DNA from: Paenibacillus forsythiae T98
GTDB taxonomy: Bacteria; Bacillota; Bacilli; Paenibacillales; Paenibacillaceae
Assembly: GCF_000520735.1 (NCBI RefSeq)
Contig: NZ_ASSC01000896.1
Coordinates: 1 to 38,591 of the forward strand
DNA: 38,591 nt
Direction: 5' to 3'
The position numbers and the translations under genes are program-made. The first letter of the stretch is position 1, and every line of letters starts with the position of its first letter. Below the pieces are notes generated by a model. That model was not told where the DNA came from and did not search any database. It saw only the letters and a program-made list of their open reading frames with translations. Of this stretch, positions 1 to 38,591 are shown piece after piece.

Positions 1-50
1 AATACAGTCCGGCGTCGCAGCTTAAGACTAACTGGAGAGGGGGAAAGAGA

Positions 51-371
51 ATGGATGACTATCGCAAATCGGTGGAAGACCGGATTGTGGAAAGCTATAG
101 ACGCGATGAAGAAATGATGATCCTTGTATTCGCCCAATGGTGCGTGAATAACGGTCTTGATCCGGAAGCCCTCTATTTGCAGGCCTATCCGCAGCAGCAG
201 GGCAATGAGCAGCTTGCCAGGGCGCTCTCGCTGACCGTGCCCGTCGACGAGTCCGGCTTTATTTCGGACGACACGGTGCTCGGCGTGCTTTCATTATATG
301 GAAATGACGACCTTGCGTTTGTTATCACCGAGGCGATAGCGGCAAGAGCACAGGAGGAAGGTGGCCGGTAG
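51..371 (+). CDS. Small hypothetical protein (106 aa)
   Basis: I do not recognise this gene. The start is an ATG preceded by a purine-rich GAGAGGGGGA site about 8 bases upstream. The product is acidic and soluble-looking, with no signal peptide, membrane segment or Cys motif. The N-terminal third is charged and probably helical, followed by an aromatic/hydrophobic stretch containing WCVNNGLDP and a Gln-rich loop near residue 47. It ends before an HxlR gene that has its own promoter, so the two are probably not co-transcribed. Coding potential is supported by the ribosome binding site and ordinary composition; the function is unknown. Confidence 0.7.
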   Translation: MDDYRKSVEDRIVESYRRDEEMMILVFAQWCVNNGLDPEALYLQAYPQQQGNEQLARALSLTVPVDESGFISDDTVLGVLSLYGNDDLAFVITEAIAARAQEEGGR

Positions 372-413
372 CGTCGGTTCCAGTTTGGAGCTTGGCACGG
401 GAGTAAACTTTTT

Positions 414-477
414 TTGGAAAGCGATGTTCAGCAGAAGCATAATGTGGTAAAATTATATATACTAACTAAATGTAAGT
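414..477 (+). promoter_or_regulatory. hxlR promoter and candidate HxlR operator
   Basis: A possible sigma-A promoter is TTGGAA (414-419), 18 bases, CATAAT (438-443). Just downstream of the expected start is an imperfect inverted repeat at 461-477, of form ACTnAC-n5-GTnAGT. This resembles the ACT/AGT half-sites bound by HxlR/YodB-type repressors, so autorepression is likely. The promoter is moderate and the operator is inferred from symmetry and position only. Confidence 0.45.
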
Positions 478-502
478 TTTTTTAGAGTGAGAGGTGAGAA
501 CA

Positions 503-820
503 ATGGAAGAGCATCAATTAGCGTTGTGTCCACGCTTCGAAACGGCTTTCTCTTTTTTGGGTAAACGGTGGAACGGCCTCATTATCAAGACACTGATGAG
601 CGGACCCAAGCGTTTTAAGGATATCTCCGGCCTTATTCCCCTGATGAGCGATAAAATGCTGTCGGAACGGATGAAGGATCTGGAAAGCGAAGGCATTCTG
701 GAGCGTCATGTCTATCCGGAGACGCCGGTTCGTATTGAGTACGAGCTTACAGAAAAGGGCCGCGCGCTGGAGCCGGTCATGGAGCAGATTCAGAAATGGG
801 CGGAGCAGTGGGTCAAGTAA
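503..820 (+). CDS. HxlR-family winged-helix transcriptional regulator
   Basis: This is a 105-residue MarR/HxlR-type DNA-binding protein. Family signatures are the early Cys-Pro (LCPRFETAFSFLGKRW), the helix-turn-helix around residues 25-70 (GPKRFKDISG, MSDKMLSERMKDLESEGI), and the wing with VRIEYELTEKGRAL. A single Cys near residue 10 matches the redox- or quinone-sensing Cys of YodB/HypR-type members, so electrophile or redox sensing is plausible but unproven. ATG 503 is preferred over GTG 494 because GAGGTGAG lies at 491-498. It is convergent with the glycosyltransferase gene, and the two share a terminator hairpin. Confidence 0.9.
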   Translation: MEEHQLALCPRFETAFSFLGKRWNGLIIKTLMSGPKRFKDISGLIPLMSDKMLSERMKDLESEGILERHVYPETPVRIEYELTEKGRALEPVMEQIQKWAEQWVK

Positions 821-835
821 AGGCGAAATGAGTAT

Positions 836-872
836 AAAACTGACGTCGAATCGGTCGGCGCCAGTTTTTTTG
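836..872 (+). terminator. Terminator between hxlR and glycosyltransferase
   Basis: An AAACTG arm (837-842) pairs with CAGTTT (862-867), with two further CG pairs inside. Seven T residues follow on the + strand. On the - strand the hairpin is followed by a shorter T-rich stretch, so it may serve both convergent genes. Confidence 0.7.
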
Positions 873-873
873 T

Positions 874-2094
874 TTAGCGGGCAACCTGTGTATTTTTCAG
901 GCTGGATTGATTTATTAACTGTTCAATGGCTTCAGCGGCTCTTGCGGCTCCGCCAGCTTCTTGAATGCTCTTCTGCATGTCCAACACACGCTTCTTCAAC
1001 TGCCCGTCCCCGGAAACCTCTTGAACAGCTTGCCGCAGCACTTGAACCGTTACCTCATCCGGCAGAAAATGCTGTCCAAGTCCCAGTTCCGATACGCGGC
1101 GGGCGGTGATTTCCTGCTCAAACATCTGAGGGATGACCACCAGAGGCACGCCGAAGCTCATTGCTTCCATCGTGCTGTTCATGCCGCCGTGAGAGATAAA
1201 CAACTTGGTGTGCGGGAGAATTTCAAGCTGAGGGACCTGCTGGCGGACAATAAAATTATCCGGGATGTCGCCCAGGCTTTCCGGGCTGATCTTGGAACCT
1301 GTGGACATGACGACTTGCCAACCGGAATCCCGAAAGGCTTCGATGCACATTTGATAAAATTCCGGCCACGGGTTGAAAATTGTGCCTAGCGAGATCAGCA
1401 GGACAGGGCGGTCACGATTCTCATGGATTGGCAGACTTTCATTATAGCTGCGCTTGCCAATAGATGGACCAACAAACAGAAAGTGTTCGTCAAACAGATC
1501 ACCCTGAAGCTGAAAAGCCCGGGGCATAAAGGCAATATTCAATTTCTCCGGAGCAAATAATTCCATAAAGTGTTTAACCGGAATTCCTTCCTTCTCCGTA
1601 AATTCTTTAAGCTTCGCCGCCAATTGATCCTTGATCTCGTCCGAAATGACAGGTAACGCCGATACATGCTCATTCTCCGCATAGGAAGAGAACAGCCGTA
1701 CCGCACTGATCCCATGCTTCGCGGCAAACAGGTTTCCGGAGAGCGCTATAAAATCAAACAGAATTAAATCCGGAAGATCATCTGCATATATCTGCTCTAA
1801 TTGATAGTAAGTGGAAATCGCTTCTTCAAGAAATTTCATGGGGAGATTTTCCGAGTTGGAACTTATGATTTCGTTGATTTGTTTTACATGATTTAGTTGA
1901 TCTAATACGTCTAATGTAGCCGAATGATAGGGAAGAACCGAAGCCCCCGTTTGCTTAACAACCGGTATAAACTGATCTACTGCCGGATAAGTCACTTTGT
2001 AGCCCTTGTTTACAAGCTCGGATACAACGGCGAGTGTTGGATTAATATGTCCGTAAGCAGGAATATTAATCATCGCAATATGAGCCTTCTTCAT
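874..2094 (-). CDS. Macrolide-family (MGT/YjiC-like) glycosyltransferase
   Basis: This 406-residue GT1 (GT-B fold) enzyme is expected to transfer sugar from a UDP-sugar to a small hydrophobic acceptor such as a macrolide or flavonoid. The N-terminal acceptor domain begins IAMINIPAYGHINPTL, the usual GHxNP-type opening of the family. The C-terminal donor domain has VLLISLGTIFN and the nucleotide-sugar signature HGGMNSTMEAMSFGVPLVVIPQ. Length is normal for MGT proteins. A good GGAGGTTGA site precedes the ATG. It is transcribed divergently from a TetR regulator, an arrangement typical of inducible detoxification genes. The acceptor cannot be told from sequence. Confidence 0.9.
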   Translation of the reverse strand: MKKAHIAMINIPAYGHINPTLAVVSELVNKGYKVTYPAVDQFIPVVKQTGASVLPYHSATLDVLDQLNHVKQINEIISSNSENLPMKFLEEAISTYYQLEQIYADDLPDLILFDFIALSGNLFAAKHGISAVRLFSSYAENEHVSALPVISDEIKDQLAAKLKEFTEKEGIPVKHFMELFAPEKLNIAFMPRAFQLQGDLFDEHFLFVGPSIGKRSYNESLPIHENRDRPVLLISLGTIFNPWPEFYQMCIEAFRDSGWQVVMSTGSKISPESLGDIPDNFIVRQQVPQLEILPHTKLFISHGGMNSTMEAMSFGVPLVVIPQMFEQEITARRVSELGLGQHFLPDEVTVQVLRQAVQEVSGDGQLKKRVLDMQKSIQEAGGAARAAEAIEQLINQSSLKNTQVAR

Positions 2095-2121
2095 TCAAAT
2101 CAACCTCCATCTGTATTAGGG

Positions 2122-2178
2122 TTGTGCTAAAGGATGGAATAAATTATAGTATATGTAAAAATAGAGTTCAATTCGAAC
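2122..2178. promoter_or_regulatory. Overlapping divergent promoters with candidate TetR operator
   Basis: On the + strand TTGTGC (2122-2127), 17 bases, TATAGT (2145-2150) would drive the TetR gene. On the - strand TTGAAC (2171-2166), 17 bases, TATAAT (2148-2143) would drive the glycosyltransferase. The two -10 boxes overlap. The palindrome GTTC-n5-GAAC (2166-2178) covers the -35 of the glycosyltransferase promoter and is a natural repressor-binding candidate. Promoters are seen directly; operator use is inferred. Confidence 0.6.
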
Positions 2179-2219
2179 AAAGAGTTGACCCGCGAAAATA
2201 GACAAAAGAGGTGAAAGTG

Positions 2220-2813
2220 TTGCAGCAAACAAGAGAATGGATTTTGGAGGCCTTGCTTGCATTGTTGGAGACAACACCTTACGATCAGATTAAAATTACC
2301 CATATCACCAAGAAAGCTGGAGTTGCCAGGCAGACTTACTACAGGAATTACAAAAGTAAAGATGATATTATTGTCAACTATTTGAATGATATTTTTAACG
2401 AGCGGCTGCTCATCGTAAAAAAATGCCAGGGCATGGATCAAAGCGAGCTTTTTAATGAACTCCTCTTCAAGCACTTGCAGAAGCATCGTAAGCCTTTACT
2501 GAAAATTATCAAAGCGGGGCCGTATGATTTAATACTTCAGCATTTTGAGAAGTTCATAAAATATTTGGTGCTGCTATATAAAAAGGAGCATACCGAAATA
2601 GATCAATTAAATGAATTGCATTATAAATACTCCATAAAGTATCAAATGGCGGGAATTTACACAATTATTGTTGACTGGCTCAAGAACGATATGCCGTTGT
2701 CTTTTGAAGAGCTGATAACCATCCTGAGTGAGTTTGGCAAGTCATTTATTGAACAAGGAAATTATGTGCCTGATATTTTATTCAACTGTGCCGATCAATT
2801 TGAGAAATTGTAG
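2220..2813 (+). CDS. TetR/AcrR-family transcriptional regulator
   Basis: The product of about 197 residues has the TetR N-terminal helix-turn-helix (roughly residues 20-55: YDQIKITHITKKAGVARQTY then YRNYKSKDDI). A helical ligand/dimerisation domain with a TetR_C_33-like look follows. TTG 2220 is preferred because AGAGGTGA (2207-2214) sits 6 bases upstream; GTG 2211 and GTG 2217 are in frame but overlap or crowd that site. It is divergent from the glycosyltransferase with a shared regulatory region, so it probably represses that gene and itself. The inducer is unknown. Confidence 0.88.
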   Translation: MQQTREWILEALLALLETTPYDQIKITHITKKAGVARQTYYRNYKSKDDIIVNYLNDIFNERLLIVKKCQGMDQSELFNELLFKHLQKHRKPLLKIIKAGPYDLILQHFEKFIKYLVLLYKKEHTEIDQLNELHYKYSIKYQMAGIYTIIVDWLKNDMPLSFEELITILSEFGKSFIEQGNYVPDILFNCADQFEKL

Positions 2814-2824
2814 TGGGCGCTTTA

Positions 2825-2842
2825 GCGGGAGCAGACTCCCGC
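2825..2842 (+). other. Hairpin after the TetR gene
   Basis: A perfect 7-bp GC-rich stem (GCGGGAG / CTCCCGC) with a CAGA loop lies 12 bases after the TetR stop. No T-run follows, so it is not a classical intrinsic terminator. It may stabilise the 3' end. Confidence 0.45.
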
Positions 2843-2898
2843 CATTCCATGGAACGACAGGGATGCTGCTCTATGCCGTGACTTCCCTGAGAAAAGAC

Positions 2899-2929
2899 TT
2901 GCACAACGGCTATAAAGAAGTAATATAAT
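2899..2929 (+). promoter_or_regulatory. Possible promoter of the Cys-motif gene
   Basis: TTGCAC (2899-2904) and TATAAT (2924-2929) are separated by 19 bases. An alternative -10, TAATAT (2921-2926), gives 16. Spacing is imperfect, so the assignment is tentative. No Crp/Fnr palindrome is evident here, unlike the downstream ric promoter. Confidence 0.35.
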
Positions 2930-3021
2930 AGAAAAAAGAGATGTTCCCTGCTTATTGGAAGCGCTTACTAATTTCGGGCAAACTCCCCGTCTGGCGGGGC
3001 AAATTAAGGGAGGCGACCAAG

Positions 3022-3750
3022 ATGAAGACCACCCTGCTCTCGCGGGAAGTAGGTTATGGAAAGAAGGATGTAGCCGAGCTGGAAACGGCATCCGTCAAAG
3101 TGCAGCTGATTTATGACAAAACGCTGTTTATGCTGCACAGCCATATTCCTGCCTCGTTATGGAACGCTATGATTGGAGTGCCTTACAGCGTGATCTCCTC
3201 CCTGTACAAGGGCAACGGCGAGGACGGCACGGTATTTCAGAAATGGATTCAAGGGCCTGCGGGCTGGAAATGCATCGGGTGTGAGCGGCACTGTCTGGAA
3301 CAAGGGGATTCGGAAGCCGAGGCGGGAACCTCATCGGATCAGCGGCGCACCTATACGTTCCATAACGGCAGAAGACAAAGCCTGATTCTTCAGGCGGTGA
3401 TTTGGTCCCTATATGAAAAAACGCTGCTGCTTCATCCTTTTCTGGGCACGGAGGCGTTTCTGGACGGTGAGGATCTGGAGACGATTTCGGCCTATTTTGT
3501 CCCCACTTATGTCAATGACGTCCGGTTTCGGGAGCTCAACAAGCCCTGCAAAGCATACACGGATACCAATATACGTGTCTTTCAGGAATGGATCGCCGCT
3601 CCGGATCTTGTGCTTCAATGGGATGGCGGCATGACGGAAGGAAGGTGGATGACCGGGGTCTTTACCAATCAGGCCAAATTCGCGGGACTCGGCCCTTACC
3701 TGAAGGACTCCGCAGGCAAGCGTACGTATATGGAAGCCTATGTGCAGTAA
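3022..3750 (+). CDS. Unknown protein with CX2CX3C motif, beside ric
   Basis: I do not recognise this 242-residue protein. The start at ATG 3022 is chosen because AAGGGAGG lies at 3006-3013; an upstream in-frame ATG at 2941 has no good ribosome binding site. It has no signal peptide or membrane segment and many aromatic residues. A CX2CX3C cluster (WKCIGCERHCLEQ) near residues 87-97 could bind zinc or an Fe-S cluster. An acidic low-complexity linker follows, and two further conserved-looking stretches are FVPTYVNDVRF and LQWDGGMTEGRWM. It precedes the Fe-S repair gene ric and the nitrite reductase operon, suggesting but not proving a link to anaerobic or nitrosative metabolism. Confidence 0.7.
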   Translation: MKTTLLSREVGYGKKDVAELETASVKVQLIYDKTLFMLHSHIPASLWNAMIGVPYSVISSLYKGNGEDGTVFQKWIQGPAGWKCIGCERHCLEQGDSEAEAGTSSDQRRTYTFHNGRRQSLILQAVIWSLYEKTLLLHPFLGTEAFLDGEDLETISAYFVPTYVNDVRFRELNKPCKAYTDTNIRVFQEWIAAPDLVLQWDGGMTEGRWMTGVFTNQAKFAGLGPYLKDSAGKRTYMEAYVQ

Positions 3751-3778
3751 AATCTGTTCAATATGTTGACGGATTTGC

Positions 3779-3794
3779 CGTGATTCCAATCACA
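3779..3794 (+). promoter_or_regulatory. Fnr/Crp-type site before ric
   Basis: The sequence CGTGA-TTCCAA-TCACA matches the Bacillus Fnr consensus TGTGA-N6-TCACA at 9 of 10 positions. With the site at -41.5, transcription would start near 3828. The -10 at that spacing (TAAGGT, 3816-3821) is poor, as expected of an activator-dependent promoter. Confidence 0.65.
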
Positions 3795-3861
3795 TAGAAG
3801 CTCTCCTTCCGGGGTTAAGGTGAAGTAGTAGATGAACCAGCACCCCTAAGGAGGAGACATT

Positions 3862-4566
3862 ATGAGTATTAAACAACCTTTATTTAATAGCGAAACGTTG
3901 GTAAGAGATATTGTGCTGCAATTTCCCAAAGCGGCGGACTACTTCAAGGCGAACAAAATCGATTTCTGCTGCGGCGGCACCAAGCCGCTTCGAGACGCTG
4001 CGGACGAGCTCGGTCTTGACGCAGGCGCTGTCACCACGGATTTGTACAAGCTGGTGGAGCAGTATCCGGTGCTTGAGGAAGATACCGCGTGGATCGGAGC
4101 GTCGTCCGAAGCGCTGATCGGCCATATTGTGAGCAAGCATCACCGTTATCTCCGCGAAGAGCTGCCGCTGATCGGTCAGAACGTGGCCAAAGTATTTCAT
4201 GCGCACGGCGGAGATTCTCCGCATCTGGCGGAGTTGTACCGTCTGTTCAATGAGCTGAAGGACGAGTTGCTGGAGCACACGGCAAAAGAAGAAGCCCAGG
4301 ATTTCCCGGGCATTCTTGCCTATGAGCAACAAGGAGACAATGAGTCTTTAGCCGCTCTGCGCAAGGCTATTAGCGATTTGGAAGAGGAGCATGACGCCGC
4401 AGGGAACCTGCTGAGACAACTCCGCGCCGTTACCGCCGACTTCACTCCCCCCGAGCACGCCTGCACAACCTACCGCCTGACCTATGCGCGGCTGGAGGAG
4501 CTGGAAGGCATGACCTTTGAGCATGTACATCTGGAGAACAACATTTTGTTCCCGCGGTATCAATAA
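3862..4566 (+). CDS. scdA: Iron-sulfur cluster repair di-iron protein (Ric/ScdA/YtfE)
   Basis: This 234-residue cytoplasmic protein is of the family that repairs Fe-S clusters damaged by nitric oxide or peroxide. The N-terminal DUF542/ScdA_N domain (about residues 8-60) contains the FCCGG motif (NKIDFCCGGTKPL). The hemerythrin-like domain (about residues 85-230) carries the di-iron ligand pattern: HHRYLREEL, HGGDSP, HTAKEEAQDFP, EEHDAAG and FEHVHLENNILFPR. AAGGAGGAG precedes the ATG. The Fnr-type site upstream and the nitrite reductase operon downstream fit a role in protecting the cell from NO made during nitrite reduction. Confidence 0.95.
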   Translation: MSIKQPLFNSETLVRDIVLQFPKAADYFKANKIDFCCGGTKPLRDAADELGLDAGAVTTDLYKLVEQYPVLEEDTAWIGASSEALIGHIVSKHHRYLREELPLIGQNVAKVFHAHGGDSPHLAELYRLFNELKDELLEHTAKEEAQDFPGILAYEQQGDNESLAALRKAISDLEEEHDAAGNLLRQLRAVTADFTPPEHACTTYRLTYARLEELEGMTFEHVHLENNILFPRYQ

Positions 4567-4584
4567 AATTTCCATTTGGCACAC

Positions 4585-4630
4585 CAGCCGGTTTTCCTCA
4601 ATGATTTCGGGGAGAATCGGCTGTTTGTTC
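4585..4630 (+). terminator. Terminator after ric
   Basis: CAGCCGGTTTTCC (4585-4597) pairs with GGAGAATCGGCTG (4611-4623), counting G-T wobbles, and a T-rich tract follows. It separates ric from the nirB promoter. Confidence 0.65.
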
Positions 4631-4685
4631 TGCCCTAATTAAAGATTTGTCAAGAGGGTAGGGATTAAAAAATGTTACAGGTTGG

Positions 4686-4748
4686 CGTGAAATCTTTCAC
4701 TATTGCTGTGACTGCAGTCACGCGGCGGAAAAATGTAAAATGTATAAT
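4686..4748 (+). promoter_or_regulatory. nirB promoter with tandem Fnr-type sites
   Basis: Site 1 is CGTGA-AATCTT-TCACT (4686-4701). Site 2 is TGTGA-CTGCAG-TCACG (4707-4722). A TATAAT -10 lies at 4743-4748, so the start is about 4755 and site 2 is centred at about -41, the class II activator position. Site 1 is exactly 21 bp (two turns) further up on the same helix face. There is no good -35, as expected for Fnr dependence. Confidence 0.75.
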
Positions 4749-4802
4749 TCCGGTATAAAGCTACAAGAGAAGACAATCCAAGCTTTAAAGGAGGGCCTGA
4801 CA

Positions 4803-7231
4803 ATGACAACGAATCGGGAAAAATTAGTGCTGATCGGCAACGGTATGGCGGGCGTCGGCGCGATTGAGCAGATTTTGAAGCTGGGCGGAGCATACGATAT
4901 CACGGTCTTCGGCAGCGAGCCTTATCCGAACTATAACCGCATTATGCTGTCTTACGTCCTTGAAGGAAGCAAAACGGTGGACGATATTATTCTGAATGAC
5001 CGGGACTGGTACAAGAATAACGGCATTATGCTGCACACAGGAACGACGGTTACCCGCATTGACAGAGAACAGAGGAAGGTTATCGCGGAGAACGGATTGG
5101 CGGCCCCATACGATAAAGTCATTATCGCCACCGGTTCCCAATCGTTCATTTTGCCCATCCCGGGCAGCGGCAAGGAAGGCGTCGTCGGCTTCCGCGACAT
5201 TGCCGACTGTGAAGCGATGCTGGAAGCCGCCAAGCAGTACACGAAAGCGGCTGTCATCGGCGGCGGATTGCTTGGCCTTGAAGCGGCGAAGGGACTTGTG
5301 AACCTTGGTATGGACGTAACGGTCGTCCATCTGATGGAAGACCTGATGGAGCGCCAGCTCGATCATACCGCCGCTTCGATGCTGAAAGCGGAGCTGGAGC
5401 GGCAGGGCGTCAAGTTCGCCATGGGCAAGCAGACGGTGGAGCTGACCGGCGAGGAGCGGGTAAGCGGCCTGCGCTTCAGCGACGGTACGGAACTGGAAGC
5501 GCAGTTCGTGGTCATGGCCGTCGGCATCAAGCCGAATGCAGCCTTGGCAAAGGAAAGCGGCATTGAGGCGAACCGTGGCATTGTGGTGAACGACTACCTG
5601 GAAACATCGCTTCCGGGTGTGTATTCCGTCGGCGAATGCGCCGAGCACCGTGGCGTCTGCTATGGCCTGGTCGCCCCGCTGTTTGAACAGGGAACCGTGC
5701 TTGCGAAGCACTTATGCGGCGTGGAGACGAGGCCCTATGAAGGTTCGGTCGTCTCAACCAAGCTGAAGATTTCAGGGGTGGATGTCTTCTCGGCCGGGGA
5801 ATTCATCGATACGCCGGAGCACACGGTCATTTCCGCCAAGGATGACTGGAAGAGAACCTACAAAAAAGTCCTGCTGAGGGATAACCGTATAGTCGGCGCC
5901 GTTCTGTTCGGCGATGTGACGGAAGCGTCCAGCCTGCAGAAGCTGGTGAAGCAGGGCGCGGAGATGACGGACGACATTTATGCGGAAGTTATGGGCACCG
6001 GCTGCTGCGGCGGAGGCGGGACCAAGAAGCCGGCGTCCGTTGAAAGCATGGCCGACGAAGAAATCGTCTGCGGCTGCAACGGCGTGACCAAGAAGACGAT
6101 CGTTGACGCCATTCAGGGTAACGGCTTTACCACCGTGATGAGATCAAGGCCTGCACCGGAGCAACACGATCCTGCGGCGGCTGTAAGCCGGTCGTAGAAC
6201 AGATTCTGCACTACGTGCTTGGCGATGGCTTCAAGCAGAGCGCAAAGACGGGGATCTGCGGCTGCACAACGCTCAGCCGGGATGAAATCGTGGCCGAAAT
6301 CCGGGCTAAGGGACTGACGACGACGAAAGAAGTCATGAACGTTCTTGGCTGGAAGCAGGAGGAGGGCTGTTCGAAATGCCGTCCGGCGATCAACTATTAT
6401 CTGGGCATGATCTATCCGGATACGCATAAAGACGAGAAGGAGTCGCGCTTTGTCAACGAACGGATGAGCGCCAATATTCAGAAGGACGGCACTTTTACGG
6501 TCGTTCCGCGGATGTACGGCGGGGTGACAACCCCGGAAGATCTGAAGAAAATCGCCGATGTCTCCATCAAGTACGACGTCAAGGTCGTCAAAGTGACCGG
6601 CGGGCAGCGTCTCGATCTGATCGGTATCAAGAAAGAGGATGTGCCCAAAGTTTGGGAGGAGCTGGACATGCCGTCCGGCTACGCTTACGCCAAGTCGCTG
6701 CGGACGGTCAAGACCTGTGTCGGATCGCAGTTCTGCCGGTTCGGCACTCAGGATTCGATGGGCATGGGCGCGCTGCTGGAACGCAAATACGAGCGGCTGG
6801 ACTTCCCTGCAAAATTCAAGATGGCTGTCAACGGCTGCCCCCGGAACTGCGCGGAATCATGTACGAAGGACATCGGCATCGTCGGCAACGACGGAGGCTG
6901 GGAGGTGTTCATCGGCGGCAACGGCGGCATCAAGCCGCGGATCGCGGACTCCTTCTGCAAAGTGAAGACGGATGAAGAGCTGGTGGAAATCTGCTCCGCC
7001 GTTATGCAGTATTACCGCGAAACCGGCAACTACCTGGAAAGAACGTCCGATTGGGTGGAGCGCATGGGGCTGGACAGCATCAAGGCTGTCATTCTGGACA
7101 ACGAAGAGGAGCGCAAGGCGCTAGCGCAGCGGATCGATTTTGCTTTGACCCAGGTTACAGATCCATGGAAAAAAATGCTAAGCGACGGCCGGGCGCGCAC
7201 TGCGCTGTTTGACGCGGCGGAAATCCGTTAA
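4803..7231 (+). pseudogene. nirB: Nitrite reductase large subunit nirB, split by frameshift
   Basis: NADH-dependent assimilatory/ammonifying nitrite reductase reduces nitrite to ammonia. The gene is read in two pieces: 4803-6197, and the -1 frame continuing from about 6137 to 7231. The first piece holds the FAD/NAD(P) oxidoreductase (GNGMAGVGA, then the GGGLLGLEAA dinucleotide motif) and the start of the first BFD-like [2Fe-2S] domain (CGCNG near residue 423). The second resumes with ACTGATRSCGGCKP, a second BFD-like domain (ICGCTT, GCSKCRP) and the sirohaem/4Fe-4S ligands (CVGSQFC and CPRNCAESC). Restoring one G near 6137 gives one reading frame of 809 residues, the normal family length, with no other lesion. 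AAAGGAGG at 4787-4794 fixes the start. It could be a recent mutation or a sequencing error. Confidence 0.9.
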
Positions 7232-7257
7232 TCAACCCGTGAAAAGGAGTGACAGTG

Positions 7258-7578
7258 ATGGGAGTAGCAAGACAAACCTATCCCGCTGGCAAGGTGGAGG
7301 AATATCTGAAGCAAATCGGCCGCGTAGTTATCATCAAGGGGATAGAACTGGCCGTGTTCCGTACTTCGGGGGACGAGTTCTATGCTCTGGAGAACCGCAA
7401 CCCCCATCCCAAGGGCGGCCCGCTGGCCGAAGGGATCGTCTCCGGGCATTATCTGTACGATCCGCTGTATGACTGGAAAATCGATCTTCGCACCGGCGAG
7501 GTTCAGGCCCCCGACAAGGGGCAGGCGGCGGCTTATCCGGTCCATGTTGACGGGGATAGCGTTGTTATTGAAATTTAA
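7258..7578 (+). CDS. nirD: Nitrite reductase small subunit NirD (Rieske-like fold)
   Basis: The 106-residue small subunit of NADH-nitrite reductase follows nirB by 26 bases in the same operon. ATG 7258 is chosen over GTG 7249 because AAAGGAG (7243-7249) is correctly spaced for it. The fold-defining stretch GGPLAEGIVSGHYLYDPLYD and DWKIDLRTGEVQAP are typical. The Rieske iron ligands are absent: the usual CPH reads NPH, and the usual CPLH reads DPLY. The protein therefore probably binds no [2Fe-2S] cluster, as in the E. coli-type NirD. It is thought to be needed for assembly or activity of the NirB holoenzyme. Confidence 0.9.
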   Translation: MGVARQTYPAGKVEEYLKQIGRVVIIKGIELAVFRTSGDEFYALENRNPHPKGGPLAEGIVSGHYLYDPLYDWKIDLRTGEVQAPDKGQAAAYPVHVDGDSVVIEI

Positions 7579-7614
7579 GAATACCGCAGAGAAAAATTAG
7601 TGGGGTGCCAGGAC

Positions 7615-8403
7615 ATGTATACGCAAAGTGTGGAAAATATTATTGAAGCGGCGGTTGCCAAACGCGACAAAATGAATGAAAGCCTGCCGCGTTATGCTTT
7701 GGCGGCGCTGCTGGCCGGCGCTTATGTCGGTATCGGCATCATCCTGATCTTAACTTTGGGAGCGCCTCTGGCAGCGGCCAAATCGCCCTTTCAGCCGCTT
7801 GTCATGGGAGCAACGTTCGGCATCGCGCTGACGCTCGTCATTTTCGCCGGTTCGGAGCTTTTTACAGGGAACAATATGTTCTTTACCGCCAGCACACTCG
7901 CAGGCAGAACGAGCTTATGGGATACGATCAAGAACTGGATTATTGTCTTTCTCGGGAACCTTGCCGGGGCGCTGCTGCTCGCCTGGCTGGTCCAGGGGAC
8001 GGGACTGTTTAAGACCGCCGCGCCGGAGCATCTGATCTTCGCCGCAGCCGCTAAGAAGATGAGCCTGCCTTTTTCCGAATTGTTCTTCCGAGGCATTCTG
8101 TGCAACTGGCTGGTCTGTCTGGCGATCTGGATGTCGTCCCGGGCGAAGAGCGAAGGCGCCAAGCTGGTGCTGATCTGGTGGTGTCTGCTCGCCTTCATCG
8201 CGAGCGGCTATGAGCACAGTGTGGCGAACATGACCCTGATGAGCGTCGCGCTGCTGCTGCCGAAGCATCCGGAGACCATCAGCTTGGCCGGTTGGCTTCA
8301 CAATATGATTCCAGTCACCCTGGGCAATATGTTCGGGGGCGGCATATTTGTCGGCATGGCTTACTGGGTCATTTCGCCCGTCCGTTCCGTCCGCAGCAAA
8401 TGA
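7615..8403 (+). CDS. nirC: Formate/nitrite transporter family channel (NirC)
   Basis: This 262-residue integral membrane protein of the FNT family is a pentameric channel for nitrite or formate. Six hydrophobic segments are visible, with family signatures GAYVGIGIIL, AGSELFTGNN and the central stretch SGYEHSVANM. GGGGTG at 7602-7607 suits ATG 7615. As the last gene of nirBDC with nitrite reductase upstream, nitrite is the likely substrate. Formate cannot be excluded, because pyruvate formate-lyase is encoded 5 kb away. Confidence 0.92.
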   Translation: MYTQSVENIIEAAVAKRDKMNESLPRYALAALLAGAYVGIGIILILTLGAPLAAAKSPFQPLVMGATFGIALTLVIFAGSELFTGNNMFFTASTLAGRTSLWDTIKNWIIVFLGNLAGALLLAWLVQGTGLFKTAAPEHLIFAAAAKKMSLPFSELFFRGILCNWLVCLAIWMSSRAKSEGAKLVLIWWCLLAFIASGYEHSVANMTLMSVALLLPKHPETISLAGWLHNMIPVTLGNMFGGGIFVGMAYWVISPVRSVRSK

Positions 8404-8424
8404 CGGTTGAAGAGTGTAACAAAG

Positions 8425-8463
8425 AACGGCAAGTTTCCGGATGGCCCGGGACTTGCCGTTTTA
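8425..8463 (+). terminator. nir operon terminator
   Basis: A perfect 10-bp stem AACGGCAAGT / ACTTGCCGTT (8425-8434 / 8451-8460) encloses a 16-base GC-rich loop and is followed by TTTTAT. Confidence 0.8.
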
Positions 8464-8472
8464 TAGTTTCAT

Positions 8473-8502
8473 AAAAAGAGAAAAAGCGCCCAAGCAGGGC
8501 GC
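8473..8502 (-). terminator. fnr terminator
   Basis: Read on the - strand, GCGCCC (8502-8497), a 5-base loop and GGGCGC (8491-8486) are followed by TTTTTCTCTTTTT. This is a classical intrinsic terminator for the fnr transcript, facing the nir terminator. Confidence 0.8.
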
Positions 8503-8584
8503 CTCGACCACAAAAATAAAAGGTCAATATACACGAACAATTTATGTTTCACTGAGGAAGGAATAGGGTAAAATAGTTGGGATG

Positions 8585-9301
8585 TTAGATTCGGCAAATC
8601 TCGGTAGGACATAGCTCGCAATGGCAAATGTCCTGAAGCATCTCAATATTCTTAATAACAATCATACCGTTCTCGTACTCCACGGCGTCTTTCTTGCGCA
8701 GATCGCTAAGCATGCGGTTAACGCTCTCGCGCGTAGCGCCGATCATGTTGGACAAGTCGGTGTGCGTAATCTTTTTATTGATCAGAATGGCTTCGCCGTT
8801 CTTCTCGCCGTAAGTGTTGCTCAGGCGGATCAGCGTCGAGCAGAGCGCGCCCGGTTTCCCGTACATCATCAGATCGCGGAACTTGGTCTGCGTCAGGCGG
8901 TGATGAATGCCCATCCATTTCATAAAGTCGATGGCAAAATCACAATGCTGGCAGATCAGAATTTCAAGGTCCTTGTGTTCGATCACACCGACCTCGCTTT
9001 CCTCAATCACTTCGGCGGTGAAGCTGTGCTTCGTGCTGAAGAAAGGATCGGCCTGACCGACCATGTCGCCGGCTTGATACATATACAGTATGAGTTCCTT
9101 GCCCTCATCCGTGGATTTGGTCAGCTTGACCCGTCCGCGCTTGAGATAAAACAGTTTATCCGAGTAGTCTCCTTCCCAAAATAAATGAGAGCCTTCCGGA
9201 ACTAACCGTTCTTTCATCGTTACTAGCAGTCTGTTAAAGTTTTGTTCGGAGAAACAGTTAGTATTTCCGTGGGCTTCGATAACATTAGTATGATCTTTCA
9301 T
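8585..9301 (-). CDS. fnr: Crp/Fnr-family oxygen-sensing regulator Fnr
   Basis: This is a 238-residue Crp/Fnr activator, the same length as B. subtilis Fnr. An N-terminal cyclic-nucleotide-binding-like barrel (about residues 15-120) contains VPEGSHLFWEGDYSDKLF. The C-terminal HTH_CRP domain has THTDLSNMIGATRESVNRML. The C-terminal tail CHCELCPTEICRI carries CX2CX4C, the [4Fe-4S] ligand pattern of Bacillus Fnr, and Asp in KFRDLMMYGK (about residue 143) is a likely fourth ligand. ATG 9301 is preferred to ATG 9310 because AAAGGGG abuts the latter. It faces nirBDC, and Fnr-type sites occur before ric, nirB, adhE, pflB and itself. Confidence 0.95.
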   Translation of the reverse strand: MKDHTNVIEAHGNTNCFSEQNFNRLLVTMKERLVPEGSHLFWEGDYSDKLFYLKRGRVKLTKSTDEGKELILYMYQAGDMVGQADPFFSTKHSFTAEVIEESEVGVIEHKDLEILICQHCDFAIDFMKWMGIHHRLTQTKFRDLMMYGKPGALCSTLIRLSNTYGEKNGEAILINKKITHTDLSNMIGATRESVNRMLSDLRKKDAVEYENGMIVIKNIEMLQDICHCELCPTEICRI

Positions 9302-9349
9302 AATCGACATCCCCTTTATTCCCTCAGTTTTTCAATAAATTTTAAATTA

Positions 9350-9430
9350 ATTATACAATGAAATTCCTCATTGTGGGTGGAAAAATCACGGAAAAAGTGT
9401 CTAATTTTCAACATTGTGATTATTTTCACT
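9350..9430 (-). promoter_or_regulatory. fnr promoter region with Fnr-type site
   Basis: On the - strand a TATAAT -10 (9355-9350) gives a start near 9343. An Fnr-type palindrome TGTGA-TTATTT-TCACT lies at 9415-9430, centred about 80 bases upstream of that start. This is close to a class I activator position, so autoregulation is possible. The -35 is weak. Confidence 0.5.
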
Positions 9431-9555
9431 TCAAAAGCATGATTTCTAGTGTGATTTCTAATAGGTTTTTCTAATGAACGCTGTTGTCGTTATCTCAGGA
9501 TGCGGGAAACGGCTTTTTTTAATATAAAACATGGTTAAGTCTTAGGCAAGTAGAA

Positions 9556-9571
9556 TGTGATTTATGACACA
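9556..9571. promoter_or_regulatory. Isolated Crp/Fnr-like palindrome
   Basis: TGTGA-TTTATG-ACACA matches the Fnr consensus at 9 of 10 positions. No well-placed -10 box is evident in either direction, so its target is unclear. Confidence 0.35.
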
Positions 9572-10229
9572 AGTTTTTAAGACCTGACATTGCCCGGTAA
9601 GATCAATGTACACTACTGCTCATCCCGAACATGAACACGCTGTTTAGTTGAACTGCGAGCGAACGGCAAGTCGTGCCTCTCTATCTTGCTTTTTTTGGCA
9701 GCAGTGGCCTTTCAGGAATTTGGCCGGCGAGTGGAGTATAACGGTCCCGGAATTTTATGCGTAGCAGATGTCAATATTGATCGGGCAGCTTAACTGGACA
9801 GGGTTGTCCCGATTGGCGGCAGAAAGCTTTATCCCTAATCTCCTTTACGGGAATCAGCGGATGTTAAATCTTTCGCCCGCGCTTTCTTCCAGGAAAGACG
9901 GTTTTGTTCCCTACTATATGAAGAAGTTTTTTGGCCGGAGCATATCGAGGCGGGTAAAGCGCTGGCGATCGAAGATGCGGCAGAGTCTGGAAGCTTTTTT
10001 GTCGGAATATATCCCAAGTTTTAATTAAAATCAGGAATAATAGCATAGATAATTCGACTAACAAGCGACAACGTATGCAAATTCGGAATCAAACGCATTG
10101 ATTTGTTCTATCCAAATAACTGTAGCATCAAGGATATGAACATGGAAAGAAAGCTATATAGGAAGGGAGACCCTGAAAGAATCTCCATTGTAAGCGTTTT
10201 AAAAAGTGAACAAAAAAATTTTTTGTACT

Positions 10230-10274
10230 TTGTGAAAGATTTCACTATACAAGTCGCACATGATGTGATATTAT
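10230..10274 (+). promoter_or_regulatory. adhE promoter with combined Fnr/Rex-type operator
   Basis: TGTGA-AAGATT-TCACT (10231-10246) matches the Fnr consensus at 9 of 10. The extended TTGTGAA-n4-TTCACTA (10230-10247) matches the Rex operator TTGTGAA-n4-TTCACAA at 13 of 14. A TATTAT -10 (10269-10274) puts the site at about -42. Fnr activation and Rex repression would compete for the same bases. Confidence 0.7.
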
Positions 10275-10322
10275 CAATTTCGTAGAGAGGAACAAACACA
10301 AATTGACAGGAGGACGAGGGAA

Positions 10323-12944
10323 ATGGCAGTGAAGAATGAAGTGGCCGCCCAAGTGAAACAACCTACCGCTGAAGAGTATATTCAGACATTGGTAGATAAA
10401 GCGAAGAAAGCTCAAGAAGCTTTCATGGCTCTGGACCAGGAGCAAGTCGACAAAATCGTTCATGCTATGGCGCTGGCCGGACTTGACAAGCATATGTACC
10501 TGGCAAAGCTGGCGGTTGAAGAAACCGGCCGCGGCGTTTACGAAGACAAGATCACAAAGAATATCTTTGCTACAGAATATATTTACCACGGCATCAAATA
10601 TGACAAAACAGTAGGTGTTATCGAAGACAACCCTTACGACAGCTTCCAAAAAATTGCCGAGCCGGTCGGAATCGTTATGGGCATCACACCGGTAACCAAC
10701 CCAACATCCACCACGATGTTTAAAGCATTGATCGCCGCCAAGACGCGCAATCCTATTATATTCGGTTTCCACCCGTCTGCGCAAGAGTGTAGTGCTGCAG
10801 CCGCAAAAATTTTGCATGATGCCGCTGTCAAAGCGGGCGCACCTGAGAACTGCATCCAATGGATCGAACAGCCGACAATGGATAAAACCAACGCGCTGAT
10901 GAATAATGATGGTGTGGCTCTGATCCTGGCTACAGGCGGGTCTGCAATGGTTAAAGCGGCATACAGCTGCGGCAAACCGGCTCTTGGCGTAGGCCCTGGT
11001 AACGTTCCGGCCTTCATTGAAAAGAGCGCCGACATCGACCAAGCGGTTAATGATATTATTCTTTCGAAAACATTCGACAACGGCATGATCTGCGCATCCG
11101 AGCAGGCCATCATCATTGAAGAGCCGATCTTCGACCAAGTGAAGAAGAAACTGATCGCCAACGGCTGCTACTTTGTTAACAAGGAAGAAGCCGCCAAGCT
11201 GACCAACGGCGCGATGAACGTGGAGAAATGCGCGGTTAACCCGGTAATCGTCGGTCAATCCGCTGTGAAAATTGCTGAAATGTGCGGAATCCAAGTGCCT
11301 GCAGGCACCAAAATCCTGATCGCCGAACTCGAAGGCGTGGGCACGAAATACCCGCTGTCGGCCGAGAAGCTGAGCCCGGTTCTGGCTTGCTACAAAGTTA
11401 AGAATGCGGACCAAGGCATCGAGCGCGCGGCTCAAGTGGTTGAATTCGGAGGCATGGGCCACAGCTCCGCTATCCACTCGAACAACGAAGAAGTAATCAT
11501 GAAGTTCTCCAACCGTCTGCAAACCGGACGTATTCTTGTAAATTCGCCTTCCACTCATGGTGCGATCGGCGACATCTACAACACGAACATCCCTTCGCTG
11601 ACTCTGGGCTGCGGATCTTATGGCCGCAACTCGGTATCGCAAAACGTTACTGCTATTAACTTGATCAACGTGAAAAGGGTGAATCGTCGTATCGTGAATA
11701 TGCAATGGTTTAAGCTGCCGGAGAAGATCTACTTTGAAAAAGGCGCAACCCAATACCTGGCCAAAATGCCTGACATCACTCGTGTAGCAATTATCACCGA
11801 CCCGATGATGGTTAAACTGGGCTATGTGGAAAGAGTTGAGCACTACCTGCGTCAACGCCAAACTCCTGTAGCAATCGAAGTGTTCTCGGAAGTTGAACCG
11901 GACCCATCGACAACTACGGTTGAAAAAGGTACTGCCATGATGAACAGATTCCAGCCGGACTGCATCATCGCACTTGGCGGCGGTTCCTCTATGGATGCTG
12001 CCAAAGGAATGTGGCTGTTCTACGAACATCCGGATGCTGACTTTGATGGTCTGAAGCAAAAATTCATGGATATCCGTAAACGGGTCTATAAATTCCCGAA
12101 ACTGGGCATTAAAGCGAAATTTGTTGCAATCCCGACAACTTCGGGTACGGGTTCGGAAGTAACCTCCTTCGCGGTTATTACCGACAAAACAACTACTCCG
12201 AATACGAAGTATCCGCTTGCCGATTATGAGCTTACTCCTGACATAGCTATCATTGATCCGGAATTCGTATACAGCCTGCCGAGAACAGCTGTTGCCGATA
12301 CAGGTATGGACGTGCTGACACATGCGATTGAAGCCTATGTATCCATTCTGGCAAGCGACTATTCCGATGGTCTGGCTATCAAAGCTATCCAACTGGTATT
12401 CCAATATCTGGAGAAGTCTGCACTGGAAGCCGACAAGCTTGCCCGCGAGAAAATGCACAATGCATCGACGCTGGCCGGTATGGCCTTTGCCAACGCGTTC
12501 CTGGGAATCAACCACAGCTTGGCGCACAAATGGGGCGGTCAATATCACACTCCTCATGGACGCACCAACGCTATTCTGCTGCCGCACGTTATCCGCTACA
12601 ATGCGAAGAAACCTTCGAAGTTCGCTTCGTTCCCGAAATATTCGCACTTTGTGGCTGACGAGCGCTACGCTGAAATCGCCCGTATTCTGGGACTGCCGGC
12701 TCGTACTACCGAAGAAGGTATCAACAGCCTGATCAACGCCATTCGTGAGTTGAACAAAAAACTGGGTATCGAAGATTCCTTCCAGCAACTGGGCATCGAT
12801 CCGAAGGATTTCGAAGCCAACGTAGATTACCTGGCTGATAAGGCCTTCGAAGACCAGTGCACAACTGCCAATCCGAAGCTGCCGCTGGTAAGCGAACTTG
12901 CCGACGTATATCGCAATGCTTTCTATGGCAAATTTGACAACTAA
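10323..12944 (+). CDS. adhE: Bifunctional acetaldehyde-CoA/alcohol dehydrogenase AdhE
   Basis: The 873-residue fermentative enzyme converts acetyl-CoA to acetaldehyde to ethanol with two NADH, restoring NAD+ under anoxia. Residues about 15-440 form the acetylating aldehyde dehydrogenase domain with the catalytic Cys257 in FDNGMICASEQ. From about 455 on is the iron-containing alcohol dehydrogenase domain, with the NAD motif GGGSSMDAAKGMW and metal-ligand regions VLTHAIEAYVS and GINHSLAHKWGGQYHTPHG. Length is normal, and AGGAGG precedes the ATG. AdhE polymerises into spirosomes in other bacteria. The upstream Fnr/Rex-type site and pflBA downstream place it in the anaerobic fermentation block. 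Confidence 0.97.
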   Translation: MAVKNEVAAQVKQPTAEEYIQTLVDKAKKAQEAFMALDQEQVDKIVHAMALAGLDKHMYLAKLAVEETGRGVYEDKITKNIFATEYIYHGIKYDKTVGVIEDNPYDSFQKIAEPVGIVMGITPVTNPTSTTMFKALIAAKTRNPIIFGFHPSAQECSAAAAKILHDAAVKAGAPENCIQWIEQPTMDKTNALMNNDGVALILATGGSAMVKAAYSCGKPALGVGPGNVPAFIEKSADIDQAVNDIILSKTFDNGMICASEQAIIIEEPIFDQVKKKLIANGCYFVNKEEAAKLTNGAMNVEKCAVNPVIVGQSAVKIAEMCGIQVPAGTKILIAELEGVGTKYPLSAEKLSPVLACYKVKNADQGIERAAQVVEFGGMGHSSAIHSNNEEVIMKFSNRLQTGRILVNSPSTHGAIGDIYNTNIPSLTLGCGSYGRNSVSQNVTAINLINVKRVNRRIVNMQWFKLPEKIYFEKGATQYLAKMPDITRVAIITDPMMVKLGYVERVEHYLRQRQTPVAIEVFSEVEPDPSTTTVEKGTAMMNRFQPDCIIALGGGSSMDAAKGMWLFYEHPDADFDGLKQKFMDIRKRVYKFPKLGIKAKFVAIPTTSGTGSEVTSFAVITDKTTTPNTKYPLADYELTPDIAIIDPEFVYSLPRTAVADTGMDVLTHAIEAYVSILASDYSDGLAIKAIQLVFQYLEKSALEADKLAREKMHNASTLAGMAFANAFLGINHSLAHKWGGQYHTPHGRTNAILLPHVIRYNAKKPSKFASFPKYSHFVADERYAEIARILGLPARTTEEGINSLINAIRELNKKLGIEDSFQQLGIDPKDFEANVDYLADKAFEDQCTTANPKLPLVSELADVYRNAFYGKFDN

Positions 12945-13019
12945 TTATTAAGCCTGAATTCAGGTTAATCTATATATAGAAACAAGCTCACTGACTGTTC
13001 AAGCTGGGATTGATGTTAA

Positions 13020-13104
13020 AGTGACAAATATCACCGAAAAGATGGTAAATGGTGATATTTGTCACAGTTTTATTCGGGAAAGTAAACTAAGATGTTTATA
13101 TAAG
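13020..13104 (+). promoter_or_regulatory. pflB upstream region: nested Fnr-type palindromes
   Basis: A perfect 15-bp inverted repeat (13021-13035 and 13051-13065, 15-base loop) lies downstream of adhE and upstream of pflB. Each arm is itself an Fnr-type palindrome: AGTGA-CAAATA-TCACC (13020-13035) and GGTGA-TATTTG-TCACA (13051-13066), with centres 31 bp (three turns) apart. Possible -10 boxes are TAAGAT (13088-13093), which puts the second site at about -41.5, and TATATA (13097-13102). As RNA the repeat could also fold as an adhE 3' hairpin, but no strong T-run follows. Confidence 0.65.
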
Positions 13105-13227
13105 ATCCCGGTTATTGAACATCGAATGTGAATTTTGTTACAAATGACAGCATGGGATCACGAGACACGGGATTAACCTTCAAGCCCGCGATCTCTACAA
13201 ATCATATAAATATATGGAGGGATTAGC

Positions 13228-15489
13228 ATGTCGGTGATTGAAAGAGAAGTACAAGAAGTTAAGTCGGGATGGCGTGGATTTGTAAGCGGCAAGTGGACTA
13301 AGCATGTCAATGTCAATGATTTCATCGAGAAGAACATCAAGCCTTATGAAGGAAGTGAAGATTTCCTCGTAGGTCCTACTAGCAACACTAACGAATTGTG
13401 GAAAATCATTTCCCAATTGAGCAAAGAAGAAAGAGAAAAGGGCGGCGTATGGGATGTAGACCTTAACACGGTTTCCACAATCGTATCCCACCAACCGGGT
13501 TATATCGATAAAGAAAAGGAACAAATCGTTGGCGTTCAAACGGATGCTCCTTTCAAACGTTCCATTCAACCTTTCGGCGGCATCAAGATGATGATCGACG
13601 CTTGCAAAGCCTATGGCTTCGAGCTTCCGAGCAGCATTGTTGACATGTTTACGAATATTCGCAAAACGCATAACCAAGGCGTGTTTGATGCATATACAAG
13701 CGATATGAGAGCTGCCCGCAGAGCAGGTATCATTACTGGTCTTCCGGATGCTTACGGCCGCGGCCGTATTATCGGCGACTATCGCCGTGTGGCTCTGTAT
13801 GGTATCGACTTCCTGATTAAAGCGAAGAAACAAGATCTACTTAACCTTGAAGTGGATTCCATGAGCGAAAGCGTCATTCGTCTTCGCGAAGAGCTGTCGG
13901 AGCAAATTCGCGCCCTGGGAGAATTGAAAGAAATGGCCGCAATGCACGGCTTTGATATTTCCAGACCTGCGAACACTGCTAAAGAAGCCTTCCAATGGGT
14001 ATACTTCGGTTACCTGGCTGCAATCAAGGAACAAAACGGCGCTGCAATGTCCCTCGGACGTGTATCTTCCTTCCTGGATATCTACGTTCAACGTGACGTT
14101 GAAGAAGGTAATCTGACTGAAGAACAAGCACAAGAGCTTGTTGACCATTTCGTTATGAAACTGCGTATCGTTAAATTCCTTCGTACTCCTGAGTACAACG
14201 ACTTGTTCTCCGGTGACCCTACTTGGGTAACAGAATCCATCGGCGGTATGGCCGTAGACGGAAGAACTCGCGTTACGAAGAACAGCTTCCGTTTCTTGCA
14301 CACTCTGTACAATCTGGGACCGGCTCCGGAACCGAACCTGACTGTTCTGTGGTCTGAGAAGCTTCCTGAAGGATTTAAGAAATATTGCGCCAAAGTATCC
14401 ATCGAGACCAGCTCGATCCAATATGAAAATGACGACCTGATGCGTCCGATCTATGGCGACGACTACGGTATTGCTTGCTGCGTATCTGCAATGCGCATCG
14501 GTAAACAAATGCAGTTCTTCGGCGCACGCGCCAACTTGGCTAAAGCTCTGCTGTACGCTATCAACGGTGGTGTGGATGAGAAATCCGGCGTTCAAGTTGG
14601 ACCTGAATATCCGCGCATTACTTCTGAAGTGCTCGATTACAACGAAGTAATCAACCGCTTCAAACCGATGATGGAATGGCTTGCTAAGACTTACCTCAAT
14701 ACTCTTAACGTTATCCATTACATGCATGATAAATATTCCTACGAACGCATTGAAATGGCGCTGCATGACCGCGACATTCTGCGTACGATGGCTTGCGGTA
14801 TCGCCGGTCTGTCGGTTGCTGCCGACTCTCTGAGCGCAATCAAATACGCTAAGGTTAAACCGATCCGCAACGAACAAGGCATTGCAGTGGACTTCGAAAT
14901 CGAAGGGGAATTCCCTTGCTACGGCAACAATGATGATGCTGTTGACAGCATCGCAGTTGAACTGGTTGAATCCTTCATGAACATGATCCGTAAGCATCAA
15001 ACTTATCGTGATTCCCTGCCAACTCAATCGATTCTGACGATTACTTCGAACGTTGTGTACGGCAAGAAGACCGGTACTACACCTGATGGACGTAAAAAAG
15101 GCGAACCGTTCGCACCTGGTGCTAACCCAATGCACGGACGCGACAAGAAGGGTGCTCTTGCTTCCCTGAGTTCCGTAGCTAAACTGCCTTATGAAGACAG
15201 CCTTGATGGTATTTCCAATACCTTCTCGATCGTTCCTAAGGCACTGGGTAAAGATGAAGAGGGACGTAAATCGAACCTTGTATCCATGATGGACGGATAC
15301 TTCCACAGCAAAGGCCATCACCTGAACGTTAACGTATTTAACCGTGAACAACTGCTGGATGCCATGGAACATCCTGAGAACTATCCGCAGCTCACCATTC
15401 GCGTCTCCGGTTATGCCGTTAACTTCATCAAGCTGAGCCGTGAGCAACAACTTGATGTTATTAACCGTACTTTCCACGGTTCGATGTAA
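13228..15489 (+). CDS. pflB: Formate C-acetyltransferase (pyruvate formate-lyase)
   Basis: This 753-residue glycyl-radical enzyme converts pyruvate and CoA to acetyl-CoA and formate. The paired catalytic cysteines are Cys417-Cys418 in [18 protein letters not shown], and the radical glycine is Gly728 in [11 protein letters not shown]. Length and motif positions match E. coli PflB (Cys418/419, Gly734). The enzyme is oxygen-labile and needs PflA, encoded next door. TGGAGG lies 9 bases before the ATG. The acetyl-CoA made feeds AdhE. Codon choice is strongly biased (CGT, CTG, GGT, AAC), as in a highly expressed gene. Confidence 0.98.
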
Positions 15490-15540
15490 GTTATCTAACC
15501 TTTGATTTAACTTCAAAATATGCTTTAACAAGCAAGGTGA

Positions 15541-15565
15541 TACCGCCCTTGAATCAAGGGCGGTA
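15541..15565 (+). other. Strong hairpin in the pflB-pflA gap
   Basis: TACCGCCCTTG / CAAGGGCGGTA form an 11-bp perfect stem with an AAT loop. No T-run follows directly. It probably stabilises the pflB message or attenuates pflA, giving more PflB than PflA. Confidence 0.6.
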
Positions 15566-15640
15566 AAATCTTGTGCTGATATTGTTAAAATTTTAAGTTT
15601 TTTTAATTTGCAGTTTGTCGTAAAGAAAGGATGACCAACT

Positions 15641-16378
15641 ATGATTAAAGGCCGTATCCACTCCATGGAAACCTTCGGAACCGTAGACGGGCCTGGTATC
15701 CGTTTCATCTTGTTTATGCAAGGGTGCTTAATGAAATGTCAATACTGTCATAACCCGGACACATGGGCTTTAGACGAGGGCAAAGAAGTGACAGTCGAGG
15801 AAGTTCTCAAGGAAATCGAACCTTACCTTAATTACTACCGTACCTCCGGTGGAGGCTTGACTGTATCTGGCGGAGAACCGACGCTTCAAGCCAAGTTCGT
15901 TGAACAGCTGTTCACTGAAGTCAAGAAGCGTTGGAATTTGCATACGACTCTGGATTCCAATGGTTATAACGAGGGAGATAAAATTACGGAGCTTCTCAAT
16001 GTTACGGATCTTGTGCTTCTTGATCTCAAGCATATTGATGACGAGGCTCATATCAAGCTTACCGGCAAGTCGAATGAGCGCACATTGAAGCTGGCTCGCT
16101 GGCTGTCCGACCATGGACGCAAGATGTGGGTCCGTCTTGTCTATGTGCCCGGAATTCATGAGAAGGAAGAAGACCTGCTCAATTTGGGCCGTTTTATTGG
16201 AACCTTAAATGGGGTAGAGAAGTTTGAGATTTTGCCGTATCACCAAATGGGGGTCTACAAGTGGGAAGTGCTTGGCAAGCCTTACGAACTGGAGGGCGTA
16301 CCTAGTCCTTCCGATGAAGAAGTGCAGCGGGCTTACCGGCTTATCGAAGAAGGACGTCAGCAGACAGCTCTTGTATAA
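15641..16378 (+). CDS. pflA: Pyruvate formate-lyase-activating enzyme (radical SAM)
   Basis: This 245-residue radical SAM enzyme abstracts hydrogen from the PflB radical glycine, using S-adenosylmethionine and a [4Fe-4S] cluster. The CX3CX2C cluster motif is Cys29, Cys33, Cys36 (GCLMKCQYCHNPDTW). SAM-binding stretches include TVSGGEPTLQ and LLDLKHI. AAAGGATG is well spaced from the ATG. It lies 151 bases after pflB with a hairpin between, so it is probably the second gene of a pflBA operon. Formate could leave by the FNT channel encoded upstream. Confidence 0.97.
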   Translation: MIKGRIHSMETFGTVDGPGIRFILFMQGCLMKCQYCHNPDTWALDEGKEVTVEEVLKEIEPYLNYYRTSGGGLTVSGGEPTLQAKFVEQLFTEVKKRWNLHTTLDSNGYNEGDKITELLNVTDLVLLDLKHIDDEAHIKLTGKSNERTLKLARWLSDHGRKMWVRLVYVPGIHEKEEDLLNLGRFIGTLNGVEKFEILPYHQMGVYKWEVLGKPYELEGVPSPSDEEVQRAYRLIEEGRQQTALV

Positions 16379-16466
16379 AATCAATTCAACATTGAACATA
16401 AGTCGGGATTTCGAAGCGAGCTTCCGATTTTTCATAGCGATGAGAGATGCTCATCCGAACCTGATA

Positions 16467-16515
16467 AAAGCTGCTTCCATTGTCCGATATTCTTCGGAAC
16501 ACGAAGCGGCTTTTT
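16467..16515 (+). terminator. pflBA terminator
   Basis: AAAGC-t-GCTTC (16467-16477) pairs with GAAGC-g-GCTTT (16503-16513). An inner TCCGA/TCGGA stem supports it, and the T-run ends at 16515. Confidence 0.8.
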
Positions 16516-16563
16516 CATGATTACTGCCAATTACAAGTATTTTGCATATTTTCTCCATTTTGA

Positions 16564-16589
16564 TGAAACTTTTTCCCTGGGCCTGCGTC
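16564..16589 (+). promoter_or_regulatory. ECF-sigma-type promoter of the stalk protein
   Basis: TGAAAC (16564-16569), exactly 16 bases, CGTC (16586-16589) is the consensus layout for B. subtilis SigX/SigM/SigW-type promoters. The start would fall near 16596, leaving a leader of about 140 bases that contains a small hairpin (16631-16648). Confidence 0.55.
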
Positions 16590-16738
16590 TAATACTATGT
16601 TTTGTTTTGGGGAAGCCATGACTAAGCGCTAGCCGCCTGTGAGCGGCTGTGTTTGTGCCGGAAATATTAGAGATAGGCGGAGCTCAAACCGTCCAGGATC
16701 TTATATTTATAAAAAAGGGAGCAGAAGGAGTCTTATCA

Positions 16739-18985
16739 ATGAATGTTAGAAAACTGGCATTAGTAGCTCTACTTACGGTGGCGCAAGCCGCCTCGGCAAT
16801 TCCCGTATTTGCCGAATCCGCAACTCAGGCCCCGGCAGGGACAGCAATCAACCCCGCAGCAGCAAATACGGTATCCTCCGCTTCTCCCGAAGCGACCGCC
16901 TCGGCTACGGCGATTACCGGGACAGTCTCGCCGACTCCAACAGCTTCACCGGCCCCGGCAACAGTTCCAAGTCCATCATCTACAGCGGAAGGATCGCCAG
17001 CGGCAGAACAGCCTGGCGCAACTCCCGATCCGTCAGCCTCCAATTCACCGTCAGCCACACCGCAGCCGAGCGCCATTCCAGCTCCGATTCCGGCTAGCGT
17101 CGCAGGTACGGGCCAGCTTGTCCTGATGATGAACAGCAACAAGATGTATTTGAATGGAGTCCAGTATTTGGCGGGCCAGCCGATGGCTGTTAAGAATGGC
17201 GTCTCTAATGTGGCTATTCGGGCTATGGTGGAACGAGTGGGCCTGAAGTTGACCTACAATGGCGCGACCAAAGAAACGATTGTTATGAAGGATGGCAATG
17301 AGCTCCGTTTCAAGCTCAACAGCAAGATTTATACGGTGAACGGCAAGGCGACGACGATGAAAGGTCCGGCTTACCAATACAAGAACACCTTTATGGTGCC
17401 GCTGACCTCAATTACGCAGGCGCTTGGCATCCCTTATACAGTGGATTACGTGCAGAAGCGTGTCATCCTGACCTTGCAGTCTAAGCCAAAAGCTTCCTTT
17501 ACGGTTCAGCCAACCGAGATTTATGCGGGAGAAACGACAGTTAATTACACGACCAGCAGTACAGCTTTGAACGGTACAACGATTGTGGACGAGCACTGGG
17601 AAGGACGGCAGGACATTTTTGCGGAGCCCGGCAATTATACAGTCAGTTATTCGGTTATGGACTCGAATGGCCAGTGGAGCGATCCGTATTCGGTAACCAT
17701 TAATGTCCTCAAGCCGAACCAGCCGCCGGTTGCGATGTTTACGACGAACAAAGATGAATACAAGATGGGCGAGCCGATCACCCTCACGAATACCAGTTAC
17801 GATCCGGACGGTGATCCGCTGACAGAATCTTGGTCCAATCGGGCCTTGGCCTTCTTTAATCCGGGTCCCCTTGCCATTCAGCTAACGGTCACTGACAGCC
17901 ATGGTCTCAGCAACACTTTCGAGAAAACGATCAATATTACCAACGAAGTGATGTACACCGAGCAGGAGTTCAACAAGCTCTTCGTGCCGCTGGGCGATAT
18001 TTATCCGATCAACGGAAGCGAGATCCTGAACTGGAACAGAATTTCCTATACGGCGGTCTCCGAGCCTGTAACGTTGATCCGCAGCAACAGTCCCGAAAAG
18101 GTATTCTCGGAAGGCATCGTCTACCAGGATACGGCGATGGGCGACACCCGGCTGATGCTCCATCATAGAAATTCCACGTCGTCGAATATGAAGATATACA
18201 TCATTGCAACGAACGATAATATGTATCCGGCTACCATTACGACACAAAGGTCGGGTTTTGGCGGTCCGCTCAATATCCCTACGGCAACAGGCAAAAGGTC
18301 TATCGAAACGTACTTTCAGTCGATCCTGACAGGCAGCGCTTATAGTAATGTCATCCTGCAGCCCGGAGAAAGCAAGGCGGTTCTTACTACAATAAATAAT
18401 GTGACGATAAAGCCGGATCAGGTCGTATCTCTTATGTCCGATGTATTTAGCGATTATCCGGTGAAATATTCCGTCATTATGATCGACGCGGCCAAGGACC
18501 CGTTGCAGGCGCTGCCGAGTCTTGCTTACCTGGACCGCGACGGTGTGCATAACCGTGGAACTTATCCGGACGCGAACCGAATAATTACCGTAACCGATCC
18601 TGTAGGCGCCACACCTTCGAGACTGGTGCTCGGGGATAACAACAGCGACCCGAATATTCCGGGAACGGATGCGATTATGGGTACGGTTGCCTCGAACGCG
18701 GGTAATTTCGGCGTCGTCTACAAAATCACGCTGACCCGGGTCGCTCCCAATACGCTGATTACACTCAATCCGCGCGGCGGCACGTACCAGGGACCGCTGC
18801 TGGTGAACGGCAGCATCGTTCAGGCTCCGAATACGGGAACGGTTAACGCGCCGAATCAGAACAGCGTGGTGTACCGGACCGGCAATGTGGAGCAGACGGT
18901 AGAAATCATGTTCAGCCCGGCTTCCGGAAATAACCTGCCGATTAACCTGCTGTTCATGCCGCTCCCGGCTCAGAAGGCGCAATAA
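16739..18985 (+). CDS. Secreted stalk-domain (copper amine oxidase N-like) surface protein
   Basis: A large exported protein of 748 residues. The signal peptide spans about residues 1-25 (MNVRKLALVALLTVAQA, ending VFA). A Pro/Ser/Thr/Ala-rich linker (about 27-122) looks like a wall-spanning or glycosylated spacer. Residues about 125-245 form a copper amine oxidase N-terminal (PF07833) domain with NVAIRAMVERVG and TFMVPLTSITQALG. Two Ig/PKD-like segments follow (about 255-395; YDPDGDPLTESWSN is PKD-like), then about 350 residues I cannot place. No LPXTG motif or S-layer homology domain is seen. AGAAGGAG precedes ATG 16739. The role is probably envelope-related; no catalytic motif is visible. 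Confidence 0.85.
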   Translation: MNVRKLALVALLTVAQAASAIPVFAESATQAPAGTAINPAAANTVSSASPEATASATAITGTVSPTPTASPAPATVPSPSSTAEGSPAAEQPGATPDPSASNSPSATPQPSAIPAPIPASVAGTGQLVLMMNSNKMYLNGVQYLAGQPMAVKNGVSNVAIRAMVERVGLKLTYNGATKETIVMKDGNELRFKLNSKIYTVNGKATTMKGPAYQYKNTFMVPLTSITQALGIPYTVDYVQKRVILTLQSKPKASFTVQPTEIYAGETTVNYTTSSTALNGTTIVDEHWEGRQDIFAEPGNYTVSYSVMDSNGQWSDPYSVTINVLKPNQPPVAMFTTNKDEYKMGEPITLTNTSYDPDGDPLTESWSNRALAFFNPGPLAIQLTVTDSHGLSNTFEKTINITNEVMYTEQEFNKLFVPLGDIYPINGSEILNWNRISYTAVSEPVTLIRSNSPEKVFSEGIVYQDTAMGDTRLMLHHRNSTSSNMKIYIIATNDNMYPATITTQRSGFGGPLNIPTATGKRSIETYFQSILTGSAYSNVILQPGESKAVLTTINNVTIKPDQVVSLMSDVFSDYPVKYSVIMIDAAKDPLQALPSLAYLDRDGVHNRGTYPDANRIITVTDPVGATPSRLVLGDNNSDPNIPGTDAIMGTVASNAGNFGVVYKITLTRVAPNTLITLNPRGGTYQGPLLVNGSIVQAPNTGTVNAPNQNSVVYRTGNVEQTVEIMFSPASGNNLPINLLFMPLPAQKAQ

Positions 18986-19016
18986 CCGCAAACGGCATGG
19001 CATGATATAATATCTT

Positions 19017-19059
19017 CCCGGCAAAGCGCTTGTTCCAGCGGCTTGCCGGGAATTTTTTT
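19017..19059 (+). terminator. Stalk-protein gene terminator
   Basis: CCCGGCAA (19017-19024) pairs with TTGCCGGG (19043-19050), and AATTTTTTT follows. Confidence 0.85.
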
Positions 19060-19172
19060 GGGAAAGTCCGGGATTCCGCGAAGGGACAACCTTCATTGAC
19101 GGCGCCATTTTTTTGGGGCATTATTGAATGAGGGGTTATGGCCTTGCACCTTTACTTATGGGAGATGAGCTT

Positions 19173-19628
19173 ATGCTGTCGACAGAAGAAATACTGGAAG
19201 CCATGTCGGAGCAGGGACTGCGAATCACCGACCAGCGCAAGACGCTTGCCAAATTATTCGGCGAGAGCACAGGATATTTGTCCGCCAAGGATGTATATAA
19301 ACATATGGAGCGCAAGTACAGCGGACTCAGCTTTGATACGGTCTACCGCAACCTGCGGGTGATGGAGGAAATGGGCGTGCTGGAGCAGATCGTCTTTGAG
19401 GATGGCATTAAATTCAAAGCGAACTGCAGTCAGGACCATCACCACCATCATATGATTTGTCTGCAGTGCCAGAAGACGTATCCCATTTCGTTCTGCCCGA
19501 TGAATATGACGGATACGCCCGATCAATTTCGGGTTGTGAAGCATAAATTCGAAGTGTTCGGGTATTGTAGGGAATGTGAAGAAGCGGGTGTGGAGGATAA
19601 AGCGGCCCGCGGAGAAGTGGAGAAATAA
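19173..19628 (+). CDS. zur: Fur-family regulator, probably zinc-responsive Zur
   Basis: This 151-residue Fur-family repressor has an N-terminal winged helix (about residues 10-75: [32 protein letters not shown]). The C-terminal metal/dimer domain has two CX2C pairs (Cys96/99 and Cys132/135) for structural zinc and a His-rich DHHHHHM segment (88-94) in the regulatory-metal region. ATG 19173 is chosen because GGGAGATGAG is 4-13 bases upstream; an earlier in-frame ATG lacks one. Zur rather than Fur or PerR is suggested by the Zur-boxed znuACB operon 3 kb downstream, but sequence alone does not prove which metal. The yidD gene follows two bases later. Confidence 0.85.
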
Positions 19629-19630
19629 CT

Positions 19631-19894
19631 ATGGGAATCGGACGGACAGCGGTACAGGGGCCAATCCGGGTGTACCGCAGATTCATCTCTCCGCTGAAGC
19701 CCGCCACCTGCCGATTTTATCCGACCTGCTCGGCGTACGCGCTCGAAGCGGTGGAAGTGCACGGTCCACTTAAGGGGTCCTGGCTTGCGGCGAAACGAAT
19801 TGCCCGGTGCCATCCCTTTCATCCGGGGGGGCTGGACCCGGTGCCGCCTGCAAAGAACAAGATTACCGGGAAGAAAGCGGCAGACTCTACTTGA
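19631..19894 (+). CDS. yidD: Membrane protein insertion efficiency factor YidD
   Basis: A small 87-residue protein of the YidD (UPF0161) family that assists YidC-dependent insertion of membrane proteins. The conserved core is visible: [23 protein letters not shown] and [12 protein letters not shown], with three conserved cysteines. A membrane-associating amphipathic N-terminus is typical. It starts two bases after the zur stop and is probably translationally coupled to it. Its stop codon lies inside the -35 box of the metG promoter. Confidence 0.95.
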
Positions 19895-19920
19895 CATGGG
19901 GGAGCTGTTTTGGTTATATT
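19891..19920 (+). promoter_or_regulatory. metG (T-box) promoter
   Basis: TTGACA (19891-19896), 18 bases, TATATT (19915-19920) is a near-consensus sigma-A promoter. The -35 overlaps the yidD stop codon. The start is near 19927. Confidence 0.75.
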
Positions 19921-19926
19921 TTCAAT

Positions 19927-22381
<2,455 letters not shown>

Positions 22382-22413
22382 ATTGATGAAGCAGAGAGAA
22401 TAGCTCGTACTTC

Positions 22414-22446
22414 AAGCGGCTTGGTCCTGGACCGGGCTGCTTTTTT
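22414..22446 (+). terminator. metG terminator
   Basis: AGCGGCTTGGTC pairs with GACCGGGCTGCT (counting G-T wobbles) around a 3-base loop, followed by TTTTTT. Confidence 0.8.
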
Positions 22447-22511
22447 CTATAATAAAACACAGAACGGATGGTATAACTCTCTCTATTATCGTAAGAATAA
22501 TTAGTAGGCGA

Positions 22512-22560
22512 TTGACTTATCGTAAAGATTACGACTATAATCCAATAGTAAAGTTTACGA
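22512..22560 (+). promoter_or_regulatory. znu promoter with two Zur boxes
   Basis: The promoter is TTGACT (22512-22517), 18 bases, TATAAT (22536-22541). Zur box 1, TCGTAAA-G-ATTACGA (22520-22534), fills the spacer. Zur box 2, TAGTAAA-G-TTTACGA (22546-22560), covers the start. The first matches the Bacillus Zur consensus TCGTAAT-N-ATTACGA at all but one position. Zinc-loaded Zur would block RNA polymerase. Confidence 0.85.
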
Positions 22561-22581
22561 TCAGGAGGAGAAACATACAAT

Positions 22582-23544
22582 ATGCTATTCAAAAAAATCA
22601 AGGGACTGGCCCTTCCCCTTATGCTGCTTACCATTCTGCTGTCCGGATGCGGTCCGAAGAGCAGCGGGACCATTGTGGAGGGCAAGGTGAACGTGGTTAC
22701 CACTTTTTATCCCATTTATGAATTTGCGAAGGAAATCGGCGGGGAAGACGCCAATACCATCAATCTGCTGCCGGTCGGCGTGGAGCCGCATGACTGGACG
22801 CCGCGCAGCCAGGATATCGTGAATACCTCCAAAGCGCAGCTGTTCCTGTACAACGGTGCGGGGCTGGAGGGCTGGGTGCCGAACTTCCTGAAAGGTCTGG
22901 ACAGCGGCAGCAAGGTGCAGGCCGTCGAAGTCAGCAAGGGCATCGACTATATTATGACTGATGAAGAGGAAGACCATGATCATGGGGGGGAAAATGGAGA
23001 GGAAGCATCCGGAGATTCCCTCCATACCGATCCGCATACCTGGGTCAGTCCGAAATCCGCGCTTATTATGGCTGAAAATATTAAAAATAGTCTGGTAGAG
23101 GCTGATCCGGCGCATAAGGAGGGATACGAAGAGCGTTACGGCAAGGTGGCGGAGCGTCTGAAGGCACTGGACGCCAGGTTTGAGAGCGAGCTGGCCAAGG
23201 TCCCAAATAAAGAAATCGTGGTGTCCCATCAGGCTTTTGCCTATCTGTGCCGTGATTACGGGCTTACCCAGCACGCGATTATGGGCTTGTCACCGGACGC
23301 TGAGCCGCGGGGTCAGGATTTGGTGAAGCTGGCGGAACTGGTGAAAAAGGAAAACATTCGTTATATTTTCTTCGAGGAGCTGGTTTCGGACAAACTGGCC
23401 AAGACGCTGGCCGCAGAAACGGGCGTATCCACTATGGTGCTTAATCCGGTGGAGGGGCTTACGGAGAAGGACCAGCAGAACAACGATAACTATTTCACGC
23501 TCATGGAGAAAAATTTGCAAAATTTGATTCTGGCTTTAAAATAG
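22582..23544 (+). CDS. znuA: Zinc ABC transporter substrate-binding lipoprotein ZnuA
   Basis: This 320-residue cluster A-I metal-binding lipoprotein captures Zn2+ outside the cell and delivers it to ZnuB. The signal peptide ends in the lipobox LLSGC, with Cys23 as the lipidated residue. Likely metal ligands are His in VEPHDWTP, His in TDPHTWVSP, His in VVSHQAFAYL and a late acidic residue. A His/Asp/Glu-rich loop (EEEDHDHGG, near residue 132) is typical of zinc- rather than manganese-specific members. AGGAGGAG precedes the ATG, and the promoter carries two Zur boxes. Confidence 0.95.
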   Translation: MLFKKIKGLALPLMLLTILLSGCGPKSSGTIVEGKVNVVTTFYPIYEFAKEIGGEDANTINLLPVGVEPHDWTPRSQDIVNTSKAQLFLYNGAGLEGWVPNFLKGLDSGSKVQAVEVSKGIDYIMTDEEEDHDHGGENGEEASGDSLHTDPHTWVSPKSALIMAENIKNSLVEADPAHKEGYEERYGKVAERLKALDARFESELAKVPNKEIVVSHQAFAYLCRDYGLTQHAIMGLSPDAEPRGQDLVKLAELVKKENIRYIFFEELVSDKLAKTLAAETGVSTMVLNPVEGLTEKDQQNNDNYFTLMEKNLQNLILALK

Positions 23545-23577
23545 GATAGAAAGCTTACGTTGAAAGGGTGGATTGTC

Positions 23578-24327
23578 ATGCAACCGGTATCCCTGGACTG
23601 CCACCAGCATATGATCAATATACAGAATCTCTCGTTCTCCTACGGGGAACAGAAGGTGATTTCGGATTTGAACTTTACCGTGAGGGAGCGCGATTTTGTC
23701 GGTATTATCGGTTCGAATGGAGCCGGCAAGACCACGCTGCTCAAGATGATCGTCGGTCTGCTTCCGGCAACCGAGGGCGAGATCCGCTTGTTCGGCCAGC
23801 CGGTCCGCAAGTTCAAGGATTGGGAACGAATCGGCTATGTCCCGCAGAAAAATGCGTTTAACCCGCTGTTCCCCGCCACGGTACGCGAAGTGGTTATGTC
23901 AGGACTATATAACAATAAAAATGTGCTCCGCCGCATCTCCCGCGCCCAGCAGTGCAAATGCGACGACGCGATGGAGGTTATGCGCATCCAGGGCATTCAG
24001 GACCAACGGGTCGGCATGCTATCCGGCGGCCAACAGCAGCGTGTCTTTCTGGCGCGAGCGCTGATTAACCACCCGGACCTGCTCATTCTGGACGAACCCA
24101 CGGTCGGCATCGACACCGAGACGCAGGCGGCGTTCTTCGAGCTGATTACCCATATGCATGCGCATCACCATATGACGTTCCTGATGGTGTCGCATGACAT
24201 CGATATGATTCAGAATTATCTCGGCAAGGAGCCTATGCAATGCAACGGCAAAATCAATTTCTATTCCCGACACTCGCATGAGCTTCAGAACTGCGCCGCC
24301 GAAGATTTGCAGCATACGCTCATTTAG
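23578..24327 (+). CDS. znuC: Zinc ABC transporter ATP-binding protein ZnuC
   Basis: This 249-residue ABC ATPase powers zinc import. It has Walker A GSNGAGKTTLLKM, Q-loop YVPQKNAF, ABC signature LSGGQQQR, Walker B LLILDEPTVGID and H-loop VSHDID. ATG 23578 is chosen for the GAAAGGGTGG site upstream. It lies 33 bases after znuA. The C-terminus has a Cys and His-containing tail, common in ZnuC. A 232-base gap separates it from znuB. Confidence 0.95.
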   Translation: MQPVSLDCHQHMINIQNLSFSYGEQKVISDLNFTVRERDFVGIIGSNGAGKTTLLKMIVGLLPATEGEIRLFGQPVRKFKDWERIGYVPQKNAFNPLFPATVREVVMSGLYNNKNVLRRISRAQQCKCDDAMEVMRIQGIQDQRVGMLSGGQQQRVFLARALINHPDLLILDEPTVGIDTETQAAFFELITHMHAHHHMTFLMVSHDIDMIQNYLGKEPMQCNGKINFYSRHSHELQNCAAEDLQHTLI

Positions 24328-24328
24328 T

Positions 24329-24549
24329 AAAGATCAGCCATTGTACAACATCAGATGATCAAGCCTTTGATCTTTAAGCTTTTAATCTAGGTACGCACAA
24401 AATCAAGCGTGTCCCGCCTTTTGGGACGTAAGCGCTCATTGAGTCAAACAGACCCAGGGAGCGCCCTCCTGAACACCTTCGCCAACTTGCGGGTGTCCAG
24501 AGGGCGGCTGCCCTTGGGGCCCTCCCCGGCGGGGAGGGTTTGGGAGGGG
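24329..24549 (+). repeat. Structured GC-rich spacer between znuC and znuB
   Basis: This 232-base gap within an operon holds several hairpins: GTCCC/GGGAC (24411-24415/24423-24427); a larger imperfect palindrome with CGCCCT/AGGGCG and ACACC/GGTGT arms (24462-24506); and a perfect 8-bp CCCTCCCC/GGGGAGGG hairpin (24520-24538) just before the znuB ribosome binding site GGGAGGGG (24542-24549). It resembles a small repeat element inserted in the operon, but copies elsewhere cannot be checked here. Confidence 0.5.
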
Positions 24550-24559
24550 AATCTTCACT

Positions 24560-25363
24560 TTGGACATCTTATTCAGCGATTTTTTTCAGCGGGCGCTCGC
24601 GGGCGGTTTGCTGATTGGCATTACAGCGCCGCTTATAGGCGTTTTTCTTGTGCTTAGAAGGCTATCCATGATTGGGGACTCGCTGGCCCATGTAACAATC
24701 GCGGGGGTGGCGCTCGGATTTTTGACCGGCTTTTACCCGCTGGGCGCGGGATTAATCTTTGCAGTTGCGGCATCTTTCGGGATTGAGAAGCTTCGAAAAG
24801 CTTACAAGAGCTACGCCGAGCTGTCGATCGCCGTTATTATGTCGGGCGGCGTGGCGCTGGCCTCGTTATTTTTTACCCTGGGGAAAGGATATAACGCCGA
24901 CGTCATCAGCTACCTGTTCGGCAGCATTTATACGCTTGACAATACCGATCTGCTCGTTGTCGGCATTGTGGCCGTTGTGGTGGTGATCGTAATGTCGGTG
25001 TTCTTCAAGGAATTCTTTCTGCTCAGCTTCGAGGAGGACGCCGCCAGCGTCAGCGGACTGCCTGTAAAAATGCTTAATGTGCTGCTCACGGTTCTGACGG
25101 CTCTTGTCATCAGCACCGCGATCAAAATTGTGGGCTCGCTGCTCGTATCTGCGCTTCTGACCATTCCGGTGGCGATCAGTCTGCTGCTGTCGCGGAGCTT
25201 TAGAATTTCCGTTATTTTATCGGTCGTTATTGCAGAAATCGCGGTGGTAAGCGGGCTGGTCATCGCGGGGATCTGGAATCTGGCGCCGGGCGCAACGATT
25301 GTGCTCCTGCTGATTGCCCTGCTCGCGCTGACACTGGTCGGCAAAAAGGGAGTTCGTCTGTAA
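24560..25363 (+). CDS. znuB: Zinc ABC transporter permease ZnuB
   Basis: This 267-residue ABC-3 family permease forms the membrane channel of the zinc importer, with about eight hydrophobic segments. Family signatures are GGLLIGITAPLIGVFLVLRR near the start, MIGDSLAHVTIAGVALG, and the cytoplasmic coupling region with SFEEDAASVSGLPV. The start is TTG 24560, about 10 bases after GGGAGGGG; no ATG or GTG alternative fits. The rare start and structured leader could lower its expression relative to znuAC. Confidence 0.93.
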   Translation: MDILFSDFFQRALAGGLLIGITAPLIGVFLVLRRLSMIGDSLAHVTIAGVALGFLTGFYPLGAGLIFAVAASFGIEKLRKAYKSYAELSIAVIMSGGVALASLFFTLGKGYNADVISYLFGSIYTLDNTDLLVVGIVAVVVVIVMSVFFKEFFLLSFEEDAASVSGLPVKMLNVLLTVLTALVISTAIKIVGSLLVSALLTIPVAISLLLSRSFRISVILSVVIAEIAVVSGLVIAGIWNLAPGATIVLLLIALLALTLVGKKGVRL

Positions 25364-25393
25364 AATCGGCCGGGAAGGATGGGAAGCCAGCAA

Positions 25394-25422
25394 AAAAGAC
25401 CGAAAGCCCCGCAGGCTCTCGG
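25394..25422 (-). terminator. Reverse-facing terminator between znuB and ccdA
   Basis: CCGAAAGCC (25400-25408) pairs with GGCTCTCGG (25414-25422) with one mismatch. On the - strand it is followed by TCTTTTTTG. No - strand gene ends here, so it may stop antisense read-through from splB. Confidence 0.5.
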
Positions 25423-25450
25423 CACATGTGACTGAAGGAGAGATGCCGCT

Positions 25451-26164
25451 GTGTCCAACATTAACGCGGGAATCGCTTTGGCCGCCGGTCTGGCTTCATT
25501 CATTTCCCCCTGCTGCCTGCCGCTATACCCTTCCTATATATCGTACATAACCGGACTGTCGGTTCAGCAGCTAAGGACGGGAGAACAGCGAAGAGAAGCC
25601 CGTCTTCGGACGCTGAGCCATACACTGGCGTTTATTCTGGGGTTCTCGGCTGTCTTCTATACGCTCGGCTTCGGCGCCGGGGTATTCGGGCAGTTCTTCA
25701 TCGAACAGCGCGAGCTGATCCGCCAACTGTCCGCTATTCTGGTTATTGTGATGGGATTGTTTCTGCTGGGCATTGTTCAGCCCCGTTTCCTTATGCGTGA
25801 GCGTAAGCTGGAGCTAAGCCGGAGGCCGGCGGGCTACGTCGGCTCCTTTATTTTCGGCATTGGCTTCTCCGCCGGCTGGTCGCCCTGCATCGGTCCGATT
25901 CTGACGGCAATTATCGCGCTGTCCGCGAGTGAGCCGGGAACCTGGTTGAAGCTGATTACCGCCTACAGCATCGGGTTTGCGCTGCCTTTTTTCGTGCTGG
26001 CCTTTTTCGTGGGCGGAGCGCGTCGGCTGCTCAAGTATTCGGGGGCCCTGATGAAGCTTGGCGGAGCGCTTATGGTCTTCATGGGTATCCTGCTGTTCAC
26101 CGATCAGATGTTCCGGATTACAATCTGGCTGCAGGGTGTAACTCCCGACTGGCTTAAGTTCTAG
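25451..26164 (+). CDS. ccdA: CcdA-family thiol-disulfide membrane protein
   Basis: This 237-residue integral membrane protein of the DsbD/CcdA family moves reducing power across the membrane for cytochrome c maturation or other extracytoplasmic thiol reduction. About six hydrophobic segments are present. The two redox Cys regions are SPCCLPLYPSY (near residue 20) and GWSPCIGP (near residue 140). GTG 25451 follows a strong GAAGGAGAG site. The gene is convergent with splB, only 6 bases apart. No thioredoxin-like ResA partner is adjacent, so the client protein is unknown. Confidence 0.9.
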   Translation: MSNINAGIALAAGLASFISPCCLPLYPSYISYITGLSVQQLRTGEQRREARLRTLSHTLAFILGFSAVFYTLGFGAGVFGQFFIEQRELIRQLSAILVIVMGLFLLGIVQPRFLMRERKLELSRRPAGYVGSFIFGIGFSAGWSPCIGPILTAIIALSASEPGTWLKLITAYSIGFALPFFVLAFFVGGARRLLKYSGALMKLGGALMVFMGILLFTDQMFRITIWLQGVTPDWLKF

Positions 26165-26170
26165 GAAAAG

Positions 26171-27247
26171 TTAAGTAAAATAATCAATTCGGCTTGCCGG
26201 AAAATGCTCAAAAATACGCTCTGTGATAAATTCGCGCAGGGCGTTTTGCTGTTCGTCGGGATACACGTATTTGTTCTGCCCCCAGCGGCCCCATTTCTTT
26301 TTTCGCTTGTCGATATCCATCTCAAGCTTGGTCTTCGGGTAGCGCTTCTCGATGACTGCTTTGGCCGTCTTGGTGAACCGGTGCTGGATCATCTCGAAGG
26401 TCAGGTCCTTGCCCGCTTCGGGAGGAAGCTCCTCTGCAAGCTTCGCCAGCAGCTCGGCATAGCCTTCTTGCCACCCGTCATGCCAGATGATCGGCGCGAT
26501 GATGAACCCCAGTGGATAACCTGCGCGGGCCACTTGTCCGGCAGCCCTGGTCCGTTCCTCGAAACGGGCGGTAGCCGGCTCGAAGTGGCGGATCACATAG
26601 TCTGAGTTGACGCTGAACCGGATGCGGGTATGATGATTATGCGCGATGCCCAGCAGCGGCTCTACATGCTGAAATTTGGTCACAAAGCGCAGCCTGCCGA
26701 GCGGCTCTTCGGCCATGAACGCAATGAGCTCCGCAAGCGAGCCGGTAATATGTTCAAGTCCCAGCGGGTCCGAGGTGCAGGCCGCCTCAAAGGTCGTGAT
26801 TTCAGGCGCCCGCTCTTCGATGTACTGCTTGGCCGCCGTCATGATGTCGTTGGTATTGACATAAACCCGTACATAGGGCTTGGCCCCGAGTGTTGTCTGC
26901 AAATAGCAATAATGGCAGTGGCCCATGCAGCCGGTGGCGATGGGAATTGCGTAATCCGCGGAAGGCTTGGATTGGTCGAATTCCAGCGTCTTGCGCACGC
27001 CGACGACAAGAGTCCGTTTGGCGATTTTGTACTGCTCCAGCTCGCCTTCTCCGGGCAGATTGGTAATCCGGTTATGCGAGGTGGTCATACGATAAGGGAT
27101 ACGGAGCTCCTGCACCCATTCCATAATCCGCTCTCCCTTTGGATAAGAGAGCGCGTCCGGCTCGAAATAGACCAGCTCCGGGATAAACAGGCTTGTCGGC
27201 TTCCCGGGCGTTCGGGCGGCTCGGCGCTCGGGCGTCAGCACAGTCAT
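26171..27247 (-). CDS. splB: Spore photoproduct lyase
   Basis: This 358-residue radical SAM DNA-repair enzyme reverses the UV-induced spore photoproduct in germinating spores. The cluster motif CX3CX2C is Cys107, Cys111, Cys114 (GCMGHCHYCYL). Cys157 in FEAACTSDPLG matches the hydrogen-donor Cys of B. subtilis SplB (Cys141), with nearly the same spacing from the cluster. AAAGGAGTG precedes the ATG. No splA is next to it. It is divergent from mntR. The gene marks the organism as a spore former. Confidence 0.95.
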   Translation of the reverse strand: MTVLTPERRAARTPGKPTSLFIPELVYFEPDALSYPKGERIMEWVQELRIPYRMTTSHNRITNLPGEGELEQYKIAKRTLVVGVRKTLEFDQSKPSADYAIPIATGCMGHCHYCYLQTTLGAKPYVRVYVNTNDIMTAAKQYIEERAPEITTFEAACTSDPLGLEHITGSLAELIAFMAEEPLGRLRFVTKFQHVEPLLGIAHNHHTRIRFSVNSDYVIRHFEPATARFEERTRAAGQVARAGYPLGFIIAPIIWHDGWQEGYAELLAKLAEELPPEAGKDLTFEMIQHRFTKTAKAVIEKRYPKTKLEMDIDKRKKKWGRWGQNKYVYPDEQQNALREFITERIFEHFPASRIDYFT

Positions 27248-27356
27248 GACCTCACACTCCTTTGCAAAAGGATAAGCTTATTTTGGCCGAATGCGGGGTG
27301 CGGAAATTCTGTTAAATGCTGTGCGGTTCGTGCCCGCGACGATGTGCGCTTTCGAC

Positions 27357-27386
27357 TTGCCAAGCTTGGGGAGAAACATGTATCAT
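27357..27386 (+). promoter_or_regulatory. mntR promoter
   Basis: TTGCCA (27357-27362), 18 bases, TATCAT (27381-27386) is a plausible sigma-A promoter about 50 bases before the ribosome binding site. Confidence 0.5.
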
Positions 27387-27443
27387 TGTTAGAACAAGGT
27401 TTGGCCCCCCGGGCCATGGTCATTATAGAAAAGAGGTAATTGC

Positions 27444-27869
27444 ATGCCAACACCCAGCATGGAGGATTATTTGGAGCGCATATACAAGCTGATCGACGAG
27501 AAAGGATATGCGCGGGTTTCGGACATTGCCGAGGGTCTGGAGGTTCACCCCTCTTCCGTTACCAAAATGATCCAAAAACTGGATAAGGACGACTATCTCA
27601 TCTATGAGAAATATCGTGGACTCGTCCTGACCACCAAAGGAAAAAAAGTAGGGAAACGTCTGGTGGACCGTCACAAGCTGCTGGAAGAGTTTCTCACAAT
27701 CATTGGCGTCCAGGAACAGAATATTTACCGGGATGTCGAGGGGATTGAGCATCACTTAAGCTGGGATTCCATTACCTGCATCGAATCGCTGGTGGAATTC
27801 TTCCGCCGTGACGAGAGCAGAATTCAGATGTTAAATCAAGTTCATCAGGAGCTGTACAGCGAATCTTGA
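27444..27869 (+). CDS. mntR: Manganese-responsive regulator MntR (DtxR family)
   Basis: This 141-residue DtxR-family repressor senses Mn2+ and represses manganese uptake genes. The winged helix spans about residues 5-70 ([31 protein letters not shown]). The metal-binding/dimer domain carries likely Mn ligands: Asp8-type (MEDY), His in RHKLLEEF, and the EGIEHHLS segment. Length equals the Bacillus protein. It is yqhN in B. subtilis, and it begins the conserved yqh segment here. No Mn transporter gene is in the window. Confidence 0.95.
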
Positions 27870-27879
27870 GCACTGACCG

Positions 27880-27932
27880 GAAACGGAGATTGTCCTTGAG
27901 TAGAGGGCATTCATCCGTTTCTTCTTATTTTT
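27880..27932 (+). terminator. mntR terminator
   Basis: GAAACGGA (27880-27887) pairs with TCCGTTTC (27914-27921), with an inner TGTCCT/AGGGCA stem and a T-rich tail to 27932. Confidence 0.75.
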
Positions 27933-27933
27933 C

Positions 27934-27959
27934 CGCAACCTTTTTCATTTTTCCTCGTC
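27934..27959 (+). promoter_or_regulatory. ECF-sigma-type promoter of the GHL10 protein
   Basis: CGCAAC (27934-27939), 16 bases, CGTC (27956-27959) keeps the AAC core, exact spacing and CGTC -10 of ECF promoters, though the first -35 bases differ from TGAAAC. It overlaps the end of the mntR terminator. The same layout precedes the other stalk-domain gene. Confidence 0.45.
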
Positions 27960-28004
27960 CAAATTTGTAGCCTGTTTACATAACCGGAGATTTGGGGAGG
28001 AATT

Positions 28005-29663
28005 ATGAAACTGAAGAATGGGTTCATCGGAATGTTGATTATCCTGCTCTGTGTACCGCTGATGTCTTCCGGCGCCGCCCGGGCGGCCTCGGCTGTGATT
28101 ACACTGGAGCTTGACGGAAGGACGCTTGAGAGCGACGTGCCTCCGTTTATTACTTCCAGAAATGTCACCATGGTTCCGCTTCGGGTAATCAGCAAGGGGC
28201 TTGGCGCGCAGGTAGAGTGGAATCAGAGCAGCAAGACCGTTACAATCATCAAGGGCGGCAATGAGCTGAAGCTCACCAATGGGAAGAAAACCGCAGTGGT
28301 CAACGGAACCTCCGTTTCGCTGGATAATCCGGTCTTGAGCAGGCAGGGGCGGATTATGGTGCCGATCCGGTTCGTGGCGGAGAATCTTGGGCTGCAGGTG
28401 GTATGGAATAAAGCCGCCAAACTGATTTCGCTGTACACAGGCGCCGAGCCTCCGCAAGCCAGCGATCCGGAAGAGCCGCAGCTGCCGTCCGTTCCTGTTG
28501 TTCCAAAGCCGACGGTGCCGACCGTGCCGGACATTCCGGGTGCCGGCTCCAAAGCGATGAAAGGGGTCTGGATATCCAGCGTCTACAATCTGGATTGGCC
28601 CTCGGCGTCCTCGATAGGGAAGATCGATCAGCAGAAAGAAGAGTTTAGCCACCTGCTGGACAGCCTGAAGGCCATCGGCTTCAATGCCGTATTCGTGCAG
28701 GTGCGTCCAAGCGGCGACAGCCTGTATCCGTCCTCGCTCGTTCCCTGGTCCAAGGTGCTGACCGGCACCCAGGGCAAGGACCCGGGCTATGATCCGCTCC
28801 AGTTTATGATTGATGCGGCACATGATCGGGGAATGCAGTTCCATGCCTGGTTCAATCCGTTCCGGGCGACGACGGACGCCTCTGACAAATCCTTAGCCGC
28901 CCTTGCCGCCAATCATGTTGCCAAGGCGCATCCGGAGTGGGTGGTCAAGGCGGACGGGAAGCTGTACATCAACCCGGGAATTCCGGAGGCGCGCCAGAGC
29001 ATCATCGATACGGTGCTTGAAGTTGTGAAAGGCTACGCAATCGACGGCGTTCATCTGGACGATTATTTCTATCCCTCCGGTGTAACGTTCGATGATGACA
29101 ATGCTTTCAAGGCGTATAACGCGGGCGGGATCGCAAGCAAAGCTGACTGGCGGAGGGACAATATCAATAACTTCGTCCGCGAGCTCGGGGAGCAGATCCA
29201 TGCGCTGAAGCCCGAGGTTTCATACGGAATCAGCCCCTTCGGCGTCTGGCGCAATATCAAGCTGGACAGCACCGGCTCGGATACAACGGCAGGCGTCTCC
29301 GCGTATGACGACATGTACGCCGACGTCCGGACCTGGATCAAGCAGGGCTGGATCGACTATGTGGCCCCGCAAGTGTATTGGAGCCTTTCCTATAACACAG
29401 CCAGATACGATAAGCTAGTGGAATGGTGGGTGAACGAGGTTCGGAATACAGGCGTGAAGCTGTATATCGGCCAGGCGGCCTATAAAGTGGGCGCTGCGAA
29501 CCAGAGCGCGGAATGGCAGAGCGGCGAGCAGATTATAAGCCAGCTCAAATTCAACGAGAACTACGTTGAAGTCGAAGGCAGCATCATGTTCCGGGCATAC
29601 GATATTGTGGTCCGTAATCCGTCGAACTTAAGCGGCCTATTAACCTTTTATTTTAAGACCTGA
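28005..29663 (+). CDS. Secreted stalk-domain GHL10 glycosyl hydrolase-like protein
   Basis: This 552-residue exported protein has a signal peptide (about residues 1-27, ending ARA). A copper amine oxidase N-terminal-like stalk domain (about 28-145) has two repeats: VTMVPLRVISKGLGAQVEWN and IMVPIRFVAENLGLQVVWN. A Pro-rich linker follows (about 148-180), then a GHL10 (PF02638, DUF187/YngK) TIM-barrel domain (about 183-520), opening KGVWISSVYNLDWPS and containing GVHLDDYFYP with likely catalytic acids. It probably acts on a cell-wall or envelope glycan; the substrate is unknown. GGGGAGGAATT precedes the ATG. It interrupts the mntR-yqhO order seen in B. subtilis. Confidence 0.9.
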   Translation: MKLKNGFIGMLIILLCVPLMSSGAARAASAVITLELDGRTLESDVPPFITSRNVTMVPLRVISKGLGAQVEWNQSSKTVTIIKGGNELKLTNGKKTAVVNGTSVSLDNPVLSRQGRIMVPIRFVAENLGLQVVWNKAAKLISLYTGAEPPQASDPEEPQLPSVPVVPKPTVPTVPDIPGAGSKAMKGVWISSVYNLDWPSASSIGKIDQQKEEFSHLLDSLKAIGFNAVFVQVRPSGDSLYPSSLVPWSKVLTGTQGKDPGYDPLQFMIDAAHDRGMQFHAWFNPFRATTDASDKSLAALAANHVAKAHPEWVVKADGKLYINPGIPEARQSIIDTVLEVVKGYAIDGVHLDDYFYPSGVTFDDDNAFKAYNAGGIASKADWRRDNINNFVRELGEQIHALKPEVSYGISPFGVWRNIKLDSTGSDTTAGVSAYDDMYADVRTWIKQGWIDYVAPQVYWSLSYNTARYDKLVEWWVNEVRNTGVKLYIGQAAYKVGAANQSAEWQSGEQIISQLKFNENYVEVEGSIMFRAYDIVVRNPSNLSGLLTFYFKT

Positions 29664-29740
29664 CTTGCTTCCCAGGCATGAAATATCCCTCGTGCTCATA
29701 GATAAGCAGTATAAGTCTATGGAACGGGGGATTGCCGTTT

Positions 29741-30715
29741 ATGGAAATCAATGCGGTGTTTGAAGGCGGCGGCGTAAAGGGCATTTCGCTTGCGGGAGCG
29801 GTTCAGGCATCGGAAGAAGCAGGTGTCAAGTTCAGGCGGGTGGCCGGAACCTCCTCCGGCTCCATCGTCGCCTCGCTGCTGGCGGCAGGGTACAGCGGGG
29901 AGGAAATGAGCCGGATTATTCAAGGCACCTCGTTCCGTTCTTTTTTGAAGCGTTCGCCGGTATTCAACACCAAGCTGGTAGGCCCCGCCCTGCGGGTCAT
30001 GCTGAAAAAGGGACTCTATTCGGGAGAGGCGCTGGAATCATGGATACGCGGTATTTTGCGGCAAAAGGGAATTGTATCCTTCCGGGATCTTCCCCCAGGC
30101 AAGCTGTCGATCATCGCTTCCGACATTACAGACGGCCGGCTGGTTGTGCTGCCTGACGGACTTGTGGAGTATGGGATCAACCCCGAATATTTCGAGGTGG
30201 CCAAGGCGGTGCGCATGAGCTGCAGCATTCCGTATTTCTTCGATCCCGTAATGCTGCGCAGGAGCGGGAAGGCGGCGGAGGGCAAGTCTTTTGCCGAACA
30301 GTTTGTCTACATGGTCGATGGGGGGCTGCTGAGCAACTTCCCGATGTGGCTGTTTGAGGACAAAGAAGCTGGGAAGCAGGGAGCCACAAAGGTTCCGGTA
30401 GTCGGCTATCAGATGGTCGGGCACACGGCGCCCCAGGCCCACCGGATTACAGGACCGTTCAGTATGCTCCAGGCGCTGGTCGAAACGATGCTGTCGGCGC
30501 ATGACGAGCGCTATATCGAGCAGGAAAAGATGGTCCGCACCGTCAAAATTCCCACACTCGGCATCGGTACGGTGAAGTTTGAGCTAACGCCTGAAGAGAG
30601 CGCCGCGCTGTACAATTCCGGATACCATGCGGGACAGGAGTTTTTCCGGAAATGGCGTCCGGGACGGCTGGAGAAGCGGCTGATTGTAAATAAAAAAGTG
30701 TCCCCGCATTCGTGA
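29741..30715 (+). CDS. yqhO: Patatin-like phospholipase family protein (YqhO)
   Basis: This 324-residue patatin-fold serine hydrolase is expected to act as a lipid acyl hydrolase in the cytoplasm. The oxyanion-hole motif GGGVKG, the nucleophile GTSSGS (GXSXG) and the catalytic Asp in MVDGGLLSNFP are all present. ATG 29741 is preferred to TTG 29732, which lies too close to the GGGGG site. The final codons lie within the hairpin that terminates the opposing yqhQP transcript. The physiological substrate is not known. Confidence 0.92.
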   Translation: MEINAVFEGGGVKGISLAGAVQASEEAGVKFRRVAGTSSGSIVASLLAAGYSGEEMSRIIQGTSFRSFLKRSPVFNTKLVGPALRVMLKKGLYSGEALESWIRGILRQKGIVSFRDLPPGKLSIIASDITDGRLVVLPDGLVEYGINPEYFEVAKAVRMSCSIPYFFDPVMLRRSGKAAEGKSFAEQFVYMVDGGLLSNFPMWLFEDKEAGKQGATKVPVVGYQMVGHTAPQAHRITGPFSMLQALVETMLSAHDERYIEQEKMVRTVKIPTLGIGTVKFELTPEESAALYNSGYHAGQEFFRKWRPGRLEKRLIVNKKVSPHS

Positions 30716-30731
30716 TTGAATGCGGGGACAC
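30690..30731 (-). terminator. yqhQP terminator overlapping the yqhO 3' end
   Basis: A perfect 14-bp stem (30698-30711 / 30718-30731) with a 6-base loop is followed on the - strand by TTTTTTATTTA. It terminates yqhQ-yqhP. The yqhO stop codon lies in its loop. Confidence 0.85.
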
Positions 30732-30748
30732 CGCGTATCGTGCTCAAA

Positions 30749-31096
30749 TCAGTGATATCTGGGCAGCTGTTCATCATCGTTCTTCCCTTTGCTGCCTTCG
30801 ATGACTCGAAAAGGATAGGTTTTGCGTTTGCCAGCGGGCGGCTGGCTCTTTCGCATGCCTGCGACCTTAGCCAATGTCTTCTGTGAGGGCTTTACCTTGA
30901 TCTTGGATTGTCTGCGTCTGCTGCTTCCGGCAAACCGGCGAGGCGGGAACTTGTAGAGCAGAAACAAGACAAGGAACAAAGCCACGGGAATGATAAAGCC
31001 CGACAGCGATCGAAGGCCTTCCTCAATCAAACCCGATACGACACCGAAAACCGCTAGCAGTACTGCGCTCCAAAAAATCAAAGCATGCCGTTTCAT
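30749..31096 (-). CDS. yqhP: Small membrane protein YqhP-like
   Basis: This 115-residue protein has two N-terminal hydrophobic segments (about residues 5-25 and 32-49) and a strongly basic cytoplasmic tail (RRRQSKIKVKPSQKTLAKV). The function is unknown. It is assigned as yqhP by position between yqhO and yqhQ and by its membrane topology, not by clear motif. Its ribosome binding site AAAGGATGA contains the stop codon of yqhQ, so the two are translationally coupled. Confidence 0.7.
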   Translation of the reverse strand: MKRHALIFWSAVLLAVFGVVSGLIEEGLRSLSGFIIPVALFLVLFLLYKFPPRRFAGSSRRRQSKIKVKPSQKTLAKVAGMRKSQPPAGKRKTYPFRVIEGSKGKNDDEQLPRYH

Positions 31097-31103
31097 AGGC
31101 CAC

Positions 31104-32099
31104 TCATCCTTTCGCAGGGTCCAATATGCCTCCGGTTACACTTGATTGCTGATATCCTTTTGCTTCGATTTCCGCATCCAATTCACGCATGCGGTTGAAG
31201 GAGGCGATCGATACTTCCACCTGATCGTCCTTCGGTTCTTTCGTTGTGAGCAGCTGCAGCCATAGTCCGGGGTAGCCGAGATAGCGCAGCACCGGAAGCT
31301 CGCGTACGGCATTGGTGCCCTTCAGCACTTCAAAGGATACACCGATGACCAGAGGAAGCAGGATCAGCCGCTGCACAATTCTTTCCACCAGGGTTTCCCA
31401 TGGCACAACGGAGTAGATGATAACGCCCAGCACTATGGTCAGCATCATGAAGCTGCTGCCGCAGCGGTAATGCAGGCGGCTGTGCTTCTGCACATTTTCC
31501 ACCGTCAACTCGTCGCCGGCCTCGAATGCGCTGATGACCTTATGCTCTGCGCCGTGATACTGGAACAATCTTTTAATGACAGGGGTCTGGGAGATGGCCC
31601 ACAGGTAGACAAGCAGCAGGACCAGCTTGATAGCCCCTTCAATGAGGTTGTGCAGAACATAGTTGTCAAATGCATCGCGGAACAAAAAATCTTCAACAAA
31701 CACGGGAACGAGGGTGAAAATAACTTTGCCGAAAATGAAGGACAAAATCCCCATGACGGCTACGCCCAGTATCATACCAAGCCCCCAGCCCTCTTCTTTC
31801 TCCTTGTGTTTCTTCTGCTTGGCGAGTTCCTCCGTCTCCGTCTCGTCTTCCGCATAAGCCTCGGCGGAATAGTTCAAATGCTTGGAGCCTCTGGCGCTGG
31901 CATCTATAATACTGACAAGGCCGCGAAGCAGCGGAATCTTGCGCAGTTTTACAACCCAGCTCTTCTCGCTTCTCGGCACCTCCAAAAAAGTAATTTCCTG
32001 ATTCTTCCGTCTCACGGCTGTCACATTGATATGCTTGCCGCCGAACATAACGCCTTCGATGACGGCCTGACCGCCGTAGCTCGGAGATTTCTGAGACAA
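31104..32099 (-). CDS. yqhQ: DUF1385 membrane protein YqhQ
   Basis: The product of about 331 residues is of the DUF1385 family, a multi-pass membrane protein of unknown biochemical role. Family hallmarks are YGGQAVIEGVMFGG at the N-terminus and FQYHGAEHKVISAFEAG. Several hydrophobic segments (about residues 105-170 and 215-265) and a highly charged loop (DETETEELAKQKKHKEKEE) are seen. TTG 32099 is chosen because AGGAAGGTGA is properly spaced for it; an in-frame GTG at 32108 abuts that site. It is the first gene of a two-gene reverse operon and is divergent from yqhR. Confidence 0.9.
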   Translation of the reverse strand: MSQKSPSYGGQAVIEGVMFGGKHINVTAVRRKNQEITFLEVPRSEKSWVVKLRKIPLLRGLVSIIDASARGSKHLNYSAEAYAEDETETEELAKQKKHKEKEEGWGLGMILGVAVMGILSFIFGKVIFTLVPVFVEDFLFRDAFDNYVLHNLIEGAIKLVLLLVYLWAISQTPVIKRLFQYHGAEHKVISAFEAGDELTVENVQKHSRLHYRCGSSFMMLTIVLGVIIYSVVPWETLVERIVQRLILLPLVIGVSFEVLKGTNAVRELPVLRYLGYPGLWLQLLTTKEPKDDQVEVSIASFNRMRELDAEIEAKGYQQSSVTGGILDPAKG

Positions 32100-32275
32100 C
32101 CAATTCACCTTCCTGTACTAAATGTAGTGTGAGGATCTTTATATCTTCATTGTAACTAATTTTTGTTAACATTTCTACTTGGAACGATCTTTCCTGCGCA
32201 TACTAGTCTGTAAGCACGATCAGCGGCCAATTATCAGGCCTATATTTTATAGTAGAAAGCGGGGAGTTACGGGCA

Positions 32276-32767
32276 ATGGGCGATGCGGCGAGAGGGCAGC
32301 GGCAACAGACGAATCCGCTGTATTTTGCGATTGAGACGGGTTTTTTCGCCGGCCTCATTTGGGGCGGGTTGCATTGGATCTTTTATGTACTTCACTTTAC
32401 GAAGGTGCTCCCGGGCTTTCTGGGCGAGCCGCTCTTTCGGCATAAATTTCTGACAACGGCTGCCGGACAATTGGCGGGATACCTTTTGTTCATCGGCTTC
32501 TCGGTTCTGTGTTCCATCTTGTATGTTCTGCTATTCCGCAAAATAAAGGGACCATGGGCAGGCATGATCTATGGCATACTCTGGTGGTCGGTTCTCATTC
32601 TGGCATGCTCCTGGCCCTTCCTGATGCAGCCGCCTTTTCGGCTTCCATGGGATTCGCTCATCAGCGAATTTTGCCTGTTCCTGCTGTGGGGACTGTTCAT
32701 TGGCTATACGGCCGCGACCGAGTACACGGATGAGCGCAAAAGAGACAGCCGTACCGGGATGGCCTGA
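32276..32767 (+). CDS. yqhR: YqhR-family membrane protein
   Basis: This 163-residue protein has four hydrophobic segments (around residues 15-40, 60-90, 95-118 and 125-148), matching the YqhR family. The function is unknown. GGGGAG lies 9 bases before the ATG. It sits divergent to yqhQ, as in B. subtilis. The aroQ (yqhS) gene that follows yqhR there is missing here. Confidence 0.85.
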   Translation: MGDAARGQRQQTNPLYFAIETGFFAGLIWGGLHWIFYVLHFTKVLPGFLGEPLFRHKFLTTAAGQLAGYLLFIGFSVLCSILYVLLFRKIKGPWAGMIYGILWWSVLILACSWPFLMQPPFRLPWDSLISEFCLFLLWGLFIGYTAATEYTDERKRDSRTGMA

Positions 32768-32787
32768 CGATCAAAAAAACTTCTCAG

Positions 32788-32815
32788 TTGGCATGGCCCT
32801 ATGTTACAATATAAT
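32788..32815 (+). promoter_or_regulatory. yqhT-efp promoter
   Basis: TTGGCA (32788-32793), 16 bases, TATAAT (32810-32815) lies just before the aminopeptidase ribosome binding site AGAGGAG. Confidence 0.65.
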
Positions 32816-32842
32816 GTGGCTATTTTCGAGAGGAGAATGATC

Positions 32843-33913
32843 ATGGGCAACAACCGGATCTCCAAACTGCGGAAGGTAGTGCTTGATCGCGGTCTGGACG
32901 CGATGTTGATTACAAGCGGCATCAACCGCCGTTATTTGAGCGGATTTACCGGTTCCTCCGGCTATGTGCTGATTACGGGCGACGAGAGCTATTTGCTGAC
33001 CGATTTCCGGTACATGACCCAGGCTTCGGAACAGACGAAGGGGCTTAAAGTTGTGCAGCACGGGCCGAAGTTTATCGACACGGTCCGCGAGCTGCTGCCG
33101 AAGGGCGGGGAGGTCCGCCTTGGCTTTGAGCAGGACGATGTTTCCTACGGCGCCTATGCTTCCTACGCGGAAGCGCTGAAGCCATCCGAGCTCGTTCCGG
33201 TATCTCAAATGGTGGAGAAGCTTCGCATGTTCAAGGATGAAGACGAGCTTGCCGTGATGCGAAGAGCGGCGGATCTTGCGGACGATACATTCCGGCACAT
33301 TCTGAATGTGATCAAGCCGGGCATGACCGAGCGGGACGTCGATCTGGAAATGGAATTCTACATGCGAAGCCATGGGGCGACCTCCTCGTCCTTCGACACC
33401 ATCGTAGCTTCCGGGGAACGCTCCTCCATGCCGCATGGCGTGGCGAGCCAGAAGGTTATTCAGAACAATGAATTTGTAACCTTCGACTTTGGCGCGCTGC
33501 TGGACGGCTACTGCTCTGACATTACGCGGACGATTGCGCTGGGCAGCCCTGACCCCAAACTTAAAGAAATTTACGACATCGTGCTGGAGGCTCAGTTGTA
33601 CGCGCTGGAGCATATTAAGCCGGGCATGACCGGCAAGGAATGCGACGCTTTGTCACGGGATATTATTGCCCGCTACGGTTATGGAGAGCAGTTCGGGCAC
33701 AGTCTTGGCCACGGCCTGGGTATGGAGGTTCATGAATGGCCGAGGCTGTCGAAGCTCAGTGACGATGTGCTTCAGCCGGGCATGGTGGTCACCGTAGAGC
33801 CAGGCATCTATGTGCCGGGACTCGGAGGCGTTCGCATTGAGGATGATGTAGTCGTAACGGAGACCGGCGTTGAGCGATTGACCCATTCCTCCAAGGACTA
33901 CACCGTTCTCTAA
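32843..33913 (+). CDS. yqhT: M24-family Xaa-Pro peptidase (YqhT/PapA-like)
   Basis: This 356-residue pita-bread metallopeptidase is expected to remove N-terminal residues ahead of proline. An N-terminal creatinase-like domain spans residues 1-125. The catalytic domain has the five-metal-ligand pattern: Asp in FDFGALLDGYCSD (two Asp), His in GHSLGHGLGMEVHE, Glu in VTVEPGIY and Glu in VRIEDDVVV. ATG 32843 is preferred over ATG 32837 because AGGAG is then 7 bases upstream. It precedes efp, a conserved pairing in Firmicutes; EF-P acts on polyproline translation, so the link to proline peptides is suggestive. Confidence 0.94.
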   Translation: MGNNRISKLRKVVLDRGLDAMLITSGINRRYLSGFTGSSGYVLITGDESYLLTDFRYMTQASEQTKGLKVVQHGPKFIDTVRELLPKGGEVRLGFEQDDVSYGAYASYAEALKPSELVPVSQMVEKLRMFKDEDELAVMRRAADLADDTFRHILNVIKPGMTERDVDLEMEFYMRSHGATSSSFDTIVASGERSSMPHGVASQKVIQNNEFVTFDFGALLDGYCSDITRTIALGSPDPKLKEIYDIVLEAQLYALEHIKPGMTGKECDALSRDIIARYGYGEQFGHSLGHGLGMEVHEWPRLSKLSDDVLQPGMVVTVEPGIYVPGLGGVRIEDDVVVTETGVERLTHSSKDYTVL

Positions 33914-34008
33914 ATTTCGGTTCAGCCCACCCTGCGTAGGTTACGGCCGAACAAGTTTAATTGTTCTCATAAGGACAAGTTATTATTGAATTCAGGAGGG
34001 GTTTATTA

Positions 34009-34566
34009 GTGATTTCTGTTAATGATTTTAAGACAGGCCTGACCGTTGAGGTGGACGGCGACATCTTTACCGTGCTGGACTTCCAGCATGTTAAACCGGG
34101 CAAAGGCGCGGCGTTCGTCCGCTCCAAGCTGAAGAACCTGCGCAACGGCAACACCGTTGAACGCACTTTCCGTGCTGGCGAGACGATCGGTCGGGCCATC
34201 ATCGAGAACCGCGCCGTGCAATATCTGTATGCGAGCGCTTCCGAGCATGTGTTCATGGACAACCAAACCTATGACCAGTTCAGCCTTGAAGCGGATCAGC
34301 TCGAGTGGGAACTGAATTTCCTGAAAGAGAACATGACGGTTAATATCGTCAGCTACCAGGGCGAGCTTCTTGGCATCAATCTGCCGACGAGCGTTGAGCT
34401 CAAGGTCGTGGAAACCGAGCCGGGCGTGAAAGGCAATACGGCCCAAGGCGCGACGAAGGCGGCCAAGCTGGAGACCGGACATACCGTTCAGGTACCGCTC
34501 TTCATTAACGAGGGTGACATTCTCCTGGTCGATACACGCGAAGGCAAGTATATTTCCCGCGCGTAA
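34009..34566 (+). CDS. efp: Elongation factor P
   Basis: This 185-residue three-domain tRNA-mimic rescues ribosomes stalled at polyproline. The KOW-like domain I ends in the loop KPGKGAAF (about residues 29-36), whose Lys32 is the site modified in bacterial EF-P. The OB domains II and III contain the EFP signature [21 protein letters not shown] region and a C-terminal [15 protein letters not shown] 34009 follows AGGAGGGG. It follows yqhT by 95 bases. Confidence 0.97.
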
Positions 34567-34598
34567 GCTTGCTTCGGTTTGTTGCGCCGAACTACCGC

Positions 34599-34635
34599 CC
34601 TCCCCGCATGGATGCGGGGAGGTTTTGCCTTTTTC
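34599..34635 (+). terminator. efp terminator
   Basis: A perfect 11-bp stem CCTCCCCGCAT / ATGCGGGGAGG with a GG loop is followed by TTTTGCCTTTTT. Confidence 0.88.
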
Positions 34636-34669
34636 GGGCTGGAGGATTGCCGCTTTTTTTGCAAAATAA

Positions 34670-34699
34670 TTACGCAACCGGTCACTTTCGTATTATACT
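34670..34699 (+). promoter_or_regulatory. lysC promoter
   Basis: TTACGC (34670-34675), 18 bases, TATACT (34694-34699). The leader of about 65 bases is too short for a lysine riboswitch. Confidence 0.45.
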
Positions 34700-34770
34700 G
34701 AGTAAAAGCGGGAAACCGAATGCATTAATTAACTGTTACATAGAATTTGAAGTTGGGAGTGAATAAGGCT

Positions 34771-36024
34771 TTGTCACTTTATGTCATGAAATTCGGAGGC
34801 AGCTCCGTCGGCGACACCGAGCGTATGAAGCGGGTTGCCAAACGCATCGCAGACAAGCAGGATGAGGGCCATCGCTGTGTCGTGGTCGTCTCCGCCATGG
34901 GGGACACGACCGACGATCTCATCGATCAGGCCAAGCTGCTCAGCAGCGAGCTGCCTGCGCGCGAGATGGACATGCTGATGACGACGGGGGAGCAGATCTC
35001 TATCGCGCTGCTGTCCATCGCCCTGAAAGGCATTGGACGGGAGGCCGTTTCCTATACCGGCTGGCAGGCCGGATTCCGCACGGATGAGACGCACGGCCGT
35101 GCGCGGATCAACGAGATTGTGCCGCGTCGGGTGCTTGAAGCGCTGGAGAAAGATAAAATCGTCATCGTCGCCGGCTTTCAGGGAATGACGCTTGACGGCG
35201 AGATTACGACCCTTGGACGCGGCGGCTCCGATACGACTGCGGTTGCGCTGGCTGCGGCGATCAAGGCTGACGTGTGCGAAATCTATACCGATGTCGACGG
35301 TGTGTACTCCACCGACCCGCGTATCGTGAAGAACGCGCGCAAGCTTAATGCAATCTCATATGATGAAATGCTGGAGCTCGCCAATCTGGGCGCCGCCGTG
35401 CTGCATCCGCGCGCGGTGGAATACGCGAAGCGGTACCAGGTGAAGCTGGTTGTGCGGTCGAGCTTTAATTATAATGAAGGCACTGTGGTGAAGGAGGAAG
35501 CAAGCATGGAGCAGGGAGTGGCGGTAAGCGGCATCGCTTATGATAAAAATGTGGCGCGGATCAGCATTTCGGGAGTGGCCGACGTTCCCGGCGTACTGGC
35601 CCAGGTGTTTGGCAAGCTGGCCGACGCAGGCATTAACGTGGATATCATTGTGCAGAGCGGCGTACAGAACGGGGAAGCGGATTTCTCCTTCACCGTCTCG
35701 CTGGACGAAATGGAGCGGGCCAAGGAGGTTATCCGGCAGATCCGTGAAGCATTGCCGTACCGCGACGTAACATCGGAGGATAATCTGGTCAAAATCTCCA
35801 TCGTCGGCGCCGGCATGGTCAGCCATCCGGGCGTAGCGGCGCAGATGTTCGATGTCATTTCAGGTCTTGGAATCAGCATCAAGATGGTCAGCACCTCCGA
35901 GATCAAGGTATCCTGCGTTGTGGAATCCGGCAAGCTCAATGAGATTATCCAGGCGCTGCATACGGCGTACGGTCTGGATACCGACCAGCAGGTATTTGTA
36001 GGCGGTCCGCAGGATCGTCGGTAG
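34771..36024 (+). CDS. lysC: Aspartate kinase (LysC type)
   Basis: This 417-residue enzyme phosphorylates aspartate, the first step to lysine, threonine, methionine and diaminopimelate. The kinase domain begins [10 protein letters not shown] and has [17 protein letters not shown] and [12 protein letters not shown]. Two C-terminal ACT domains (about residues 265-415) bear allosteric stretches such as [22 protein letters not shown] 34771 is chosen for GGGAGTGA upstream; it gives the usual short N-terminus. An internal start at 35506 would give a separate ACT subunit, as in B. subtilis aspartokinase II. It lies between efp and yqhV, a position not shared with B. subtilis. Confidence 0.95.
35491..36024 (+). 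CDS. lysC: Probable internal start: aspartokinase beta subunit
   Basis: A near-perfect ribosome binding site, AAGGAGG (35491-35497), lies 8 bases before an in-frame ATG (35506) inside lysC. The product would be 172 residues comprising the two ACT domains. This matches the alpha2-beta2 organisation known for B. subtilis LysC, where the beta subunit is made from an in-frame internal start. Coordinates include the ribosome binding site; coding begins at 35506. Confidence 0.7.
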   Translation, partial: KEEASMEQGVAVSGIAYDKNVARISISGVADVPGVLAQVFGKLADAGINVDIIVQSGVQNGEADFSFTVSLDEMERAKEVIRQIREALPYRDVTSEDNLVKISIVGAGMVSHPGVAAQMFDVISGLGISIKMVSTSEIKVSCVVESGKLNEIIQALHTAYGLDTDQQVFVGGPQDRR

Positions 36025-36093
36025 ATGATCGTCCGAGCTTGACAAAGCTTGATGCGGATGATTCCGTAAATTCTTTCTTATACAGCAAGCAAG

Positions 36094-36144
36094 AAGGGAC
36101 TGTCCCCCGCGAGCCTGTCGAGGCTTTCGGAGGCAGTCCCTTTT
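36094..36144 (+). terminator. lysC terminator
   Basis: AAGGGACTG (36094-36102) pairs with CAGTCCCTT (36134-36142), supported by an inner AGCCT/AGGCT stem, and TTTT follows. On the - strand the tail is only CTTCTT, so it mainly serves lysC but may also act for the convergent yitT-like gene. Confidence 0.82.
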
Positions 36145-36166
36145 CCTATACCGTTGAATCGTGCAC

Positions 36167-37033
36167 CTAAGCCAGCCGTTTGAATCTCCCCAAAATTTCC
36201 ACGGTCTCCAGCACATTGACGAACGCGGTTGGATCGACCGCGATAACCGCCTTGCGCAGCTCCGCAAGCTCGTACCGCGTGGTGACCGTCATCAGCATCG
36301 TGTTGCCCTCGTGGCTGTATCCTCCTTCGGCATTGACGACGGTAACGCCGTGGGGAAGCCGGTTCAATTGCGCAACCATCTCATCCTTCCGCTTCGTAAC
36401 GATGAAGCAGGTCAGCTTGACGTGCCGGATATGGATAATGTCGACCACCTTGCTCTTCACAAAGGTGCACAGCATCGCATACAGCGCGGAATCCCAGCTT
36501 TTCATAAACCCAAGAATTAATATGATCACCCCGTCCATGACGAACAGCACCGTCCCCATCGGCACATCCCGCTTGCGCGTAATAATGGAGCCCAGAATAT
36601 CGAACCCTCCCGACGACCCGCCCGCGCGCAAGGAGAAGCCGATGCCCCCCGCAATGATAACCCCGCCGAAGATGCTCGCGAGAATCGGATCGTTGGTCAC
36701 CTGCACCTGGGGAATAATCGTCAGAAACCAGGTTGTGCAGGCGACGCATAGCATGCTGAGGCAGATGTATTTTTTCCCTACGGCCACGAAGCCCCAGAGC
36801 AGAATTGGCAGATTGATGCCGAAATAGATGAGCGAAATATATTTGGGATTGGTCAAGTAACCGATAACGGACGCCGTTCCGGCCACCCCGCCGCTAAGCA
36901 GCTGATGAGGGATGAGGAACAGCTTGAGACCGGCGGCGACCAGCAGGGCGGACAGAATAACAACGACGGCCTCTCTGACGGTTCTGGAAAGACTCTCAAC
37001 AATGTGGGGAGCTGCCTGATAACGCATGTGCAT
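36167..37033 (-). CDS. YitT-family (DUF161/DUF2179) membrane protein
   Basis: This 288-residue protein has five or six hydrophobic N-terminal segments (DUF161; LLSGGVAGTASVIGYLT and RAGGSSGGFDILGSII are typical) and a cytoplasmic DUF2179 domain (about residues 205-285) with LPHGVTVVNAEGGYSHEG. It is probably a membrane transporter or sensor; the substrate is unknown. AAGAAAGGAA lies about 9 bases before the ATG. It is convergent with lysC and divergent from yqhV, and interrupts the efp-yqhV order found in B. subtilis. Confidence 0.9.
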   Translation of the reverse strand: MHMRYQAAPHIVESLSRTVREAVVVILSALLVAAGLKLFLIPHQLLSGGVAGTASVIGYLTNPKYISLIYFGINLPILLWGFVAVGKKYICLSMLCVACTTWFLTIIPQVQVTNDPILASIFGGVIIAGGIGFSLRAGGSSGGFDILGSIITRKRDVPMGTVLFVMDGVIILILGFMKSWDSALYAMLCTFVKSKVVDIIHIRHVKLTCFIVTKRKDEMVAQLNRLPHGVTVVNAEGGYSHEGNTMLMTVTTRYELAELRKAVIAVDPTAFVNVLETVEILGRFKRLA

Positions 37034-37072
37034 GGAAAAATTCCTTTCTTTTCATGACTTGTTTTCATGTTT

Positions 37073-37090
37073 GATAAAAAATATTTTATC
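37073..37090. promoter_or_regulatory. AT-rich inverted repeat before the yitT-like gene
   Basis: GATAAAA (37073-37079) and TTTTATC (37084-37090) form a perfect inverted repeat with a 4-base centre, 40 bases before the start. It could be an operator or part of the promoter. The 254-base gap up to yqhV holds no gene that I can see. Confidence 0.35.
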
Positions 37091-37287
37091 ATACTGATGA
37101 TATTTTTCTATCACTTTTTTTGCTGTGGCGTCTTTTTCATTTATATTGGATTTCCGCGTCTGCTTTTATGCCGGATTCTTGTTGTCTAAAGCGGGACAAT
37201 CCCGCATATCTATGAATACAACAGCCACGGAACCGGCGGGTTTATTGAAGCTGTGCCGGAATTTCGGACAAGGGGGTAGAGCGAAAG

Positions 37288-37551
37288 GTGGACAAGTATG
37301 TAAGCTGGATGGCTGTTCTGCGGATGCTGTCGGGCAGCGCGGAGATCATTGCTGCGCTAATCATGCTGCGGTTGAACCAGGTAGACAAGGCGCTTGCGGT
37401 CAATTCAGGGCTTGCGCTGGTCGGCCCGACCGTGCTGATCCTGACGACGGCCATCGGACTCACGGGCATGGCGCAGGATCTTTCTCCGGGCAAGCTGGCC
37501 TGGGTGGGTATAGGTGTGGCGTGTCTCTTAATCGGCATTTTGAAAAAATGA
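37288..37551 (+). CDS. yqhV: YqhV-family (DUF2619) small membrane protein
   Basis: This 87-residue protein has three hydrophobic segments (about residues 8-28, 40-62 and 67-85) and matches YqhV/DUF2619 (VSWMAVLRMLSGSAEIIAAL). The start is GTG 37288; GGGGG at about 37271-37275 is a rather distant ribosome binding site, and a closer GAAAGG overlaps the start. It sits directly before spoIIIAA, as in other spore formers. The function is unknown. Confidence 0.85.
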   Translation: MDKYVSWMAVLRMLSGSAEIIAALIMLRLNQVDKALAVNSGLALVGPTVLILTTAIGLTGMAQDLSPGKLAWVGIGVACLLIGILKK

Positions 37552-37561
37552 TAGATTGGTA

Positions 37562-37590
37562 GTCATATTGCGAACGTACAAGCATAGATA
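37562..37590 (+). promoter_or_regulatory. SigE-type promoter of the spoIIIA operon
   Basis: GTCATATT (37562-37569), 13 bases, CATAGATA (37583-37590) fits the mother-cell SigE consensus (GTCATATT and CATACAnT). The start would be near 37597, leaving a short leader with a TATGGAAT/ATTCCATA hairpin (37589-37609). Confidence 0.65.
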
Positions 37591-37633
37591 TGGAATAAAG
37601 CATTCCATAGAGGACAGCTTGGAGGTACGGCTT

Positions 37634-38591
37634 ATGGCCAACGATTGGCTTCAATTATTTCCTGAAAAAGTGAAATCCGCGCTTTCCCGGCTCCCGCTTT
37701 CGCTGCTGGAGACGGTGGAAGAAATCCGCATCAGGGAAGGACGTCCGCTGGAAATCAATTATGCAGGCACCTACCATTTTGTGAACGAGGTCGGTAGGCT
37801 GACCCTGGAACCAGGGGAAGCGTACAGACCGGACCGCGAAGACAGTCACCGGATGCTTGATCTGATCAGCAATCATTCACTGTATGCGATGGAAGAAGAG
37901 CTTCGCAAGGGATTTATCACCATTCCGGGCGGGCACCGCATCGGACTCGCAGGACGGACGGTGCTTAGCGGCGGCAGCGTTGGCCATCTGCGGGACATCT
38001 GCGGCTTCAACGTCCGGATTGCCAGGGAGATTCCCGGGATTGCGGACCGGCTTATGCCGCATCTGCTGGACGCGGGCCGCCATAGAATACTGCACACCCT
38101 GATCCTGTCCCCGCCCCAGCATGGCAAGACTACGCTGCTCCGCGATCTCGCCCGGCAGATTTCCGCCGGGAGCGCGGGCGGAAGAGAAGGGCGCCGCCCC
38201 GGTCTGAAGGTAGGCATCGTGGACGAGCGTTCCGAGATCGCCGGTAGCCGAAGGGGAGTTCCCGCCTTCGACATCGGCCCGCGAACGGATGTGCTGGACG
38301 GCTGCCCCAAAGCCGAGGGCATGATGATGATGATCCGCTCCCTCTCGCCGGATGTGCTGATTGCCGACGAAATCGGCAGACCGGAGGATGCCGAGGCGGT
38401 CACGGAGGCGCTGCACGCCGGAATTTCGGTTCTGGCGGCCGCCCACGGCCGGGAAGTATCCGAGCTGGCATTAAGACCCGGCTTGGGCAGGCTTATCGAG
38501 CTGGGAATGTTCGAGAGGTATGTCATCCTCCGCCGCTCGGCCGGGGAGCTGTCCTTCCGCGTGCTGGACAGCCGCAAACGGCAGGTTCCCG
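37634..38591 (+). CDS. spoIIIAA: Stage III sporulation protein AA (runs off the window)
   Basis: A PilT/VirB11-like ATPase of the SpoIIIA-SpoIIQ channel between mother cell and forespore. 319 residues are visible with no stop before the window ends; the B. subtilis protein is about the same length, so only the tail is missing. The P-loop is SPPQHGKTT (residues 159-167), where the usual first Gly is Ser. Walker B is VLIADEIG, and LAAAHGREV is a typical later motif. GGAGG lies 8 bases before the ATG. The SigE-type promoter upstream fits mother-cell expression. Confidence 0.95.
   Translation, partial: MANDWLQLFPEKVKSALSRLPLSLLETVEEIRIREGRPLEINYAGTYHFVNEVGRLTLEPGEAYRPDREDSHRMLDLISNHSLYAMEEELRKGFITIPGGHRIGLAGRTVLSGGSVGHLRDICGFNVRIAREIPGIADRLMPHLLDAGRHRILHTLILSPPQHGKTTLLRDLARQISAGSAGGREGRRPGLKVGIVDERSEIAGSRRGVPAFDIGPRTDVLDGCPKAEGMMMMIRSLSPDVLIADEIGRPEDAEAVTEALHAGISVLAAAHGREVSELALRPGLGRLIELGMFERYVILRRSAGELSFRVLDSRKRQVP

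Follow-up and report, generated by a model that had tools for sequence, protein, structure and literature searches.

NirB is an NADH-dependent siroheme enzyme that converts nitrite to ammonium. Large subunits of this type (NirB/NasD) are described by the NCBIfam NirB model TIGR02374, and their domain set consists of an oxidoreductase part, two BFD domains, a ferredoxin-like half domain and a siroheme/4Fe-4S domain. A nirB gene read in two frames can be set beside two kinds of described system: genes with programmed −1 frameshifting, of which dnaX is an example, and genes broken by a single base, either as frameshifted genes of draft genomes (errors) or as recent pseudogenes. The strain considered here, Paenibacillus forsythiae T98, is listed as P. 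forsythia T98 (5.19 Mb, 53.0% G+C, draft) in an article which, in the part available to us, names it together with P. sophorae S27 (8.52 Mb) as a strain with anf genes and places it among eleven new genomes obtained by SOAPdenovo 1.04 assembly of Illumina paired-end reads (PMC3961195). The assembly that we used comprises 895 contigs and 5.08 Mb, is 91.92% complete and 4.77% contaminated, and carries anfG. One of its contigs, C895, is the window, by which we mean the whole 38,591-nucleotide stretch of DNA analysed. In the portions of the literature accessible to us on nirB frameshifts in Paenibacillus and on P. forsythiae with nitrate or nitrite, we found no description of this gene and no nitrate phenotype for the species.

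A single-base break in the nirB reading frame

The nirB gene of the window (4803-7231) has its reading frame cut in two by one base too few. This is an isolated single-base frame break, and the nirBDC operon is ordinary in other respects. The features at and around the gene are as follows.

3862-4566: ScdA/RIC-type (YtfE-like) di-iron protein gene, directly upstream of nirB
4707-4722, forward strand: FNR/CRP-like palindrome upstream of nirB, pattern TGTGA-N6-TCAC[AG]
4803-6197, forward strand: nirB first frame, with the NAD(P)H/FAD part, the N-terminal half of BFD domain 1 and a closing stretch foreign to the family
6134-6138, forward strand: junction with one base fewer than in relatives and a change of frame, placed by alignment and spacing against relatives
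6137-7231, forward strand: nirB second frame, with the second half of BFD domain 1, BFD domain 2, the ferredoxin-like half domain and the siroheme/4Fe-4S domain
7249-7578, forward strand: nirD, small subunit (Rieske-like), Pfam Rieske_2
7615-8403, forward strand: nirC, formate/nitrite transporter, Pfam Form_Nir_trans
8585-9310, reverse strand: Crp/Fnr-family regulator
10323-12944: AdhE-type dehydrogenase
13228-15489: pyruvate formate-lyase
15641-16378: radical-SAM activase-like gene

As a sequence-only reading of this DNA had proposed, ORF translation shows that the first frame is in-family up to about position 6136 and then runs through a foreign tail, from about 6137, to a stop at 6195-6197. 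The −1 frame from 6137 reads DEIKACTGATRSCGGCKP, which is in-family and corresponds to the expected BFD-like segment, and it stays open to the normal end of the gene at 7231. The 809 residues that the same reading gave for the repaired product agree with the 809-residue ORF of a relative (G018). Together the two pieces cover positions 1-793 of the 794 in TIGR02374 (1-441 before the break, 442-793 after it) with zero positions lost. The gene thus resembles NirB/NasD large subunits in its coverage of the model and in having nirD and nirC downstream, and differs from them in the frame break at model position 441/442; scored as two pieces, at 537.9 and 471.3 bits, it yields no single protein above the curated cut-off of 578.35. 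By Pfam the entire NirB domain set is present in the DNA, with BFD domain 1 divided between the frames: the first piece carries the oxidoreductase domains and positions 1-24 of the 50 in Fer2_BFD, and the second carries BFD domain 2 in full, together with the ferredoxin-like half domain and the siroheme/4Fe-4S domain. The NirB of a P. zanthoxyli relative has two whole BFD domains. A PDB search with the second piece matched other sulfite/nitrite reductases only.

The break has a direct consequence for the first BFD domain. The motif CxC-x32-CxxC is constant in 100 of the 100 forward-strand relative loci, and in the window the break separates its two ends, leaving CxC in the first piece and CxxC in the second. 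Because the break falls between the two cysteine pairs, neither nirB product carries the first BFD [2Fe-2S] site, and the initial claim that all catalytic ligands are kept therefore holds for the DNA but fails for the products. Translation in the new frame could start no earlier than GTG 6215, which lies past CxxC, and no Shine-Dalgarno-like sequence was seen by eye before it, leaving no good restart for the second piece. The gene as deposited should yield no complete NirB.

The rest of the operon is as first described. Both nirD and nirC are intact, with their Pfam matches downstream of nirB, and alignment with relatives makes ATG 7258 the probable conserved start of nirD. The pattern of the upstream palindrome is one that we take to be the FNR/CRP consensus, and its function is presumed from this likeness; its half-sites are largely kept in six aligned relatives. 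Judged by the genes that it holds, the window around nirBDC would be an anaerobic gene neighbourhood. As for the di-iron protein gene upstream, an E. coli-type YtfE has been reported, in the part of the article available to us, as an NO-generating nitrite reductase (PMC9052748).

A different departure from the usual arrangement is seen in P. zanthoxyli JH29, in which nirB and nirD are joined in one 917-residue ORF (locus L040, 1648-4401, on contig C542 of G099). About 43 bases are missing between the genes, nirB has lost its stop and ACG stands where nirD usually has ATG, and a Rieske-like domain is matched by Pfam at the C-terminal end. As this genome, too, is a fragmented draft, the ORF may represent either a genuine NirB-NirD fusion or an error.

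The site in relatives and the constraint on both pieces

In a search of the genus, 96 of 100 genomes (that of T98 included) had a nirB match at E <= 1e-100, and 94 of the 100 had one above the family cut-off; the nearest named matches were P. rhizophilus, P. zanthoxyli and P. sinensis. Comparison with relatives' nirB was the check named beforehand for the break. The frame runs unchanged through the site in all 119 relative loci (119/119, a count of loci that are not independent, as they come from two collections with shared genomes and some genomes give two copies), the window being the sole exception. The site spacing in the forward-strand relative loci, for which alone spacing figures are meaningful, is one base longer than in the window; reverse-strand loci were used for frame only. 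By blastn against 110 loci, the window is one base short at the junction relative to each of the best 30 of the 110. A conserved split gene is thus ruled out among the relatives examined, and the disrupting change is, as in a recent pseudogene, absent from them.

Three further genomes have a broken or partial best nirB (loci L240-L242, L244 and L245), each altered in a different place and none changed at model position 441/442.

G043 (C249): gap at model positions 503-525
G061 (C55): begins at model position 151
G062 (C1): frame change at 569/570, ends at 730

When the long genes of the window were compared with those of four relatives, one of which covers part of the window, nirB alone showed a real two-frame match; rows whose first match was below 60% identity were left out of this comparison, and three kinds of match were set aside: those to antisense shadow ORFs, to the G048 nirC ORF with its upstream extension, and to the G099 nirB-nirD fusion (which also spans nirB). 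A collapse or chimera of two nirB copies was considered as well and is not supported, both sides of the break matching the same syntenic copy in each of the 4 relatives compared and the 401 bases around it having a single match in the assembly.

Estimates of dN/dS between the window and six relatives were 0.086-0.103 for the 5' nirB piece, 0.041-0.060 for the 3' piece and 0.072-0.121 for nirD, against 0.040-0.055, 0.035-0.036 and 0.055-0.083, respectively, among three of those relatives. The window values are somewhat raised, but more so 5' than 3' of the break, and there is therefore no sign of downstream decay. Since the relatives are in one frame, nirB is the only broken long gene of the window and the 3' part has not decayed, the break is either isolated and recent or not real. 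This bears out the sequence-only reading, which had named three possibilities: a break of very recent date, an error, or a site subject to recoding or phase variation.

Assembly error or recent mutation

We consider it somewhat better than an even bet that this isolated frame break, in a gene neither split nor recoded, arose as an error of consensus or assembly in a fragmented draft built from short reads. One base would have been dropped in consensus or assembly, and the living strain would have a normal NirB and convert nitrite to ammonium. An error is favoured by the draft quality and by the undecayed sequence. What speaks instead for a real, fresh mutation is that other breaks in the assembly are modest in number and that the site has no homopolymer; in that case the base would have been lost in the strain itself, in nature or in culture, so that no whole NirB is made and the operon has not had time to decay. 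We give this second explanation a substantial chance, short of even. Single-base breakage, absence of decay and absence from relatives are common to frameshifted draft genes and recent pseudogenes, and nothing sets the window nirB apart from either.

Full-length best nirB genes are found in 46 of the 46 near-complete genomes with nirB, which speaks against a true loss, as does the absence of decay past the break. Among genomes in more than five contigs, 4 of 50 have a broken or partial best nirB, versus 0 of 46 among those in five or fewer (Fisher p = 0.07, not significant, the five-contig cut-off having been picked after seeing the table).

To set against this, we used a home-made phased Markov model to look for frame switches in 101 sequences of this assembly, the window among them (672,708 bases in all). 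Thirty-eight of the 101 sequences, all under 3,000 bases, consist wholly of N, and the readable part amounts to 63 sequences and 620,596 bases; the G+C content of the surveyed part is 52.1%. The model detected 28 of 40 simulated deletions at a setting stricter than that of the survey. Fifty-three switches were found. At 40 of these a start codon with a ribosome-binding-like motif lies close to the old stop, the pattern seen in overlapping genes, and the other 13 have no such start, although the ribosome-binding rule was loose (it also passed one switch of contig C730) and two or three rows with longer overlaps are unsure. The 13 comprise the nirB break, six switches in one stretch of C730 and six others; by eye, five of these last resemble normal gene ends, and the sixth, part of a transporter on C311 with only 67 of 364 model positions matched, may be broken. 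A control of 175,001 bases from three relatives, itself not clean, gave 11 switches, two of them without a start. With few other breaks across 620,596 bases, the base error rate looks modest.

The C730 stretch (about 6660-9100; L183) shows several frame switches in about 2 kb and could be a decayed gene or a poorly assembled patch. It has no DNA match in 8 relatives, and for this reason it is unusable for calibrating the error rate.

The small number of other breaks in 0.62 Mb of the strain's own assembly places a true recent null mutation close behind an error, which is only slightly ahead. An obvious cause for an error is lacking, since the 401 bases around the break occur once in the assembly and the site has no homopolymer, and both properties of the site count towards a mutation. 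The dN/dS of the 5' nirB piece and of nirD, somewhat above the values among relatives, might hint at weaker constraint. A second nirB, carried elsewhere in the genome by many relatives, could also make the window nirB dispensable. A second intact nirB was found in none of the searchable contigs of the T98 assembly (contigs under 3,000 bases read N), which counts against a true mutation but is not proof of absence, and an assembly gap lies where such a copy would be. In G048, the second nirB belongs to a block at about 3062-14507 of L235. The flanks of this block coincide exactly with two contig ends of the T98 assembly, where C617 stops and C400 begins, and the matches listed within it are to the window's nirB alone. 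The second nirB of this block, probably assimilatory, is accompanied by an ANTAR-like regulator and a cobA-like gene, the names coming from reading the translations.

Recoding, a divided enzyme and the nitrite route

Programmed or phase-variable expression, in which ribosomes or a hypermutable tract restore the nirB frame in some products, would fit a second frame that is the −1 frame, two pieces that both look constrained and an operon that is whole. Like genes with programmed −1 frameshifting, the window nirB continues in the −1 frame, but unlike them it has neither a slippery heptamer nor conservation. Pattern scans confirmed the earlier statement that no homopolymer or slippery heptamer is at the junction: no X-XXY-YYZ heptamer occurs at 6060-6197, no run of at least four equal bases at 6100-6200, and no repeat of at least three units at 6110-6170 except GGG and TTT. 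The lack of a slippery site or repeat tract, together with the cut through a BFD domain, argues against both recoding and phase variation, and the arrangement is found in no relative examined. The initial stance against programmed frameshifting is upheld on the same grounds, and we regard such expression as very improbable.

Fainter still is the prospect of a real break at which low-level frameshifting, in the absence of a canonical slippery site, still gives some full-length NirB; this would account for the undecayed pieces and operon. A functional split, with an NADH-oxidising piece and a siroheme piece made separately and cooperating, has an equally slight chance: the siroheme domain and the second BFD domain are whole in the second piece, but the cut passes through BFD domain 1 between the invariantly spaced CxC and CxxC, and the first new-frame start lies past CxxC and lacks a visible Shine-Dalgarno-like sequence.

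The importance of the break is mainly one of annotation. Should it prove an error, metabolic models derived from this genome would wrongly deny the strain the nitrite-to-ammonium route. A true mutation, if no second copy lies in the gap, would leave a nitrogen-fixing soil strain without that route and perhaps prone to nitrite accumulation under anoxia.
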